Origin: Verrucomicrobiota bacterium
GTDB taxonomy: Bacteria > Verrucomicrobiota > Verrucomicrobiia > Opitutales > UBA953
Length of the DNA stretch: 64,000 nucleotides
Direction: 5' to 3'
Assembly (NCBI GenBank): GCA_016871415.1
Contig: VHDL01000001.1
Span: forward strand, 124,001 to 188,000
Part shown: positions 1 to 64,000 of the stretch, piece after piece
Position numbering within the stretch: position 1 is the stretch's first letter
Layout: every line of letters starts with the position of its first letter
The notes under the pieces: model-generated
The model's database searches: none
Told to the model about the DNA's origin: nothing
Seen by the model: the letters and a program-made list of their open reading frames with translations, nothing else
Position numbers and translations under genes: made by a program

Positions 1-2
1 GC

Positions 3-281
3 GGCGAGACCTCCCACGAGCCGCACATCCATCCGGACGAGGAGATCATGGTCGTGAAGGAGGGCGTGGTCGAGGCCCTGGTCGCCGGGGAGTGGAAGCG
101 ACTCGGTCCCGGCTCGGTCATCTTCCAGGCCTCCTGCGTCGAGCACACCATCCGCAACGCCGGTGACACCCCGGCCACCTACCACGTCTTCAAGTGGAAC
201 TCCCCCGGCATGCTGGAGCGGAACAACGCCATCAAGGCGGAGATCAAGGCGGCCAAGACGAAGGCCGCCGCCTCCAAGTGA
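3..281 (+). CDS. Cupin-domain protein, C-terminal part (5' end outside window)
   Basis: The open frame runs in from the left edge and ends at TGA 279-281. The visible part begins GETSHEPHIHPDEEIM, which carries the HxH...E metal-binding pattern of cupin motif 1. A second stretch with VEHTIRNAGDTPATYHVFKW fits cupin motif 2, giving a small beta-barrel fold. Cupins of this size are often metal-dependent isomerases, oxygenases or sugar-binding proteins, and nothing here narrows the substrate. The ATG at 48 lies inside the conserved motif, so it is not the real start. The gene converges on the P-II gene. Confidence 0.75.
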   Translation, partial: GETSHEPHIHPDEEIMVVKEGVVEALVAGEWKRLGPGSVIFQASCVEHTIRNAGDTPATYHVFKWNSPGMLERNNAIKAEIKAAKTKAAASK

Positions 282-337
282 ATGCAAACAGGAAGGGCGG
301 CCGGAGGCCCCCCTTCAGGACAAACTGATTTGGACCC

Positions 338-1412
<1,075 letters not shown>

Positions 1413-1416
<4 letters not shown>

Positions 1417-2201
1417 GGATTCAGCGCCGTGATCACGGCGTCGCGGATGGCGGCGGCGGTCGGTGCGGACGCGGTCGCGGCCAGGGGGATGCCGGCCTTG
1501 CGAAGAGCGTCCGCGGTGGTGGCGCCGACCGCGACCGCCTTGGGCTGCTTCGCGCCGGCTTCCGGCCTCAGGGAGGCCGCCTGGTGCATGAAGGACTCCA
1601 CGGCCGACGGACTGGCGAAGACGATGGCGTCCGCCCCGCGCCGACGGAATTCGGCGGCCTCGGGGGAGTCTCCGACCGGATTCTCCTCTGTCCCGTAGAC
1701 TTTGAGGGTGTCCACGATCGCCAGGCCTCCGCTGCCCAGCATGCGTGGCAGCTCGGGGGAGTTCAGGTTCCCGGTGATCACGAGCACCTTCTGGTTCTCG
1801 ACGTCATGCTTTTCAATCAGTTGCTGTCCGAGCGCGCGCGCGTCGGACTGGGCGGCGGTGAGGTCCGACTCGAGATGGTAGCCCCTCAGCTGACGTTCGG
1901 TCGCCGGTCCTACGCAGGCGAAGCGGGCTCCGCCCACCGAGCGGATGTCCGCGAAGCGTTCGAAGAAGCGGTCGAAGAACCCGCGCACGCCGTTCGGGCT
2001 GGTGAAGACGATCCAGTCGTACTGGCTGATGCCGTCGAGCACCTCGGTGAGCACGGCGTCATCCGGCTCGAAACTGATGACGATGAGCGGCAGTTCGGAG
2101 ACCGCGGCGCCGGCCTCGGTGAGCGCGGCCTTCCAGTCGGCACCTCGGCCTTCGGGCCGGGTCAGCACCACCAGACGGTCTCGGAGCGCGAACTTGCTCA
2201 T
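1413..2201 (-). CDS. hemD: Uroporphyrinogen-III synthase
   Basis: This 262-residue protein has the two-lobed HemD fold, which closes hydroxymethylbilane to uroporphyrinogen III with D-ring inversion. Supporting stretches are LVVLTRPEGRGADWKAAL at the start, YDWIVFTSPNGVRGFF, and DAIVFASPSAVESF in the second lobe. HemD sequences diverge strongly, so operon position is an important support: it follows hemC with an ATGA overlap (2198-2201) and overlaps trpF downstream. The reading frame is intact and of normal length. Confidence 0.92.
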
Positions 2202-3052
2202 CGGGGCAGTATCTTGCGGAGGATTTCATCCGCCAGCAAGGAGGCGGCGGCAACGTCGGTCGCGGGGAAAGGCAGGGTGCGATGCCCGAAGTCGGCGCGG
2301 AAGAGGCGGATCGCTCCGTCGGCGTGATGGCAGGCGAAGGCCGTGTGGCAGCCCTCCCCGAGCTTGGCCAGGAAGAGCCGTTCGACCGCGACGGAGAAGG
2401 TCGTGGCCGCGCAGCCCACGGCCGCGAACCTGCCGATGTCGGCCGTGCGGCACTGCAGGGCGACGGCGCCCTGGCCCGCCGCGGGCACCATGCAGTCAAG
2501 GCTTACCCGCTCGAAGCTCAGGCCAGGCCAGCCGTGGATCGCCAGCCGATCCAGTCCGGAGGCGGCGAGGAAAGAGCCGTTGGCGTCACCGGCCGCGATC
2601 TTCTTGAGCCGGGTGTCTACGTTGCCGCGGAGCTCCGTCCATTCCGCCGCCGGAAACATCAGCGCGCCTTGCGCACGCCGACGGGGGCTGCCCGTGGCGA
2701 TCTTCGAAAGCTCCGACGAGGCGTCCCGTCGGACGAGCACATCGCGCGCGTCCTCGCGGCGCAGGCAGCAGGCGATGGCCAGGCCCGCCGGCATCTTCGT
2801 GGGCAGGTCCTTGGAGCTGTGCACCGCGAGGTCCGCTTCGCCGCGCAGCAGTGCCTGCTCGAGTTCGGCCGTGAAGAGTCCTTTGCCACCCTGCTTCTCC
2901 AGCGACCAGGCCGCCTGACGATCGCCGGTGGTGGTGAGCACCCGCACCTCGGTCTCCATGCCGAGCGCGGCGCGCACGCGACCGGCGGCGTCATGGGCCT
3001 GCTGCAGGGCCAGCGGGCTACCACGGGTGACGATGACGACGGGACCGGCCAT
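2198..3052 (-). CDS. hemC: Porphobilinogen deaminase (hydroxymethylbilane synthase)
   Basis: The 284-residue product polymerises four porphobilinogen units. Family landmarks are VTRGSPLALQQA at the N terminus, the GGKGLFTAELEQAL and ADLAVHSSKDLPT substrate-binding stretches, the arginine-rich TGSPRRRAQ and ELRGNVDTRL, and LGEGCHTAFA, whose Cys would carry the dipyrromethane cofactor. The protein is somewhat shorter than the usual 305-315 residues because the C-terminal domain is trimmed. The start ATG lies three bases after the preceding membrane-protein gene, and the stop overlaps hemD. Confidence 0.96.
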   Translation of the reverse strand: MAGPVVIVTRGSPLALQQAHDAAGRVRAALGMETEVRVLTTTGDRQAAWSLEKQGGKGLFTAELEQALLRGEADLAVHSSKDLPTKMPAGLAIACCLRREDARDVLVRRDASSELSKIATGSPRRRAQGALMFPAAEWTELRGNVDTRLKKIAAGDANGSFLAASGLDRLAIHGWPGLSFERVSLDCMVPAAGQGAVALQCRTADIGRFAAVGCAATTFSVAVERLFLAKLGEGCHTAFACHHADGAIRLFRADFGHRTLPFPATDVAAASLLADEILRKILPR

Positions 3053-3055
3053 GTT

Positions 3056-3433
3056 TCAGCCCTTGATGAGCCAGAGGACACCCCAAGCGAGAGGAATCAT
3101 TAGGTTGGCCACGAGGAGGATCCATGCCGTCGCACGGACCGGTGCCGACGGGTGGTCTTGGCCGCAGAGGTAGGCCGCCACGGCTCCGCAGAGCGCCGCG
3201 GGGATGGCGACCTTCACGCCCAGCATGAGCATGCGTCCAGAGGCGTCGCCGATCCTGCCCAGCCACACGTCGAATCCGCCCGCCGCCATCCTGCCGGCGG
3301 CCCAGAGCGTGCCGGCTGGGATGAGCAGCGCGAAGGCCTGCACCTTGCGGTAGACGCTGAGCTCCTCCTCGTCGTGGGCGTTGCGGTGCACCCCTCCAGC
3401 AAACCTGCCAGCGGGAGATTTTCCAAGTTTCAA
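3056..3433 (-). CDS. Small membrane protein heading the hemCD-trpF operon
   Basis: The 125-residue product has about three hydrophobic segments: one around FALLIPAGTLWAAG, one around VAIPAALCGAVAAYL and one around AWILLVANLMIPLAWGVLW. I do not recognise the family. The start is taken as TTG at 3433, with GGAG a few bases upstream; there is no ATG before the first hydrophobic stretch, so a GTG further in is possible. It ends only three bases before hemC, so it is probably co-transcribed with the haem genes. Confidence 0.6.
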   Translation of the reverse strand: MKLGKSPAGRFAGGVHRNAHDEEELSVYRKVQAFALLIPAGTLWAAGRMAAGGFDVWLGRIGDASGRMLMLGVKVAIPAALCGAVAAYLCGQDHPSAPVRATAWILLVANLMIPLAWGVLWLIKG

Positions 3434-3446
3434 GTGCTCCGTCCGC

Positions 3447-5213
3447 TCAGTGCCCTAGGCCTTCGTGCTCCTTGATGTATTCCTGCTTGAGCCCGAGGGC
3501 CTCGGGAGCGTGGAGCACGAGCATCTTCATGCGCACGTCGGCGGGCACGTCGGCCGAGGTCGCCTTGGAGACGACGATCATCAGACCGATGGAGAGCGGC
3601 ACCGCCCAGATGGCGGGCTGTTCGCAGAGGATGCGCAGGAGCGGGTGCGCCACCCAGAAGTCGGCGAGCGACTTAACCGAATAGACGTCGGAAAGGGTGG
3701 TCAGCGTGATCGCGGCCAGGGCCGCGAGGCCGCCTCCGAGCATGCCGGCGGCGGCGCCCTTCATCGTCATGCCGCGCCACCAGACGCTCATGAACAGCAG
3801 CGGGAAGTAGCTGGCCGCCGCGATGGCGAAGGCCTGCCCGACGAGGAAGTTGATGTTGGGCTTCTCGACCTGGGTCCCGAGCGCGACTGCGAGGGCGCCC
3901 ACGATGACGGAGGACCACTTGAAGGCCTTGAGGCGCTGCTCTGGGGTGGACTGCGGACGCAGGATGCGCCCGTAGATGTCGTGGGCGAGCGCGCCGGTCA
4001 TGGAGACGAGCAGGCCCGAGAAGGTGGACATGAAGGCCGCGAAGGCGCCCGCGCAGGTGATGCCCGAGAGGATTGAGCCGAGGAGCGGGTGGTCCTTGCC
4101 GGCCAGCAGCGTGGGTAGCTCGAGCACGACCTTGTCGGTGCCCTTGGCGCCGACGGCGTCGTAGAGCTCGGGCGTAAGGGATCGGCCCAGCACGCCGTAG
4201 ACGGGCGGGAAGACGTAGAAGACGCCGATGAGGATCATGACCCACATGGTGGTGCGTTTCGCGGCCACGCCGTCGGGGTTGGTGTAGAATCGGACAAGGA
4301 TGTGCGGCAGGCCGGCGGTACCGCACACGAGCGCGATGATCAGCGAGTAGGTGTAGAGGAGCGAGTAGGGTCGGCGGGCGGCTTCGAGCTCCGACTTCAC
4401 CTCGGGAGAGGGCGCCGACTTGAGGGCGTTGTCGACGGCCTTGGTGGTGAGGCTGCCGAAGGGTGCGATCCACTGCTCGTCCGTCGGCGCCTTGGCGGGC
4501 AGGCCGCTGCGGGCGACCTCGACGGGGATGGCCCGGCCGGCCTCCTGGGCCGTGCGGTTGGCCCCGAGGTGCTCGTGGTAGTGCCCAACCACTGCCGCCA
4601 GCACGAAGATGGGTACGGCGATGGCGAACATCTTGAGCCAATACTGGAAGGCCTGCACGAGGGTGATGCCCTTCATGCCGCCGAGGGAGACGTTGAGGGT
4701 GATGACCGCGCCGACGACCACGACGCCGGCCCAGTAGGGCAGGCCGGGGAAGATGTAGGCGAGGGTGGTCCCGGCGCCCTTCATCTGCGGCATGGTGTAG
4801 AAGAAGCCGATGAAGAGGACGAAGCAGACCGCGATCTTGCGGAAGAGGGGCGAGTCATATCGGCCCTCGGCGAAGTCCGGGATGGTGTAGGCACCGAAGC
4901 GACGCAGGGGACCCGCGATGAAGAGCAGGAGGAAGAGGTAGCCGCAGGCGTAGCAGACGGGATACCAGAGGGCGTCGTATCCGTTGAGCATCACCATGCC
5001 GGCCACGCCCATGAAGGAGGCGGCCGACAGGTATTCGCCGGAGATGGCGGAGGCGTTCCAGCCGACGGACACGGAGCGTCCGGCGACGAAGAAGTCGCCG
5101 GCGCTCTTGGACTTGCCGGCGGACCAGAATCCCATGGCCACGGTCACGGCCACGGTGAGCAGGGCGAGGGCGGCGATCCAGGGGTCGACGGTCATGGCGA
5201 GCAGGGCGTTCAT
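3447..5213 (-). CDS. actP: Cation/acetate-type symporter (sodium:solute symporter family)
   Basis: This 588-residue protein has about 13 transmembrane segments and the SSS-family signature SGEYLSAASFMGVAGM, typical of the ActP/acetate branch. GYDALWYPVCYACGYLFLL and IPDFAEGRYDS also match ActP. A hydrophilic stretch of about 60 residues near residues 215-280 separates two membrane blocks. It is expected to import acetate or another short carboxylate with Na+. It lies three bases after a DUF485 gene, the usual yjcH-actP arrangement. Acetate is the best guess, but related symporters take pyruvate or propionate. Confidence 0.88.
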   Translation of the reverse strand: MNALLAMTVDPWIAALALLTVAVTVAMGFWSAGKSKSAGDFFVAGRSVSVGWNASAISGEYLSAASFMGVAGMVMLNGYDALWYPVCYACGYLFLLLFIAGPLRRFGAYTIPDFAEGRYDSPLFRKIAVCFVLFIGFFYTMPQMKGAGTTLAYIFPGLPYWAGVVVVGAVITLNVSLGGMKGITLVQAFQYWLKMFAIAVPIFVLAAVVGHYHEHLGANRTAQEAGRAIPVEVARSGLPAKAPTDEQWIAPFGSLTTKAVDNALKSAPSPEVKSELEAARRPYSLLYTYSLIIALVCGTAGLPHILVRFYTNPDGVAAKRTTMWVMILIGVFYVFPPVYGVLGRSLTPELYDAVGAKGTDKVVLELPTLLAGKDHPLLGSILSGITCAGAFAAFMSTFSGLLVSMTGALAHDIYGRILRPQSTPEQRLKAFKWSSVIVGALAVALGTQVEKPNINFLVGQAFAIAAASYFPLLFMSVWWRGMTMKGAAAGMLGGGLAALAAITLTTLSDVYSVKSLADFWVAHPLLRILCEQPAIWAVPLSIGLMIVVSKATSADVPADVRMKMLVLHAPEALGLKQEYIKEHEGLGH

Positions 5214-5216
5214 GGA

Positions 5217-5522
5217 TCAGGAGCGGGAGCCGTCCTTGGCGGCTTCGGCTTCGGCCTTCTCCAGCGCGATCGAGCGCCGGATGAAGACATAGGAGATGAC
5301 CCACACGAAGGGGAAGAAGAGCACGCCCAAAATTAGCCAGGTCAGGGTGAAGCCGCCGATGCGTCGGGCCATGAGCTCCGGCTGCCAGTAGTTGAGCAGG
5401 GGCAGGGCGATCAGGGCCACGGCGAAGCAGAGGGTGCAGGTGATGGAAAGCTTGAGCTGGTCGCGCATCAGCTTGGTCAGGAAGGCGTCCGAATGGATAG
5501 GGTCGGTCGGGGGCTCTTTCAT
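5217..5522 (-). CDS. DUF485-type membrane protein, partner of the symporter
   Basis: The 101-residue protein has two transmembrane segments (ITCTLCFAVALIALPLL and FTLTWLILGVLFFPFVWVI) and a charged C-terminal tail, as in YjcH/DUF485 proteins that accompany ActP-type symporters. The ATG at 5522 is preferred over the longer frame to 5588 because family members start shortly before the first hydrophobic segment. The gene is separated from actP by three bases and is divergent from the ZnuD-like receptor gene. Confidence 0.8.
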   Translation of the reverse strand: MKEPPTDPIHSDAFLTKLMRDQLKLSITCTLCFAVALIALPLLNYWQPELMARRIGGFTLTWLILGVLFFPFVWVISYVFIRRSIALEKAEAEAAKDGSRS

Positions 5523-5580
5523 CGGGGTGGGGTACCCCATCCAGCGAAGGGTGGGCACGGACTGCAACCCTCTGTCCTCT

Positions 5581-5601
5581 AAATGCAAAAAAATTGCATT
5601 T
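5581..5601. promoter_or_regulatory. Perfect palindrome, Fur/Zur-type operator candidate
   Basis: AAATGCAA and TTGCATTT are exact reverse complements separated by five A residues. The 21-bp dyad sits in AT-rich DNA, 45 bases before the ZnuD-like receptor ATG and 59 bases before the divergent DUF485-actP start. Size and symmetry fit binding sites of Fur-superfamily repressors. A Zur role is inferred only from the ZnuD-like gene behind it. Confidence 0.55.
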
Positions 5602-5645
5602 ATGACTTGTCAGACCGCGGGCAGTCCTCTTACAAGGTGTCGCTT

Positions 5646-7634
5646 ATGAGACATCTATTAGCCGTTTCCCTCTTTTCCGCAGTTTCTCTGCCGTCTTTAA
5701 CTGCCCAGACGCCCAAGGCGATGGAGACAATCACCATCAAGGGATCCTCCATCGGAGGAATCATGTCCGCCGACACGCCGGCGCTGCTCATCGGCCCCTC
5801 GGAGCTCGCGCTGCTGCCTTCGAACAACGTCGGAGACGCGCTCAGCTCCCTGCCAGGCGTGGTCAACAGCCAGTTCGGTCCGAACGCCGGCCGGCCGATT
5901 GTCCGCGGTCTCGACGGCGACAAGATCCGCATCCTGCAGAACGGAACGGCGCTGCTTGACGCCTCCTCCGCCAGTCCGGACCACGCGGTGGGCTTGGATC
6001 CACTGTCGTTGCGTGAGATGCAGATCTACCGCGGACCCTCCGCGCTGCTCTATTCGACCAGCATCCTCGGCGGCGTGGTCAACCTGATTGACACCCGCAT
6101 CGCCGCCCAGCGGATGGGGGCCGGCGCATCGTTGGTCGGACGCTCGGGTTCGGTCGACAACCTCGCCGCCGGAGGCTTCAAGGCCCATGCGACCGCCGGC
6201 GACTGGGTCGTTCAGGCGGACGGATTCGCCCGTTCCACCGACGACCTCCGCACCCCTGTCGGACGCATCGCCGACACGGCTTCCGATGCGTTCGGGGGCG
6301 GCCTCGGCGTGAGCAAAGTGTGGGACGGTGGGTTCGTGGGTTTCTCCTTGGTGGCGCTGGAGAACGACTACGGCGTGGCGGAGCAGGGCGTCCTCGTGGG
6401 GCTGACACAGCTTCGCTGGGAGCTGGCCGGCGAGTCCCGTCTCGATGGTGCGGTGCGTAAGCTTGCTTGGCGCGCCGGCATTACGGACTACGAGCACACG
6501 GAATTCGAAAACGCCGCGGCCGGCTCCACTTTCAGCAGTCAGGGCTTCGACGCCCGCGTCGACCTGACGCTTGCCCGCATCGGCTCGACAGAGGCGGTCA
6601 TCGGCTTGCAAGGGGGTTCTTTTGATTTCGATGTCGTCGGAGATGAGGCCTTCCTGCCGGTCACGACGAACCGCAGCGCTGCGCTCTTCGGCTCCTTCGT
6701 CACGCCCTTCGCAAGCCCCGGCCTCCGTCTGCGCTACGGTTTCCGCGTGCAACGTGACTCGGTCTCGGCCGACGCGTGGACGCACGTCGGCCTGGTGAAC
6801 AATCCGCCCGCCGCCCGCCGTTCCTTCACGCCGCTCGGTCTCTCCGCCGCTCTGGAGAAGGACCTTGGCCCGGACTGGCGTACGACCCTCACGGTCAGCC
6901 GGGTGGAACGTTCGCCCAATTTCCAGGAACTCTTCGCCGATGGGCCTCACATTGGGACGGACGCCTATGAGGTGGGCAATAGCGACCTCGGCAAGGAGCA
7001 GGGCTACGGAATCGAGTGGGAGGTCGCGCGCGTCACGGGCCGGGTCACCGGCAGCGTCTCCGCCTTCTACAACCGGTACTCATCCTTCATCACGCTCATC
7101 GAGAACGGATACGGTCCCAACCTTACCGGATCCGGAGGCCCGGACTTCAGCTCCGGCGGAGGCGATGAACTGGTCCGCTACGATTTCACTTCCGTGCCTG
7201 CGCACCTTTACGGAGCCGAGGCCCGTTTGAACTATGCGGCGCTGCAGGGTGAGTCCGCCAAGGTGAACGTTGAGCTTTTCGCGGACGCGCTGCGCGCCTC
7301 ACGGCGCGACGGAGCCGGCGCCTTGCCCCGCATCTCTCCGGGTCGCGTCGGCTTCGGTCTCAACGGACTGCTCTCGGGCTGGGACTGGCGGACCGAACTC
7401 GCCTACTTCCTCACGCAGGACAACCCTGCCGCCGACGAGTCGCGCACCTCGGGCTACCCCATGCTCAGCGCCTCCTTGGGGCATTCCTTCCGACTGGCCG
7501 GAGCCAACGCCCGCCTGACCTTGCGCGGCATCAACCTGCTGGACCGCGAGGCCCGCAATCCTTCTTCCTTCATCAAGGACCTCGTGCCTCTGCCGGGGCG
7601 GGGCGTGGAGCTGGGGCTGAGGCTGACTTTCTGA
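5646..7634 (+). CDS. TonB-dependent outer membrane receptor, ZnuD-like
   Basis: The 662-residue receptor has a signal peptide (MRHLLAVSLFSAVSLPS...), a plug domain to about residue 170 and a C-terminal beta-barrel ending in LRLTF with the terminal Phe expected for outer membrane insertion. The plug contains RPIVRGLDGDKIRIL, DASSASPDHAVGLDP and a YRGPSALLYSTSILGGVVN stretch. These closely resemble the plug of the ZnuD zinc receptor family. Start ATG 5646 gives a clean signal peptide; the frame is open to 5583, but that start lies within the palindromic operator. Zinc is the inferred substrate. A second TonB receptor follows 76 bases downstream. Confidence 0.85.
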   Translation: MRHLLAVSLFSAVSLPSLTAQTPKAMETITIKGSSIGGIMSADTPALLIGPSELALLPSNNVGDALSSLPGVVNSQFGPNAGRPIVRGLDGDKIRILQNGTALLDASSASPDHAVGLDPLSLREMQIYRGPSALLYSTSILGGVVNLIDTRIAAQRMGAGASLVGRSGSVDNLAAGGFKAHATAGDWVVQADGFARSTDDLRTPVGRIADTASDAFGGGLGVSKVWDGGFVGFSLVALENDYGVAEQGVLVGLTQLRWELAGESRLDGAVRKLAWRAGITDYEHTEFENAAAGSTFSSQGFDARVDLTLARIGSTEAVIGLQGGSFDFDVVGDEAFLPVTTNRSAALFGSFVTPFASPGLRLRYGFRVQRDSVSADAWTHVGLVNNPPAARRSFTPLGLSAALEKDLGPDWRTTLTVSRVERSPNFQELFADGPHIGTDAYEVGNSDLGKEQGYGIEWEVARVTGRVTGSVSAFYNRYSSFITLIENGYGPNLTGSGGPDFSSGGGDELVRYDFTSVPAHLYGAEARLNYAALQGESAKVNVELFADALRASRRDGAGALPRISPGRVGFGLNGLLSGWDWRTELAYFLTQDNPAADESRTSGYPMLSASLGHSFRLAGANARLTLRGINLLDREARNPSSFIKDLVPLPGRGVELGLRLTF

Positions 7635-7662
7635 ACTCAGTTCCGACCGAGCGCGTTCTGGC

Positions 7663-7684
7663 GGACGGCCCCTTCGGGTTGTCC
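7663..7684 (+). terminator. Hairpin between the two TonB receptor genes
   Basis: GGACGGCCC and GGGTTGTCC form a nine-pair stem (two G-U pairs) around CTTC, 29 bases after the first receptor stop. There is no clear U-tract, so it may only weaken read-through into the second receptor. Confidence 0.4.
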
Positions 7685-7710
7685 TAGACACCTCCTAGGT
7701 CCGACGCTTA

Positions 7711-9726
7711 ATGCGGCCCATGCGTCCTCTGCCCCTGCTGATCGCCGCCGCATCGGCATCCCTGCTGCGTGCGGATCCGGTTCCGAAGCGCATGGAGGAG
7801 ATCGTCGTGATGGGCCGGCAGGACAGCCTGCTCGGCGTCGCCGACTCCGCCACGATTGGCGTCACGGGCGCGGTGCAGCTCGGGGAGCGACCGCTCCTCC
7901 GTCCGGGCGAGATCCTCGAGACCGTCCCGGGCCTGATCATCACGCAGCACGCCGGCGGCGGTAAGGCCAACCAGTATTTCATGCGCGGGTTCAATCTCGA
8001 CCACGGCACCGATTTCGCGACCTTCCTCGACGGCGTGCCGCTCAACATGCCTTCGCACGGTCACGGCCAAGGCTACGCGGACATGAACTTCGTCATCCCC
8101 GAGCTCGTCGAGCGGGTGAACTATCAGAAGGGCCCCTACTACGCCCAGACGGGCGATTTCGGCACCGCCGGCGCGGCCTACCTCGAGACCTTCAAGACCA
8201 TGCCGAAAGGCCTGCTCCTCGTGGAAGGAGGCTCCTATGACTATGGTCGCTTGCTCGTCGCCGATTCCGTCAAGTCCGGCTCGGGCGACCTCCTCTACGC
8301 CGTGCAGGGCGCGCATTCCGACGGTCCTTGGCTGATGGGCGACAACTACCGCCGCGCCAACGGGCAGCTGTCCTGGTCGCGCGGCGATGGTCACGATGGT
8401 TTCACGACGACGCTGCGTTTCTACCAGGGCGAGTGGCGCACGAGCGACCAGATCCCGCTCGCGTTGGTGGAGTCGGGCGCGCTCTCGCGGTGGGGCAACA
8501 TGGACCCGACCAACGGCGGCGATTCCCGATACCTTTCCTGGTCGGCCGACTGGCGTCACCGCCATGGCGGTTCGGAAGACCGTTTCCAGGCCTACGTCTT
8601 CCGCTACGAACTGGATCTCTTCTCGAACTTCACCTATGCCCTCGATAACCCGACCGACGGCGACCAGTTCGAGCAGCAGGACGCCCGCACGGCCGCCGGT
8701 TTCAGTTACGCCCACCACGTCCACGGGCAGTGGGGCGATCGTCCCACGGAGACCTCCGTCGGACTCCAATTCCGTCACGACTGGGTCGAGAACGGCCTCT
8801 ACGCCACGAATGACCGGCAGCGCCTCTCCACGACCTCGCAGCATGAGTTGGGCGTTGGCACCGTGGGTGTTTTCGCCGAACACCGCGTGCAGTGGACGCC
8901 GACGTTCCGGAGCGTGGTCGGTGGCCGCGGCGACTTGCAGTTCGCCGACGTCAACTCCCTCGCCTCTCCCGTCGACTCGGGGAACGCCTCGACGGCCCTG
9001 TTCAGCCCGAAGCTTTCGCTCGTCTGGGGTCCGTGGGACAAGACGGAGTATTTCGTCCAGGCCGGTTACGGCTTCCACAGCAACGACGTCCGCGGGGCCA
9101 CGCTCTCTTCCGGCCCGCTGCGGGGTCTCGTGCCCGCCCGTGGCGCCGAGGTCGGCATCCGCACGCTCGCGATCAAGGACCTGCAGAGCACGTTCTCTTT
9201 CTGGTATCTCCGCACCCAGTCCGAACTCGTCTTCATCGGCGACGCCGGCGCGGTCGAGCCTTCCGACGGCAGCGATCGCTACGGTGTCGAGTGGGCCAAC
9301 TACTGGACTCCTTACTCCTGGCTTTCGTTCGACCTCGACGTCGCCGCCTCGCAGGCGCTCTACCGCGACGTCCCCGTCGGCCAGCGCAGCGTGGAAGGGG
9401 CCATCGACACCGTGGTCGCCGCGGGCGTGACCGTGCGCGACCAGTCCGGCTGGTCCGGCTCGCTCCGCTTGCGCTACTTCGGTCCTCGCGACCTCGACGC
9501 CGCGGGCGCGGCCCGTTCGGAGCAGACCCTCATGCTCAACGCCTCGGTCAGCTATCAGCTCAACGCCAACTGGGACGCGACCCTCAGCATCCTTAATCTG
9601 CTCGACCGCGAGGACCAGGACATCGCTTATTCTTACGAATCCTCCGCCACCGGCGGTGCTGACGGGATCCACTTCCATCCGGTGGAGCCGCGCCAGTTCC
9701 GTCTCGCGCTGACCGGTCGGTTCTAA
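7711..9726 (+). CDS. TonB-dependent outer membrane receptor
   Basis: This 671-residue receptor has an N-terminal signal peptide, a plug with GEILETVPGLIITQHAGGGK and FMRGFNLDHGTDFATFLDG, and a barrel ending RQFRLALTGRF with a terminal Phe. The plug has a His-rich NMPSHGHGQGYADMNF stretch, which might point to a metal or metal complex, but I cannot assign the substrate. ATG 7711 or the in-frame ATG 7720 could be used. It may be co-transcribed with the ZnuD-like receptor upstream; no separate operator is visible. Confidence 0.88.
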   Translation: MRPMRPLPLLIAAASASLLRADPVPKRMEEIVVMGRQDSLLGVADSATIGVTGAVQLGERPLLRPGEILETVPGLIITQHAGGGKANQYFMRGFNLDHGTDFATFLDGVPLNMPSHGHGQGYADMNFVIPELVERVNYQKGPYYAQTGDFGTAGAAYLETFKTMPKGLLLVEGGSYDYGRLLVADSVKSGSGDLLYAVQGAHSDGPWLMGDNYRRANGQLSWSRGDGHDGFTTTLRFYQGEWRTSDQIPLALVESGALSRWGNMDPTNGGDSRYLSWSADWRHRHGGSEDRFQAYVFRYELDLFSNFTYALDNPTDGDQFEQQDARTAAGFSYAHHVHGQWGDRPTETSVGLQFRHDWVENGLYATNDRQRLSTTSQHELGVGTVGVFAEHRVQWTPTFRSVVGGRGDLQFADVNSLASPVDSGNASTALFSPKLSLVWGPWDKTEYFVQAGYGFHSNDVRGATLSSGPLRGLVPARGAEVGIRTLAIKDLQSTFSFWYLRTQSELVFIGDAGAVEPSDGSDRYGVEWANYWTPYSWLSFDLDVAASQALYRDVPVGQRSVEGAIDTVVAAGVTVRDQSGWSGSLRLRYFGPRDLDAAGAARSEQTLMLNASVSYQLNANWDATLSILNLLDREDQDIAYSYESSATGGADGIHFHPVEPRQFRLALTGRF

Positions 9727-9779
9727 GCCGAGGTTGCGGTTGCCTACCCGGTCAGGCTGGGTTTAGGTCGGTCCTCCCC

Positions 9780-11444
9780 ATGAGATCCCTGCTGTGCTGG
9801 CTCACTCTCGGCGTCCTCGTCTCGGCCGCCGAGAAGCCCAACGTCCTGTTCCTGCTGTCCGACGACCATAGCTACCCGTATCTGAGCTGTTACGGCGACG
9901 CCAACGTCCGCACGCCGGTCTTGGACAAGCTCGCCGGCGAGGGCATCAAGTTCCGCCGGTTCTTCACTTCGGCTCCGCAGTGCGTACCGTCCCGCGCGGC
10001 CTACCTGAGCGGTCGTTCGCCCGTGGCCGCGCGCATCACGCGCTTCTCTTCGCCGCTCCCCCGCGATGTGGTCACGTTCCCGGAAGTCCTCAAGCAGGAG
10101 GCGGGTTACTACGTCGGCGTCGTCGGCCGCTCCTATCACCTCGATGGTTCGATGGGGAAGGGCGAGGGTGAGCTGTCCCGTTTCCTGGAAGACGGTGGCT
10201 TCAAGACCTTCAAGGACCGCTTCGACGTCGTCCAAGGCGGTTCCGATACGCAGGTCGTCGAACAGGCCGCGGCTTTCCTCGAGGGCCGTCCGAAGGACAA
10301 GCCTTTCTGCCTCTGGGTGAACTTCAGCGATCCTCATCATGTCTGGAACGCCCCGGCCTCGTATCGTCCCGATCCGGCGTCGCTCAAGCTGCCCGCGCAC
10401 GTCCCGGACCTGCCTGGCGTGCGCGAACAATACGCCGACTACTGCGCCGAGGTGAACCGCGTCGACGAGACCGCCGGCAAGGTGCTCGCGCTGCTCGATC
10501 GTCTCGGCCTCGCGAAAGACACCCTCGTCGTCTTCGCCGGCGACAACGGCCAGGCGTTGCCGCACGGCAAGGGCTCGCTCTATGACCCTGGCTGCAACGT
10601 GCCCTTCGTCGTCCGCTGGCCCGGCGTGGTGGCTCCCGGCGGTGATTCTTCGGCCCTGCTCAGCGGCGAGGACCTTGGTCCGACCGTGCTGGCCGCCGCC
10701 GGCCTGAAGTCCGCCGCCGGCATGACCGGCGTGAGCTTCCTCCCTTTGCTGAAAGGCGAGGCGGCCAAGACCCGCGAGCACGTCTTCATGGAGCGGGGAC
10801 CGCATGGCAGCGCCCCGGTGCAGGTCGGCATGAGCAACAACGGTTACGACCTCTCCCGGGCGGTCCGCAGCGGCCGCTACAAGGCCATCTACAACTGCAC
10901 GCCGTGGATCCCGTATTCGCCGGTCGACAGCGCCGGGGGTTCCGCCTGGAAGTCCATCCAGGAACTCCACGGCAAGGGCGGCCTGGCTCCGGGACTCGCG
11001 GCCACCTACTTCACGACCCCGCGTCCGGTCTATGAATTCTATGACCTCGATAAGGATCCGTTCGAGCTCGAGAACCTGAGCGGTCGGCCCGAGGTCGCCG
11101 CGGCCGAGCGCGAGCTCCGGCTGGCGATGGCGAAGAAGATGATTGCCGACTTCGACTACCTGCCGCTTCCGGCGATCCCCGGCGCGGCGGCACCGGTGAA
11201 GATGAAGGGCAAGGGCAAGGGCGAGGCTGAGAAGGCCGACAAGGCCGCCGAACGCGCGCCTCTTTTCAAGAGGCTCGACGTGGACGGGGACGGAAAGCTC
11301 TCCCGTGCCGAGTTCTCCGTCGGCCGTTCGCCTGCGGACGCCGCCGACTGGTTCGCCCGGCGCGACGCCGACGGCGACGGCTTCGTGAGCCGAGAGGAAT
11401 TCCTGCCCGGAAGTCCGCTCGGCAAGGCTCCTGCCGCGAAGTGA
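9780..11444 (+). CDS. Secreted sulfatase with C-terminal EF-hand pair
   Basis: The 554-residue protein has a signal peptide, then NVLFLLSDDHSYPYLSCYG with the Asp pair that binds calcium. QCVPSRAAYLSGR follows, in which Cys68 of C-x-P-S-R would become formylglycine. The overall pattern resembles N-sulfoglucosamine sulfohydrolase-type enzymes. After a Lys/Gly-rich linker, residues about 500-545 contain two EF-hand loops, DVDGDGKLSRAEF and RDADGDGFVSREEF. It probably hydrolyses sulfate esters or N-sulfates of polysaccharides in the periplasm or outside. No sulfatase-maturation enzyme is in the window. Confidence 0.92.
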   Translation: MRSLLCWLTLGVLVSAAEKPNVLFLLSDDHSYPYLSCYGDANVRTPVLDKLAGEGIKFRRFFTSAPQCVPSRAAYLSGRSPVAARITRFSSPLPRDVVTFPEVLKQEAGYYVGVVGRSYHLDGSMGKGEGELSRFLEDGGFKTFKDRFDVVQGGSDTQVVEQAAAFLEGRPKDKPFCLWVNFSDPHHVWNAPASYRPDPASLKLPAHVPDLPGVREQYADYCAEVNRVDETAGKVLALLDRLGLAKDTLVVFAGDNGQALPHGKGSLYDPGCNVPFVVRWPGVVAPGGDSSALLSGEDLGPTVLAAAGLKSAAGMTGVSFLPLLKGEAAKTREHVFMERGPHGSAPVQVGMSNNGYDLSRAVRSGRYKAIYNCTPWIPYSPVDSAGGSAWKSIQELHGKGGLAPGLAATYFTTPRPVYEFYDLDKDPFELENLSGRPEVAAAERELRLAMAKKMIADFDYLPLPAIPGAAAPVKMKGKGKGEAEKADKAAERAPLFKRLDVDGDGKLSRAEFSVGRSPADAADWFARRDADGDGFVSREEFLPGSPLGKAPAAK

Positions 11445-11456
11445 ACGAGCACGAAA

Positions 11457-11480
11457 AAGGGCCGACTTGCGTCGGCCCTT
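11457..11480. terminator. Bidirectional terminator between sulfatase and ilvC
   Basis: AAGGGCCGAC and GTCGGCCCTT form a perfect ten-pair stem around TTGC. Flanking CACGAA and TTCGTG extend it. It lies between two convergent genes, with A residues on one side and T on the other, so it can serve both strands. Confidence 0.8.
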
Positions 11481-11504
11481 CGTGTTCCGGTCACCCGGCG
11501 ACCC

Positions 11505-12542
11505 TCACTTGGTCGTGTATTCGGCCTGGGCGCCGCGGATGTTCTTCTTCTGGACCCAGGGCATGAGGGAGCGGAGACGCTGGCCGGTCTTTTCGATCGG
11601 GTGGCTCTCGCCCTTCTTGAGGAGGCGGTGGTAGTTCTTGAGCCCGCCCTTGTATTCCTTGACCCACTGGGCGGTGAACTTACCGGACTGGATCTCCTTC
11701 AGAATCTCGCGCATTGCCTTGCGGGACGCGCTGTTGATCACGCGGGGACCGCGGGTGATGTCGCCGTACTTGGCGGTCTCGGAGATCGAGAAGCGCATGC
11801 CGGAGATGCCGGACTCGACCATCAAGTCGACGATGAGCTTCAACTCGTGGAGGCACTCGAAGTAGGCCATCTCGGGCTGGTAGCCGGCCTCGACGAGGGT
11901 CTCGAATCCCACCTTGACGAGTTCGGAGGCGCCGCCGCAGAGCACGGCCTGCTCACCGAAGAGGTCGGTCTCGGCTTCTTCTTTGAAGGAGGTCTTGATG
12001 ACGCCGGCGCGGGTGCCGCCGATGCCCTTGGCCCAGGCGAGGGCGGTCTTGGTGGCCTTGCCGGAGACGTCCTGCTGGACGGCGATGAGGGCCGGGACGC
12101 CCTTGCCTTCGACATACTGGGCGCGGACGACGTGGCCCGGGCCCTTGGGGGCGACCATGGCGATGTCGACGTTCTTCTGGGGCTTGATCAGCTTGTAGTG
12201 GATCGAGAGGCCGTGGATGAAGAGGACGGTCTTGCCACCCTTGCCGAGGTTGGGGGCGATGTCCCGGTTCCAGACGGAGGCCTGCTTCATGTCGGGGATG
12301 CCCACCAGCATGACGTCGGCGCGGCGCACGGCCTCGCCCGTCTCGTAGACCTTGAAGCCCTTCTTCTTCGCGGCGGCGGCGGACTTGGAACCCTTGTACA
12401 GGCCCACGATCACGTTGAGTCCGCTGTCGCGGAGATTCATCGCGTGGGAATGTCCCTGGGAACCGAAGCCAAGGACGGCGAGGGTCTTGTTCTTAAGGAA
12501 ACCGAGATCGGCGTCCTTGTCGGTGTACACTTTGGCAGGCAT
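11505..12542 (-). CDS. ilvC: Ketol-acid reductoisomerase
   Basis: The 345-residue class I enzyme makes 2,3-dihydroxy-isovalerate and -methylvalerate in valine/isoleucine synthesis. The start MPAKVYTDKDADLGFLKNK is typical. The Rossmann fingerprint GFGSQGHSHAMNL binds NADPH, and the C-terminal knotted domain contains ETDLFGEQAVLCGG and AYFECLHELKLIVDL with the Mg-binding acids. ATG 12542 is chosen over the long upstream frame, which overlaps ilvN. It is the second gene of the ilvN-ilvC pair, 22 bases after ilvN. Confidence 0.97.
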   Translation of the reverse strand: MPAKVYTDKDADLGFLKNKTLAVLGFGSQGHSHAMNLRDSGLNVIVGLYKGSKSAAAAKKKGFKVYETGEAVRRADVMLVGIPDMKQASVWNRDIAPNLGKGGKTVLFIHGLSIHYKLIKPQKNVDIAMVAPKGPGHVVRAQYVEGKGVPALIAVQQDVSGKATKTALAWAKGIGGTRAGVIKTSFKEEAETDLFGEQAVLCGGASELVKVGFETLVEAGYQPEMAYFECLHELKLIVDLMVESGISGMRFSISETAKYGDITRGPRVINSASRKAMREILKEIQSGKFTAQWVKEYKGGLKNYHRLLKKGESHPIEKTGQRLRSLMPWVQKKNIRGAQAEYTTK

Positions 12543-12564
12543 GGGTTCGTTGGTAGGAAAGCGT

Positions 12565-13068
12565 TCAGCGGACGACTTTTTTGCGTCCGCGGGAGAGGGC
12601 GACCGCGCCAGTCCGGGCGGATTCGAGGATGCCGAAGGGCGAGATGAGGTCGAGGAAGGCGGTAATCTTGCTCTCGCCACCGGTGAATTCGATCAGCAGG
12701 GAGTCGTGCGCGACGTCGACGACCTTGGCGCGGAAGAGCGCGGCCATCTCGATCAGCTCGCTGCGGCTCTTGCGGTCGCTCTTGACCTTGACGAGGATGA
12801 GCTCGCGGGCGACGTGGTCGACCTGCTCACGGGAGAAGTCCTGGACGGTGATGACGTTGATCAGCTTGTCCAGGGCCTTGACGCAGCGGTCGAGCGCAGC
12901 CTCGTCGGCGACGACCGTGGCGGTGATGCGGGAGTAGGCCGGGTCGTGGGTGGGACCGACGTTCAGGGTCTCGATGTTGAAGCCGCGGCCGGAAAGCATG
13001 CCGGCCACCCGGGCGAGTACGCCGAACTTGTTCTCCACGAGGGCGGACAGGGTGTGCTTCTTCTTCAT
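12565..13068 (-). CDS. ilvN: Acetolactate synthase small (regulatory) subunit
   Basis: The 167-residue protein starts MKKKHTLSALVENKFGVLAR, an ACT domain with RGFNIETLNVGPT that binds valine for feedback inhibition. The second half (ELILVKVKSDRKSRSEL and LIEFTGGESKITAFLDLI) is the IlvH/IlvN C-terminal domain. Its large-subunit partner ilvB is not in the window. The gene starts 22 bases after the 3' end of a tRNA-Val gene on the same strand, and I see no clear Shine-Dalgarno sequence in that gap. Confidence 0.95.
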   Translation of the reverse strand: MKKKHTLSALVENKFGVLARVAGMLSGRGFNIETLNVGPTHDPAYSRITATVVADEAALDRCVKALDKLINVITVQDFSREQVDHVARELILVKVKSDRKSRSELIEMAALFRAKVVDVAHDSLLIEFTGGESKITAFLDLISPFGILESARTGAVALSRGRKKVVR

Positions 13069-13090
13069 GTTGCGTCGTTTGCGGTGAGGG

Positions 13091-13164
13091 TGGACGGAGG
13101 GGGACTCGAACCCACGACATCCTCTGTGTAAGAGAGGCGCTCTAACCAACTGAGCTATCCGTCC
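13091..13164 (-). tRNA. tRNA-Val (anticodon TAC)
   Basis: On the minus strand the 74-nt sequence folds as a full cloverleaf. The acceptor stem is GGACGGA/TCCGTCC, the D-arm is AGCTCAGTTGGTTAGAGC, the anticodon stem CCTCT/AGAGG holds the loop CTTACAC (anticodon TAC), and the T-arm contains GGTTCGAGTCC. The discriminator is A. The following bases are CCC, so the CCA end is not encoded and must be added by the CCA enzyme. The gene lies directly upstream of ilvN-ilvC. Confidence 0.97.
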
Positions 13165-13216
13165 GAAGGAAGGTTGGGCATAGGGCCGCCCATCGGCCTT
13201 GTCCACTATGAAAACC

Positions 13217-13250
13217 GCCCCGCGGGGCTTGCCCAAGGGCCTCGCGGGGC
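13217..13250. other. GC-rich hairpin upstream of the tRNA-Val and of the 13264 gene
   Basis: GCCCCGCG and CGCGGGGC form an eight-pair stem with a GGGC-TT-GCCC inner stem, followed by CATTTTG on the plus strand. It lies between divergent units, so its role (attenuator or structural) is unclear. Confidence 0.35.
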
Positions 13251-13263
13251 CATTTTGAAGGTC

Positions 13264-13500
13264 ATGGACTCGGCACGCAGGCAGCGCATCCTGGAGGCCC
13301 TCCGCAGGCTCGCCGCGCCGTCGCCTTCCAAGGACGCGGTGCTGGCCGACGTGAAGCTGCTCGATGACGAACTGCGCGCGCCCAGCGAAGCTCTGCCTGG
13401 CGACCTCGACCACTACCTGCGTCGACGTTCCTACGGGAAGGCGCTCGCCTACCTCGTCGGCGGTACGCCCGAAGCCGGCACCTGCGGACGCGGCTCATGA
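13264..13500 (+). CDS. Small hypothetical protein before the eIF1-like gene
   Basis: The 78-residue product begins MDSARRQRILEALRRLAAPS and looks largely alpha-helical, with many Arg, Leu and Asp residues and no membrane segment. I do not recognise it. Its stop overlaps the start of the eIF1-like gene (ATGA at 13497-13500), which supports it as a translated, coupled gene. Confidence 0.6.
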   Translation: MDSARRQRILEALRRLAAPSPSKDAVLADVKLLDDELRAPSEALPGDLDHYLRRRSYGKALAYLVGGTPEAGTCGRGS

Positions 13501-13832
13501 ACGAGAATCCTTTCGGCAAGCTCGACGGTGAAGGCCTGCCTCCGGGTCCGCCGCCCAAGGACGCCCCGTCGCGCGCCGATTCGAGGCCGAAGCTCGGACG
13601 CGTCGTGCTGCAGTATGAGCGTGCCGGCAGGGGAGGGAAGGAGGTCACGATCCTGAAGGGGCAGTGGATCGAGTCGCAGGAGATGCGTGTCCGAGACGCG
13701 CTGCTCCGCGACCTCAAGCGCGCGCTCGGTACGGGCGGGGCGCTCGAGGGACGGGAGATTGTGCTGCAGGGCGACCGTCGCGACACGGCCAAGACCTGGC
13801 TGCTGAAGGCGGGTTTCACGACCAACCTCTGA
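13497..13832 (+). CDS. eIF1/SUI1-like translation factor, YciH family
   Basis: The 111-residue protein has a disordered Pro-rich N terminus (about residues 1-35), then a SUI1 domain. YERAGRGGKEVTIL, LKRALGTGGALEGREIVLQG and DRRDTAKTWLLKAGF are the conserved blocks of bacterial YciH. YciH is thought to affect start-codon and initiator-tRNA discrimination on the 30S subunit. It lies between a small unknown gene (overlap ATGA) and the CCA-adding enzyme. Confidence 0.88.
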   Translation: MNENPFGKLDGEGLPPGPPPKDAPSRADSRPKLGRVVLQYERAGRGGKEVTILKGQWIESQEMRVRDALLRDLKRALGTGGALEGREIVLQGDRRDTAKTWLLKAGFTTNL

Positions 13833-13879
13833 CGGAAAACCTCTCGCCTCGGGCGCGTCACGAGGGTATCTCCTGCGGC

Positions 13880-15277
13880 GTGCCGGAGCCGCTTCCAGAA
13901 CTCATCCCGCTGCCGGCGCCCGTGCGTCGCGCGCTCGGGTTGCTGCGCGAGGCGGGCGGCCGCCCGCTGCTGGTCGGAGGGTCGGTGCGTGACGCGCTGA
14001 TGGGCGTGCCCGTGCTCGATTTCGACGTCGAGGTCTACGGTCTCGGCACCCGTCAGGTGGAAACGGCGCTGAAGCGTGAATTCGGCGTGGTCACGGTCGG
14101 CGCCGCCTTCGGCGTGACCAAGCTCAAGGACCTGCCGGTCGACGTCTCGGTCCCGCGTCGGGAGAACCGCACCGGGGCCCGCCACACCGACTTCGCCGTC
14201 GAGGCCGATCCGACCATGACCCCGAAGGACGCCGCCGAACGCCGTGACTTCACGGTCAACGCGGTGATGTGGGATCCGTTCACGGGCGAAATCATCGACC
14301 CGTGGGGCGGTCTCGCCGACCTGAAAGCGAAGCGGCTGCGCCACGTCTCCGCGAAGTTCTCCGAGGATCCGCTCCGCGTGCTGCGCGCGATGCAGTTCGC
14401 CGCCCGCTTCGAATTCTCGGTCGCGCCGGAGACGGTGGAGCTCTGCGCGACGCTCTCGCAGGAGCACCTGCCGACTGAGCGACTGATGGAGGAGTGGTCC
14501 AAGCTCATCCTGCGTGGGCGCAGGCCCTCGCTGGGACTCGCCTTCCTCCGGGACTGCGGCTGGACGGGCTTCTACCCGGAGCTGCACGCGGTCATCGGCG
14601 TCGAGCAGGATCCGGAATGGCATCCTGAGGGAGACGTCTGGAACCACACGTCGCTCTGCCTCGACGCCTTCGCGCGCGAACGCACGGGCGAACGGGACGA
14701 GGACCTGATCGTCGGGCTCGCGGTCCTGCTGCACGACCTCGGCAAGGCGGGCACGACGCGCCGTGAGCCTCATGACGGCCGGCTCCACGCCTACGGCCAT
14801 GAGGAGGCCTCCGTGCCGCTCGCGCAGGCCTTCCTCGCGCGCATCACCCGCGAGACCCGCCTCATCGAGGCCGTGCTCCCGCTGGTCCGTTGGCACGGTT
14901 CGCCGCTCGAGCTCTGGAAGCAGCGCGAGAAGGCCGGTGACGCCGCCGTGCGACGGCTGGCCGCCAAGGCCCATCGCATCGACCGCCTCATCCGCGTGGA
15001 CTCCGCCGACCGCAAGGGGCGCGGTCCCGCTTCGAGGGAGGAGCCCTCTCCGCAGGGACTCTGGCTGAAGGCGCGAGCCGAGGCCCTCGACGTCCGCGCC
15101 GCCGCGCCGAAGCGACTGGTGCTCGGCCGGCACATCATCGCCGCAGGGCACCGCCCCGGCGAATGGTTCACCCGGGTCCTGGACGAGGCCTATGAGGCCC
15201 AGCTGGACGGGGCCTTCGGCGACGAGGCCGGCGGGCTCGCCTGGCTCAAGGAACGCCTGGCCCGCGGAACTGTCTGA
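13880..15277 (+). CDS. cca: CCA-adding tRNA nucleotidyltransferase / poly(A) polymerase family with HD domain
   Basis: The 465-residue protein has the class II nucleotidyltransferase head: LLVGGSVRDALMGVPVLDFD with the GG and the DxD metal pair, then RRDFTVNAVMWDP and the RNA-binding stretch DPLRVLRAMQFAARF. An HD phosphohydrolase domain follows (VLLHDLGKAGTT). It probably repairs or adds the CCA end of tRNAs, which fits a nearby tRNA gene without encoded CCA. There is no usable ATG, and the GTG at 13880 fits the family N terminus. Confidence 0.88.
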   Translation: MPEPLPELIPLPAPVRRALGLLREAGGRPLLVGGSVRDALMGVPVLDFDVEVYGLGTRQVETALKREFGVVTVGAAFGVTKLKDLPVDVSVPRRENRTGARHTDFAVEADPTMTPKDAAERRDFTVNAVMWDPFTGEIIDPWGGLADLKAKRLRHVSAKFSEDPLRVLRAMQFAARFEFSVAPETVELCATLSQEHLPTERLMEEWSKLILRGRRPSLGLAFLRDCGWTGFYPELHAVIGVEQDPEWHPEGDVWNHTSLCLDAFARERTGERDEDLIVGLAVLLHDLGKAGTTRREPHDGRLHAYGHEEASVPLAQAFLARITRETRLIEAVLPLVRWHGSPLELWKQREKAGDAAVRRLAAKAHRIDRLIRVDSADRKGRGPASREEPSPQGLWLKARAEALDVRAAAPKRLVLGRHIIAAGHRPGEWFTRVLDEAYEAQLDGAFGDEAGGLAWLKERLARGTV

Positions 15278-15283
15278 ATCTCC

Positions 15284-15754
15284 ATGGCCTCGCGCACCGA
15301 CGGACTGCAGGAACTGCTCTCAGGAACCCCCGACTGGACGGCCGTGCTCGATCATGCGCTCGCCGCCTTCGCCTGCGTGACCGGCACCATCCACCGCACC
15401 GATCCCGCCACGGGGCTGCTTCGGCTCGTCGCCCAGCGGGGCATCCCGCCGCATGTGCTTCCGGTGCTGCTGCCGAAGATTGACAACATCCCGTTCGGCA
15501 AGGGGATCGCCGGCTGCGCGGCGGAGCGCAAGGACGCCGTCCAGCTGTGCAATCTTCAGGAAGACCTCGGCGGCGTGGCCAAGCCTGACGCGCGCAAGAC
15601 GAACGTGCAGGGCGCGCTTGCCGTGCCGATCCTATCCTCTGACGGCAAGGTCCTCGGCGTCCTCGGCGTAGGCAAGATGCAGCCCTACGATTTCTCAGAA
15701 GCGGAGATCGCGGATCTCAAGGCATTCGCGGTGTTGATTTCAGCGAAGATGTGA
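15284..15754 (+). CDS. GAF-domain protein
   Basis: The 156-residue protein is essentially a single GAF domain. TGTIHRTDPATGLLRLVAQRG is the first part, and FGKGIAGCAAERKDAVQ with GALAVPILSSDGKVLGVLGV is the ligand-pocket part. Stand-alone GAF proteins bind small ligands or act as free-methionine-sulfoxide reductase-like enzymes, but the ligand cannot be read here. It follows the CCA enzyme by six bases and may be co-transcribed. Confidence 0.8.
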   Translation: MASRTDGLQELLSGTPDWTAVLDHALAAFACVTGTIHRTDPATGLLRLVAQRGIPPHVLPVLLPKIDNIPFGKGIAGCAAERKDAVQLCNLQEDLGGVAKPDARKTNVQGALAVPILSSDGKVLGVLGVGKMQPYDFSEAEIADLKAFAVLISAKM

Positions 15755-15761
15755 ACGAGAG

Positions 15762-15859
15762 AGATGACAGATGATGCGGAAATAGAACCGTTATCCGATG
15801 TAATCGCCTAAGTGATTAGTCTGTAGTTTCTGTCCTCCGTCACCTGTCCTCTGTCATCT
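15762..15859. repeat. Inverted repeat in an AT-richer gap between GAF gene and uvrA
   Basis: AGATGACAGA at 15762-15771 and TCTGTCATCT at 15850-15859 are exact ten-base inverted copies. The right side also holds tandem-like CTGTCCTCCGTC / CTGTCCTCTGTC steps. The stretch between is visibly lower in GC than its surroundings. The genes are convergent, so it may be a terminator region or a degenerate repeat element. Confidence 0.4.
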
Positions 15860-18680
15860 ACTCTTTCGCTAGGGCTCTTCCCGTCGGTGAATCTTTCTGC
15901 TTGAGCAGGCCTTCGGGCGCACCGGCGTAGATGAGTCGGCCGCCTTGCTCCCCGCCTTCCGGGCCGAGCTCAAGGGCCCAGTCGGCGGCGCGAATGACGT
16001 CGGGGTGGTGCTCGATCACGATCAGCGTCGCCCCTGCGTCACGCAGGCGTCCGAAGAGGCGCAGCAGCTGCGCGATGTCGTCCCAGTGCAGTCCGGTGGT
16101 CGGTTCATCCAGCACGTAGAGCCGGCCGGTGTGGTCGCGACGCGCGAGTTCGGCGGCCAGCTTGAGCCGCTGGGCTTCGCCGCCGGAGAGGGTGTTGGCG
16201 GCCTGCCCGAGGCGGATGTAGCCGAGGCCAACCTCGTCGAGGGTCCTGAGTTTCTCCGCCAGTCGGGGCTGGGCGCGGAAGAACTCAGCCGCCTCCTTCA
16301 CGGAGAGTCCGAGGGCGTCGGCCATGCTGAGTCCTTTGAAGCGGACCTCGAGGGTCTCGCGGTTGAAGCGCCTTCCCGCGCAGGCGGGGCAGTCGACGAA
16401 GGTCTCGCCGAGGAACTGCATGTCCAGGGCGACCGAGCCTTCGCCCGCACAGGTCTCACAGCGTCCCCCGCGCACGTTGAAGCTGAAGCGTCTAGGGCCG
16501 TAGCCCCGCGCCTTGGCCAGTGGCAGGGTCGCCCAGAGCTCGCGCAGGAGGTCCATGATGCCGGTGAAGGTCGCGGGATTGGACCGCGGGCTGCGCCCGA
16601 TGGGCTCCTGATCGACGGCGGTGAAGGCGGTGAAGGCGTCCAATCCCTCGATGCTGCGATGGCGGCCGGGCACGACCTTGGCGCCATTGATCTTGCGCGC
16701 GGCCGCGGCTGAGAGGATGTCGATCGCCAGGGTGCTCTTGCCGGAGCCTGACACGCCGCACACCACGGTGATGCGGCCCACGGGGAACGAAGCGTCCACG
16801 TCCTTCAGGTTGTTTTCGGTCGCGCCTTTGACGGTCAGCAGGGCCTTGCCTGCTCCCTTGCGCGCGATGAGTCCCTCCATGGAGGCCCGTCCGGAAAGGT
16901 AGGCGCCCGTGCGTGAGCCGGGGTGCGCGGCGCACTCGGCCGGCGTGCCCTCGAAGACCACGCGTCCGCCGTCGGCGCCCGCGCCAGGGCCCATTTCCAC
17001 GATGCGGTCGGCGGCGAGCATCATGTCTCGGTCATGCTCCACGACGACGAGCGTGTTGCCCAGATCGCGCAGGCCGTGGATGGATCCGATCAGCCGGCGG
17101 TGGTCGGCGGGGTGCAGGCCGATGCTCGGCTCGTCGAGCACGTAGGTCACGCCGACCAGTCCGAGTCCGAGCTGGGTGGCGAGGCGTACCCGTTGGGATT
17201 CTCCGCCGGAAAGCGTCGAGCATTCCCGCTCGAGCGTCAGGTAGGTCAGGCCGGCCTCGTTCAGGAAGGCGAGCCGCTGCTCAAGCGCACGACGCGCCTC
17301 CTCCACCGGGCGGACGGAGGGCAAGGCGGCCGCGCGCCTGACGAAGGCCAGGGCCTCGGGCATGGTGAGCGCAAGGAAGTCCGCCAGACTCAGTCCGTCC
17401 AGGGTGAGGGAGAGCGCCGTGGGCGAGAGCCTGCGGCCTCCGCAGGACGCGCAGGTGGTGCCGGCCTGATAGTGCAGCAGCCGTTGGCGGAGCGACTCGC
17501 CGGTGGTGTGGCGGTAGGCGTCCTCGAGCTCCGCGAACATGCCCGCCCAGACGGTCTCGACCGGCTTGCGTCCCTTGGGCGGCGGGAGCAGGAATTTCCT
17601 GCCCGGGTCGCCGTGGAGCAGGAGGTCGCGCACGGCGCGCGGCAGTTCGCGCCACGGCTTCCTCGGGTCGAACGGAACCTGCTCGGCCAGCGCGCGGACC
17701 ACGGCGTTGCGCCGGATCAGCGTGCGCCGCGTGCCGAGTTTCCAGGGCTTCACCGCGCCGTCGTTGAGCGAGAGCGATTCGTCGGGCACGGCCAGCGCCT
17801 CGATGAAGCGTAGGGTGCGGCCGAGGCCGCCGCAGGTCGGGCACGCCCCCGCCGGATGGTTGTGGGAGAGATGCCGCGGCGTGAGCGGCTCATGCACGGC
17901 TCCGCAATGGGAGCAGGCGAGATGGAGTGAGAGGGGGATTTCCTTCCAGGCGGAGCCGACTTCGGCCAACGCCAGGGCCCGTCCGCGCCCTTCGCGGAAG
18001 GCCAGTTCCAGCGAGTCGGCCAGCCGGCTGCGCTGGTCGGGCCCCGTCACGGTCCGGTCGACGACCACGTCGAGCTTCCGGGGCTCCCTGCCGGTCAGCA
18101 GCCCCTGGGCTTCCTCGAGCGTGGCCACCGTCGCGCCCACCCGAACGCGGGAGAATCCGCGCCGACCCAGGTCGGCGAGCGTCTGCATCAGGGCCGAGGG
18201 ACGGTCCTCGGCCACCGGTGCCAGCAGCATCACGCGCGTGCCCGCGGGCAACGCTTCCAGCTCCAGCAGATTGTCGTCCAAGGAACGGCTGAGGACCGGA
18301 TGGCCGTCGGCCGTGCAACGCCGTGAGCCCGATGCCAGCCACAGCGGCCGCGCGTGGTCGGCGATCTCGGTCAGCGTGGCGACCGTCGACCGCGGATTCG
18401 GATTGGCGCCCGTGCGCTGGCCGATGGCGATCACCGGGGACAGCCCGCGGATGAAATCCACGTCCGGACGGGGGGCCGATTCCAGCAGGCCGCGGGCCTT
18501 GACTGAGAGGGATTCCAGATACTGGCGGGAGCCCTCGGCATGGAGGGTGTCGAAGGCGAGGGAGGACTTGCCCGAGCCGCTGACCCCGGTGATCACCGTC
18601 AGCTGACCACGCGGAATGGTCACTTCCACGTCCTTGAGGTTGTGGGTGCGGGCTCCCTTGATGTGGATGGGCGTTTCCAG
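15858..18680 (-). CDS. uvrA: Excinuclease ABC subunit A
   Basis: The product of about 940 residues has two ABC ATPase modules: Walker A VSGSGKSSLA and VSGSGKSTLA, signatures LSGGESQRVRLA and LSGGEAQRLKLA. Both zinc modules are seen (CSHC...CPTC and CETC...CPAC). It loads UvrB at DNA damage. The segment RTGANPNPRSTVATL differs from the usual IEQKS form, so a UvrA-like paralogue is possible. Family alignment starts at ETPIHIKGARTHNLK, just after a CTG at 18680 with GGTAGG upstream. No ATG, GTG or TTG lies near it; the nearest in-frame ATG (18785) adds 35 unlike residues and leaves nine bases to the divergent gene. Confidence 0.93.
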   Translation of the reverse strand: METPIHIKGARTHNLKDVEVTIPRGQLTVITGVSGSGKSSLAFDTLHAEGSRQYLESLSVKARGLLESAPRPDVDFIRGLSPVIAIGQRTGANPNPRSTVATLTEIADHARPLWLASGSRRCTADGHPVLSRSLDDNLLELEALPAGTRVMLLAPVAEDRPSALMQTLADLGRRGFSRVRVGATVATLEEAQGLLTGREPRKLDVVVDRTVTGPDQRSRLADSLELAFREGRGRALALAEVGSAWKEIPLSLHLACSHCGAVHEPLTPRHLSHNHPAGACPTCGGLGRTLRFIEALAVPDESLSLNDGAVKPWKLGTRRTLIRRNAVVRALAEQVPFDPRKPWRELPRAVRDLLLHGDPGRKFLLPPPKGRKPVETVWAGMFAELEDAYRHTTGESLRQRLLHYQAGTTCASCGGRRLSPTALSLTLDGLSLADFLALTMPEALAFVRRAAALPSVRPVEEARRALEQRLAFLNEAGLTYLTLERECSTLSGGESQRVRLATQLGLGLVGVTYVLDEPSIGLHPADHRRLIGSIHGLRDLGNTLVVVEHDRDMMLAADRIVEMGPGAGADGGRVVFEGTPAECAAHPGSRTGAYLSGRASMEGLIARKGAGKALLTVKGATENNLKDVDASFPVGRITVVCGVSGSGKSTLAIDILSAAAARKINGAKVVPGRHRSIEGLDAFTAFTAVDQEPIGRSPRSNPATFTGIMDLLRELWATLPLAKARGYGPRRFSFNVRGGRCETCAGEGSVALDMQFLGETFVDCPACAGRRFNRETLEVRFKGLSMADALGLSVKEAAEFFRAQPRLAEKLRTLDEVGLGYIRLGQAANTLSGGEAQRLKLAAELARRDHTGRLYVLDEPTTGLHWDDIAQLLRLFGRLRDAGATLIVIEHHPDVIRAADWALELGPEGGEQGGRLIYAGAPEGLLKQKDSPTGRALAKE

Positions 18681-18794
18681 AAGAGTCAGCCTACCCGTGC
18701 GGTCCCGCCGGGTGAAGGGCGAAGTGCCTCTACCGTTAATAACTTGCCGCAGAACCGGCTTCCGAGCGGCCCCCGTCCGGTTCATTCTGGCGGC

Positions 18795-19676
18795 ATGCTT
18801 CGTCTGACGCTCGCCCTGCTGCTCCTGCCCGTCCTGCTGCTGGCCGACAAGGAGGAGCCCCGCGTGCTCTTCCTCGGCGACAGCATCACTTTCGGCGGCG
18901 GCTGGGTCGTGAACATGGAGTCCGCCATCCGCGCGCAGAAGGGCATGGCGCGGGCCACGGTCGTCAACCTCGGCCTCTCGAGCGAGACCGCCTCCGGTCT
19001 CTCCGAGCCAGGCCATGCCGGCGGCGCGTTCCCCAGGCCCGACGTCCATGAACGTCTCGAGCGGGCGATCCGTCTCTTCCGCCCGACCCTCGCCTTCGTC
19101 TGCTACGGCATGAACGACGGCATCTACATGCCCTTGGACCGCGCGCGTTTCGACGCCTACCGTAACGGCATGGTGCGTCTCAACCAGGCGCTGGTCGCCG
19201 CCCGCTGCCGCGTCGTCTTCATCACGCCCCCGCTCTTCTCTCCTGACGACCGCTCCAAGGATCCGCTCGACTACGACGGCGTGCTCGACGCCTACGCGGC
19301 CTGGCTGGTCGAGCGGCGTGCCGACGGCTGGACCGTCGTCGACATCCGTCCGCGCCTGCGCGAACAGGTCGCGGCGGCGCGCGCTCTCAATCCCAAGTTC
19401 GTCTTCGCGAAGGACCGCATCCATCCCGGAGACGAAGGTCATCGTTTCATGGCGAAGGCCGCGTGGGAGGGCGTCGCGCCGGCGTTGAAGTGGAATCCTC
19501 ACGTGCCGTTCGCGCAGGGAGACAAGTTCGAGCTGCTGCGTCAGGAGATGACGACGCTGAGGGATGCGTGGCTCAGGCACGTCGGTCATCGACGTCCCGG
19601 CGTCCCCGGCGGCCTGCCGCTTGACCAGGCCGAGCCCCGTGCGGCCCGTCTGCTTCAGGATTATCTGGCCAAGTAG
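18795..19676 (+). CDS. Secreted SGNH/GDSL-type hydrolase
   Basis: The 293-residue protein has a signal peptide (MLRLTLALLLLPVLLLADK). VLFLGDSITFGGGW carries the catalytic Ser, CYGMNDGIY the block-III Asn, and DRIHPGDEGHRFMA the Asp-His pair, so all four SGNH blocks are present. These enzymes remove acyl groups from carbohydrates or lipids in the periplasm. The gene is divergent from uvrA. ATG 18795 is used because the longer frame overlaps the uvrA coding strand and has no signal sequence. Confidence 0.88.
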   Translation: MLRLTLALLLLPVLLLADKEEPRVLFLGDSITFGGGWVVNMESAIRAQKGMARATVVNLGLSSETASGLSEPGHAGGAFPRPDVHERLERAIRLFRPTLAFVCYGMNDGIYMPLDRARFDAYRNGMVRLNQALVAARCRVVFITPPLFSPDDRSKDPLDYDGVLDAYAAWLVERRADGWTVVDIRPRLREQVAAARALNPKFVFAKDRIHPGDEGHRFMAKAAWEGVAPALKWNPHVPFAQGDKFELLRQEMTTLRDAWLRHVGHRRPGVPGGLPLDQAEPRAARLLQDYLAK

Positions 19677-19684
19677 GCCGTTTG

Positions 19685-19703
19685 CGGGGCTCAGCCGGCC
19701 CCG
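19685..19703 (+). terminator. Hairpin after the SGNH hydrolase gene
   Basis: CGGGGC and GCCCCG pair around a seven-base loop ten bases after the stop, followed by TATTTCC. It is a short, probably weak terminator. Confidence 0.45.
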
Positions 19704-19728
19704 TATTTCCTAAGAAACACCCGGCCGA

Positions 19729-19751
19729 CATGGGACCGTAACATTCCCATG
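19729..19751. promoter_or_regulatory. Inverted repeat upstream of pstS
   Basis: CATGGGA and TCCCATG are exact inverted copies nine bases apart, 25 bases before the pstS ATG. It does not look like the enterobacterial PHO box of direct CTGTCAT repeats. It may be an operator or a leader hairpin. Confidence 0.35.
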
Positions 19752-19775
19752 GGAGGATGTCTCCGCATTCCAACC

Positions 19776-20753
19776 ATGAACCACGTCCTCAAGTCCCTCG
19801 CCCTGGTGGCGATCACCGCCGCCGGAGCCTCCGCCCAGTCCGTCGCGCTCGACCCGAAGCTGCCCGAATACGCCGTCGCATCAGGCGTCTCCGGCAATCT
19901 CAACTCGGTCGGGTCCGACACCCTCAACAACCTCATGACCTTCTGGGCCGAGGGCTTCAAGGCCCGCTATCCCAACGTGAAGATCCAGATCGAGGGCAAG
20001 GGATCCTCCACCGCCCCCACCGCCCTCGCCGCGGGCACCTCGCAGCTCGGACCCATGAGCCGTGAGATGAAGAGCGCCGAGCTCAGCGCCTTCGCCGCCA
20101 AGTTCGGTCACAAGCCGACCCGCGTGGCCGTCGCCATCGACGCCCTCGCCGTCTTCGTGCACAAGGACAACCAGCTGAAGGGGCTCTCCCTCGGGCAGGT
20201 CGACTCGATCTTCTCCTCCACGCGCAAGCGCGGCGGCCAGGATGCCGTCACTTGGGCCGACGTCGGCGCCAAGGGCGCGCTGGCCGGCAAGTCCGTCTCA
20301 GCCTTCGGACGCAACTCCGCCTCCGGCACCTACGGATATTTCAAGGAGGTCGCGCTCTCCAACGGTGACTTCAAGTCCACCGTCAAGGAGCAGCCCGGCT
20401 CTTCCTCGGTCGTGCAGGGCATCGCCTCCGACGTCGCCGGCATCGGCTACTCCGGCATCGGCTACAAGACCTCGGGCGTGAACGCCCTGTCCCTAGCGGC
20501 CAAGGGCGGCGCGCCCTTCGTCGAGCCCAGCTATGAGAACTGCCTCAACGGCAGCTACCCGATGGCCCGCTTCCTCTACGTCTACGTCAACAAGGCGCCG
20601 AACGTGGACATGGACGCGCTCACCCGTGAGTTCATGACCTTCGTGCTCTCCAAGCAGGGACAGGAGATCGTCATCAAGGACGGCTACTACCCGCTGACCG
20701 CCGACCTCGCCGTCGAGGCCCGCGCCTCGCTCAAGTACTACGTGGCCGAATGA
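19776..20753 (+). CDS. pstS: Phosphate ABC transporter substrate-binding protein
   Basis: The 325-residue protein starts with a signal peptide ([21 protein letters not shown]). [21 protein letters not shown] and [20 protein letters not shown] form the first phosphate-binding block, and [15 protein letters not shown] the second with Ser/Gly/Thr ligands. It captures phosphate in the periplasm for the PstCAB permease encoded directly downstream. ATG 19776 gives the cleanest signal peptide; ATG 19749 is in frame. Confidence 0.94.
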
Positions 20754-20837
20754 CCCTCTGGGTCCGGACCGTCCCGTCGCCGCCACGCCCTCCGGGGCCG
20801 GCCATCAAAGAGCGACGCGGACGGCCTCGGGCCCTTC

Positions 20838-20859
20838 CGGGCGGGGGTCACCCCGCCCG
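20838..20859 (+). terminator. Strong hairpin between pstS and pstC
   Basis: CGGGCGGGG and CCCCGCCCG form a perfect nine-pair stem with loop GTCA, followed by TCCCTTT. Its place 84 bases after pstS fits partial termination that yields more PstS than permease, as in other pst operons. Confidence 0.6.
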
Positions 20860-20893
20860 TCCCTTTGGATGTGACCCGACACGCGGATGAAGC

Positions 20894-23179
20894 ATGGCTG
20901 ACAAGGACGTAACAGGAGCGCCCCCGGAGTCGCGTTTCCAGGTCGCCCGCGGCACGCTGCTGGCCGACGTCTGGATGGGGCGGCTGATCCGTACCGGAGG
21001 CGTCGGCGTGATCGCCGCGGTGGTCGGCATGCTGGTCTTCCTGCTCTGGCAGGTGGTGCCCTTGTTTTCCGGAGCTGATGTCTCCCCGCTGCCCGCCGTG
21101 CCGGCTCAGTCCGGCGCGGTCGCTTTCGGTGAGGACGATTCGGGCGAGGTCGCCTATGCGGCCATGGCCGACGGCAGCCTGCGGTTCGTGCGGACGGCCG
21201 ACGGGTCCGCCGTGTCGTCCTGGACTCCCCCCGCCGGAGCGGTCGGCGTGACCGCGATGCGTGTCCAGTCACGCGAAGGCCAGGTCCTTCTGGGCCATGC
21301 GGACGGTTCCGTCACCGTCGTTTCCGTCACCTTCAAGGTGAACTTCGCCAAGGACGGCCGTCGTTCGGCCGAACCGGAGGTGAAGGCCGAGTCTCCCCGT
21401 CAGGTCGGCGAAAAGGGCCGCCCGGTCACCGAGCTCTGGGCCGCCCGCTCCTTGGGTTCGCGGCTCATCGTGGTGAGGCAGCCCTCCGCCGGCGGTTCCG
21501 CGTTGCGCGCGATCCGGCTGACCGAGCGGCGCGGCCTCGGCGGCCGCGCCACGGTCATCGCAGGAGAGCCTTTTGCGGTGGCCGCCGACGTGACCGACCC
21601 GGCGCAGGTCCTCGTGCCTTCGACCGCCGATTCCGCGCTCGTGATCCTGCGCGACGGCGAAGTGCGGGCTTATTCCGGCGAAGGCGACCGGCTCGACCTG
21701 ATCCAGTCCTTCCGCCCCCTTGCCGGACCGAAGGCCACCCCCTCCGCGGCCGGTTTCATCTTCGGCGACGTCTCCGCGGTCTTCCTCGGAACTGACGGAC
21801 GGCATCGGGTCTGGGCGCTGCATCCCGTGAAGCAGCCCGACGGACGCAGCCTGCGCCGCTGGGGCGAGGTGCGTGAACCTGAGTCGCTGCCCGGCCCGGG
21901 CGTGGGCGTCTGGCCCGCGGCCGGGAACAAGTGCTACCTTGTCTCGGCCGGCGGGATCCTCCAGCTGCGCAACCTGACCACCGGCGCCGTCCGCTGGGAG
22001 GGCGTCGCGCCCGCCGGTTCGCCCAGGCAGGTGGTCTTCTCGCGCGACTACGACCGCTTCTCGGCCTTGGTCTCCGACGGACGCATCCTCCGCTGGAAGG
22101 TCGAGGACCATCACCCCGACGCGTCTTGGGCGGCCTTCTTCGGCCGCATCTGGTATGAAGGCGCCGAAGGCCCCGCGTTCGTCTGGCAGAGCAGCTCGGG
22201 CAGCGACGAGTTCGAGGCGAAGTATTCCCTCGTGCCGCTCATCTACGGCACGGTCAAGGGCACCTTCTACGCGTTGCTCTTCGCCCTCCCCATCGCGCTC
22301 CTGGCGGCGGTCTATGTCTCCCAGTTCCTCCGTCCCGACCTGCGCCTCATCGTCAAGCCCCTGATGGAGGTCATGGCCTCGCTGCCCTCCGTGGTCCTGG
22401 GCTTCCTGGCCGGGCTGTGGCTGGCGCCGGTCGTCGACGCCCACCTCGTGCCGCTGCTCTGCGCCCTCGCCGTGCTCGCGCCCGCCGGCTTCGCCTCCGG
22501 CTGGGCCTGGTCGCGCCTGCCTCAGCCCGTCCGCCGTCGCGCCCGCCCCGGCCTGGAGTTCCTCTGGCTCGTGCCGGTGGTCTGCCTCTGCGTCTGCGCG
22601 GCGTGGAGCCTCGGCCCCTGGGTGGAGTCCACCTTCTTCACCGTCGCGGATCCCTCGGGGGCCGTCGTGTCCGACTTCCGCGAGTGGTGGCGCGTCTCGA
22701 CCGGCCTGGCCTACGACGCCCGCAACTCCCTCGTCGTCGGGTTCGTGATGGGCTTCGCGGTCATCCCCGTCGTCTTCACCATCGCCGAGGACGCGCTTTC
22801 CAACGTCCCCGCGGCGCTGACCTCCGGATCCCTCGCCCTCGGCGCCAGCCGCTGGCAGACGGTATGGCGCGTCGTCGTGCCCACCGCGGTGTCCGGCATC
22901 GTCTCCGCCGTGATGATCGGCTTCGGACGCGCCGTCGGCGAGACGATGATCGTCGTCATGGCCACCGGCAACACGGCGGTGATGGACGCCAACCCCTTCA
23001 ATGGGATGCGCACGCTCTCGGCCAACATCGCGGTCGAACTGCCCGAGGCCCCCGCCGGCCACACCCATTTCCGCGCGCTCTTCCTCGGGGCGTGCTGTCT
23101 CTTCCTCCTGACCTTCGTCCTCAACACCCTCGCGGAGATCCTGCGTCAGCGTCTCCGTGAGCGCTACAAGGTCGTCTGA
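20894..23179 (+). CDS. pstC: Phosphate ABC transporter permease PstC, long form with soluble insert
   Basis: At 761 residues this is more than twice the classic PstC of about 315. One membrane segment (about 33-55) is followed by a soluble, beta-rich region (about 60-430) with repeats such as EVAYAAMADGSLRFVRTADG that look propeller-like. The permease core (about 445-750) comes last, with FYALLFALPIALLAAVYVSQ and the EAA-loop ALGASRWQTVWRVVVP that docks on PstB. Long PstC proteins with such an insert exist in other bacteria. Start ATG 20894; pstA follows three bases after the stop. Confidence 0.92.
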   Translation: MADKDVTGAPPESRFQVARGTLLADVWMGRLIRTGGVGVIAAVVGMLVFLLWQVVPLFSGADVSPLPAVPAQSGAVAFGEDDSGEVAYAAMADGSLRFVRTADGSAVSSWTPPAGAVGVTAMRVQSREGQVLLGHADGSVTVVSVTFKVNFAKDGRRSAEPEVKAESPRQVGEKGRPVTELWAARSLGSRLIVVRQPSAGGSALRAIRLTERRGLGGRATVIAGEPFAVAADVTDPAQVLVPSTADSALVILRDGEVRAYSGEGDRLDLIQSFRPLAGPKATPSAAGFIFGDVSAVFLGTDGRHRVWALHPVKQPDGRSLRRWGEVREPESLPGPGVGVWPAAGNKCYLVSAGGILQLRNLTTGAVRWEGVAPAGSPRQVVFSRDYDRFSALVSDGRILRWKVEDHHPDASWAAFFGRIWYEGAEGPAFVWQSSSGSDEFEAKYSLVPLIYGTVKGTFYALLFALPIALLAAVYVSQFLRPDLRLIVKPLMEVMASLPSVVLGFLAGLWLAPVVDAHLVPLLCALAVLAPAGFASGWAWSRLPQPVRRRARPGLEFLWLVPVVCLCVCAAWSLGPWVESTFFTVADPSGAVVSDFREWWRVSTGLAYDARNSLVVGFVMGFAVIPVVFTIAEDALSNVPAALTSGSLALGASRWQTVWRVVVPTAVSGIVSAVMIGFGRAVGETMIVVMATGNTAVMDANPFNGMRTLSANIAVELPEAPAGHTHFRALFLGACCLFLLTFVLNTLAEILRQRLRERYKVV

Positions 23180-23182
23180 GCC

Positions 23183-24820
23183 ATGTCTTCCCTTCCCGAA
23201 GTCTCCGACAGCGCCTCACCGCGCGGCGAACCGTTCGTCTGGTTCACCGGGCTGGGTCTGATCGTCGGGCTGTTCATGATCGCCGGCCTGCTGGGGCTGG
23301 TGGCGTGGAACGGCGTGAAGGTTTTCTGGGCCCCTCCGGTGCCCGAGGCGCGCCTCAAGGACGGCCGGGTCGTCCTGGGACAGCTCGCGCAGCGTCGGGT
23401 CAAACCTTCTTCGCCTGCGGCCGCCCCCCGCTACGAGCGTCAGTATCAGGTGGGTCTTCGTGAGCTCAACGGGCAGTCTTTCCTCTGGGTCGACGAGGCC
23501 GAGGTCGTCTCCGAATCCTTCCCGTCCGGCGTCCTCGGGCTCGAGCGCATGGAGAACGGTCCGGCCTTCGTGCGTCCGGTCGCCCTCGTCAGGGCCGACG
23601 GCACGCGCCTCGAGGCCGCGGACGCAGGGTTCCACCCGGCCTTGCTCGCCGAGGTCGAAAGGGCCCATTCGGTCCGCCGCCGTCACGCCGCCCTGGTCCG
23701 GGACGGCATCGGATCGGTCAACGCCGAGATGGAATCGACGCGCATCGACCTCCGCCGGACCGAGGACCGGGGCGGGGACCTGGCGCCCATCCGCACGCGC
23801 ATCGCCGACCTGGACCGGCGCTACGCAGAACTGCGAGGTCAGGCCGAGAAGGTGCTGGCCGAGGCGGGGAAGGGCGCCCTCGAGTCGCGCGATGCGGCCG
23901 GACGCCCGGTCGTCACGCCCTCGCTCGCCCTCGTGCGGGCTTGGCGGCCCAATGACATGGGCTGGACTGACCGTGCCGCGCTGATGCTTTCCCGGGTGGG
24001 CGAGTTCGTCTTCGACGAGCCCCGCGAGGCCAACACCGAGGGAGGGCTTTTCCCTGCCATGTTCGGCACGCTGGTCATGACCGTGTTCATGAGCCTCCTC
24101 GTGACGCCCTTCGGCGTCACCGCGGCCATCTACCTGCGCGAATACGCCGCCCAGGGCCCCGTCCTCCGCGCCGTGCGCATCAGCGTCAACAATCTGGCCG
24201 GCGTGCCCTCGATCGTCTTCGGCGTCTTCGGCCTCGGCTTCTTCGTCTATGTGCTGGGCGGATCCGTAGACCGGTTGTTCTTCGCCGACCAGCTCAAGTA
24301 CAACAACAACACGCCCGTCTTCGGCACGGGCGGCCTGCTCTGGTGCTCCCTGACCCTCGCGCTCATGACCCTGCCGGTGGTCATCGTCGCGACCGAGGAG
24401 GCCCTTGCCGCGGTGCCTCGCGGCATGCGCGAGGCCTCGCTCGCCGCCGGCGCTTCCAAGTGGCAGACCGTCCGACACATCCTGCTGCCCGCCTCCGCCC
24501 CGGGCATCCTGACCGGCATCATCCTAGCCATGGCCCGAGGGGCCGGCGAGGTGGCCCCGCTCATGCTGGTCGGCGTCGTGAAGCTCGCCCCCACGCTGCC
24601 CTTCGACGGCGCGGCTCCCTTCCTTCATCTCGACCGGAAGTTCATGCACCTCGGTTTCCACGTGTATGACCTGGGCTTTCAGTCGCCCGACTCAGATGCC
24701 GCCAGACCCATGGTGTTTGCGACCACTCTGCTGCTGATCTTGCTCGTAGTCGTTCTCAATCTCGGAGCTATCCACATCCGCAACCAATTGCGCCGCCGTT
24801 TCAAGTCCGCCGCTTTCTGA
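23183..24820 (+). CDS. pstA: Phosphate ABC transporter permease PstA, long form
   Basis: The 545-residue protein has a first membrane segment (about 16-42) and a large hydrophilic insert (about 45-285) with a helical, coiled-coil-like part rich in Arg/Glu (ARIADL-type heptads around residues 155-235). The permease core follows, with [33 protein letters not shown]-like sequence and the EAA loop [20 protein letters not shown]. It pairs with the long PstC, so both permease halves carry extra periplasmic domains. Its start is three bases after pstC. Confidence 0.92.
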
Positions 24821-24831
24821 ACCCCAGCCCC

Positions 24832-25653
24832 ATGACCACCATGTCCTCAATCAACCCATCCCGGATTCAAGTTCGCCCTCCGGTCGATAACGACGGACGC
24901 AAGGATTTCATCAGCATCCGTGACTTCGGCTTCTGGTATGGCGAGAAGAAGGCCTTGGACGGCATGACCCTCGACATTCCGGAGCGCCAGGTGGTCGCGT
25001 TCATCGGGCCCTCCGGCTGCGGCAAGTCGACCCTGCTGCGCAACCTGAACCGGATGAACGACCTCATCGACGGCGTCCGTCATGAGGGCGACGTGCTCAT
25101 CAAGGGCCGCTCGATCTACGACCCGGGCCTCGAAGTCATCTCGCTCCGCCGTCGGGTGGGCATGGTCTTCCAGAAGTCCAATCCCTTTCCGAAGTCCATC
25201 TTCGAGAACGTCGTCTACGCGCTCCGCGTGGTCGGCGTGACCGACCGCGGCGCGCTCGAGGAGGCCTGCGAGACCTCGCTCCGCAAGGCCGCCCTCTGGG
25301 ACGAGGTCAAGGACAGGCTGGATGACAACGCCCTCGGTCTCTCGGGCGGGCAGATGCAGCGCCTCTGCATCGCCCGGGCCATCGCCAACCGCCCCGAGAT
25401 CCTGCTCATGGACGAGCCCTGCTCGGCGCTCGACCCCATCGCCACCGGCAAGATCGAGGAGCTCATCCATGAGCTCAAGGTCCAGTTCACCATTGTCATC
25501 GTCACCCACTCCATGCAGCAGGCGGCCCGCGTCTCCGACCGCACGGCCTTCTTCTACCTCGGGAAGTTGATCGAATACGACACCACCGAGAAGATTTTCA
25601 TGAACCCCTCCCAGACCCAGACGGAGGCCTACATCTCCGGCCGCTTCGGCTGA
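24832..25653 (+). CDS. pstB: Phosphate ABC transporter ATP-binding protein
   Basis: The 273-residue ATPase has Walker [13 protein letters not shown], the Q-loop [14 protein letters not shown] characteristic of PstB, the signature [14 protein letters not shown], and Walker [15 protein letters not shown] with the H-loop [13 protein letters not shown]. It energises phosphate import through PstC/PstA and takes part in PhoR signalling with PhoU. It lies 11 bases after pstA and 19 bases before phoU. ATG 24832 or the in-frame ATG 24841 could be the start. Confidence 0.97.
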
Positions 25654-25672
25654 AACCCGCCTTACCACGACC

Positions 25673-26326
25673 ATGCAAAGATTCTTCCACGACGAACTGC
25701 GCCAGCTGCGCGACGACCTCATCCTGATGGGCGAGCGCTCCCTGGACATGACCCGGATGGCGCTCCGCTCGCTCGAGCAGGGCGACGACGCCCTCGCCTT
25801 CCAGGTGCGCGGGATGGACGACCGGGTCGACGAGCTCGAGAAACGTGTCGACCGCGAAATCATGCGCTACCTGACGCTTTTCGGGCCCATGGGCAGCGAC
25901 GTCCGCCTGCTGCTCGCCGCCCGTGACATCGGCCACGACCTGGAACGGATCGCCGACGAGGCCTCGGTCATCGCCAAGCGCTGCATGATCATCTCGGAGC
26001 GCGGTCCGCTTAAGGACCTGCTCCACGTCCCGGATGAGGGCCAGCTCGCCTGCGAGCTGCTCCGCATGGCCATCGACAGCTTCATCGAGGGCGACCTGGA
26101 GAAGGCCCGCTCGGTCATCGAGCGCGACCGTGAGGTCGACGCCCTCAACCGCCGCAACTACGAGCGTCTCTTCGGCGCCTCCGGCGACACCGCCAAGGTC
26201 TCGGCCTCCCACGTCGAGCTGATCTTCATCTCCAAGGGTCTAGAGCGCATCGGCGACCACTCCAAGAACATCGCCGAACAGGTCATCTTCTTGACCTCCG
26301 GGGAGGACGTCCGCCACGCCCGCTGA
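25673..26326 (+). CDS. phoU: Phosphate-signalling protein PhoU
   Basis: The 217-residue all-helical protein consists of two three-helix PhoU repeats. The metal-binding motifs are seen in VRGMDDRVDELEKRVDREIM and its second-repeat counterpart VIERDREVDALNRRNYERL, and the family block DIGHDLERIADEASVIA is repeated as KGLERIGDHSKNIAEQ. It links the Pst transporter to the PhoR kinase and restrains phosphate uptake. No phoR or phoB lies in the window. Confidence 0.95.
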   Translation: MQRFFHDELRQLRDDLILMGERSLDMTRMALRSLEQGDDALAFQVRGMDDRVDELEKRVDREIMRYLTLFGPMGSDVRLLLAARDIGHDLERIADEASVIAKRCMIISERGPLKDLLHVPDEGQLACELLRMAIDSFIEGDLEKARSVIERDREVDALNRRNYERLFGASGDTAKVSASHVELIFISKGLERIGDHSKNIAEQVIFLTSGEDVRHAR

Positions 26327-26356
26327 AGCTCGCCGAACCTTCGCGAAAGTCCCCCC

Positions 26357-26384
26357 TTGTCCGGCCGCTCCCGCGTGGTATGAT
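26357..26384 (+). promoter_or_regulatory. Sigma-70-like promoter placed right before the 26391 ATG
   Basis: TTGTCC and TATGAT are separated by 16 bases, and the -10 box ends six bases before the ATG. Transcription would start at or next to the start codon, giving a leaderless or nearly leaderless mRNA, although GCGGAG between box and ATG could also act as a ribosome site. Confidence 0.45.
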
Positions 26385-26390
26385 GCGGAG

Positions 26391-26840
26391 ATGGAAGTCG
26401 TCCGTCGCCTCGGAGTCTTGGTCCTCGAATGGGGTTCCCTCGCCTTGGGAGTCTTCCTCGCCAAGTATTTCGGTTTCCTGAATTACGGAAACCCCGTCAC
26501 CCTAGCCGTGGTCGCAGTCGTGCTCGGGCTCTTCAGCTCCTTCCTAAGGCCCTTCCTGCTCGCCGTCTTCATGATTGTCTCAATACCCATCCTGATCCTC
26601 ACGCTCGGGCTGGGGGTCTATCTGGTGCTTTTCCTCACCAATGGCGCGATCCTCGCCCTCACGGACAGTCTCATCAAGGACTTCATGCTCAACAACTGGG
26701 CGATGGCCACGCTGACCATCTCAATCACGTCCTGGATGATCTCCTCCTCCGTCGGCATCGACCAGCTCAAGCCTCTGCGCCGGGCCAATGAGGCCAAGGC
26801 CAACGCCAAGAAGTCCCAGGCGGACGTGATTGACGTCTGA
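26391..26840 (+). CDS. Phage-holin-family (superfamily IV) membrane protein
   Basis: The 149-residue protein has four hydrophobic segments, including VTLAVVAVVLGLFSSFLRPFL, MIVSIPILILTLGLGVYLVL and FLTNGAILALTDSL. This is the pattern of the small four-helix family annotated as phage holin or Mycp-type, which is common in bacterial chromosomes without any prophage. The C-terminal tail is charged and Ala/Lys-rich. There is no phage context here, so a lytic role is unlikely. It follows phoU by 64 bases with its own promoter candidate. Confidence 0.72.
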   Translation: MEVVRRLGVLVLEWGSLALGVFLAKYFGFLNYGNPVTLAVVAVVLGLFSSFLRPFLLAVFMIVSIPILILTLGLGVYLVLFLTNGAILALTDSLIKDFMLNNWAMATLTISITSWMISSSVGIDQLKPLRRANEAKANAKKSQADVIDV

Positions 26841-26862
26841 TTCGCTTGGGCGGATCAGATGT

Positions 26863-26975
26863 GGGCCAGGGGCTGGGCTTGGGCCAGATAGGCCTGGTCT
26901 CTGTCCGATGCGTCTTTGATCAGTGGTAGGAGCATGCTGCCTAGCCCCAGCTCCGGCCCTGGCTCCGGCCCTTTT
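26863..26975. terminator. Large GC-rich imperfect hairpin downstream of the holin-like gene
   Basis: GGGGCTGGGC at 26869-26878 pairs with GCCTAGCCCC at 26939-26948 (one G-U), flanked by GGGCC- and GGCCC-type repeats on the outside and followed by TTTT. The 60-base loop has smaller stems. It may end the pst-phoU-holin transcript. It resembles the element at 39801-39931 in layout. Confidence 0.45.
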
Positions 26976-27025
26976 ACTCAGTCTTGCCAACCGGGCAGGA
27001 GTCCTTTGCGTCTGGTCTCCACGCC

Positions 27026-28216
27026 ATGTCCAATCCCGCTCTCTCCTCCTGGGCCCGCAACGTCGCCCCTTCACCGACTCTCGCCGTGGACGCGAAGGCC
27101 AAGAAGCTCAAGGCCGAGGGCAAGGACGTTGTCGGCTTCGGCGTCGGTGAGCCCGACTTCGACACGCCGCAGTTCGTCAAGGACGCCTGCGCCAAGGCTC
27201 TCGCCGAGGGGCAGACCAAGTACGCCCCCACTCCGGGCATCCCCGCCCTCCGCAGGGCCATCGCCGACGACTGCACCCGTCGCGGCTTCACCGGCATCGC
27301 CGACGCCAACGTCGTCGTCTCCCCGGGCGGCAAGATGTCCTGCTACCTTGCCATCCTCGCCACGATCAGCGCCGGCGACGAGGTGATCATCCCGGCTCCG
27401 TTTTGGGTCAGTTACCCGGAGATGGTGAAGCTCGCCGGCGGCACGCCCGTCGTCGTCAACGCCGAGGACGTCGCCGGCTTCAAGATCACCCCGGCCCAGC
27501 TGTCCGCCGCGCTCACCCCGAAGACGCGCATGGTCATCATCAACAGCCCGTCCAATCCGACCGGCGCCGTCTACTCCCGCGCCGAGCTCGAGGCCCTCGT
27601 GGCCATCTGCGTGCAGGCCAATGTCTGGATCATGTCCGACGAAATCTACGAGAACCTCGTCTACGACGGCCAGGCCACTAGCAGCCCGGCGACCTTCTCG
27701 CCCGAGGCCGCTCGCCTGACCATTACCGTCTCTGGCTACGCCAAGAGCTACTCCATGACCGGCTGGCGCCTCGGCACGCTCGTCGCCTCCGACAAGGCCC
27801 TCGCCGCCGCCGTGGCCGACCTGCAGAGCCAGATCTCGTCCAACGCCACCACCTTCGCCCAGTTCGGTGCCCTGGCGGTGCACCAGCACCCCGACAAGGC
27901 CAAGGCCTCCCTCGCCGAGATGGGCGCCGTCTTCGACAAGCGTCGCCTCAACCTCCTCGCCGGCCTCAACGCCATCCCCGGCCTGACCTGCTACCGCTCG
28001 CAGGGTGCGTTCTACCTCTTCCCGAACATCAAGTCTTTCGGCCTGACCTCCGCCCAGTTCGCCGACCGTCTGCTCGAGGAAGAGCTCATGGCCGTCGTCC
28101 CGGGTTCCGCGTTCGGCTCCGAAGGCTACATCCGCCTCAGTTACGCGACCTCCGACAAGGTCATCGCCCAGGGCCTCGAGCGCCTCGCCCGTTTCTGCGC
28201 GAAGCTGAAGAAGTAA
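27026..28216 (+). CDS. Class I aminotransferase (aspartate aminotransferase type)
   Basis: The 396-residue PLP enzyme has [20 protein letters not shown] at the N terminus, [14 protein letters not shown], the PLP-contact Asp/Tyr in [14 protein letters not shown], and [15 protein letters not shown] with Lys240 as the internal aldimine. The substrate-binding Arg is in [11 protein letters not shown]. It belongs to the Iγ aspartate/prephenate aminotransferase group, and aspartate with 2-oxoglutarate is the likely reaction. ATG 27026 is chosen because the 14 extra residues upstream do not match the family. Confidence 0.9.
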
Positions 28217-28224
28217 CGGCAGTT

Positions 28225-28242
28225 AGGGGACACGTGTCCCCT
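28225..28242. repeat. Perfect 18-bp palindrome between convergent genes
   Basis: AGGGGACAC and GTGTCCCCT are contiguous exact reverse complements. GTT and AAC outside extend the symmetry with one extra base. It lies just after the aminotransferase stop and before the HAD gene stop. Without a loop it is not an ideal terminator; an operator, REP-like unit or bidirectional stop are all possible. Confidence 0.55.
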
Positions 28243-28246
28243 GAAC

Positions 28247-28855
28247 TTAGGCCGGCTCGATCAGGATGCAGGGCATCCCGGCGGCGTCGGCGGCCTCCTT
28301 GCCAGCCGGGCTGTCCTCGATGACGACGCAGTCGGCGGGCTTTAGGCCGAGACGGTCCGCCGCGGCAAGGAAGAGGTCGGGGTGCGGCTTGGAGCGCGTG
28401 GCGTCTTCGGCCGTGATCACGGCGTCGAAGAGGTGCGCGACGTCGATACGTCTCAGCGTGGTGTGCACGTGGTCGCGACGTCCGGCCGAGGCGACGGCCG
28501 TCCTGTGGCCGAGGCCGCGGACGTGGAGGACGACGGCGACGACCTCCTGGCGGGCGGTGACGTCCTTTTCCAGATGCTCCTCGAGGAACTCATGGCCGTC
28601 GGCCAGCAGCTGGTCGACGTCCAGGTCGAAGCCGTATTCGGCCTTGAGGCGCTTGCAGGTGTCGACGGCGGACATGCCGCCCATCGAGCAGAAGAGGGGC
28701 CAGGGGAAGTCGAACGGACGGCCGAGCTGCTTGCTCACGATGTGGGTCCAGCTGCGGTGGTGGATCCACATGGACGCCGCGAGCGTGCCGTCGCAGTCGA
28801 AGATCCAGCCCGGGCGGGAGAGCAGGGCGGGGTCGAAGGGAATCATGCCGGACAT
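28247..28855 (-). CDS. HAD-superfamily hydrolase, phosphatase/phosphoglucomutase-like
   Basis: The 202-residue protein carries HAD motif I in GWIFDCDGTLAAS (nucleophile and acid Asp), a helical cap at about residues 30-100, motif II around TAVASAGRRD, and motifs III/IV in SKPHPDLFLAAADRLG and CVVIEDSPAGKEAADAAGM. It resembles YqaB or beta-phosphoglucomutase-like phosphatases acting on sugar phosphates. It starts four bases after ffh and is probably in the same transcript. Confidence 0.85.
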   Translation of the reverse strand: MSGMIPFDPALLSRPGWIFDCDGTLAASMWIHHRSWTHIVSKQLGRPFDFPWPLFCSMGGMSAVDTCKRLKAEYGFDLDVDQLLADGHEFLEEHLEKDVTARQEVVAVVLHVRGLGHRTAVASAGRRDHVHTTLRRIDVAHLFDAVITAEDATRSKPHPDLFLAAADRLGLKPADCVVIEDSPAGKEAADAAGMPCILIEPA

Positions 28856-28859
28856 GGCG

Positions 28860-30236
28860 TCAGCGGAATCCTCCGCCCGGGAAGCCGCCTCCGGGGAAGC
28901 CGCCGCGGCCTCCGCCCATCTGGCCCATGCGGCGCATGAGCTCCTTGCCTTTGCCGCCCTTCATCATGCGCATCATCTCGCGCATCTGGGAGAACTGCTT
29001 AATCAGCGCGTTGACGTCGCTGACCTGGGTGCCGGAGCCCTTGGCGATGCGCAGGCGGCGGGAGCCGTTGAGGAGGTCGGGGTTGCGACGCTCCTTCTTG
29101 GTCATCGAGAGCACGATGGCCTCGGTCTTGGCGAGGTGCTTCTCCTCCTTGGCGCCGATCTGGACGCCGCCCATCCCAGGCATCATCTTCATGATGTCCC
29201 CGAGCGGCCCCATCTTCTTCATCTGCTGCATCTGCGAGAGAAAGTCCTCGAGGTCGAAGTCGGCCTTGCGCATCTTCTCCGCTAGGCGCTCGGCCTCCTT
29301 GTGGTCGACGACCTCCTGGGCCTTTTCGACGAGGGAGACGACGTCGCCCATGCCGAGGATGCGCTGGGCCATGCGGTCGGGACGGAAGGAGTCGAAGTCC
29401 GACGACTTCTCGCCGGTGCCCATGTAGCGGATCGGGACGCCCGTGACCGACTTCATCGACAGGGCGGCGCCGCCGCGGGCGTCGCCGTCGAGCTTGGTCA
29501 GGATGATGCCAGTGAGGGGCGTGGATTCGTGGAACTTGGTGGCGACGTCCACGGCCTGCTGGCCGAGGGCGGCGTCAGCCACGAGGAAGACTTCGTGCGG
29601 CTGGAGGGCCTCCCGGACGCGACGGACTTCCTCCATCAGCTCGGCGTCCACCTGAAGCCGGCCGGCGGTGTCGACGATGACCAGGTCCGCGGCGGCGGCT
29701 TCGGCGTCCTTGACCAGACGGCCCACCATGGCGTCCACATCGGTCGCGGCACGGTCGGCGCGGAAGTCGAAGCCTTCGTTCTTGGCCAGGGTCTCGAGCT
29801 GGTCGATGGCGGCGGGGCGACGCAGGTCGGCGGCGACCAAGGACGGCTTGCGGACGCCCTCCTTCTTGACGAGGTGTTTGGCGAGCTTGGCGGCGCTGGT
29901 GGTCTTGCCCGAGCCCTGGAGGCCGACCAGGAGCACGCGCAGGGGACGGCGGGGGTCGATCGGGCGTTCGCCTTCGCCGAGCAGCTTCGTGAGCTCGTCG
30001 GAGACGACCTTGACGGCCATCTGGCCCGGGTTGACCGATTCCACCACCTCCCGCCCGAGGCAGGCGGACTTGACCCGCTCCGTGAAGTCCTTGGCGACCT
30101 TGAAATTGACGTCGGCGGACATCAGCGCGGACCGCACCTCGTTCAGGGCGGGGCCGACGTTGTCTTCCGTCAGCTTGGACAGTCCGCGGAGGTCGCGGAG
30201 CGCCTTGGTCAGCTTCTCGGTGAGGTTGGCGAACAC
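28860..30236 (-). CDS. ffh: Signal recognition particle protein Ffh
   Basis: The 458-residue protein begins [18 protein letters not shown] (GTG start) with the N-domain helices. The G domain has [31 protein letters not shown] and [14 protein letters not shown]. The M domain (about 300-440) is Met-rich, with [19 protein letters not shown], and binds SRP RNA and signal peptides. The C terminus has two GGFPGG repeats. It delivers nascent membrane proteins to FtsY. The HAD gene follows. Confidence 0.97.
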
Positions 30237-30297
30237 GGGAGGTCGAGCAGAACCCAGTCCGCCGCGGAAGGCAAGAGGGGGTGTGGATAAGCCGGCC

Positions 30298-31041
30298 TCA
30301 GAGGCGCTCGACTTTCATGTCGTCGACCCAGGTCGGCACGGAGGGATCGCCCTTCTTCGTCCCGCCGGCCTGCAGGCCGATGTTCCGCTTGGGACAGTCG
30401 CCGCAGACGGTGTCGAAGGCGACCGCCTCCCGTCCGTCCACGGCGGCGGTCAGGCGACGGCCCCGGATCTCCACAGAGAGGGTGTGCCAAGCGTCGGCCG
30501 CGACGGGGGTCTTGTCGGTCTTCACATAGAAGAACTTCCGGTTCCACACGCCCTTCTTCCTCAGCTCGGCGGCCTCCGGCGAATCCTTGGGGTGTATCAC
30601 GTCGTTGTCCCAGGCGCTCACGCCGGAAGTCCTGACATGGATGCCGCCCACGTTGAAGTCGCGTTCGGCGGCCCGGTTGGGGCCCGCGAAGCTGAGTCCG
30701 AGCATGCCCTCCTTGATGAGCTTGAAGCGGAGGGTGACGCGCAGGTCGGCGCCATTCACGTTGCGTCGCAGGCCGGGAGGATGTTTCTCCTCCGCCATGT
30801 TGCGACCGACGAGGACGCCTTCCGAGAGTGACCACCATTCGGGCCGCGCATCCTTGCCGCTGACGGACTTCCCGAGCGGCGACTTTTCCGAGATGCCGTC
30901 GGCGAGGAAACCGTACGGCTTCCAGTGTTTCGCGAAGTCTGAGACGTCTGAGAAGTCCTCAGCCCAAACGAGCCCCGGGGTCTCGGCCGCGGCCGGGCGG
31001 CAGGCGAAAGCGACGAGCATGAGCAGCGGGGTGATGCGCAT
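30298..31041 (-). CDS. Secreted DUF1080-like (concanavalin-fold) protein
   Basis: The 247-residue protein has a signal peptide ([20 protein letters not shown]), then a single domain with [59 protein letters not shown] and [10 protein letters not shown]. This is the laminin-G/concanavalin jelly-roll pattern of the 3-keto-disaccharide hydrolase (DUF1080) and related carbohydrate-binding families. It probably acts on or binds a polysaccharide outside the cytoplasm. No catalytic residues can be assigned with certainty. Confidence 0.7.
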
Positions 31042-31087
31042 GCCTCATGCTGTGCGGCCCGTCGCGCCCGCAGAAGCCTAAATCCTC

Positions 31088-31879
31088 TCAGTCGAGCCGG
31101 ATCCGCATGCCGTCGTGGCACAGGCCGACTTCGGGGTCGCGGCCGGCCAGTTGGGCCGAATATTCAGCCCAGCCGACCTGGTAGGTCATGTGGGTCAGGA
31201 GCGCCCGCTTCGGCCGCACGGCCTCAATCTCCCCCAGGGCCTCGCTCACCGTCAGGTGGGTGGGGTGGGCGTTCGGGCGCAGGGCGTCAATGATCATCAG
31301 GTCCGCTCCGGCCGCGAGCTCTCGGGCCCGGGGAGGCAGGGCCTTACAGTCGGTGAAGTACGCGAACTTGGCGCCCGTGGACGGCTCCTCGAAGATCAGC
31401 CCCAGCACGTCATCCTTGCCGTGGGGCAGAAGGGCGGTCCGAAGGATTCCGCCTCCCGGTAGGGCGAGTTCGGGTCCCAGCTCGTGCAGGGTGAGCGCGA
31501 TGTAGCCCGAGAAGCTGCGCTCCATGAGCGCGTAGGGGAAGATCGTACGCACGCGGTCGAGTCCGGTCGGCGTGGAATGGACCGGGATGGCCAGGCCTCC
31601 TCGGTTCGTGCAGAACTGGCGCAGGTCGTCGATGCCCAGGACGTGGTCGGCGTGGCCGTGCGTGAGGATGAAGGTGTCGACCTTCCGGATGTCGTTGCGG
31701 ATACTCTGCAGCCTGAACTCCGGCGCGGCGTCGACCTGCACGTGGTGCCCCTCGATGACGACGTGCACGCTGGCGCGGGTGCGCCAGTTGCGGGGCTCTT
31801 TCAGGTCGAGGCCGGGATTGTCATGGGCGGGCAGCGGGACGCCCTGCGACGTGCCGCAGCCCATGACGATGATTTCCAT
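31088..31879 (-). CDS. Metallo-beta-lactamase-fold hydrolase, PhnP-like
   Basis: The 263-residue protein starts MEIIVMGCGTSQGVPLP, as in PhnP/RNase Z-like phosphodiesterases, and has the metal motif TFILTHGHADHVLGIDDL (HxHxDH). Later metal ligands are in YFTDCKALPP and LLTHMTYQVGW. PhnP cleaves cyclic ribose phosphate in phosphonate use, but no phn genes are here, so a general cyclic phosphodiesterase role is more careful. The zinc-finger-like Cys cluster of true PhnP is not seen. Confidence 0.85.
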   Translation of the reverse strand: MEIIVMGCGTSQGVPLPAHDNPGLDLKEPRNWRTRASVHVVIEGHHVQVDAAPEFRLQSIRNDIRKVDTFILTHGHADHVLGIDDLRQFCTNRGGLAIPVHSTPTGLDRVRTIFPYALMERSFSGYIALTLHELGPELALPGGGILRTALLPHGKDDVLGLIFEEPSTGAKFAYFTDCKALPPRARELAAGADLMIIDALRPNAHPTHLTVSEALGEIEAVRPKRALLTHMTYQVGWAEYSAQLAGRDPEVGLCHDGMRIRLD

Positions 31880-31927
31880 GTCGCACGTTGCATGCGGCCC
31901 GCCCAAAAGACAAGCGGCCTGAGGACT

Positions 31928-32782
31928 TCAGGGGATGAAGCCGCGCTCGCGCAGCCACACGAGCGACTCGCGCTGCCAGGCATCCCAGGACGGCCCTTGG
32001 TAGCGATTGAAGCCATGCCCGCCAGTTGCCGGCTCGAGCAGCCGGGTCGGCACGCCCGCCCTCTTCTGGGCCTCATGAAACATGCGGCTGTTCTCGACCG
32101 GTACGGTCTTGTCGTCGATCGCGTGGGCCAGGAAGGAGGGTGGGGTGCTGGCGTCGACGGGCCGTTGCAATGAGAACTTTTCGGTCATCCCCGCCGAGGG
32201 ATTGTCGCCGAGCAGGTTCTTCTTGGACCCGCGGTGCACGCCTTCGTCCATGCTGATGACGGGGTAGATGAGGATGGAGAAGTCCGGACGGCTGTCTCCA
32301 GCGACCACACCCGGGGCACGCGTCTCGACGGCGCGGTGATGGACCGTCGCGGATGCGGCGAGATGCCCGCCGGCCGAGAAGCCGATGATACCCACCTTCT
32401 TTGGGTCGACCTTCCAGGCGGATGCGTTCGCACGTACGGTGCGAATCGCTTGCTGCGCATCGAGGAGCGGCACCATTGGGCGTCCGGCCGGGAGGCGGTA
32501 TTCAAGGACGATGCCGGCAATGCCGTGGGCGTTGAGCCACTGCGCGATGCCGTGGCCTTCGGGTCCCACGACCTGCATGGCGTAGCCGCCTCCAGGGCAG
32601 ATGACTAGCGCGGCGCCAATGGGCTTTTCGGGCAGGTGGACGGTGATTTTCGCCTTGGAGGAGTCGGAGAACTTGCCGTCACCCTCCGGCGCGTCACCCG
32701 GCCAGAGCGGGCGGGAGGGAGGAAGGGCGTCCGCGGCGAAAGCGGCGGCGGAGAGGGCAAGGAGTGCGGCGAGCGGGCGCAT
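31928..32782 (-). CDS. Secreted alpha/beta-hydrolase (acetyl esterase/lipase type)
   Basis: The 284-residue protein has a signal peptide (MRPLAALLALSAAAFAAD), an oxyanion-hole block ALVICPGGGYAMQV, the nucleophile elbow GIIGFSAGGHLAAS, the Asp in HAIDDKTVPVENS and the His in GGHGFNRY, which is a complete catalytic triad. Such esterases, often beside sulfatases in Verrucomicrobiota and Planctomycetes, remove acetyl or other acyl groups from glycans. It lies downstream of the ThuA gene with a terminator between. Confidence 0.88.
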   Translation of the reverse strand: MRPLAALLALSAAAFAADALPPSRPLWPGDAPEGDGKFSDSSKAKITVHLPEKPIGAALVICPGGGYAMQVVGPEGHGIAQWLNAHGIAGIVLEYRLPAGRPMVPLLDAQQAIRTVRANASAWKVDPKKVGIIGFSAGGHLAASATVHHRAVETRAPGVVAGDSRPDFSILIYPVISMDEGVHRGSKKNLLGDNPSAGMTEKFSLQRPVDASTPPSFLAHAIDDKTVPVENSRMFHEAQKRAGVPTRLLEPATGGHGFNRYQGPSWDAWQRESLVWLRERGFIP

Positions 32783-32826
32783 GGGGGTGTCTGGTTCCTA
32801 ATGCCTGCGAGGCTTCGGGGAAAGAA

Positions 32827-32850
32827 AAAGCCCCGGAGGCCCGGGGCTTT
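32827..32850 (-). terminator. Rho-independent terminator after the ThuA gene
   Basis: AAAGCCCCGG and CCGGGGCTTT form a perfect ten-pair stem with a four-base loop. Read on the minus strand it is followed by TTCTTT, the expected U-rich tail, 20 bases after the ThuA stop. Confidence 0.85.
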
Positions 32851-32870
32851 GTCGCGGGATCAGGACCGGT

Positions 32871-33737
32871 TCACTTGCCGTAGCCTTCGGCGGGCTTGCC
32901 GTCGTCGCTCAGCTTGCCGACGGACCAGAGCAGGCCGCGGCAGATGAAGTCCATGAAGCGCTCGTCGCCGACCGTGCCGTTGTTGTGCCCGAGGGTGGTG
33001 CTGAAGACGCGGGTCTTCTTGGGGCCGTAAAGGTTGGTCCAGGCCACGACGGCCTTGGCTTCCTGCGCCGGGGTGACCTTGCCGTTCTTATCCTTCCTCT
33101 CGGGGATCTTCTGGGTGCCCTTGGCGAGCTCCTTGGCGTCGAGGATTTGCACGTTGTTGTAGAGTTCCTCGTTGATGGTCGTCCAGCCCTGCAGGCCCTT
33201 GGTGATGGGGCTGGAGGCGTCGGTGTATTCGACCGCGATGGGTGCCTGGGGGCCGTGGCCGGAGGACTGGAGGCCGATGAACTCGTACCAGTGGGCGTTG
33301 TCATCCCCGCGTTTCACGGTGTCGCGGAAGTTGCCCCAGCGGTAGCTGTGCATCGCGCAGTGGAGGTTGACGGCGGGCAGGCCGTTGCGGTGGGCGTCCA
33401 GGATGTTGTTCACGTAGGCCTGGTCGGTGATGTCCGCGGCGCACTCGTTATGGATGACGACGTCGTAGGCGCGGCCCCAGTCGGCCTTCTTGAAGACCTC
33501 GAACATCGGGCGGGTCTTCTTGTCGGTGAAGGCCTTGTCGTTCACGTCGACGAACTCAACGGTGACGCGGGCGTTGAGGCGCGCCTCGACCCCCTGCTTG
33601 ATCTGGTCCTTCTGGGTGGCGTAGTCGTGGCAGCAGCCGCCGATCACCAGCAGCACCTCGAGGGGCTTGGTCGCGGCGGAGAGCGGCAGGAAGAGGCCGG
33701 CGAGGAGGGCCGACAGCAGGACGATGCGGGGAGTCAT
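32871..33737 (-). CDS. ThuA-domain protein (trehalose-utilization type), secreted
   Basis: The 288-residue protein has a signal peptide (MTPRIVLLSALLAGLFLPLS) and a ThuA/glutamine-amidotransferase-like fold: LEVLLVIGGCCHDYATQKDQ, YDVVIHNECAADITDQAYV, LPAVNLHCAMHSYRWG and RVFSTTLGHNNGTVGDERF. ThuA domains occur widely in Planctomycetes and Verrucomicrobiota next to oxidoreductases and c cytochromes, with a role in sugar use that is poorly defined. Here it lies directly downstream of three c-cytochrome genes. ATG 33737 follows the family; the frame is open further upstream. Confidence 0.88.
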   Translation of the reverse strand: MTPRIVLLSALLAGLFLPLSAATKPLEVLLVIGGCCHDYATQKDQIKQGVEARLNARVTVEFVDVNDKAFTDKKTRPMFEVFKKADWGRAYDVVIHNECAADITDQAYVNNILDAHRNGLPAVNLHCAMHSYRWGNFRDTVKRGDDNAHWYEFIGLQSSGHGPQAPIAVEYTDASSPITKGLQGWTTINEELYNNVQILDAKELAKGTQKIPERKDKNGKVTPAQEAKAVVAWTNLYGPKKTRVFSTTLGHNNGTVGDERFMDFICRGLLWSVGKLSDDGKPAEGYGK

Positions 33738-33790
33738 GGGGGTGGGAAGATTAAGGAGCCCCGGGGTCGCCGGGGCAAAGCGAAAAGGGC

Positions 33791-34252
33791 TCAGCGGTTG
33801 GCGTCGTCCTTCGCCGGAGCGGACTTCAGCCCGTCCTTGGCCGTCTTCGCGAGGGAGGCCGGGATGGGGCGTCCCTCGATCCAAGTGTACAGGGCCTCCT
33901 TCTTGGCCTCGCTCAGTTGCTTCTCTTCCTTGGGAGGCATGAGGTCACCCGCACCGGGATGGAGGAACACCCGGGCCAGCAGCATACTGGTGTCAGGCCT
34001 TCCGGGCACGAAGGTCGCGCCATTCTTACCCCCTTTCATCATGGCGTCGAACGAGTCGAGCCGGAGCTTCCCCTTCATCTTCTTCGGGCCGTGGCATGAG
34101 GCGCAGTGCGCGTCAAAAATCGGCTGGATGACCTTGGCTTAGTCGGCCTTCTGCGCCGGTGTCAGTGGCTTGGCTGGTTCAGGTTTCTTTTTCGGGGTGG
34201 TCGGTGCGGCGAACGCGCAGGATGCGAGGAGCAAGGGGAGGAGCGGACGCAT
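33791..34252 (-). pseudogene. Planctomycete-type cytochrome c gene with an in-frame TAA
   Basis: From ATG 34252 the frame encodes a signal peptide (MRPLLPLLLASCAFAAP) and a Lys/Pro linker ending TPAQKAD. A TAA follows at 34139-34141, then AKVIQPIFDAHCASCHGPKK and a C-terminal domain with LMPPKEEKQLSEAKKEAL up to 33791. The paralogue next door reads DDYAQVIAPILEAHCVECHG at the same place, so the TAA replaces a Tyr codon by one base. The heme motif CASCH is after the stop. Either the gene is broken, the stop is read through, or the base call is wrong. The rest of the frame (153 codons) is intact. Confidence 0.8.
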
Positions 34253-34256
34253 CGGC

Positions 34257-35156
34257 TTATTTCTTATTAGCCTGCCTGGGCGCCCTGGTGGCGGCGAGCG
34301 CGGCCTTGGCCACGTCGTCCGGGATCGGCTTGCCTTCGATGAAGAGGGCGAAGGCCCGGACCTGCTCCTCCGTGAGCGGGTTACCATCGGTCGGCATGAA
34401 CTCATCGTCCGATGGGTCGAGCGTCACGCGTACGTGGATGAGGCTCTGTTTCAGGTCGCCGGCGACGAAGGCCGGACCTTCGGAGCCGCCTTTCTTGAGG
34501 GCTTCGAGCGAGTCCATCCGAAGCTTGCCTTTGACCTTCTTGGCGCCGTGGCACTCGACGCAGTGGGCTTCGAGGATTGGGGCGATGACCTGCGCGTAGT
34601 CGTCGCGTTTGGCGACGGGCTCCACGGCGGGCATGACTTTGTCCAGCCGGGCGGCGGCGGCCTTGTTGGGGCGGAAGGGGAAGCCCTCGTCATGGACGAG
34701 CTCGCCGCCGACGTGCGCCGCCAGGGACATCACCGCGATGGCCGCACCCTGGGCGATTAGCCGGATGCGCCGCGGTTGCTCGAGCACGACCCAGGCTCCG
34801 GCGGCGAAGAAGGAAGCCGCCACGCCGGCCCAGAGGTGGCGGTCCACGCCGTCTCCGGCGTAGCCGTTGAAGTGGGCGTGCAGGACGCCGCAGAAGGACG
34901 CGCCGAAGGCCCCGACAGCCGAGATCAGGGAGAGTCTTCGCACGGTGATGCCGGCGGCGTCTTCATGCCTCTCCCAGACCTCGAACAGGGGGACGATCAG
35001 CAGCAGGGCCGCAGGGATGTGCAGGGCGAGGATGTGGAAGTTGCCGATGATGGAGAGCAGCGCCGGGCCTCTCTCGGCGCCGTCGGGCTTCAGCCAAAGG
35101 GCCAGGAGGGCCAGGACGACGTTGGGGGCGAGGGCGAGCAGCAGGCGCGGACGCAT
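34257..35156 (-). CDS. Membrane-anchored Planctomycete-type cytochrome c (DUF2231-like N part)
   Basis: The 299-residue protein has about four to five transmembrane segments in residues 1-165 (LLALAPNVVLALLALWL, GNFHILALHIPAALLLIVP, SLISAVGAFGASFCGVLHAH, AVMSLAAHVGGELVH), resembling DUF2231-type membrane domains with several His that could bind b-type heme. A soluble domain follows with AHCVECHGAKK (CxxCH heme c) and FMPTDGNPLTEEQV with a probable axial Met. It would pass electrons between membrane and periplasm. It lies between two other c-cytochrome genes. Confidence 0.8.
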   Translation of the reverse strand: MRPRLLLALAPNVVLALLALWLKPDGAERGPALLSIIGNFHILALHIPAALLLIVPLFEVWERHEDAAGITVRRLSLISAVGAFGASFCGVLHAHFNGYAGDGVDRHLWAGVAASFFAAGAWVVLEQPRRIRLIAQGAAIAVMSLAAHVGGELVHDEGFPFRPNKAAAARLDKVMPAVEPVAKRDDYAQVIAPILEAHCVECHGAKKVKGKLRMDSLEALKKGGSEGPAFVAGDLKQSLIHVRVTLDPSDDEFMPTDGNPLTEEQVRAFALFIEGKPIPDDVAKAALAATRAPRQANKK

Positions 35157-35220
35157 GGGGTAAGTTGCGGCCAAAAGGACCTTCGGGCAAGTCCTGTGGC
35201 GTCATTTTCTTGGACAGCAG

Positions 35221-35248
35221 GAAGGCCCGCGGGGTTCCGCGGGCCTTC
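35221..35248 (-). terminator. Strong hairpin after the first cytochrome gene
   Basis: GAAGGCCCGCGG and CCGCGGGCCTTC form a perfect twelve-pair stem around a four-base loop. It lies between two minus-strand cytochrome genes and has no clear U-tract, so it may be an attenuator or mRNA-stabilising hairpin. Confidence 0.6.
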
Positions 35249-35272
35249 GGGTGGCAAGCTCCTTGAGGAGGA

Positions 35273-35659
35273 TTACTTGTTTGAGTTGATGAAAGCCTTG
35301 AGCTTCTCGAGCTGCTCCTTGTTGAGGGGCTTGCGGCCTTCCTTGTCGCCGGGAGGCATAGCGAGTTCGTCGTCGGGCTTGGAGATGCCGAGTTCGGCGG
35401 AGGTGTAGAGGGGGCTCTTGGCGGCGTCGCCCCAGATGATCGCAGGTTTCTTGGCCTTGCCGAAGCCTTCCTCGATCTTGGCGAGGGAGGTCATGTTGAA
35501 GCCGCCCTTGGGCTTCTTGCCGTCCTTGCCGTGGCAGCCGATGCAGCTGGTTTCGAAGATGGGGGCGATGTCGGTCTGGTAGGCCTTCTCGGCGGCTTCA
35601 GAGGCGGCGGATGCCGAAGAGGCGGCGGCCGCGAGGGTCAGGATGGCGAGGGTGCGCAT
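35273..35659 (-). CDS. Planctomycete-type cytochrome c
   Basis: The 128-residue protein has a signal peptide (MRTLAILTLAAAASSASA) and one heme c site, APIFETSCIGCHGKDGKKP. LAMPPGDKEGRKPLNKEQL provides the likely axial Met, and LEKLKAFINSNK ends the helix. It is a paralogue of the cytochrome domains in the next two genes. Start ATG 35659 gives the signal peptide; a longer frame to 35749 overlaps hflX. Confidence 0.85.
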   Translation of the reverse strand: MRTLAILTLAAAASSASAASEAAEKAYQTDIAPIFETSCIGCHGKDGKKPKGGFNMTSLAKIEEGFGKAKKPAIIWGDAAKSPLYTSAELGISKPDDELAMPPGDKEGRKPLNKEQLEKLKAFINSNK

Positions 35660-35721
35660 GGGTACGATGTAAGAACCCGTAATTAGGGCGAAGGTTCCGA
35701 TAATGGTAGCAAAAAATTCCC

Positions 35722-37032
35722 CTAGTCCCCTACCGCCCAGGGCCGGCATAGGTCCTGCAGCCTAGCCGGCACCACCGCCTGCACGCGAGTCCCCGCGTCC
35801 TCCACCTTGCTGGAAAGTACGGTGGCCTCCCCTTGCAGGCGTGAAAGGAGGCCGTATTGGTCATGGGGGATCAGCAGGCTCATTGGCATGTCCTTGGAGG
35901 CCGCCGCCTGCTCCAGCCGGGCCAGGAGTTCCGGGATGCCTTCGCCGCTAGACGCGCTGATCAGGATGGCCCCGGGGTGGGCCGAAAGGGCTTCGGCCCG
36001 GTCCAGGGGCTCGGACCGAAGGTCCGCCTTGTTCAGCACGGTGATCACCGGTCGCTCGCCGGCTCCTATTTCCGTGAGCACCTGCAATGTCGTCGCGGCA
36101 TGCTTTTCGCGCTCGGGTGAGGACATATCTACGACGTGCACGAGGAAGTCCGCCTGCACGGCCTCCTCCAGCGTGGCCTTGAAGGCCTCGACCAGGCGGT
36201 GCGGCAGGCGGCGCACGAAGCCCACGGTGTCGGTCAGCAGTAAGGTCCGTCCCGAGGGCAGGGTGAGCCGACGGGTGGTCGGGTCGAGGGTGGCGAAGAG
36301 ACGGTCGGCCGCGAGCACGCCGGCTCCGGTGAGACGGTTGAGTAGGGTGGATTTCCCCGCGTTGGTGTAGCCGACGATGGAGAACGTCGGCAACGGGACG
36401 CGCTGGCGTCGCTTGCGCTGCGTCGCGCGCTGGGCCACGACCTCCGCGAGGTCGCGGCGCACCTTGGCGATGCGGTCGCGGATCTTGCGCTGGTCCATCT
36501 CCATCTGGGTCTCGCCGGCGTCGCGCTGCATCGCTCCCCCGCCGCGCTGGCGGTCGAGGTGCGACCAGAGCCGCTTGAGCCGAGGCAAGGTCTGCTGCAG
36601 GCGCGCCAGCTCGACCTGCAGCACGGCCTCACGGGTCTTCGCCCGGGTGATGAAGATGTCCAGGATGACCTCCTGGCGGTCAATGGCCCGCAGGCCGCGC
36701 GAATCCTTCTCCCAGTTGCGCTGCTGCGCCGGGGTGAGTTCGTCGTCGAAGATGATTAGGCCGCATTCCTTCGCGCGGGCCAGCGCCGCAATCTCCTCCA
36801 TCTTGCCCGAGCCCACGAGGTGGCGCGGGTTCTCCTCGCGGACGCGGGCCACGACCTCGGCGCGCACCTCGACGCCGAGGTTGGTCACGAGCTCGCGCAG
36901 CTCGTCGAGCAGGAGGCGCGCCTCCACCGGGGTCTCGTTCGGACGCTGCAGGCCCACCAGCACGGCCCTCCCGGCCCGGGCGATCACCTCCGGATCGTTC
37001 GGGTCATCGGGCCTCTGCTCCTCGTCCGACAA
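35722..37032 (-). CDS. hflX: Ribosome-associated GTPase HflX
   Basis: The 436-residue protein has the HflX N-terminal ATP-binding domain with NPRHLVGSGKMEEIAALA and LIIFDDELTPAQQRNWEK, the glycine-rich linker DRQRGGGAMQRDAGETQMEM, then a G domain with VGYTNAGKSTLLNRL, LLTDTVGFVRRLPHRLVEAF and TVLNKADL. HflX splits stalled ribosomes under stress. The start appears to be TTG (37032), five bases after the stop of the PQQ-type gene; no Shine-Dalgarno sequence is obvious. Confidence 0.96.
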   Translation of the reverse strand: MSDEEQRPDDPNDPEVIARAGRAVLVGLQRPNETPVEARLLLDELRELVTNLGVEVRAEVVARVREENPRHLVGSGKMEEIAALARAKECGLIIFDDELTPAQQRNWEKDSRGLRAIDRQEVILDIFITRAKTREAVLQVELARLQQTLPRLKRLWSHLDRQRGGGAMQRDAGETQMEMDQRKIRDRIAKVRRDLAEVVAQRATQRKRRQRVPLPTFSIVGYTNAGKSTLLNRLTGAGVLAADRLFATLDPTTRRLTLPSGRTLLLTDTVGFVRRLPHRLVEAFKATLEEAVQADFLVHVVDMSSPEREKHAATTLQVLTEIGAGERPVITVLNKADLRSEPLDRAEALSAHPGAILISASSGEGIPELLARLEQAAASKDMPMSLLIPHDQYGLLSRLQGEATVLSSKVEDAGTRVQAVVPARLQDLCRPWAVGD

Positions 37033-37037
37033 GGCGC

Positions 37038-39722
37038 TCAGCGGACGAATTGCACCCAGTCGACGTTCATCAGACCGCCGCCTTTCTTGGGATTGGTCAG
37101 CACGAGGTAGACGTCATGACGGCCGTCCACGGGGGTCAGCTTCGCGCGGTTCTCCGCATGCTTGCCCCAGTCGCCGGTGTGCGTGATGTTCACGGTGCCG
37201 AGTAGCGGTCCGGTCGGGGAGTCGATACGAACCTCAATCTGGCTGCCCTTGGCGCCGCCGCCGGCGGAGGCGTTGACGCGGATGCCGCGGGTGTCGGAGA
37301 GGTTGAGGCCTTCGAACTTGATCGTGGCGCCGTGGTTGGTCGAGCCGACGACCTTGCCCGCCTTCTTGGCTCCGGTGATTTCCGCGGTCTCGGCCTCGAT
37401 GCGGCGGTGGCGGAGGCGGACGACGCCCTTGCCGGTCAGCGGGCCGGCGGCGCCGGCGCCCGCGTCGGTGACGACGGCTTCGAGGAGGAGGGTGCCGGGC
37501 TTGTTGTCCTCGGGCGCGGTCAGCTGGCCTTCGAGGCCGCGGGTGAGGGTCGGTCCGCCCTTGCCCTTCTCGAGGGCGAGCATCCAGCGGAGCATGATGG
37601 CGACCTCGTCCTCGGTGTGCTGCGGGTGGGCGAGCATCGGGATCTGGCCCCAGACGCCGCTGCCGCCGAGGCGGACCTTCTGGTTGAGGAGGTCGTCGGC
37701 GCCGGGTTGCTTGCGATACTTGTCGGCGATGGCGACGAACGACGGGCCGACGAGCTGGGTCTCGACGGCGTGGCAGTTGAAGCAGTCGCTCTGGCGCATC
37801 AGCGCGAGGCCCGGGTCGACGGCCGCGGCCTTGCCGTCGGCTGGCAGGAACGTGGAAGTGACCAGCGTGCGTGCGGCGAATTCGGCGGGCTTCGCCTCGG
37901 AGGTGCCGTCCTCGGCGTCCTGTGCGGCGACCTTGAAGTCGAGCGGCTTGCCAGGCGTGAAGAAGTCCCCGTCCTGCGGGGTGAGGAAGCGGACGGTCGG
38001 GGTCGTGTTGCCCACGACGACGGGGGTCGTGCGCGTCACAGCGCCGCCCTGGCCGTCGGTGACGGTGAGCTCGACGTTGAAGTTGCCGGCGGTCTCGAGG
38101 CTGACGGCGAGTTCTTCGCCTTCGCCGAGCTGCTTGTCGCCGGGCTGCAGTTTCCAAGCGTAGCTCAGCTTGCCGCCTTCGAGGTCGCGCGAGCCCTTGG
38201 CGGAGAGGGTCGTCTTGAGCGGCACCGGGCCGGCCGGGGTCGAGACGGCGAGCTTCACGACGGGCTGGAGGTTGCCGCGGACATACGAGATCTTGAGCAA
38301 GGCGGAATCCGGGTTGGCGCCCCAGGTTTCGCCGTAGTCGAGCAGGTACAGGCAGCCGTCGGGGCCGAAGGTCGCGTCGACCGGGCGGCGGATAATCGTC
38401 GCGCCGTTGTCGATGAGCGCCTGCTGCTTCTTACGCTGCTCGTCGGTATTGGCGGTCACGAAGGCCGTGGGCGCGAAGGCTTCCAGACCCTGCAGGTCGG
38501 AGTTCGCGTCGAGGCGGGCCCACTTGATGAAGGGACGCTGCCAGTCCCAGAAGAGTAGGGAGCGGTCGAAGTGCTTCGGGAAGCCGTTGGTCTTCTCGTA
38601 AGACTCCTGCCAGTAGAAGACTGGGCCCGCGCAGGCGGTGCGGCCGCCTTCGCCGAGTTCCGGCCACTGTTCGGAGACCGCGTAAGGCCAGTAGAGGAAG
38701 GCCGGCACGGCGGGCGGCAGTTCGACAAGGCCGGTGTTGTTGCGGCTCTTGTTGAGCGGGGCCTTCGGGTCGAAGAGCGCGCCGACCTTCTCGGTCGCGT
38801 AGTCGTATTCGGCGTAGGGCAAGTTCTTGCCGACGAAAAGCGGGTAGCCGAAGTTACCCGCCTGCTTCGCCTGGTTGATCTCATCGTAACCGCGGGAGCC
38901 GCGGGGGCCGTCGACGCGCGCGTCGGGGCCGACTTCGCCCCAGTAGACATAGCCGGTCTTCGGGTCGATGCTCAGGCGCCACGGATTACGCGTGCCCATC
39001 GCAAAGATCTCGGGACGCGTCTTGGGCGTGCCGGGCTTGAAGAGGTTGCCTTCGGGGATGCTGTAGGTGGCGTCGTCATGGACGCGGATGCGGTTCACCT
39101 TGCCGACGAGGGTGTTGGTGTTGGCGGAGGTGCGCTGGCCGTCCCACGGCTCCTTGCCGGGACGTTGGTCGAGCGGGGCGTAGCCCTTGCTATCACCGGA
39201 GGGGTGGGTGTTGTCGCCGGTCGAGAAATACAGGCAGCCGTCCGGGCCGAACTTCAGGGTCGCGCCGTGGTGGCAGCACTGCAGGCGCTGTTCTTCGTAT
39301 TTCAGGATGAGCTTCTCGCTGCCTGCGACGAGCTGGTCGTCCTTCACCTGGAAGCGGGAGAGATACTGGCCCTCGAAGCCGACGGGCGAGTAGATCAGGT
39401 AGATCCAGCCGTTCTGCGCGAACTTCGGGTCGAGGGCGAAGGCCAGGAACCCGTTCTCCTGTTGCTTGAAGATCTCCAGCTCGGCCACGAGGGTGACGCG
39501 TCGGGTCTTCGGGTCGTAGATCTTGAGAGCGCCGCCGTATTCGTTGAACCAGAGGCGACCGTCGGCCGCGAACTCGAGGTGCATTGGCTGTGGCAGGCCG
39601 GTGAGCAGTGTCTCGGTTTGGAAGCGGACGTCCTCCGGCGCGCCGTCGGCGGCACGGGAGACCGGGGCGGCCAGCAGGGCGGCGCTCAGGAGGCACAGAA
39701 GGCGGACGGAAGAAGAAGCCAT
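37038..39722 (-). CDS. Secreted PQQ-type sugar dehydrogenase fused to PKD-like, cytochrome c and CBM6-like domains
   Basis: The 894-residue protein has a signal peptide, then a six-bladed propeller of the glucose/sorbosone dehydrogenase family (about 30-460) with CCHHGATLKFGPDGCLYFSTGDN and AMGTRNPWRLSIDPKTGYVYWG. A PKD-like domain (about 480-580) contains YAWKLQPGDKQLGEGEEL and VELTVTDGQGGAVTRT. A class I cytochrome c (about 640-725) has DCFNCHAVETQLVGPSF and a later Met in QIPMLAHPQ. A CBM6/DUF-like jelly roll (about 755-894) ends in NVDWVQFVR. It probably oxidises a sugar and passes electrons through its own heme. Such fusions are common in Planctomycetes/Verrucomicrobiota. Confidence 0.88.
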   Translation of the reverse strand: MASSSVRLLCLLSAALLAAPVSRAADGAPEDVRFQTETLLTGLPQPMHLEFAADGRLWFNEYGGALKIYDPKTRRVTLVAELEIFKQQENGFLAFALDPKFAQNGWIYLIYSPVGFEGQYLSRFQVKDDQLVAGSEKLILKYEEQRLQCCHHGATLKFGPDGCLYFSTGDNTHPSGDSKGYAPLDQRPGKEPWDGQRTSANTNTLVGKVNRIRVHDDATYSIPEGNLFKPGTPKTRPEIFAMGTRNPWRLSIDPKTGYVYWGEVGPDARVDGPRGSRGYDEINQAKQAGNFGYPLFVGKNLPYAEYDYATEKVGALFDPKAPLNKSRNNTGLVELPPAVPAFLYWPYAVSEQWPELGEGGRTACAGPVFYWQESYEKTNGFPKHFDRSLLFWDWQRPFIKWARLDANSDLQGLEAFAPTAFVTANTDEQRKKQQALIDNGATIIRRPVDATFGPDGCLYLLDYGETWGANPDSALLKISYVRGNLQPVVKLAVSTPAGPVPLKTTLSAKGSRDLEGGKLSYAWKLQPGDKQLGEGEELAVSLETAGNFNVELTVTDGQGGAVTRTTPVVVGNTTPTVRFLTPQDGDFFTPGKPLDFKVAAQDAEDGTSEAKPAEFAARTLVTSTFLPADGKAAAVDPGLALMRQSDCFNCHAVETQLVGPSFVAIADKYRKQPGADDLLNQKVRLGGSGVWGQIPMLAHPQHTEDEVAIMLRWMLALEKGKGGPTLTRGLEGQLTAPEDNKPGTLLLEAVVTDAGAGAAGPLTGKGVVRLRHRRIEAETAEITGAKKAGKVVGSTNHGATIKFEGLNLSDTRGIRVNASAGGGAKGSQIEVRIDSPTGPLLGTVNITHTGDWGKHAENRAKLTPVDGRHDVYLVLTNPKKGGGLMNVDWVQFVR

Positions 39723-39800
39723 GGAAGGGTGACCTTGGGTAAGCGGTGGGTTCCCGCAGGCTTGGGAAAAGAGGCGGGGAGGGCAAGAGGGGAGGAGATT

Positions 39801-39931
39801 GGGGACAGGGACAGGGGCAGGGACAGGGACAGGGGCAGGAGAGGCAGGGCATGTCTGTCATTTGACGGACACGACATCTGTGCTCCTGCCCTACATAACT
39901 GTCCCTGTCCCCGCCCCTGCCCCTGTCCCTG
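39801..39931. repeat. Long inverted repeat made of GGGACA/GGGGCA units
   Basis: The left arm (39801-39840) is a run of alternating GGGACA and GGGGCA hexamers, and the right arm (39900-39931) is the complementary run of TGTCCC and TGCCCC. Between them GTCTGTCA and TGACGGAC form an inner stem (one mismatch or G-U), and CAGGGC pairs with GCTCCTG-type sequence. The element fills most of the 217-base gap between the suf operon end and the PQQ-type gene. It could be a terminator-like or REP-like element. Confidence 0.65.
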
Positions 39932-39939
39932 ATAAGACC

Positions 39940-40572
39940 TCAGATTAACCCGAGCTGCATCTTGCCGTCCTCGGAGATCATGGACTGGGTCCAGGGCGGA
40001 TCCCACACGATGCCCACGCGGGCTTCGTTGACGCCGGGCACGTTGAGCACGCGGTTGCGCGCGTCCTCGGCGATGACGGGGCCCATGCCGCATCCGGGAG
40101 CGGTGAGGGTCATGGCCACGATGACGCGATAGCGGTCCTCCGAGCCGTCGATGGGCTCGAGCATCATCGAATAGACGAGACCGAGGTCGACGATGTTCAC
40201 GGGAATCTCCGGATCGAAGACCTTCTTCAGCTGATTCCAGACGGCTTCCTCGGAGGGACGGCCCTTGTGGCCGGGGTGTTCGGCCGTGCCGGTGGATCCG
40301 TAGGCGTCGGTCTTGCCCTCGGCGTCGGCGCCCTCGGCGGGCGGCTGCTCGCCTAAGGAGTCGGCATCGGCTCCCTTGATGCGGAACATGCCGCTGTCGC
40401 AGACGACGGTGAAGTTGCCGCCGAGGCGATGGGTGATGGTCACACGCGCGCCCGCGGGCAGCACGGCCGGCTCACCGGCAGGGATGACGGTTGCCTGCAC
40501 GTCGCGCGTCAAGTTGCGGTCATGGGGTCCGGGGGCGTGCCTCTGTCTGGTGGTGTCTTCGCTCATGGTCAT
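39940..40572 (-). CDS. sufT: Fe-S cluster assembly protein SufT
   Basis: The 210-residue protein has the SufT N-terminal half [20 protein letters not shown] and [12 protein letters not shown], a linker (about 85-105), and a DUF59/MIP18 domain with [18 protein letters not shown] and [17 protein letters not shown]. It helps iron-sulfur cluster maturation or transfer. Its ATG overlaps the sufD stop (TGATG), a second in-frame ATG is at 40566, and it closes the suf operon. Confidence 0.92.
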
Positions 40573-41885
40573 CAGGAATGGAACTTGGCGCGCAGCATGC
40601 CGCGCACGGCGTCGGCGGCTCCGGCGTCGCCGATGCGGGTCAGGACCTCCTCGAGGAAGCCCTGGGCGAGGAGTTCCTGCGCGGCGGCCAGCGGGATACC
40701 GCGGGCGAGCAGGTAGAAGAGCTCCTCGGGGCTGATCTGTCCGGTCGTGGCTCCGTGCGAGCACTTCACGTCGTTGGCCTCAATCTCCAAGCCGGGCAGG
40801 GAGTCGGCCTCGGCCTCGGGCGACAGCAGCAGGTTGCGGTTGGTCTGGTAGGCGTCGGTGCGCTGCGCACCCGGCTCGACCTTGATCAGGCCGGAGAACA
40901 CCGTGCGGGCCCGGTCGAGCAATGCGTTCTTGAAAAGGAGGTCGGAACGCGCGCCCGGCGCGGCGTGCACCTGCAGGGTGCGCTGGTCGAACTCCTGCTC
41001 GCCGGTGGCCACCGTGATGCCGAGCAGGCGCACGTCGGCGCCTTCGCCCTGGAGGCGCACCACGTTCTCGAGGCGTGCGCGTCGTGCGCCCACGGCCGCG
41101 TTGACCGAGGTCACTTCGGCGGCGGCCTCGGCGGTCACGGTGTCGATCTCGAAGGACTGGGCCGCGGAGCCCCAGTTCTGCACGGAGAGGCGTTCAATCT
41201 TGGCGCCGGGTCCGGCGTGCAGGTCGGTGGCGGAGACGGACAGGGTCCGCAGGTCCGGCTGGGCGCCGAGGCGCCATTCATGGACGGCGGCCCGGGCGCG
41301 GGCCCCGACGCGGATGAGGGCGTGCGGGAAAGACGCCGAGCCTTCGGCCAGGGCCCAGTGCACGACGGAGAGGGGCTTGGTGAGTTCGACGTCATCGGGT
41401 ACGTGTAGCACGTAGCCCGACCCGAACCAGGCGCGCTGCAGGGCCAGCATCTTCGCGCCGCCGAGCAGGGCGGGGTGACGCAGGGCCTCGTCGCGCAGCA
41501 GCTCGGGGCGCTCACGGACCACGTCCTCAATGGGTGCGAAGACCACGCCCGCCTTGACGAGGACAGCGGAGAGCGCGGGGTGGGAGACGCAGTGTCCGTC
41601 GACGAAGACGAGCGTCGCCTCGGCGTCAGCCGTCAGCGCGGAGCCGCGCACGAGGCGCGAGGCGTCGGCCGTCGACGGCGCGCCGGCCGGCGCGAAGCCG
41701 TCGAGGGAGAGCGAACGGACGTCGGAGAACCTCCAGCGCTCGTCGTCGCGTCCGGGCATGGGTAGCGAGGCGAAGGCCTCCCGGCCGGCCCGACGGATAT
41801 CGGCGAGCGTCGCCGGGCCCTTACCGCCGTGGGCCGACTGCAGGGCGTTGTCGGTGACCCCGGCGGCCGCGACGGGCGCGCTCAT
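40572..41885 (-). CDS. sufD: Fe-S cluster assembly protein SufD
   Basis: The 437-residue protein has the SufBD beta-helix core with [39 protein letters not shown] and [19 protein letters not shown], the last being the C-terminal block with conserved Cys and His. The N terminus has [16 protein letters not shown]. SufD forms the SufBC2D scaffold complex. Start ATG 41885 overlaps the sufB stop by ATGA. The longer frame to 42158 is inside sufB and is not used. Confidence 0.94.
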
Positions 41886-43312
41886 CCGACCGACCCTTCC
41901 ATCTGCAGCTCGATGAGGCGCTTGAGCTCCACGGAATACTCCATGGGGAACTCCTTCACCAGGTCGTTGACGAATCCGTTGACGGCGAGGGACATCGCCT
42001 CGCCCTCGGTCAGGCCGCGCTGCATCATGTAGAAGATCTGCTCGGCCGAGACCTTGGAGACGCTCGCCTCGTGCTGGACCGAATTCTTGCGGCCGCGCAC
42101 GGAGATGGCCGGGTAGGTGTCGGTGCGGCTGCGCTCGTTGATGAGCAGGGCGTCGCACTCCGTGTTGTTACGGCAGTTGCGCAGCGTGCGGGGGATGTGG
42201 ACCAGGCCGCGGTAGGTGGAGCGTCCTTCGCCCACCGAGATCGACTTCGCGATGATGTTGGACGTCGTGTCGTCCGCCGCGTGGATCATCTTGGCCCCCG
42301 TGTCCTGGTGCTGGCCGACATTGGCCAGGGCGATGGAGAGCACCTCGCCGCGGGCGCGCTTGCCGCGCAGCACCACGCCGGGATACTTCATGGTGAGGCG
42401 TGAGCCGATGTTGCAGTCGATCCAGCGGACCTCGGCGTCCTCCTCGGCCACCCCGCGCTTGGTCACGAGGTTGAAGACGTTGGAGGACCAGTTCTGGACG
42501 GTGACATACTGAATCTTGGCGCCCTTGAGGGCGACCAGTTCGACGACGGCCGAGTGCAGGGTCGCCGTCTCGAACTTGGGGGCCGTGCAGCCTTCCATGT
42601 AGGTGACTTCTGAGCCTTCGTCGGCGATGATGAGCGTGCGCTCGAACTGCCCGAAGTTCTGGGCGTTGATGCGGAAGTAGGCCTGCAGGGGCTGGGCCAC
42701 CTTCACGCCCTTGGGCACGTAGATGAACGAACCGCCGGAGAATACGGCCGAGTTGAGCGCGGCGAACTTGTTGTCGCCGGCGGGAATGACCTTGCCGAAC
42801 CAGCGGCGGAAAATCTCGGCGTGGTCGCGCAGCCCCTCGGTGGGGCCGCAGAAGATGACGCCCTGCTTCTCGAGCTCCTCCTTCATGCGGGAGTACGAGG
42901 CCTCGGAATCGAACTGCGCCTCGACGCCGGCGAGGAACTTGCGCTCGGCCTCGGGGATGCCCAAGCGCTCGAAGGTGCGCTTCACGTCGTCGGGGACCTC
43001 CTCCCAGGTGCGGCTGGCCTTCTGCCCCTTGGCGAGGTAGTAGCGGATCTCTTGGAAGTGGATGTTGTCGAGGTCGTTCGTGGCCCAGTGCGTGGGCATG
43101 GGCATCGATTCGAAGACCCCGAGGGAGCGGTGGCGGAACTCGCGCACCCACTCGGGTTCGCCCTTCACCTTGGAGATGTAGTCGACGACGCCGGGATTGA
43201 GCCCGACGCCCGCGTCGTAGGCGTAGTTCTCCTCATACTTGAAGTCGCCTTTAGAGCGGTCGACGTCGATCGCCTCCCGCTGAGCCCGCTCGTCCTGGTT
43301 GAAGTCAGCCAT
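41882..43312 (-). CDS. sufB: Fe-S cluster assembly protein SufB
   Basis: The 476-residue scaffold subunit has the family blocks [68 protein letters not shown], and the C-terminal [18 protein letters not shown] with [18 protein letters not shown]. It receives sulfur and builds the cluster with SufC and SufD. The sulfur donors SufS/SufE or SufU are not in the window. Its start is four bases after sufC, and it overlaps sufD. Confidence 0.97.
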
Positions 43313-43316
43313 GGCC

Positions 43317-44075
43317 TCAGGCGTGGGCGAGCTCCTTCTTGACCCAGTCGTAGCCCTTCTCCTCGAGCTCCAGGGCGAGCTCCTTGCCGCCGCTGTGCAC
43401 GATTTGCCCGTCCCACATGATGTGCACGCGATCGGGCACGATGTGGTCCAAGAGGCGCTGGTAGTGGGTGATGACGAGGAAGCCGGTGTCGGGACCGCGC
43501 ATGGCGTTCACGCCCTCGGACACGATGCGCAGCGCGTCGATGTCGAGGCCGGAGTCGGTCTCGTCGAGCACGGCGTAGCGGGGCTTGAGCATCATGAGCT
43601 GGAGGATCTCGCAGCGCTTCTTCTCGCCGCCGGAGAAGCCCTCGTTCACGAACCGGGAGGTGAACTTCCGGTCCATCTTGAGGGCGTCCATCTTGGCGTA
43701 GAGCTCGGCGTAGTAGGCCTTGGCGTCGAAGGGCGCGCCCTTGGCCTGGCGCGCGACGAGCGCGGCGCGGATGAAGTTGGCGATGGTGACGCCGGGGATT
43801 TCGCTCGGATACTGGAAGGCGAGGAAGAGGCCTGCGCGGGCGACGACGTCAGGCTCGAGGCCGAGGATGGGCTGTCCGTCGACGAGGGCGTCGCCGGACT
43901 GCACGACGTAGTCGGGGTGGCCGGCCAGCACCTTGGCGAGGGTGCTCTTGCCGGTGCCGTTGGGCCCCATGATGGCGTGCACCTCGCCCTTCGGGACGGT
44001 GAGGCTGAAGTTCTTGAGGATCGGACGTTCTCCGACGGAGGCGTGGAGGTTCCGGATGACGAGTGAGTCGGGCAT
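43317..44075 (-). CDS. sufC: Fe-S cluster assembly ATPase SufC
   Basis: The 252-residue ABC ATPase has Walker [21 protein letters not shown], the SufC-specific [14 protein letters not shown] signature, Walker [18 protein letters not shown] and the H-loop [10 protein letters not shown]. It drives conformational change of the SufBCD complex. It lies 11 bases after the Fur-like regulator gene and four bases before sufB. Confidence 0.97.
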
Positions 44076-44086
44076 GGAATGGGTTC

Positions 44087-44533
44087 TCAGTTGGCGTGGC
44101 CGTCCTTGGCCTGGGTGCGTCCGTGGAAGCTGATCTCGATGGTTTCGGAATCGAAGCCGGGCGGCAGAATGGAACGCAGGCTGCTCAGCACCTCGGGCGG
44201 GAGGTCGATGTCGTGCACGCGTCCGGTCGCCTTGTCGCGGAAGTGCGCGTGCGGCGCCAGGTTCGGGCAGTAGCGGGTGGATTCGCGCTCGTGGTTCACC
44301 TGACGCACGAGGCCGCAGCCCACGAAGGTCTCGAGGCAGTTGTAGACCGTCGCTAGGGACAGCCCGGGCATGGCCTCGCGGGCCCGGTTGTAGACTTCGT
44401 CCACGGACGGGTGGTCGCGCTTGGAGAGGAGCACTTTGAACACGGTTTCGCGCTGGGGGGTCACCTTCTGGCCGCTTCGGCTGAGGGCTTCCTGCAGGTG
44501 GGAGAGGTCGGCTTCGCTGAGATTTTGATTCAT
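44087..44533 (-). CDS. Fur/PerR-family regulator without CxxC zinc motifs
   Basis: The 148-residue protein has the Fur winged-helix DNA-binding part with [20 protein letters not shown] and [20 protein letters not shown], then the sensing half with [20 protein letters not shown]. The usual CxxC after HxH (as in HLICLDCG) is replaced by FRDKATG, and no second CxxC is at the C terminus, so the structural zinc site is absent. The His/Asp regulatory-metal ligands seem present. This is reminiscent of Irr-type or minimal PerR proteins. It is the first gene of the suf operon and has a dyad operator upstream, so it probably controls the operon and itself. Confidence 0.9.
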
Positions 44534-44549
44534 TCTAAGTGTGAAAGAG

Positions 44550-44564
44550 TTAGAATGACTCTAA
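44550..44564. promoter_or_regulatory. PerR/Fur-like operator before the fur-suf operon
   Basis: TTAGAAT-G-ACTCTAA is a 7-1-7 dyad with one mismatch and closely resembles the PerR box TTATAAT-N-ATTATAA. A further inverted half-site ATTCTAA lies at 44532-44538, overlapping the regulator's start codon. The site is 17 bases before the ATG at 44533, a position suited to autorepression. Confidence 0.6.
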
Positions 44565-44673
44565 ACCTCAAGGCGAAAGTAAGAATAATTCGGCATTTAA
44601 GGCCGATTTTCGGTCAGTTTTGGCGTTTCCGCCATCAATCAGCACTGCGCGGCGGCAATACGTCTCAAGCGCT

Positions 44674-45336
44674 TCAGTTCAGTCCTCGGGTGGTCTCGTC
44701 ACCGCCTTGGCGGCCTATCTCGTTCAGTGCGTCGATGCTCGCCAGCTCATCCGCCACCCTCCGGATGCGACGCTCCGGGGACAGGCACTCCAGGATCGCC
44801 CTCCGGGCGGCCGAGTCGGTGATGAGATGCCCCGCCACCGCATCGGCCAGGGCGCCCGGCCGGTTGGTCAGGCCGCGGAAACGGGCCATGAGGGGTTCCG
44901 CGTCGGCGCCGATCAGCGACGTTATCTTCTCGGAGAAGGCGAGGAGGCGGGCCACCTCGCGCATGACGGCAGGCGTATCGGGCACGTCATCCTCGGCGAC
45001 CGCCGCCACTTCGAGCCGAGGGTAGGGGGTGCGACGCTGCTTGCGCAGCACTTTGGCGCGACGCAGGCCCTCCAGCATGAGGTGCGAGGTGCCGTCGGGA
45101 TGTTCGACATGCCCGACGATGCGTCCCACGCAGGTGAAGGGGCAGGACGGTTCGTCGTCCTCTGGGGACAGGAGGCCGGCGTCGAGCTGCGAGACCGCGA
45201 ACATCTGGTTTCCTTCCAGTGCCTCCTTGAGCATACGCCGGTAACGGGCCTCGAAGATGTGCAGCGGCAGCAGCTGCTGCGGCAGGAACACGCAGTCTCC
45301 CAGCGTCATGACGGGAATGACGACGGTGGGAACCAT
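44674..45336 (-). CDS. Stand-alone LON substrate-binding domain protein
   Basis: The 221-residue protein consists of a Lon N-terminal-type domain: VPTVVIPVMTLGDCVFLPQQ, LPLHIFEARYRRMLKEAL and FTCVGRIVGHVEHPDGTSHL. A helical C-terminal part follows (about 105-220), and there is no AAA+ or protease domain. Such proteins are widespread and are thought to bind substrates or act as adaptors. ATG 45336 is preferred, because the longer frame to 45447 adds unlike sequence and overlaps the divergent gene. Confidence 0.85.
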   Translation of the reverse strand: MVPTVVIPVMTLGDCVFLPQQLLPLHIFEARYRRMLKEALEGNQMFAVSQLDAGLLSPEDDEPSCPFTCVGRIVGHVEHPDGTSHLMLEGLRRAKVLRKQRRTPYPRLEVAAVAEDDVPDTPAVMREVARLLAFSEKITSLIGADAEPLMARFRGLTNRPGALADAVAGHLITDSAARRAILECLSPERRIRRVADELASIDALNEIGRQGGDETTRGLN

Positions 45337-45428
45337 GGATTTGATGATGCCGGGAACTTTGGTCGCCGCAAGCGGAGCGGCCGATTTGCCCGACTTGACC
45401 GACTTGGCTGGCTCGTCAGGATGCTCGC

Positions 45429-46709
45429 ATGCGTTCGTTGCTCGCATGGCTGTTCCTTGCCGGGGCGCTTCCGGCGCAGGTGCAGGAATTGAGCAGGCAG
45501 CAACGCGATTCCCTGCAGGAACTGCGGCCGAAGCTGGCCATCGCCCAGCGCGGGTCCGATGTCGCGGCGGTCCGGGCTGTGGTGGCGGAGTCGCTTCGTG
45601 TCCTGGGCGATCAGGCCGGCCTGCCGGAAGTGAAGGACACCTATCGCCAACCTTCTTCCTCCGCCCCGCTGTTCAAGTCGGACCGAATCGCCGAGGCTTT
45701 CGGTCCCTACGCGGACCACGTCGAGAAGGTCCGCTGGTGGAAGATCGGCCTCGACCCGTCGAAGCTCAACCACGCCCTGCGCGAGACCGCGACGGTCGCC
45801 CGCGCCTGCCTGGCGGCCGCGCGGGCCGAGCCCAAGCTCGCCGCCCGGTTGCTGCCGATTGCGCGGGAGTGAGGAGACTTCATGCTCTGGGCTCAGTCCG
45901 AGGCCGGCACAGGGGTGATTCCGTTCCCGGCCGTTCGCTCGGGGTCCGGCCGGTCGTTCGAGGTGAGCGAACGCTTCCTCGCTCGCTTGGAGCGTTCGGG
46001 TCAGCTCCCTTCCGTCGTGCGCAACGGTTGGGTCAGCGCGGATCCCGCCGAGGAATGCGGATTGCAGTTCGATAACGGGCTCGGGGGGTGCGCCCTGTTG
46101 GAGCTCCATGCGGCGACCCAGGACCGGCGTTATCTCGACGGCGCCCTGAAGGCCGCCGACTGGGCGGCCGCCAGCCCCTTGGTCACGAATTGGAACTACA
46201 ACGCCTTCAGCCTCCAGCTGCTCTCGCAGGCGTATGCGTCGACCCGCGACGAACGTCACCTCGCCGCCGCGCGACGGAAGTTCCTCTTCGGGGTCCAGCC
46301 CGGCCAGCTGGTCGACGGGCCGCGTGCGGGACGCTGGGCCGACGCCCATAACGCGCGCCCTGCCTATCATTACATCATGGTGCGGGCGCTCGCATCCTTC
46401 CTCGCCGTCATGCCGAAGGATGACGCGGATCGGCCGGGCGTGCTCGGGTGCCTCCGCCTGGCGTTGCGGGCGCGCAACCCGGAGTTCGCCTCCAAGGGAA
46501 TCATGAACATCGACAGCAGCGTCGAGGCCCTCGTGGCGGTGGAGCGTCTGCCGGCCGCCGCCCGGGCGGCCCTAGGACCTTGCGGCGTCGCCGAAGCTTT
46601 GGACGTGCTGGAGCGCCATGTCGCGCACGGCGTGACCAAAGGGAAGTCTTCCGCCGGACCGGAGGCCTGCGCGCTGCTCCTCGAGCGGGCCGTCGGGAGG
46701 AGGCGATAG
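45429..46709 (+). pseudogene. Secreted helical-barrel protein gene split by an in-frame TGA
   Basis: The frame from ATG 45429 (signal peptide MRSLLAWLFLAGALPAQV) runs 147 codons to TGA 45870-45872, then continues in the same frame to 46709. Around the stop the protein reads LLPIARE-stop-GDFMLWAQSEAG, so a Trp (TGG) codon would join both parts into about 426 residues. The second half has GLGGCALLELHAATQDRRYL and DAHNARPAYHYIMVRAL, which suggest an alpha/alpha-barrel, possibly a glycoside-hydrolase-like fold; I do not recognise the family. A GGAG six bases before ATG 45882 might allow a restart, so two separate proteins remain possible. Confidence 0.7.
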
Positions 46710-46735
46710 CGCGGAACGAGCCGACTTCGCAGCCC

Positions 46736-47029
46736 TCACTGCCACTGGTCCAGGAAGAGCTTCTTTGGGTCCGGGCTGTCGGACTCCGCGAAGTAGACGG
46801 CCATGCGCAGGGAAGGCAGGAAGTGCGCGGGGAGCTTGGCCTTGTTGCGCGCCGCGATCTCATTCAGCAGCGATTCGGGCGAACGTCCCGCGAGCTGATC
46901 CACACGATGGTAGCCCGCGTCGAGCAGTTCGCGGGCGAGGTCGACCGGAAAGCGAGGGATGCGCATGAACGGACTGCACACGGCTTCCCGACGTCGTTCG
47001 GCCGCGCGCTGTCTCGCCGCTTCGTCCAC
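46736..47029 (-). CDS. Helix-hairpin-helix protein of the Cdd1 ('pathogenicity locus') type
   Basis: The 97-residue protein contains FPVDLARELLDAGYHRVDQL, GRSPESLLNEI and LPSLRMAVYFAES, the small HhH domain pattern of the Cdd1 family, which may bind DNA. The start is GTG 47029; ATG 46966 would give a shorter 76-residue form. It lies three bases after the leuB stop and is probably co-transcribed with it. Function is unknown. Confidence 0.6.
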   Translation of the reverse strand: MDEAARQRAAERRREAVCSPFMRIPRFPVDLARELLDAGYHRVDQLAGRSPESLLNEIAARNKAKLPAHFLPSLRMAVYFAESDSPDPKKLFLDQWQ

Positions 47030-47031
47030 GG

Positions 47032-48126
47032 TCAGAGTCGGGCGAGAATCGCCGCGCCCATGGCCTTCGTGCCCACGGACTTCCCGCCGCCGGCGATGTC
47101 CGCGGTGCGGATGCCCTCGGCGATGGTCTTCTCGACCGCGCGTTCGATGGCCTTGGCCTCGGCCTCGAGGCCGAAGGAGTGACGCAGCATGAGGGCGGCG
47201 GAGAGGATCTGCGCGCAGGGGTTAGCCTTGTCCTGGCCGGCGATGTCGGGGGCGGTGCCGCCCGAAGGCTCATAGAGGCCGTAACCGTAGCCGTGGCGGT
47301 TGCGGTTTGCCCCGAGGGAGGCGGAGGCCATCATGCCCAGCGAGCCGCAGACCACCGCCATCTCGTCGGAAAGGATGTCGCCGAACATGTTCTCGGTGAG
47401 AAGCACGTCGAACTGCGACGGACGGAGCACCAGCTGCATCGCGGCGTTGTCGATGTACATGAAAGACAGCGTCACGTCCGGCGCGGCGGCCTTGACGCGC
47501 TCGGCCACGACCTTGCGCCAGAGCACCGAGGTCTGGAGGACATTGGCCTTGTCGACGAGGGTGATGTGCTTGCGGCGGGCGCGGGCGGTGGCGATGGCAA
47601 CGTCGGTGATGCGCTCGATCTCCGACTTGCGGTAGACCATGGTGTCGACGGCCTCGATGTCGCCGCCGTCGAGGTCCTTGGTAGACTTTGGTCCGAAGTA
47701 CAGGCCACCGGTCAGCTCACGGATGCAGACCATGTCCACGCCTTCGGGGATGCGGTCCGGCCGAATCGGCGAGGTGTCGATGAGGTTCTTGAGCAGCAGG
47801 CCGGGGCGGACGTTGGCGTAGAGGGTGAAGTGCTTGCGGAGGGGCAAGAGGGAGGCGCGCTCAGGCTGCTCGGCAGGCGGCAGTTTCTCCCACTTGGGAC
47901 CGCCGACGGAGCCGAACAGGATGGCATCGGCCGCGCGGCAGGCCTCGAGGGTCGGGTCAGGCAGGGCCTTGCCGTGGTGGTCGATGCCGGCTCCGCCCAC
48001 GTCGTGCGTCGAGTGCTCCAGGGAGTGTCCCGAGCGCTTCAGCACCGCCTCGAGGACGGGCAGGGCGGCGGCCATCACTTCGGGCCCGATGTAATCTCCG
48101 GGCAGGACTGCGATCTTCAGGTTCAT
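47032..48126 (-). CDS. leuB: 3-Isopropylmalate dehydrogenase
   Basis: The 364-residue enzyme oxidises and decarboxylates 3-isopropylmalate in leucine synthesis. Motifs are AVLPGDYIGPEVMAAALPVL, LLPLRKHFTLYANVRP with the substrate Arg residues, CIRELTGGLYFGPKS, and FGDILSDEMAVVCGSLGMM with the Mg-binding Asp. GYGLYEPSGGTAPDIAGQ binds NAD. No leuA, leuC or leuD lies in the window. It is divergent from the epimerase gene, with 135 bases between them. Confidence 0.96.
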   Translation of the reverse strand: MNLKIAVLPGDYIGPEVMAAALPVLEAVLKRSGHSLEHSTHDVGGAGIDHHGKALPDPTLEACRAADAILFGSVGGPKWEKLPPAEQPERASLLPLRKHFTLYANVRPGLLLKNLIDTSPIRPDRIPEGVDMVCIRELTGGLYFGPKSTKDLDGGDIEAVDTMVYRKSEIERITDVAIATARARRKHITLVDKANVLQTSVLWRKVVAERVKAAAPDVTLSFMYIDNAAMQLVLRPSQFDVLLTENMFGDILSDEMAVVCGSLGMMASASLGANRNRHGYGYGLYEPSGGTAPDIAGQDKANPCAQILSAALMLRHSFGLEAEAKAIERAVEKTIAEGIRTADIAGGGKSVGTKAMGAAILARL

Positions 48127-48261
48127 GGGAGCGGACGGGGAGTAAAGATGAGCAACGGGCTTCTCGGCAAGGACAAGCGGATGGCATGGAACGCCGAAAA
48201 ATCCAACCCCAAGGCGGTTGTCTTCCGGGGCGGGCGCCGCTTAGTCTGCGCCCCTCTCCTC

Positions 48262-49521
48262 ATGAGCGTAGCCCCTCTCGTCATCGGCAAATTCTCCCTC
48301 GGCATGGGCGACCGCTTCGCCCACGAGGCCGAGGCCCAGCTCGCCGCCTGCCTCGGAGCCAAGAAGCTCGGCGTCGAGATTGTGCCGGTCTGGAACAAGT
48401 CCAACCGCGAGCACAATATCATCGGCTCCGAGCCGACCAGCACCCGCGCCGCGGCTGACGCCGCCGTGAAGGCCCTCGGCTGGACCGCCCCCTACTTTCT
48501 CGACGCCGACCACATTGGCCTGAAGACCGTCGACCGATTCGTGGGCGTCTCGGACTTCTTCACCATCGACGTCGCCGACTTCATCGCGCAGCCGGCCGAC
48601 CCCGCCGCGGTCAAGGCCTTCGTCGACCGCCACCCTGAGCTCGTGGGCACAATCACCCTCGCCGGCATCGACCGTCCGTTCACGACCACGAGCGCCGACG
48701 TCGAGCGCACGGCCGCCAAGTTCCTGCTGGCCGTCCAGGAAGCCGGCAAGGTCTACCGCCACATCGCCGCCGTGAAGGGCGTCGGCCGCTTCGTCCCCGA
48801 GATCTCGATGGACGAGACGGACAGCCCCCAGACGCCGCCCGAGCTGCTCGTCATCCTCGCCGCCATCGCTGACGAAGGCGTGCCGATTCAGACGATTGCA
48901 CCGAAGTTCACCGGCCGTTTCAACAAGGGCGTCGACTACGTCGGCGACCTCGCCCAGTTCGAGCGTGAGTTCAACGATGACCTCTGCGTCATCGCCCACG
49001 CGGTGAAGAATTACGGCCTCCCCGCCAACCTGAAGCTCTCCGTGCACAGCGGCAGCGACAAGTTCTCCATCTATCCGGCCATCCGCCGCGCGCTCGCCAA
49101 GCGCGGCGCCGGCGTGCACGTGAAGACCGCGGGCACGACCTGGCTCGAGGAAGTCATCGGCCTCGCCGAAGCCGGCGGCGCCGGCCTGGCCCTCGCCAAG
49201 GAGATCTACGCCGAAGCCTTGTCCCACACGGACGAGCTCTGCCAGCCCTACGCGACTGTCATCGACATCGACCGAGCCAAGCTCCCGGCCGCCGCCGTCG
49301 TCAATGGTTGGACCGGCGAGCAGTTCGTCGGCGCCCTGCGACACGACCAGACGAACCCGCTCTACAACGCCCACATCCGCCAGCTCATCCACGTCGGCTT
49401 CAAGGTCGCCGCCAGGATGGGCCCGCGCTATCTCGAGCAGCTCAAGGCCTGCCGCGCGTCCTGCGCGCGCAATGTGACCGGCAACCTCTTCGACCGCCAC
49501 ATCAGGCCGCTCTTCCTGTGA
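48262..49521 (+). CDS. uxaE: Tagaturonate epimerase family protein
   Basis: The 419-residue protein matches the UxaE family as I know it: IGKFSLGMGDRFAHEAEAQL, EIVPVWNKSNREHNIIGSEP, FLDADHIGLKTVDRF and APKFTGRFNKGVDYVGDL, with several His/Asp that could bind metal. UxaE interconverts tagaturonate and fructuronate in hexuronate breakdown, bypassing the usual UxuB/UxaB route. No other uronate gene is adjacent, so the exact substrate is inferred. ATG 48262 follows the family start; the frame is open far upstream but overlaps leuB. Confidence 0.8.
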   Translation: MSVAPLVIGKFSLGMGDRFAHEAEAQLAACLGAKKLGVEIVPVWNKSNREHNIIGSEPTSTRAAADAAVKALGWTAPYFLDADHIGLKTVDRFVGVSDFFTIDVADFIAQPADPAAVKAFVDRHPELVGTITLAGIDRPFTTTSADVERTAAKFLLAVQEAGKVYRHIAAVKGVGRFVPEISMDETDSPQTPPELLVILAAIADEGVPIQTIAPKFTGRFNKGVDYVGDLAQFEREFNDDLCVIAHAVKNYGLPANLKLSVHSGSDKFSIYPAIRRALAKRGAGVHVKTAGTTWLEEVIGLAEAGGAGLALAKEIYAEALSHTDELCQPYATVIDIDRAKLPAAAVVNGWTGEQFVGALRHDQTNPLYNAHIRQLIHVGFKVAARMGPRYLEQLKACRASCARNVTGNLFDRHIRPLFL

Positions 49522-49940
49522 GCGGCGGGACCTCAACGAGCCGGGGTTCAGCGCTGACCGTCTGCCTGACCGGCGGACTCATCGCCTTCGCCCTTGCGCT
49601 GGTCGGGCTGATTCCGGAAAGCGATTTCTCGGTCAAGGAGCCGCTGGATATCATCAAACTGGTCTTCGTCCTCGCGCCGGCTTTCCCGTTTCTCCTGCTC
49701 GCCGGCGTCGCGGCGATGCTGAAAGATCGGTTCCTCCTGACCGGGACAACCGTCATCGCCGTCCTCCTTATCCTGAGCTGCGGATTCTACCTGGCGGCGC
49801 AGGCCGAGCATCGGGTCCGGCCAGACGGCGCGAATCATGCGCTCGCCTACCTGATCGTGCCGTTCCTCCAGGTGCCGGCCGCTTTTACGGCCCTCGGCGT
49901 CCTCGCGATCTGGCACGCCTTGCTTGGTCGTCGGGCTTGA
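49518..49940 (+). CDS. Small four-helix membrane protein
   Basis: The 140-residue protein has about four hydrophobic segments (LTVCLTGGLIAFALALVGLI, IIKLVFVLAPAFPFLLLAG, LLTGTTVIAVLLILSCGFYL and the C-terminal LIVPFLQVPAAFTALGVLAI). I do not recognise the family. Its GTG start overlaps the epimerase stop (GTGA at 49518-49521), so it is translationally coupled and probably co-transcribed. Confidence 0.6.
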   Translation: MSGGTSTSRGSALTVCLTGGLIAFALALVGLIPESDFSVKEPLDIIKLVFVLAPAFPFLLLAGVAAMLKDRFLLTGTTVIAVLLILSCGFYLAAQAEHRVRPDGANHALAYLIVPFLQVPAAFTALGVLAIWHALLGRRA

Positions 49941-49945
49941 ACGAA

Positions 49946-50008
49946 GCCAGCGCGGGGTCAGATTGCTTCTGACTGCATTCAATCGGAAGCGGTTCGACCC
50001 GCACTGGC
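49946..50008. repeat. 63-base near-perfect hairpin between convergent genes
   Basis: GCCAG and CTGGC form the outer pair. Inside, GCGGGGTC pairs with GACCCGC (one bulge) and GATTGCTTC with GGAAGCGGTT (G-U pairs). It could be a bidirectional terminator or a REP-like unit. Confidence 0.5.
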
Positions 50009-50047
50009 TGGTCTTTGGGGGCGCGGTGATGTCGCTCCGCCTGACCC

Positions 50048-50611
50048 TCAGGAGATCCCTGCCGCCGTCTTGAAGGCCTCGATCGCCGGCTTTGCGGCCT
50101 CGTAGGCCTCCACGTAGGCATCAAGGGCCGCATCGTAGGCGGCCAGCGTCTCCTTGGCCTCGCTCGAACGGCGGGCCGAGATGCGCTGGGCGTCATTGAA
50201 GTCTCCCTTAGCTTTGTCGAGCAAGCGCTTCTTGGCCGTCTTTTGTCTGCGAGCCGCGCTGTCATAGGCCTTCTCGGCCTTCTGCAGGTCCGTCTTGGCG
50301 CGCTGAAGCGCCTTGTCCACGAGCGTTGAAGTGTCCTCCGCCCTCACGGCCTGCTCGCGGGCCGTTCGCGCGGCCGAATGCAGCTTAACCAGCTGGGGCA
50401 GCTTGGCGTCGTCGATGGCCTTGTTCAGGTCCGCCGTGACAATCGACTTCACCTTGATTTGCTTAAGTTCGAAGAAGGCCAGCGAGTATTCCGCTCCCGG
50501 CGCGCCTTCGACGGTCATGCGCGGAGGGCCGGGCGGCAGCTCCCTCGCCTGTTGGGCTTGAAGTGCGGTAGCGACCAGAAGGGTCGCCCCTAAGATGAGG
50601 GTGTCTCGCAT
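50048..50611 (-). CDS. Secreted coiled-coil protein of unknown function
   Basis: The 187-residue protein has a signal peptide (MRDTLILGATLLVATALQAQ), a short region rich in Pro, then a long helical stretch (about 65-170) rich in Ala, Lys and Arg with coiled-coil character (QRAKTDLQKAEKAYDSAARR). I do not recognise a family. ATG 50611 gives a clean signal peptide; a GTG nine bases upstream is also in frame. It is convergent with the epimerase-linked membrane gene. Confidence 0.55.
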   Translation of the reverse strand: MRDTLILGATLLVATALQAQQARELPPGPPRMTVEGAPGAEYSLAFFELKQIKVKSIVTADLNKAIDDAKLPQLVKLHSAARTAREQAVRAEDTSTLVDKALQRAKTDLQKAEKAYDSAARRQKTAKKRLLDKAKGDFNDAQRISARRSSEAKETLAAYDAALDAYVEAYEAAKPAIEAFKTAAGIS

Positions 50612-50666
50612 GGGGACCACTTTACTAAAAGAAAAAGCCTCCGCGTAAAGCCCAGAGAGGCCCCGG

Positions 50667-51674
50667 TCAGCGGGCGGCTCGGTCCCGTGCCCAGGCCTCG
50701 GCGAAATAGGTCAGGATGAGGTCGGCGCCGGCCCTGCGGATGCCCAGCAGGCTCTCGTCCCGCGTGGCACGGAGGTCCAGCCAGCCTTTCTCCGCGGCGG
50801 CGTGCAGGGCGGCGTATTCGCCGGACACCTGGTAGGCGGCCACGGGCAGGCTGGTCGCGTTGCGCAGGTCGCGGATGATGTCCAGGTAGGGGCCGGCCGG
50901 CTTGACCATGAGGATGTCGGCGCCTTCGGCGGCGTCGAGGGCCGCCTCGCGAGCGGCCTCGCGGCGGTTGGCGGGATCCATCTGGTAGCTGGCCTTCGAA
51001 ATCGGAGCGTCGCCCGCCCCGCGCACGCTTCCCACGGCGTCACGGAAGGGTCCGTAGAAGGCCGAGGCGTATTTGGCGGAGTAGGCGAGGATGCCGGCGC
51101 TGTGGCGGCCCGCGGCGTCGAGTCCGGCCCGGATTGCCTTCACGCGCCCGTCCATCATGTCGGAGGGCGCCACGAAGTCCGCCCCCGCCTGCGCGGTGAG
51201 CAGCGACATCTTCACGAGCGACTCGACCGTGCGGTCATTGTCGACGTCGGTGCCGGCGGCGTTCAGCACGCCGTCGTGACCGTGGGTGGTGTAAGGGTCC
51301 AGGGCGATGTCGGCGAAGATCACCGTGCCGGGGGACTTGGACTTCACCTCGCGGACGGCCCGCAGCGCCAGGTTCGACGGATTGAGGGCCTCGGCGCCTT
51401 CTGCGGTCTTGCGCGAAGGGTCGACTTTGGGGAAGAGGGCCACGCCGCGCACCCCGAGCAGCAGGAGCTGCGCGCACTTGGCTCCCAACGAAGCCAGAGG
51501 CACGCGGCTGATGCCCGGAAGGGAGGCGATGGGCTCGGGGGTCTCGCCCTCGGTCACGAAGATCGGCTGGATGAGATGCCGGGGCTCGAGGACGGTCTCG
51601 GAGAGCATCGCCCGGATGCCGTCGCTGGCACGCAGGCGCCGGGGGCGTTCAGGCTGGTCGAGGTGTTCCGTCAT
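50667..51674 (-). CDS. hemB: Delta-aminolevulinic acid dehydratase (porphobilinogen synthase)
   Basis: The 335-residue TIM-barrel enzyme joins two 5-aminolevulinates. The catalytic lysines lie in LAYSAKYASAFYGPFRDA and ILMVKPAGPYLDII. The metal loop reads ALDPYTTHGHDG, that is, the cysteines of zinc-type enzymes are replaced by Asp/Thr, which marks the Mg-dependent class. VAAYQVSGEYAALHAAAE closes the active site. It acts after HemL in the C5 haem pathway. It is divergent from dnaK. Confidence 0.97.
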   Translation of the reverse strand: MTEHLDQPERPRRLRASDGIRAMLSETVLEPRHLIQPIFVTEGETPEPIASLPGISRVPLASLGAKCAQLLLLGVRGVALFPKVDPSRKTAEGAEALNPSNLALRAVREVKSKSPGTVIFADIALDPYTTHGHDGVLNAAGTDVDNDRTVESLVKMSLLTAQAGADFVAPSDMMDGRVKAIRAGLDAAGRHSAGILAYSAKYASAFYGPFRDAVGSVRGAGDAPISKASYQMDPANRREAAREAALDAAEGADILMVKPAGPYLDIIRDLRNATSLPVAAYQVSGEYAALHAAAEKGWLDLRATRDESLLGIRRAGADLILTYFAEAWARDRAAR

Positions 51675-51764
51675 CGGAGGGTTTGGATAGCCCTCCGACC
51701 CCCTCAGGGCAACGGCGAAGCCCGTTCAGGGGTCCCGGGGCAGGGTGGGACAGTTTGTCAGGAT

Positions 51765-51795
51765 GACCTCGGTGGCACAGCGTCAGGCCGAGGTC
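51765..51795 (+). promoter_or_regulatory. Hairpin in the dnaK upstream region
   Basis: GACCTCGG and CCGAGGTC are exact inverted copies around a 15-base loop, 95 bases before the dnaK start. It is not the CIRCE element. It may be an operator, a leader hairpin or chance. Confidence 0.3.
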
Positions 51796-51889
51796 CGTCG
51801 GTCAAAAACCCCAATAAAAGCTGTGCTTGGCCTTGGCACATCCCCTGCCTCTTAGGGGGCATCAACCACTCGGCAAAGCCCACCCTCTA

Positions 51890-53818
<1,929 letters not shown>

Positions 53819-53835
53819 GCGTAGCAAAGCTACGC
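53819..53835. terminator. Short hairpin after dnaK
   Basis: GCGTAGC and GCTACGC pair perfectly around AAA directly after the dnaK stop. A GC-rich stretch with GGCCTGGGCCAGGG follows before the convergent antiporter gene. Confidence 0.5.
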
Positions 53836-53914
53836 AGGGACATGGCCTGGGCCAGGGCTGGCCAGCTAGGCGAAACGATTGAAGGGCCGGGATCGCGAGA
53901 CTCCGGCTCTCTGT

Positions 53915-55516
53915 TCAGGTCCTGCCCGTCGCGACGTCGGTGATGTCGTCCGCCGCCGAGCTGTCCTCGCTGATCACGGTAAAATCCGTGCCGGACACGA
54001 GGTCGCCGGACATGCCCTCCATCAGGCGCACCGCGATGCGCAGGCCGGGCATGCGCTTGGCGAGTCCGTGCAGGAGGGGGCTGGCGTCGGCGATGGCGCA
54101 GCACACCAGGAGCGACCCCGCCTGCGAAAGGCCGGCCTCGTTGAGCACTTCGAGCGAACCGCCATCGCCGCAGAGCGCCCGCACGCCGGCCTTCTGGAGC
54201 TCCTTCACGAGCATGATGTCGCTGTCGACCACGGTGACGGGCACGCCCTTCTCCTTGAGCTCGGCGTGCACGCGACGGCCGACGTCGCCGTAGCCGACGA
54301 CGATGGCGTGGCCCGGGGCGGGCGCCTGCGTTTCGGAGAGCCGCGTGGCCGCGCGCCGGATCCGCTGCCGCAGGCGACGGTAGACGCTCGGGGTGAGCGC
54401 AATCGAGGCCATGGCGGCCGCCACGAGCCCGTTCCATACGGAGTCGCCGATGAGTCCCAGCGCCCGGGCCGAGGCCCCGAGGACGAAGGTGAACTCGCCG
54501 ATCTGCCCCAGCGCTGAACCGACCTGCAGGCCGGTACCCTTGGGTTCGCCCGCCAGCCTGGAAAGGAGCGCGGCGACGGCCGGCTTACCCGCGGCGACGA
54601 TGGTGAAGATTACGACGGCCGGCAACGGGTCCTTAAGGAGCAGCGCGGGGTCGAACAGCAGGCCGACTGAGACGAAGAAGAGTACCGAGAAGGCGTCGCG
54701 CATCGGCAGGGCCTCCGCGGCGGCCCTCGCTGAGAAATTTGACCGGGCGACGACGAGCCCGGCTAGGAACGCCCCCAGCGCGACGGAGACGCCAAAGAAC
54801 TTCGAAGCCAGCAGGGCCATCCCCGGTGCGATGGCGAGGGTGGCCAGCATGAAGAGCTCGCGCGAGCGCGTCTCGTTCACGCGGGCGAGGATCCAGGGGA
54901 TGACCTTGCCGCCCAGGAAGATCGCCAGTGCGGCGCAGAGCGCGACTTTGCCCGCCGCCGCCAGGAGCGGGAGTCCGAGCGCCGCCAGGTCCCGCGTGCC
55001 GTGCTCGGCGAGGACGGGCAGGGCAACGATGAGCAGGACGGTGAAGAGGTCCTCGGCCACGACCCATCCGACCGCGATGTGTCCGGCCCGGGTCGAGAGG
55101 TCGCGGTTGTCCGAAAGGACGCGCATGAGCACCACGGTGCTTGCTACGGAGGCGGCCAGGCCAGCCACGATGGCCTGGCTCTCCTCGACGCCCGCCGCGC
55201 TCAGGGCGATGGCGGTCATGAGGGTGGTGCAGCAGCTGGTGAGCAGGGCGCCGGGCACGGCGACTTTCCATACGGCCGCCAGTTCCTGCAGGTGGAACTT
55301 CAGTCCGACGCCGAACATGAGCAGGATGATGCCGATCTCGGCGAACTGTTCGGCGACGCGGCCGTCCGCCTCCAAGCCCGGGGTGTGCGGGCCGACGGCC
55401 ACGCCCGCCAACAGGTAGCCGACGATGGGGGAGAGTCCGACGCGGTGGGCGAGGTAGCCGAGCAACAGGGCGGCGGCCATGCCGCCCGCGAACGTGATGA
55501 CGATCTCGTTTCCCAT
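53915..55516 (-). CDS. KefB/YbaL-type cation:proton antiporter with TrkA-N domain
   Basis: The 533-residue protein has about 12 transmembrane segments of the CPA2 family ([59 protein letters not shown]) and a C-terminal RCK/TrkA-N domain from about residue 400 ([19 protein letters not shown]). It probably exchanges K+ or Na+ for protons under control of a nucleotide ligand. It is most like YbaL/KefB, but the ion cannot be read from sequence. It is convergent with dnaK and divergent from hemL. Confidence 0.88.
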
Positions 55517-55609
55517 GCCTGCTCGGTAATCCGTTTTCCGCAGTCGTCAATCGCCGTGGTCATGCCGTCGGCGCTTGCCCCTGCACGGGAGGGCGCTACC
55601 TCTGTCTGC

Positions 55610-56887
55610 GTGAACACTTCGGAGCAGCTCTTCCAGCGGGCCCTCGCGATGATTCCCGGCGGGGTCAACTCGCCGGTCCGCGCCTTCCGTTCGGTCGGGG
55701 GCACGCCCTTCTTCACGAAGTCGGCCAATGGCGCCCGGCTGACGACGGCCGACGGCCAGGAGCTGGTGGACTTCGTCCTGACCTGGGGTCCGGCCATCCA
55801 CGGCCATAACGACCCGGACATCCGCGCGGCGGTCCGCGAGGCCCTCGACCGCGGCACGAGCTTCGGCACCCCGAACCCGCTCGAGGTCGAGATGGCCGAG
55901 CTCATCCTGTCCTGCGTCCCCGCAGTGAAGAAGGTCCGCATGACCAGCAGCGGCACGGAGGCGACCATGTCGGCCATCCGCCTCGCCCGCGGCCACACGG
56001 GCCGTCACAAGATCATCAAGTTCTCAGGCTGCTACCACGGGCACGTCGATTCGCTGCTGGTGAAGGCTGGCTCCGGCGCCCTCACGCAGGGTAATCCCGA
56101 TTCCGCCGGCGTCACGCCCGGTACCGCTGCCGACACGCTCATCGCGGAATACAACAATCTCCCGGCGCTCTCCGCGCTCTTTGACCTCAACCAAGGCCAG
56201 ATCGCCGGCCTGATCGTCGAGCCGTTCCCGGCCAACGTCGGCCTGATCCTCCCGGACGCGGGTTTCCTCGCCGGTCTCCGCGAACTCTGCACGAAGCACG
56301 GCACGGTGCTCATCTTCGACGAGGTGATGACGGGCTTCCGCCTCTCCCTCGCGGGCACGCAGGGCCTGCATGACGTCGTCCCGGACCTCGTCTGCATGGG
56401 CAAGATCATCGGCGGCGGGCTCCCGGTCGGCGCCTTCGGCGGCAAGGCCGAGATTATGGACAAGCTCGCCCCGCTCGGTCCGGTCTATCAGGCCGGCACG
56501 CTCTCGGGCAATCCGCTTGCCATGGCCGCCGGCCTCGCGTCCGTCCGTAAATTGAAGGCCCTCAATCCGTTTGCGCGGCTCGACGTTCTCGGCCGCCGGG
56601 TGCGCGACGCGCTCCTCGGCGCCGCGCAGGCCAAGGGCATCCCGCTGCAGGTCCCGCAGGTGGGTTCGATGTTCTCGCTCTTCTTCAACGCGCAGAGGGT
56701 CCGCAACTACGACCAGGCGGTCGCCTCGAACGGCGACCTCTACCGCAAGGTGTTCCGCACGGCCCTCGACAAGGGCGTCTACCTCGCGCCCTCGCCTTAC
56801 GAGACCGCGTTCATCTCCACCGCCCACGAGGGCAGGGACATCGACCTGGCCTGCGAGGTCCTCGACGCCGCCGTGCGCGCGCTCTGA
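55610..56887 (+). CDS. hemL: Glutamate-1-semialdehyde 2,1-aminomutase
   Basis: The 425-residue PLP enzyme makes 5-aminolevulinate in the C5 haem pathway. Motifs are [72 protein letters not shown] and [18 protein letters not shown] with Lys265 as the PLP lysine. The start is GTG 55610 ([10 protein letters not shown]), giving the usual length; ATG 55562 would add 16 unlike residues. It precedes proC by two bases. Together with hemB it shows that this organism uses glutamate-derived haem synthesis. Confidence 0.96.
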
Positions 56888-56889
56888 CC

Positions 56890-57693
56890 ATGCCGAAGCT
56901 CGCTTTCATCGGTTCAGGCAGGATGGCCGGCGCGATCGTCCAGGGTCTGCTCCGCTCCAAGGCCTGCCGTCCGGCGGACATCGCGATCATCGGGGGTCCG
57001 GACGCGACGGCGGCCGATCTAGCCAAGGCCACGGGCGTGCGCGTCGCGAAGGGTCCTGAGGACCTGCTCGAGGGCGCCGACGCGGTCGTGCTGGCCTGCA
57101 AGCCGCAGCAGTTCGAAGGTCTGGATGAACGCTACGGCCCCCTCTCGGAGGGCAAGCTGGTGCTTTCCATCCTCGCCGGCACGCGCCTCGAAACAATCGG
57201 GCGGTTCTTCGACGTCGCGCGCAACGTGGTCCGCGCCATGCCCAACACGCCCGGCGCCATCGGCCGGGGCGTCACGGCCCGCTGCTCCGCGGTCCCGCTG
57301 ACGCCTGAGGACGCGCGTCTGGTCGGATCGTTGCTCTCCGGTCTCGGCCAAGTCGTCGAGCTGCCCGAGTCGATGTTCGACGCCGTCACGGCGGTCTCGG
57401 GCAGCGGCCCGGGATTCTTCTTCGAGTACGTCGCGGCCTACGAACAGGCTGCCGTCTCCCTGGGTTTCACGCCCGAACAGGCCAGGCTGCTCGTGAGGCG
57501 CACGTTTGAGGGGTCGCTCGCCCTGCTCGAAAGCACGGGCGACACGCCCGACAACCTGCGTGTGCAGGTGACCTCTCCCGGCGGCACGACCAAGGCCGGA
57601 CTCGACGCGCTCGCCTCCGCCAAGTTCCGCGAGGCCGTCGCCGCCGCCCTCATCGCTGCCAAGAAGCGGGGTGAGGAGCTGGGGAAGAAGTGA
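56890..57693 (+). CDS. proC: Pyrroline-5-carboxylate reductase
   Basis: The 267-residue enzyme reduces P5C to proline. It begins LAFIGSGRMAGAIVQGLLRS (Rossmann GxGxMA), has VVRAMPNTPGAIGRGVTA, and the C-terminal signature VTSPGGTTKAGLDALASAKF with the dimer helices around VSGSGPGFFFEYVAAYEQAA. It follows hemL by two bases, so it is probably in the same transcript. Confidence 0.96.
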   Translation: MPKLAFIGSGRMAGAIVQGLLRSKACRPADIAIIGGPDATAADLAKATGVRVAKGPEDLLEGADAVVLACKPQQFEGLDERYGPLSEGKLVLSILAGTRLETIGRFFDVARNVVRAMPNTPGAIGRGVTARCSAVPLTPEDARLVGSLLSGLGQVVELPESMFDAVTAVSGSGPGFFFEYVAAYEQAAVSLGFTPEQARLLVRRTFEGSLALLESTGDTPDNLRVQVTSPGGTTKAGLDALASAKFREAVAAALIAAKKRGEELGKK

Positions 57694-57695
57694 GG

Positions 57696-57716
57696 GCGTC
57701 CGCCGGAGGCGGACGC
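57696..57716. terminator. Perfect hairpin between proC and the convergent membrane gene
   Basis: GCGTCCGCC and GGCGGACGC form nine pairs around GGA, starting three bases after the proC stop. It has no U-tract but lies between convergent genes. Confidence 0.6.
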
Positions 57717-57726
57717 AGGGTCGGGT

Positions 57727-58212
57727 TCAGCCGATCGGTTGATTCACCCGACGCCAGAGGTCCCAGGTGTTGAGTCCCGCCAGCGGGACGAGCCCGAACG
57801 CCAGGACCGACAGGAACGACATGGCGGGATGGATGAAGACGCATCCGAGGGTGAGCTGACCCCAGGGTTCGGTCGGCTTAGCCAAGATCCAGCAAAACTG
57901 GGCGTAGAGGAAGCCGTAGAGGGTCGCGCCGATCAGCAGCGCCAACGGACCCCACAGGAACAGCGTCTTGGCGCTACGTCCTTTGAGAAACCGGCGGAAG
58001 AGCGCGGTGATGGCCACGCCGGTCAGGCTGCTCGCGATCAGCATGGCGAAGCAGACGCCCCACTGCATCGGATACGCTCTGAAGTTCTCCGGACCGTCGT
58101 AGTGATTGAACAGAGGGGTCGGGTTCATGATGATGATCGGTACGAGCGACCACAGCGCGCCGTAGAGGAGGCCCAGGCGGTGGTTCTTCCAGTGCGCGAT
58201 CAGCTTTTCCAT
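57727..58212 (-). CDS. Four-helix membrane protein of unknown function
   Basis: The 161-residue protein has about four transmembrane segments (LLYGALWSLVPIIIMNPTPL, WGVCFAMLIASSLTGVAITAL, LFLWGPLALLIGATLYGFLY and a C-terminal PAMSFLSVLAFGLVPLAG). The N terminus is Lys/His-rich (MEKLIAHWKNHR). I do not recognise a family. The ATG at 58212 is the only convenient start. It stands alone between the proC operon and the sulfatase cluster. Confidence 0.6.
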   Translation of the reverse strand: MEKLIAHWKNHRLGLLYGALWSLVPIIIMNPTPLFNHYDGPENFRAYPMQWGVCFAMLIASSLTGVAITALFRRFLKGRSAKTLFLWGPLALLIGATLYGFLYAQFCWILAKPTEPWGQLTLGCVFIHPAMSFLSVLAFGLVPLAGLNTWDLWRRVNQPIG

Positions 58213-58316
58213 GGAATGAATCTAGCCTCGGCCCCGATGCCGGGCGAGCGTCGTAAATGAGTCCCAAATGCCAGAAGGCGCCCTTATCCCGGCAGGGAGG
58301 CGACGCCTAATCGGCT

Positions 58317-58350
58317 GATGGGCAGGGCGTTCAGGCGTCCCCGGCCCATC
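58317..58350 (-). terminator. Hairpin at the end of the sulfatase cluster
   Basis: GATGGGC and GCCCATC form seven pairs, with a smaller GC stem inside, ending directly at the second sulfatase stop on the minus strand. No U-tract is obvious. Confidence 0.35.
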
Positions 58351-59994
58351 TCACTTCTTTTTGGCCTTTTTGACGGGCTGTCCGCCGGGAAGGCGCTTCT
58401 GCTCCTGCATGGGCAGAGGTCCGGCCAAGGGCGGGGTCTCGAAATACTTGCCGTCCTCGAGCATGCGAGGGTCGCCCGTCTCGCGGAGGATCGTGAAGAG
58501 GCGCTCGGTCATTTCCTTGCGCACGGCGGCGTAGGCCGGGTCCTCGGCCACGTTGTTCATCTCGTGCGGATCGGCCTTCAGGTCGTAGAGCTCGAACATC
58601 GGGCGGCGGCCGTAGAACTTCTCAAAAAGCGCGGCCCACTCGGGCGACTTGCGCGCGCCCACGAACCAAGCCTTGGTCGGCCCGGCATCGTCGTCAGGCA
58701 GCGTCACGAAAGTGGTCTGGGCGAGCTCAGCGAAGGTCGGCTCATCGGTGCCGTCGAGGCGGTACGGATTCCCCAGCGGCCAGCGCTCGGGCTTGAAGTT
58801 GACGATCAGGACGTGGTCTTGGGTGCGCAGGGCGCGCTGGGGGTAGGGTGAGTAGTCCGGACGAGCGACCTCGACGTGACGCTCGCGGCCGGCGACGACC
58901 CACGTGCGGGTCGGGTCGACCTGGCCTTGGCGGTCGGACTTCAGGACGTTCCAGAGCGAGCGGCCGGTCATCACCGCGGGCGGCTTCACGCCGCCGGCTT
59001 CGAGGAAGGTCGGGGCAAGGTCGGGCAGGGTGACCATGTCGTCCACCACGCGGCCGCCCTTCACGCCCGCGCCGGAAACGATGAGCGAGACGCCCGTGCC
59101 GAAGGCGTAGAGGTTGCACTTGCCGTGCGGGAAGCCCGGCGCGCCGTGGTCGCCGCTCACGGCGATCAGCGTCTTGCTGCGTTCGCCGGCGCGGTCGAGT
59201 TCTTCGAGCAGCACGCCCATCGCGGCGTCGAGGGCCTGGACTTCGCCGAGGTAGTCGGCGAGGTCTTCGCGCACCACCGGGACGTCCGGCAGGAAGGCCG
59301 GCAGCTTGCCCTTGAGGGCGTCGGGATCGAGCCCCCAGAGTTTCTGGCCACTGCCCCGAATCCAGGTGCGGTGAGTGGTAGTCGGCCCGAACCAATAGGC
59401 GAAGGGCTGGCCGGCGGCCTTGGCCGCGAGCATCGCGCGGAAGTTGCCGCGGACTTCTTCGAGGAGCTTGGCCCGGGCCGCCTCGATCGTGGCGCCTTTC
59501 GCTACGAGGTCGGTCGCGTTTTCGGAGAAGTTATTGAAGCCGCGGCCTGACTTCTCGAAGGCGTGCGTCTGGCCGCCGTAAGGGGCGTCGGCCGGCGAGC
59601 CTGGGCTCCAGACCTTATAGGACTTGCCGAGGTGATAGCCGGCGTCGCGGAGGAGCAGGGGATAGGTCGGGATGGATTCGTCCCAGACCGCGCCTTGGAG
59701 GATGGCGCCCCGGCCGGTGCGCCAGAAGTGCTGGCCCGAGAGCAACGAGCTGCGGCAGGGCGTGCAGGAGGGCGCATTGACGTGCGCGTTACGGAAGAGC
59801 ACGCCTTCCTTGGCGAGGCGGTCGAGGTTCGGGGTGCGGAGCAGACCGTTCGCGCCGGCCAGATTGCCATGCTCGGCATAGATGCGGGCGAAGCGGCCCC
59901 AGTCGTCGGCGAAGAAGAACAGGATGTTCGGGCGCTCTTCGGCCGCGGTCGCGAAGGCGGCGGCGAGCAGGGCGAGCAGGGCGGCGGGGCGCAT
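58351..59994 (-). CDS. Secreted sulfatase
   Basis: The 547-residue protein has a signal peptide (MRPAALLALLAAAFATAAE), then RPNILFFFADDWGRFA with calcium-binding Asp residues and SCTPCRSSLLSGQ, where Cys77 of C-x-P-x-R is the formylglycine precursor. VSGDHGAPGFPHGKCNLY supplies later metal ligands. ELYDLKADPHEMNNVAEDP is the common C-terminal block of S1 sulfatases. It follows the other sulfatase by two bases. The substrate is probably a sulfated glycan. Confidence 0.92.
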   Translation of the reverse strand: MRPAALLALLAAAFATAAEERPNILFFFADDWGRFARIYAEHGNLAGANGLLRTPNLDRLAKEGVLFRNAHVNAPSCTPCRSSLLSGQHFWRTGRGAILQGAVWDESIPTYPLLLRDAGYHLGKSYKVWSPGSPADAPYGGQTHAFEKSGRGFNNFSENATDLVAKGATIEAARAKLLEEVRGNFRAMLAAKAAGQPFAYWFGPTTTHRTWIRGSGQKLWGLDPDALKGKLPAFLPDVPVVREDLADYLGEVQALDAAMGVLLEELDRAGERSKTLIAVSGDHGAPGFPHGKCNLYAFGTGVSLIVSGAGVKGGRVVDDMVTLPDLAPTFLEAGGVKPPAVMTGRSLWNVLKSDRQGQVDPTRTWVVAGRERHVEVARPDYSPYPQRALRTQDHVLIVNFKPERWPLGNPYRLDGTDEPTFAELAQTTFVTLPDDDAGPTKAWFVGARKSPEWAALFEKFYGRRPMFELYDLKADPHEMNNVAEDPAYAAVRKEMTERLFTILRETGDPRMLEDGKYFETPPLAGPLPMQEQKRLPGGQPVKKAKKK

Positions 59995-59996
59995 GT

Positions 59997-61553
59997 TCAG
60001 CGGGAAGGCTTGATGGGCGTTGGCTCGAAGTCGGTCCTGTTCACCCAGTTGGCGTCGAGGAGTTCGCCCTTCACGTAGCGGTTGTAGAAGTTGCGCCGCT
60101 GTTCGTCGGAATGCGGGAAGGCCTCGTATTCGGCCCCGCGTCCGACGGCCCGCAGGTCGCCTTGGCGCTTCAGTTCGGCCCACATCCTGGTGCGCAGGGA
60201 CTCGGCGTCCTTCTCACGGGCGGCGGCGAGGTTCTTCACGCAGTCCGGGTCGGACTTCAGGTCGTAGAGTTCGCGCCCAGGCCGCAACCCGAAGCAGAGT
60301 TCCCAGAAGGGGTCGCTCCCCGCGGCCCGGCGTGCCTGGAGGATGAAGCTCTTCGTCGGGCTGGCGTCGGTGTCGAGGTAGCCGGTTTCGGGATTGCAGG
60401 CGGGCCAGCGGGAGGGCTCCGCGTTCTCGAGGTAGGCCATGCCTTCCGTCACGATGCCGCGCACGGGGTAGCCCTGGTCATCGGGACGCCCGAGGTCGTT
60501 GCGCTCCCGTCCGATCAGGGTGAAGTCGCGCCCGGGCACGCGGGCGGAGCCGTCGGACCGGAAGACGTCGAAGAGGCTGCGTCCGGAGGTCGCCAGCAGG
60601 CCTGACTTTTCCCAGGGCAGGCCGGCGGCCTCCAGGAAGGTCGGCGCGAGGTCGGCGAAACTCACGAACTCCGCGACCTTGCGGCCCGCCTGCGCGATGC
60701 CGGCGGGCCAGCGGACCGCGAAGGGCAGGTGGTTGGCGTGGTCGTAGGCCGAGCCCTTCACGCGGGGGAAGGGCATGCCGTTGTCGGAGGTCACGATGAC
60801 CAGCGTGCGGTCGAGCTCGCCCTTGGCGCGCAGCTGTTCGAGGACCTTGCCCAGCTGCGTGTCGAGGTGCTCGACCTCCACCGCGTAGTCGAGCATGTCG
60901 CCGCGCACGGTGGCGTTGTCCGGCCAGTAGGCGGGCACGCGGTCGAGGTCAGACGGCTTCTTTCCGAAGCGGACGTGGCTGCCCTCCTCATAAGCCCGGT
61001 GCGGTTCCTGGAAGCCCAGCCAGAAGAACCAGGGGCGGTCCTTGGGCGCATCCTGCAGGAAGTCGGCGAAATTGGCCGCGTAGTCGTTAGGGGCGATGGC
61101 CTTCGCGGGCGGCTGCAGGCGTCGCTTCTGGTAGACCTTGCCCGTCATCGGCCGGGGAGAACCGTCGGCTTTCAGGGATTTACCGGGTCCCCAGACCTTG
61201 CCCGTCGAAGCGTAGAAGTAGCCCGCCTGCGCGAGGGCCTCGGGGAGGATGCCGATCGCCGGCGGGAAACTGGGCGTATGGTTGGCCGCGGCGCCGAGGA
61301 GCCATGGGTGACGTCCGGTCATGATGCTGGAGCGCGACGGGGCGCACTTCGCCGTCGGCGTGTAGGCGTTGAGGAAGAGCAGGCCCTCTCGTGCGAGGCG
61401 GTCGAAGTTCGGGGTCTTCACCCAAGTGCACCCGTAGGCGCCGGCGTGTCCGGTGCCCCAGTCGTCGGCGATGATGAACAGGACGTTGGGACGTGCGTGT
61501 TCGGCGGCGTTCAAGCCGGCCAAGGTGATCAGCAGGGCGAGCAGGCCTCTCAT
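59997..61553 (-). CDS. Secreted sulfatase
   Basis: The 518-residue protein has a signal peptide (MRGLLALLITLAGLNAAE), RPNVLFIIADDWGTGHAGAY, and KCAPSRSSIMTGRHPW with Cys70 as formylglycine precursor. ASTGKVWGPG, WFFWLGFQEPHRAYE and VIVTSDNGMPFPRVKGSAYD supply other active-site residues, and ELYDLKSDPDCVKNLA is the C-terminal sulfatase block. ATG 61553 gives the best signal peptide; ATG 61565 is an alternative. It is followed two bases later by a second sulfatase. Confidence 0.92.
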   Translation of the reverse strand: MRGLLALLITLAGLNAAEHARPNVLFIIADDWGTGHAGAYGCTWVKTPNFDRLAREGLLFLNAYTPTAKCAPSRSSIMTGRHPWLLGAAANHTPSFPPAIGILPEALAQAGYFYASTGKVWGPGKSLKADGSPRPMTGKVYQKRRLQPPAKAIAPNDYAANFADFLQDAPKDRPWFFWLGFQEPHRAYEEGSHVRFGKKPSDLDRVPAYWPDNATVRGDMLDYAVEVEHLDTQLGKVLEQLRAKGELDRTLVIVTSDNGMPFPRVKGSAYDHANHLPFAVRWPAGIAQAGRKVAEFVSFADLAPTFLEAAGLPWEKSGLLATSGRSLFDVFRSDGSARVPGRDFTLIGRERNDLGRPDDQGYPVRGIVTEGMAYLENAEPSRWPACNPETGYLDTDASPTKSFILQARRAAGSDPFWELCFGLRPGRELYDLKSDPDCVKNLAAAREKDAESLRTRMWAELKRQGDLRAVGRGAEYEAFPHSDEQRRNFYNRYVKGELLDANWVNRTDFEPTPIKPSR

Positions 61554-61611
61554 GGGTCGCCTCATGCTGGCGGGCCGGCCGGCCGGGGGCAAGGGAGACC
61601 TCCGCAAACAA

Positions 61612-61643
61612 GGAGGCCGGACGGCTTGCGCCGCCCGGCCTCC
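61612..61643 (-). terminator. Terminator between the DUF1080 lipoprotein and the sulfatase genes
   Basis: GGAGGCCGG and CCGGCCTCC form a nine-pair stem. Read on the minus strand TTGTTTG follows. It lies 22 bases after the DUF1080 gene stop, so the two sulfatases may have lower or separate expression. Confidence 0.65.
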
Positions 61644-61665
61644 GGGAAGGGGCTGGTTCAGGCCC

Positions 61666-63141
61666 TCAGTTCTTCTTGGACAGGTCGCGCAGCTTCACGT
61701 TGCGGAACCAGACCTCGTCGCCGTGCTCCTGGAGGAGGATGTGGCCGTCCTTCCATTCGCCGAAGTTCTTCCCGTACTTGGGGTCGGCGTACTTGCTCTT
61801 GGCGACCAGCGCGCGGAACTCGGGGGTGGCGCGGTCGTAGGCCACGACCTTGCGTCCGTTGAGCCAGTGCTCGACCTTGGTGCCCTGGGCGATGACGTAG
61901 GCGTTGTTCCATTCGCCGATGCGGTTGGCGCGTTTGCCCTTGGCGGTGATCAGGTCGTAGAGCGAGGAGACCGTGCGGTTGCCCTCGCGGCCCAGCTTGG
62001 CGTCAGGATGCACGGCGTCGTCGAGCATCTGGAATTCCAGACCGAAGGCCGAGCCCGCGCCTTGGTTCAGGTTGGGCTGCACGAAGTACTTCAGGCCGCT
62101 GTTGGCGCCGGTCGTCAGGCGGAAGTCGACCGACACCTCGAACTCGGAGTAGCGTCCAGTCGTGATGATGTCTCCCGCGTTGGCCGACTCCCTACCGTCA
62201 CCCTTGGCGGTGTGCAGCATACCCTTCTCGACGGACCAGCCCTCCTTCGGGAAGTCGGGCCCCTTGGCGGAGCGCCAGCCCTTGGAGGTGCGGCCGTCGA
62301 AGAGGAGCGTCCAGCCGTCGGCCTTCTCGGATTCCGAGAGGGTGTTGTCGCCGATGGGCGTCAGGCTAATGTTGCGCCACTGCACGGTGGTACCGGCTTT
62401 GGCGGCGTCCTTGCCGATGCCGTGGACCTGGAAGGCGATGAAGCCGGTCTTGTAGCCGTCGTCACGGACGTCGACGCGCTGCACGCCGTTGATCCAGGTG
62501 CGGATGCGGTTGCCGTTGGCCTCGATCTTGACGCGGTTCCACTCGCCGCCCTTGGTGAGCTCGCGGCCCTGCTTGGAGAAGGCCTGCTCGTCGCCGCCGC
62601 CGATGCCTGGGAAGATCCAGCCGCGTCGGCCTTCCTCATAGAGGCCGGCGGACCACATGCGGGGGCCGACCTCGGCCTTCTTCACGTTCGTGGGGTCGGT
62701 ATCGATCTCAGCTTGGTAGCCGTGGACGCGTCCGGCGGGCACCTTTTTCTTCTTACCGTCGGAGCCCGTGAATTCCTGATCCTTCTCTAGCGAGCGGCTG
62801 CGGAACTGCACGCCAGAGTTCAGGCGCGGGTCGTTGAGGAACTCGTACTCGAGCACGAAGTTGGAGTACTCCTTCTCGGTCGCGAGGAAGGTGTTCGGGG
62901 TGTTGATCGTCGAGGTGCCGACGAGCGTGCCGTCCTTCACGGCGTAGGTGGCCTCGCCGCCGAGGCGCTTCAGGCCGGTGAGGTCCTTGCCGTTGAAGAT
63001 GACCGGCTTGGCGGCAGCCTTCGGGGCGGCCTTCTTCTGGTCGGCGGCGGCCGGCTTCTGGTCGGCGGCGGCCGGCTTCTGGTCGGCGGCGCAGCCGACG
63101 AGGGCTGCGGCCGTGAGGAGGGCGATGAGTTTGGTGTCCAT
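61666..63141 (-). CDS. Lipoprotein with two DUF1080 (3-keto-disaccharide hydrolase) domains
   Basis: The 491-residue protein has a lipoprotein signal (MDTKLIALLTAAALVGCAAD with Cys17), a tandem ADQKPAA-type linker (about 18-45), and two similar jelly-roll domains. The first (about 46-260) has VIFNGKDLTGLKRLGGEA, LEYEFLNDPRLNSGVQFRS and FIAFQVHGIGKDAAKAG. The second (about 270-491) has GWTLLFDGRTSKGWRSAKG, DFRLTTGANSGLKYFV and NFGEWKDGHILLQEHGDEV. DUF1080 proteins cleave or bind 3-keto sugars in polysaccharide use. The internal duplication is unusual in length. Confidence 0.88.
   Translation of the reverse strand: MDTKLIALLTAAALVGCAADQKPAAADQKPAAADQKKAAPKAAAKPVIFNGKDLTGLKRLGGEATYAVKDGTLVGTSTINTPNTFLATEKEYSNFVLEYEFLNDPRLNSGVQFRSRSLEKDQEFTGSDGKKKKVPAGRVHGYQAEIDTDPTNVKKAEVGPRMWSAGLYEEGRRGWIFPGIGGGDEQAFSKQGRELTKGGEWNRVKIEANGNRIRTWINGVQRVDVRDDGYKTGFIAFQVHGIGKDAAKAGTTVQWRNISLTPIGDNTLSESEKADGWTLLFDGRTSKGWRSAKGPDFPKEGWSVEKGMLHTAKGDGRESANAGDIITTGRYSEFEVSVDFRLTTGANSGLKYFVQPNLNQGAGSAFGLEFQMLDDAVHPDAKLGREGNRTVSSLYDLITAKGKRANRIGEWNNAYVIAQGTKVEHWLNGRKVVAYDRATPEFRALVAKSKYADPKYGKNFGEWKDGHILLQEHGDEVWFRNVKLRDLSKKN
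63034..63091 (-). repeat. 21-bp tandem repeat inside the DUF1080 lipoprotein gene
   Basis: Units at 63034-63054, 63055-63075 and 63076-63091 (partial) are nearly identical and encode the repeated ADQKPAA peptide in the linker after the lipobox. Copy number may vary by slippage without frame loss, since the unit is a multiple of three. Confidence 0.8.
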
Positions 63142-63162
63142 GGTGGGAATCTTTGGAAATGA

Positions 63163-63197
63163 CGGGGCGGAGCGGCCTTGCGGCGCGCTCCGCCCCG
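63163..63197 (-). terminator. Strong hairpin after the Gfo/Idh/MocA gene
   Basis: CGGGGCGGAGCG and CGCTCCGCCCCG form twelve perfect pairs around an 11-base loop, ending seven bases before the dehydrogenase stop. On the minus strand TCATTT follows. Confidence 0.65.
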
Positions 63198-63203
63198 GTG
63201 GAT

Positions 63204-64000
63204 TCAACCGACGGCGGGGATGCGGAACGGCGCGCGACCGTCGCGGCGGGCGCAGAGGTCGGCGTTGGCGCGGGCCGCGTTGGCCCCGGTGAAGAGCTCG
63301 GTCTTGGTGTCCTGCGTGAGGGCGGCTCCCAGGACGGCCTTGCTGTTGGTGAGGTTCACGCCGTTCTTGCCGAGGTGGTCCTGCATGCGGACGAAGGCCT
63401 CGGAGAGGCCGGCGCTCGAGTTGATCGCGGCGGTGATCTCCGCGGCCGTCTGCCGCTTGCCGAGGCGGTAGGAGATGTTGGCCGAGTGGACGAGTGCGGT
63501 GGAGACGTGGCAGTCGCGCAGGGGTGAGTGGATGCCCTCGTTGGTGCCCTTGCGGATGTGCGACACCCAGTTGGCGTGGTGGCCGGACTGGCCGCCGGAT
63601 AGGTCGACCTGATCGACGGACTTGCCGTAGGACTTGATGACCTTGCGGTCGTCCTTGCCGTAGGCGATGGCGGAGTTGTAGTCTGGCACGACGATGGTGG
63701 CGTGCTCGCACTCGACGACGATGCCGATCTCGGGTGCCTTCGGGAACTTGCCGTACTTGTTCATGGCGGCGTTCTTGGCCTTGCTGCTGGCCAGACCGTA
63801 CACCTCGGTGATGAGGGGCGCCTTGGCGTAGTTGTGCACGGAGATGAAGGTGTTCGGGGTCTCGGCGGCGTCGCGGTAGCCGAAGCGGCCTCCGATGGAG
63901 ACGACTTCCGGGGACACGTCCGGCTCGTTCAGGAACCAGCGCGCGATGTCGATCTCGTGGATGCACTGGTTGCAGAGGTCGCCGCCGCCCCAGTTCCAGA
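63204..64000 (-). CDS. Gfo/Idh/MocA-family oxidoreductase, C-terminal part (5' end outside window)
   Basis: The open frame reaches the right edge of the window; its start is beyond it. The visible 265 residues begin with WNWGGGDLCNQCIHEIDIAR and include SIGGRFGYRDAAETPNTF, GIVVECEHATIVVPDYNSA and IRKGTNEGIHSPLRDCHVST, the C-terminal alpha/beta domain of Gfo/Idh/MocA dehydrogenases typical of Planctomycetes/Verrucomicrobiota. These enzymes oxidise or reduce sugars with NAD(P). The gene is upstream of, and on the same strand as, the DUF1080 and sulfatase genes, which suggests a role in the same glycan pathway. Confidence 0.88.
   Translation of the reverse strand, partial: WNWGGGDLCNQCIHEIDIARWFLNEPDVSPEVVSIGGRFGYRDAAETPNTFISVHNYAKAPLITEVYGLASSKAKNAAMNKYGKFPKAPEIGIVVECEHATIVVPDYNSAIAYGKDDRKVIKSYGKSVDQVDLSGGQSGHHANWVSHIRKGTNEGIHSPLRDCHVSTALVHSANISYRLGKRQTAAEITAAINSSAGLSEAFVRMQDHLGKNGVNLTNSKAVLGAALTQDTKTELFTGANAARANADLCARRDGRAPFRIPAVG

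Follow-up and report, generated by a model that had tools for sequence, protein, structure and literature searches.

A predicted Zur operator before a ZnuD-like receptor gene and znuACB points to a zinc regulon in the class Verrucomicrobiae

A ZUR site of the sequence ATGCAACNNNGTTGCAT has been predicted before znuABC-zur in two Desulfovibrio species, according to the available text of Rodionov et al. 2004 (PMC545781), while high-affinity zinc binding by the receptor ZnuD of Neisseria meningitidis is ascribed, in the accessible part of PMC4557270, to D99, H100, E340, and H499. A palindrome found before zepA of Luteolibacter is described as Clostridia-like in the portion of PMC10957091 at hand. 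We found no Zur operator or regulon of Verrucomicrobia in the open-licence literature, and a term search of the available text of two Zur reviews (PMC6103462, PMC8000910) returned no word beginning verrucomicrob. Here, we describe a palindrome in a Verrucomicrobiota genome that, to judge from its sequence and surroundings, is highly likely to be a Zur operator belonging to a zinc regulon of the class Verrucomicrobiae.

In the window, that is, the whole 64,000-nucleotide stretch of DNA that was analyzed, positions 5581-5601 read AAATGCAAAAAAATTGCATTT, two 8-base arms around five bases. The spacer is AAAAA (AAATGCAA-AAAAA-TTGCATTT), and the predicted operator, AAATGCAA-N5-TTGCATTT, is a perfect 8+5+8 palindrome to which no strand is assigned. 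As the original prediction had it, this palindrome lies before a receptor gene, and no other place in the window matches the pattern when up to three mismatches are allowed (the mean over 100 dinucleotide shuffles was 0.01). At the same threshold, it is also the single match in the whole genome (2,211,368 bases in 60 contigs). The outer AAATG...CATTT of a site of this type resembles the E. coli-type Zur box, and the inner TGCAA/TTGCA replaces the classical Zur-box core. The palindrome is located 44 bp upstream of the likely start of the receptor gene, an ATG at 5646 followed by a signal peptide. A start at ATG 5583, inside the palindrome, was rejected because the signal peptide begins at 5646. 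By eye, no clear promoter is seen around the palindrome in the window itself; in several relatives of the genus, the same kind of inspection finds a CTTGA-like -35 element before the site, with the right arm at about the position expected of a -10 element.

The gene behind the palindrome (5646..7634, plus strand) encodes a ZnuD-like TonB-dependent zinc receptor of 662 aa, with the TonB plug and barrel domains that it has in common with ZnuD of N. meningitidis (4RDR; PMC4557270, in its available text). When compared with solved structures, the receptor matches ZnuD best (4RDR, 1.2e-41), with the colicin I receptor as runner-up (1.8e-8), and both RPIVRGLDGDKIRIL and SPDHAVGLDP, on which an earlier assignment of the plug to ZnuD had been based, are present in it. 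In a pairwise alignment with 4RDR, for which an offset of 14 between the numbering of the paper and the aligned chain was fixed via the DH of SPDHA, all four zinc ligands of the Neisseria protein are identical residues in the receptor, D99, H100, E340, and H499 corresponding to conserved D112, H113, E286, and H435. In contrast, the long His-rich loop 3 clusters of Neisseria ZnuD, as given in the accessible part of PMC4557270, cannot be made out by eye in the receptor described here. With the NCBIfam ZnuD model NF038289, the receptor scores 247.9 bits, far below the cut-off of 950, and we therefore name it ZnuD-like rather than ZnuD proper. The TonB-hemin model matches it weakly (69 vs 317 bits).

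The pattern TGCAAN5TTGCA has two occurrences in the 2.2 Mb genome, and the longer WWWTGCAAN5TTGCAWWW, with no mismatch allowed, has exactly two sites, one before the znuD-like gene and one before znuA (0 in a backward-read control). The latter stands ~30 bp before a gene for a ZnuA-family protein (PF01297, 129 bits), which is followed by an ABC ATPase gene and a weak match to ZnuB and hence heads a znuA-znuC-znuB operon. The znuA product scores best with the NCBIfam model of manganese-binding MntC, at 119 bits, far below the cut-off of 400. Since the genome has two sites, the regulon would be a small one of two operons. Whether the motif is absent near other zinc genes was a point on which the original prediction was said to turn, and the sole other genomic site precedes znuA, as sites do in many relatives; at ribosomal-protein paralogues, which had also been named as places to look, none was found, the two sites before the znuD-like gene and znuA being the genome's only ones. 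Two further sites with two mismatches (L009, at 720-740 of the window, and L010) were set aside as chance, the backward control having also given one.

Among znuD orthologues of the genus, 18 of 20 intact promoters carry the 10-base core with at most one mismatch. These come from 22 loci examined, two of which, with a truncated 5' end, were left out; also excluded were receptor matches with E-values above about 1e-7 and, for the split gene in G046, its second piece. The cores lie upstream of the matched stretch by 53 to 150 bases, with their arms kept and the five spacer bases varying, and in two genomes (G040 and G004) the ZnuD-like gene has no site. At znuA, the core is found with at most one mismatch within 400 bases in 23 of 30 promoters (16/16 in the genus itself, 4/8 in g4, 3/4 in g5, 0/1 in g2, and 0/1 in g3), in a sample of 30 loci from 66 genomes with a match among the 79 of the family. 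The rows behind both counts come from related genomes and are hence not independent. One znuA locus of g5 (L133) displays ACGCAA-N5-TTGCGT, a symmetric change in both arms. In 41 aligned sites, the flanks are A/T-rich outside the core, which was itself used for selection.

Exact sites were found in 45 of 141 relatives, compared to 1 of 141 for the backward-read control. When the two sites of this genome are counted in and G103 is left out, there are 58 exact sites, 38 of them directly before a zinc-related reference gene, in a reference set that contains proteins from these loci (L026 and L044 match only their own reference). The L044 GTPase passes the NCBIfam equivalog ZigA, with 605.9 bits vs a cut-off of 600. 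The remaining 20 sites have no adjoining zinc reference gene, and many show nothing; among them, Pfam identifies L031 as ZnuA, and at L063 the znuD locus is present as a cut copy. In the 1.1 Mb genome of G103, the palindrome pattern matches exactly at 127 places, of which the listed ones are mostly TTTTGCAAC-N3-GTTGCAAAA, and at one locus (L069, G103:C1:40000-48000) the palindrome lies within a longer repeated element, AAACTTCCATAA... With 127 copies, the G103 palindromes are a repeat and were rejected as zinc operators.

Four Fur-family proteins are encoded in the genome. L002 (G000:C6:34484-34945) does not adjoin zinc genes there, L003 (window 44087-44533, minus strand) is beside suf genes (by eye), L004 is beside nadA, and L005 is beside katG. 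L003 is devoid of HxH and CxxC motifs and is perhaps an iron-sulfur or peroxide regulator. Naming the repressor by sequence alone failed, as Fur, PerR, and Zur receive similar ranks with both NCBIfam and PDB. In G089 (L105), the site heads a run of genes for a porin, ZnuA, a small protein, ZnuC, ZnuB, and a Fur-family protein, the final two overlapping, while in G098 (L103) a site pair heads genes for a membrane protein, a choice-of-anchor M protein, a Fur-family protein, and a methionyl-tRNA synthetase. In G300, a pair of sites is followed by a receptor gene and a Fur-family gene, and in G363 a Fur-family gene abuts the site. All four site-linked Fur proteins (L103, L105, L236, and L249) match L002 best of the four paralogues, with bit scores of 82.8, 71.2, 79.7, and 42.4 among the four, vs at most 32.3, 41.2, 54.7, and 24.6 for the others, and a Fur-family tree agrees with this link, weakly supported. 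Three of the four share H103, H105, C108, C111, C120, H139, E142, C147, and C150 with L002, residues that would suit two metal sites. The methionyl-tRNA synthetase beside the zur-like gene (L103:2219-3745) is without a CxxC zinc knuckle (by eye) and may be a zinc-sparing paralogue.

L002 orthologues (at least 45% identity) are present in 65 of the 79 family genomes. In the sister genus g2, none of eight genomes has L002, there are no sites, and six of the eight have no ZnuA; five of the eight retain L004, with 49-52% identity. When the 36 genomes of highest completeness are considered, the six without ZnuA are all among the nine without L002 (4e-5 by counting, for what is one clade), and the g2 losses probably represent one event in one clade. 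In G018 (93% complete) and G045, sites are present and no L002 was found.

Throughout the class Verrucomicrobiae, 56 of 286 genomes have an exact site, and the pattern read backwards as a control matches in 2 of 286. Beyond the class, only a weak signal is left (29 of 194 genomes vs 12 of 194 for the control), so a phylum-wide claim was dropped and ours is limited to the class. Twenty class sites, chosen non-randomly and 18 of them outside the order, were fetched, and 14 adjoin znuA, CobW/ZigA, porin, ZnuD-like or other receptor, or zur-like genes. Further class sites precede genes for a ZIP transporter (L237), MerC (L233), a plug-domain receptor (L244), and a pseudopilin (L247), and no zinc gene explanation was found at L238 or L242. 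The canonical Zur targets COG0523/ZigA, ZIP, and zur-like share the motif in relatives and not in this genome, and several genomes have site pairs ~28 to 61 bases apart. Similar DUF1559-type pseudopilins, which share a conserved DHTHxESW, stand behind the palindrome in two distant genomes (L016 in G115 and L247 in G279) and are possibly zinc-regulated surface proteins. In a Betaproteobacteria MAG (BroJett026, L159), a perfect TAATGCAA-N5-TTGCATTT, that genome's only site, precedes a ZnuD-like gene, possibly reflecting a binning error.

A family of His/Asp/Glu-rich proteins, predicted to be porins, also lies under Zur-type sites. Its five members (L105:6824-8005, L232:1711-2868, L230:2319-3653, L048:2496-4004, and L046:2587-4104) occur in the family of this genome and at greater distance, with no copy under a site in this genome, and in one genome the porin is the first gene of a porin-znuA-x-znuC-znuB-zur arrangement under the site. 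None of the five has a Pfam match over cut-off or a PDB sequence match, and the one member run against NCBIfam has no match. An AlphaFold2 model, built with five alignment rows, exhibits 16 strands (mean pLDDT 72.9) and is unsure in a His/Asp-rich loop (residues 176-200). In structural comparison, the model comes closest to OprO and OprP (Z 23.3, rmsd 3.4, over 298 and 296 residues), and many general porins follow at little distance; no zinc porin is named among the matches listed, and no zinc-regulated porin family of this kind among the titles of a literature listing. A fair guess from the model is that these proteins are zinc-specific porins. The broader idea that the zinc regulon of the class (ATGCAA-N5-TTGCAT) includes TonB-independent, zinc-specific porins with an OprO/OprP fold, working alongside ZnuD or in its place, is a tentative one, which could well hold though we lean slightly against it.

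The palindrome is very probably the operator of a Zur repressor over the znuD-like gene and znuACB, with L002 as the most likely regulator. This assignment uses what was computed, namely the site, its uniqueness, its gene context, the conservation of site and ligands, and the linkage to L002-type genes. We infer, in turn, binding, zinc as corepressor, repression, and co-transcription. With ample zinc, a Zur dimer on the ATGCAA/TTGCAT half-sites would block the receptor promoter, as suggested by the position of the site and the general Zur rule (PMC6103462, in its available text). When zinc drops, Zur would leave, and the ZnuD-like receptor and the znuACB transporter would be made, perhaps together with a second receptor. 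TonB-driven transport would then carry zinc across the outer membrane, and ZnuABC would carry it across the inner one. The second TonB-dependent receptor (7711..9726, plus strand) is encoded 76 bp downstream of the ZnuD-like gene in the same direction and is perhaps co-transcribed with it; it has no PDB match at E<=0.001. Copies that are 86-92% identical stand behind znuD in several genus relatives, with a fragment in G005.

As originally predicted, the receptor gene is opposite a divergent pair on the minus strand, encoding a DUF485 protein (5217..5522) and, downstream of it, an ActP-like sodium:solute symporter (PF00474; 3447..5213). The DUF485 start at 5522, picked by comparison with relatives, is 58 bp from the operator, and an alternative ATG is at 5540. 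The operator may also affect this pair, as the original prediction suggested, although we rate it as unlikely that it mainly governs the pair, or both directions. In favor of such control, the two start codons flank it at 44 and 58 bp, the divergent layout is kept across the genus, and G018 has no receptor gene, yet the palindrome stays before DUF485; against it, what is left in G018 could be a relic, and elsewhere sites go with zinc genes, not actP. At that G018 locus (L051, G018:C285), where znuD is lost and the palindrome is kept before DUF485-actP, TonB, ExbB, and ExbD-like genes are on the other side of the palindrome (by eye). If the site is a Zur operator, its cognate repressor could be L004 or L005 rather than L002, since L004 outscores L002 with the E. 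coli-type Zur model (41.9 vs 35.1 bits, both far below cut-off) and G018 has sites and an L004 orthologue with L002 not found. We regard this as quite improbable, because L002 is the best fit for every regulator linked to sites (L103, L105, L236, and L249), L004 persists in five g2 genomes that have no site, and L005 and L003 are beside katG and (by eye) suf genes, respectively.

A manganese (Mur-like) or iron (Fur) regulon could be imagined in view of a transporter of the Mn/Zn cluster whose ZnuA-like protein is best with MntC, under cut-off, and of a TonB receptor, a class that often carries iron or haem, with a weak TonB-hemin match (69 of 317 bits). However, the ZnuD zinc ligands are conserved, a ZigA equivalog, a ZIP transporter, and the CobW family are found under the same motif, the L103 operon has a MetRS paralogue without the CxxC knuckle (by eye), and ATGCAA-N5-TTGCAT was earlier predicted for znuABC-zur of Desulfovibrio (PMC545781, in its available text), all of which makes such a regulon very unlikely. 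Least credible is a chance palindrome or a structural repeat without function. While no zinc gene was recognized at 20 of the 58 sites in relatives and a similar palindrome is repeated 127 times in G103, only 0.01 matches are expected per window, both genomic sites precede zinc-uptake genes, and the arms are kept while the spacers change, which leaves this explanation with almost no probability.

The preferred reading, a zinc regulon under Zur, provides a testable regulon, with its operator, its probable repressor, and a list of targets, for a class whose bacteria live in lakes, seas, soils, and guts, and the operator can be used to find further zinc genes in the class Verrucomicrobiae. As here, Zur boxes of enterobacteria and Bacillales are palindromes before znuABC, TonB receptors, and COG0523 genes (PMC6103462, in its available text). 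In the ZepA system, zinc-linked PEP-CTERM secreted proteins also occur in the PVC group (PMC10957091, in its available text); in contrast, the proteins at sites here match choice-of-anchor M/TIGR03769. The original prediction held a distinct zinc operator to be new in this phylum, which is true for the phylum but not for the kind of operator, given ATGCAACNNNGTTGCAT (PMC545781, in its available text). The Desulfovibrio and window sites have the same half-sites at the same 5-base distance, ATGCAA-N5-TTGCAT, and the Desulfovibrio operon is the same znuABC target, with a Fur-family gene in it; in contrast, the inner C/G of the Desulfovibrio sites is not kept in the window site, and the phylum is another one. 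What is new is the phylum, the regulator assignment, and some of the members, above all the His-rich OprO/OprP-like porin family, and an operator type predicted for Desulfovibrio recurs in a distant phylum.

Follow-up and report, generated by a model that had tools for sequence, protein, structure and literature searches.

The locus described here raises two questions: whether a Fur-family gene at the head of a suf operon encodes a regulator of that operon and, if so, which signal such a regulator would read. The control of SUF in Verrucomicrobiota appears to be undescribed in the literature searched, and our searches returned no earlier report of a fur-suf linkage. The features considered are listed below; the window is the whole 64-kb stretch of DNA that was analyzed, and coordinates refer to it.

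39940..40572, minus strand, sufT (TIGR03406, 207.6 bits against a cut-off of 202.6)
40572..41885, minus strand, sufD (TIGR01981, 239 bits)
41882..43312, minus strand, sufB (TIGR01980, 630 bits)
43317..44075, minus strand, sufC (TIGR01978, 335 bits)
44087..44533, minus strand, Fur-family regulator (fur), PerR-type, 148 aa, no CxxC (Pfam FUR, 77.7 bits)
44524..44538, minus strand, second operator (predicted) over the start codon, TTAGAATGAATCAAA, 2 mismatches, degraded in this genome
44550..44564, minus strand, proximal operator (predicted), a 7-1-7 dyad reading TTAGAGTCATTCTAA on the gene strand, 1 mismatch to TTRGAATNATTCYAA
44569..44571, minus strand, −35-like element (its TTG), ending 7 nt before the proximal dyad

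The matches of sufC, sufB, sufD and sufT all exceed the NCBIfam cut-offs, and the five genes are located on the same strand; the first two gaps measure 11 and 4 nt, and the remaining genes overlap. As read from the sequence, the sufT start codon (ATG, 40572-40570) shares 1 nt with the sufD stop. The first position that the first-pass annotation had assigned to the regulator in fur-sufC-sufB-sufD-sufT is thus confirmed. The region 3′ of sufT (window positions 39801-39931) contains an inverted pair of (GGGACA/GGGGCA)n arrays with 33-nt arms that are 91% complementary, 60 nt between them and a G-quadruplex-like spacing of GGG; this motif occurs at dozens of sites of the genome (74 + 67 matches with at most one mismatch). 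CCCTAC-like runs are found 5′ of fur in congeners.

The encoded protein belongs to the Fur superfamily, its Pfam FUR score of 77.7 bits being well above the cut-off of 23.1, and has the Fur-family fold: the top PDB matches of its AlphaFold2 model (mean pLDDT 85) are Fur and PerR structures (E 1e-11). The nearest solved sequences are the PerR proteins of Bacillus subtilis (2fe3; the closest), Campylobacter jejuni (6dk4) and Leptospira (5nl9). The top NCBIfam model is also a PerR; its 84 bits fall short of the cut-off of 180, and none of the NCBIfam PerR models reached its cut-off. One CxxC position reads FRDKATG and the C-terminal CxxC is absent as well, in agreement with the earlier description of a Fur-family regulator without structural zinc cysteines. 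The protein contains exactly three cysteines, C66, C73 and C89, and the putative metal site comprises H41, C89, H95, H97 and D108.

The phylogeny that had been proposed for the regulator was run, and places it on the PerR side. All suf-linked proteins form a single clade, set off by a branch with support 97/96; the Fur and Zur references, FurB included, fall outside it, Fur and Zur lying beyond a branch with support 99/96. Because several reference branches are long, the exact sister of the clade is unsure. When aligned to PerR, residues H41, H95, H97 and D108 correspond to H37, H91, H93 and D104, and C89 corresponds to D85; four of the five regulatory ligands listed for PerR (H37, D85, H91, H93 and D104; PMC4866751) are therefore kept, and the spacing from H41 to the HxH motif is also that of PerR. 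The residues that separate PerR from Fur are an Asn of the recognition helix and the Asp at position 104 (PMC8638851). Both are present in the suf-linked clade, as N65 and D108, and together with H41 and H97 they are invariant in 117/117 members. The likeness to PerR of B. subtilis, Streptococcus and Leptospira hence extends over fold, sequence neighborhood, diagnostic residues and four ligand positions; the difference is the Cys in place of Asp85. That position is C in 113 of the 117 members, E in three and D in one, and the absence of any replacement other than E or D suits a mononuclear metal ligand. The earlier suggestion that the three cysteines are cluster or redox ligands stands in part, since C89 occupies a regulatory ligand position of PerR, but C66 and C73 are less strictly kept.

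Both CxxC motifs are retained in six suf-linked proteins of Verrucomicrobiales (L148, L151 and L156-L159) and in two of Opitutales (L102 and L106), corresponding to families f33, f35 and f36 and to two members of f24. As sister lineages retain both motifs, the loss of CxxC is most simply secondary. The regulator does not have the structural Zn(Cys)4 site of PerR, a site that is not strictly defining for PerR, because the PerR of Leptospira is also devoid of CxxC. The weight that had been implied for the missing motif is not borne out, and CxxC loss was discarded as the key novelty in view of these CxxC-keeping relatives and of the Leptospira protein.

The ortholog survey consisted of an order-wide protein search in Opitutales and then of fetched loci, to which the Verrucomicrobiales loci L147-L163 were added. 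Orthologs with 41-100% identity were found in most Opitutales genomes of ordinary size; the same search found none in a set of 0.8-1.3 Mb genomes. Among the fetched loci, a same-strand sufC follows every ortholog above 40% identity for which downstream sequence is available (the contig of L046 ends too early to show the linkage), and the Verrucomicrobiales loci present the same arrangement. When a named genome collection was scanned, sufC was located at most 600 nt from fur in 76 of 76 loci with room for it. The relatives that carry names belong to Opitutales and Opitutae. The matches of genus g4 (L050-L053; 27-35% identity) were rejected as orthologs: they are unlinked to suf, and the three placed in the tree fall outside the clade. 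At two loci, L054 2846-3267 (genome G030) and L116 2618-3047 (genome G092), fur is split into two frames with an intact sufC downstream, which may reflect assembly errors or decay. The fur-suf arrangement is real and extends far beyond the window, across Opitutales and Verrucomicrobiales. The first-pass annotation had named absence of the dyad and of the linkage from relatives as evidence that would speak against its proposal; the linkage exists at all orthologous loci with room, and the dyad is kept.

In the window, the proximal dyad (TTAGAATGACTCTAA, 44550-44564) is located 16 nt 5′ of the fur ATG. The upstream dyad had thus been correctly noticed, but what had been taken for a further half-site over the start codon is a full dyad in most congeners (TTAGAATGATTCAAA or the form ending in GAA, 1 mismatch), 26-27 nt from the proximal one; in the genus of the window it reads TTAGA-ATG-ATTCAAA, overlapping the ATG, and it is weaker in the window's own genome. 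The pattern TTRGAATnATTCYAA, with at most two mismatches, has only two matches in the 64-kb window, both at the fur promoter, against 0.03 expected, and 0/100 shuffles of the window reached two matches. A generic promoter scan found no sigma-70 consensus promoter. In the whole genome of the window, the only match with one mismatch is the suf operator; the other two matches, at C1:71266 and C5:82211 with 2 mismatches, do not rise above what the control pattern gives, and a wide regulon in this genome was accordingly rejected.

Comparison of the suf promoters of relatives, also proposed earlier, shows that the dyad is conserved. The best site has at most one mismatch in 91/101 Opitutales promoters, against 0.25 expected in dinucleotide shuffles, and two sites with at most three mismatches each are present in 59/101. 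Paired dyads lie about 26-29 nt apart, the commonest spacings being 27 nt (31 cases) and 29 nt (14 cases). In 65 of 92 promoters the proximal dyad is preceded by a TTG at a distance of precisely 7 nt, and this fixed offset suggests that the dyad probably lies within the promoter spacer. The 7-1-7 palindrome resembles the PerR box TTATAATnATTATAA, from which it differs in having G/C at half-site position 4 (TTAGAAT vs TTATAAT); G occupies this position in 98 of the 100 sites aligned. The Verrucomicrobiales form of the site, TTAGAATnATTCTTG, appears to be fused with a −35-like TTG, and in Akkermansia-like host-associated genomes (L147 and L160-L163) the dyads are degenerate while the fur-suf linkage is kept.

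The perfect sequence TTGGAATnATTCCAA occurs at 11 places in 105 genomes, eight of them at the fur-suf promoter, compared with 0 for the control; a wider form of the operator gave 109 sites in 199 genomes (summed from the table), compared with 3 for the reversed control. Judged by such motif counts, the predicted operator is almost confined to the fur-suf promoter in each genome. Extra sites, each conserved within single families, include those before sufS at seven loci of one family. No operator site was found at sufS of the window's genome, and sufS lacks a site in most others; co-regulation of sufS was therefore rejected as a general rule, and both this and the dyad decay in L147 and L160-L163 are counted against the mechanism proposed below. 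The dyad also precedes genes for P1B-type ATPases with SPC and HEGST motifs at six loci, which would be putative P1B-4 metal exporters, and a TonB-dependent receptor gene in one genome (G166).

Further occurrences were recorded as separate observations. An exact dyad is located about 140-280 nt upstream of RpoD-like sigma factor genes in five genomes (L169 and L172-L175), and an exact suf-type dyad lies at or just before the start of a gene for a small PEP-CTERM protein at four loci of family f20 (L176-L178 and L180), being 25-27 nt before the start in three of them. In G124 and G178, perfect palindromes that fall within murD-like ORFs (ORF type read from the sequence) were dismissed as coding coincidences.

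Linkage need not imply regulation, as the dyad might be only autoregulatory and the suf genes mainly transcribed from another promoter. The decay of the dyad under preserved linkage in the Akkermansia-like genomes agrees with this, as do the intergenic gaps and insertions that separate fur, sufC and sufB in some genomes; the tight packing of the genes in the window and the presence of the dyad before the unlinked sufS genes disagree with it, and we consider it very improbable. Dedicated regulation of SUF by an operon-borne Fur-family protein is, on comparative grounds, well supported: linkage and the predicted own operator are conserved across relatives, as expected for a SufR-like role, and these same two observations sustain the earlier claim that the SUF operon has a Fur-like protein of its own and a PerR-like box. 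Were this protein a plain Fur-like repressor devoid of peroxide sensing, Fe(II) would be its co-repressor and iron starvation would derepress SUF, much as E. coli SUF is repressed by Fur and induced by iron starvation (PMC11001641). The dyad before the TonB-dependent receptor gene of G166 would fit such a role, but Asn65 and Asp108 are of PerR type in all members, not the Arg and Glu of Fur, and sites before putative P1B-4 exporters misfit an iron co-repressor; this reading seems unlikely. Haem sensing, through the Cys-Pro pair C89-P90 beside HxH, or zinc sensing, through a Zur-like Cys at the D85 position, is quite improbable. The predicted targets concern SUF and putative metal export and do not include zinc uptake; the equivalent of His37, absent in Zur (PMC4866751), is invariant in the suf-linked clade, outside which the Zur and FurB references fall; and the Pro is often Ala while the Cys is kept, even though Cys-Pro is present in most members (92/100 in Opitutales and 11/17 in Verrucomicrobiales) and the corresponding ligand of Zur is a Cys (PMC4866751).

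An Fe-S cluster bound by C66, C73 and C89 (with C100 in some lineages) could also make the protein a repressor, as in SufR and IscR. Its dedication to a cluster-assembly operon would suit this, and the cysteines are well kept: C66 is present in 97/100 and C89 in 96/100 Opitutales members, and in the set thinned to 70% identity 38/41 proteins retain at least three Cys among positions 66, 73, 89 and 100, the variance of the Cys count being below that of column shuffles (p = 0.0024, in a shuffle that ignores phylogeny). The one clear Rrf2-type protein of the genome (L307 1471-1935) has no cysteine, so the genome has no obvious cluster sensor of the IscR/RirA type, and E. coli Fur is reported with a bound [2Fe-2S] cluster (PMC11001641). 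Nevertheless, C89 is exchanged for E or D and C73 for S, T, A or H, and pairwise compensation tests among the four Cys positions of the thinned set gave no significance. Because no cysteine is invariant while the His and Asp of the mononuclear site (H41, H97 and D108) are, the metal site is favored as the sensor, and a repressor holding a cluster on these cysteines is doubtful. The wider notion that the Fur-fold protein reads cluster status through either a cluster or an Fe site (Cys89 with C66/C73/C100), as a private feedback switch of SUF, has a small though appreciable chance; if true, it would mean that Verrucomicrobiota arrived independently at the SufR/IscR logic, using a PerR scaffold.

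The mechanism that we prefer, and regard as reasonably probable, is that of a PerR-type, Fe(II)-dependent and self-repressing repressor acting mainly on its own operon (fur-sufCBDT) and released by iron loss or oxidant. The metal-loaded dimer would bind both operators, which would cover the promoter spacer and, in the genus of the window, the start codon, and would block its own promoter, resulting in negative autoregulation. Fe(II) would be the co-repressor metal, and the Cys89 ligand perhaps disfavors Mn(II); an analogy with DtxR vs MntR suggests that a Cys ligand might prefer Fe to Mn. The repressor would be released when iron is lost or when peroxide oxidizes the iron site, so that SUF would be made during iron shortage or while clusters are being destroyed. 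The oxidant-responsive reading is favored over a pure iron co-repressor because of the PerR-type Asp108 and of the P1B-type ATPases as predicted co-targets; derepression of the B. subtilis iron exporter PfeT by H2O2 through PerR is described in PMC9993123. Repression of suf by Streptococcus mutans PerR, whose co-factor is Fe2+, provides a precedent; the finding that PerR does not explain the oxidant induction of suf in that organism counts against the proposal (PMC11631912). A Cys in place of D85 sets the regulator apart from known PerR proteins and is characteristic of Zur (PMC4866751), so its metal and its response to peroxide could be different.

The regulator can be placed among known systems. 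Whereas PerR has a peroxide regulon, the target with the best support here is the regulator's own suf operon. SufR of Mycobacterium (Rv1460) and of cyanobacteria is likewise a repressor encoded by the first gene of a suf operon (PMC6034842), but it belongs to a separate protein family and carries Fe-S clusters, whereas the protein described here has the Fur fold. S. mutans PerR (PMC11631912) and E. coli Fur (PMC11001641) are Fur-family proteins that act on suf; they are global and encoded elsewhere, in contrast to this operon-bound and, as predicted, nearly single-target regulator. With Zur it shares the Cys donor at the D85-equivalent position (PMC4866751), and it is set apart from Zur by the invariant H41, by the PerR spacing to HxH and by its separate clade. 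IscR, RirA and RisR control Fe-S assembly genes, as this regulator would, but they have the Rrf2 fold.

The analysis provides a precisely defined predicted operator, together with a protein clade and a short list of predicted targets. From the genomes compared, cluster building in one large group of Verrucomicrobiota seems to be under private iron- or oxidant-sensing control, by a PerR-type regulator in which one metal ligand is replaced by Cys and the DNA site is shifted, and which would have become restricted to a single operon. For the question of how Fur-family proteins select metals and operators, the clade represents a natural experiment.
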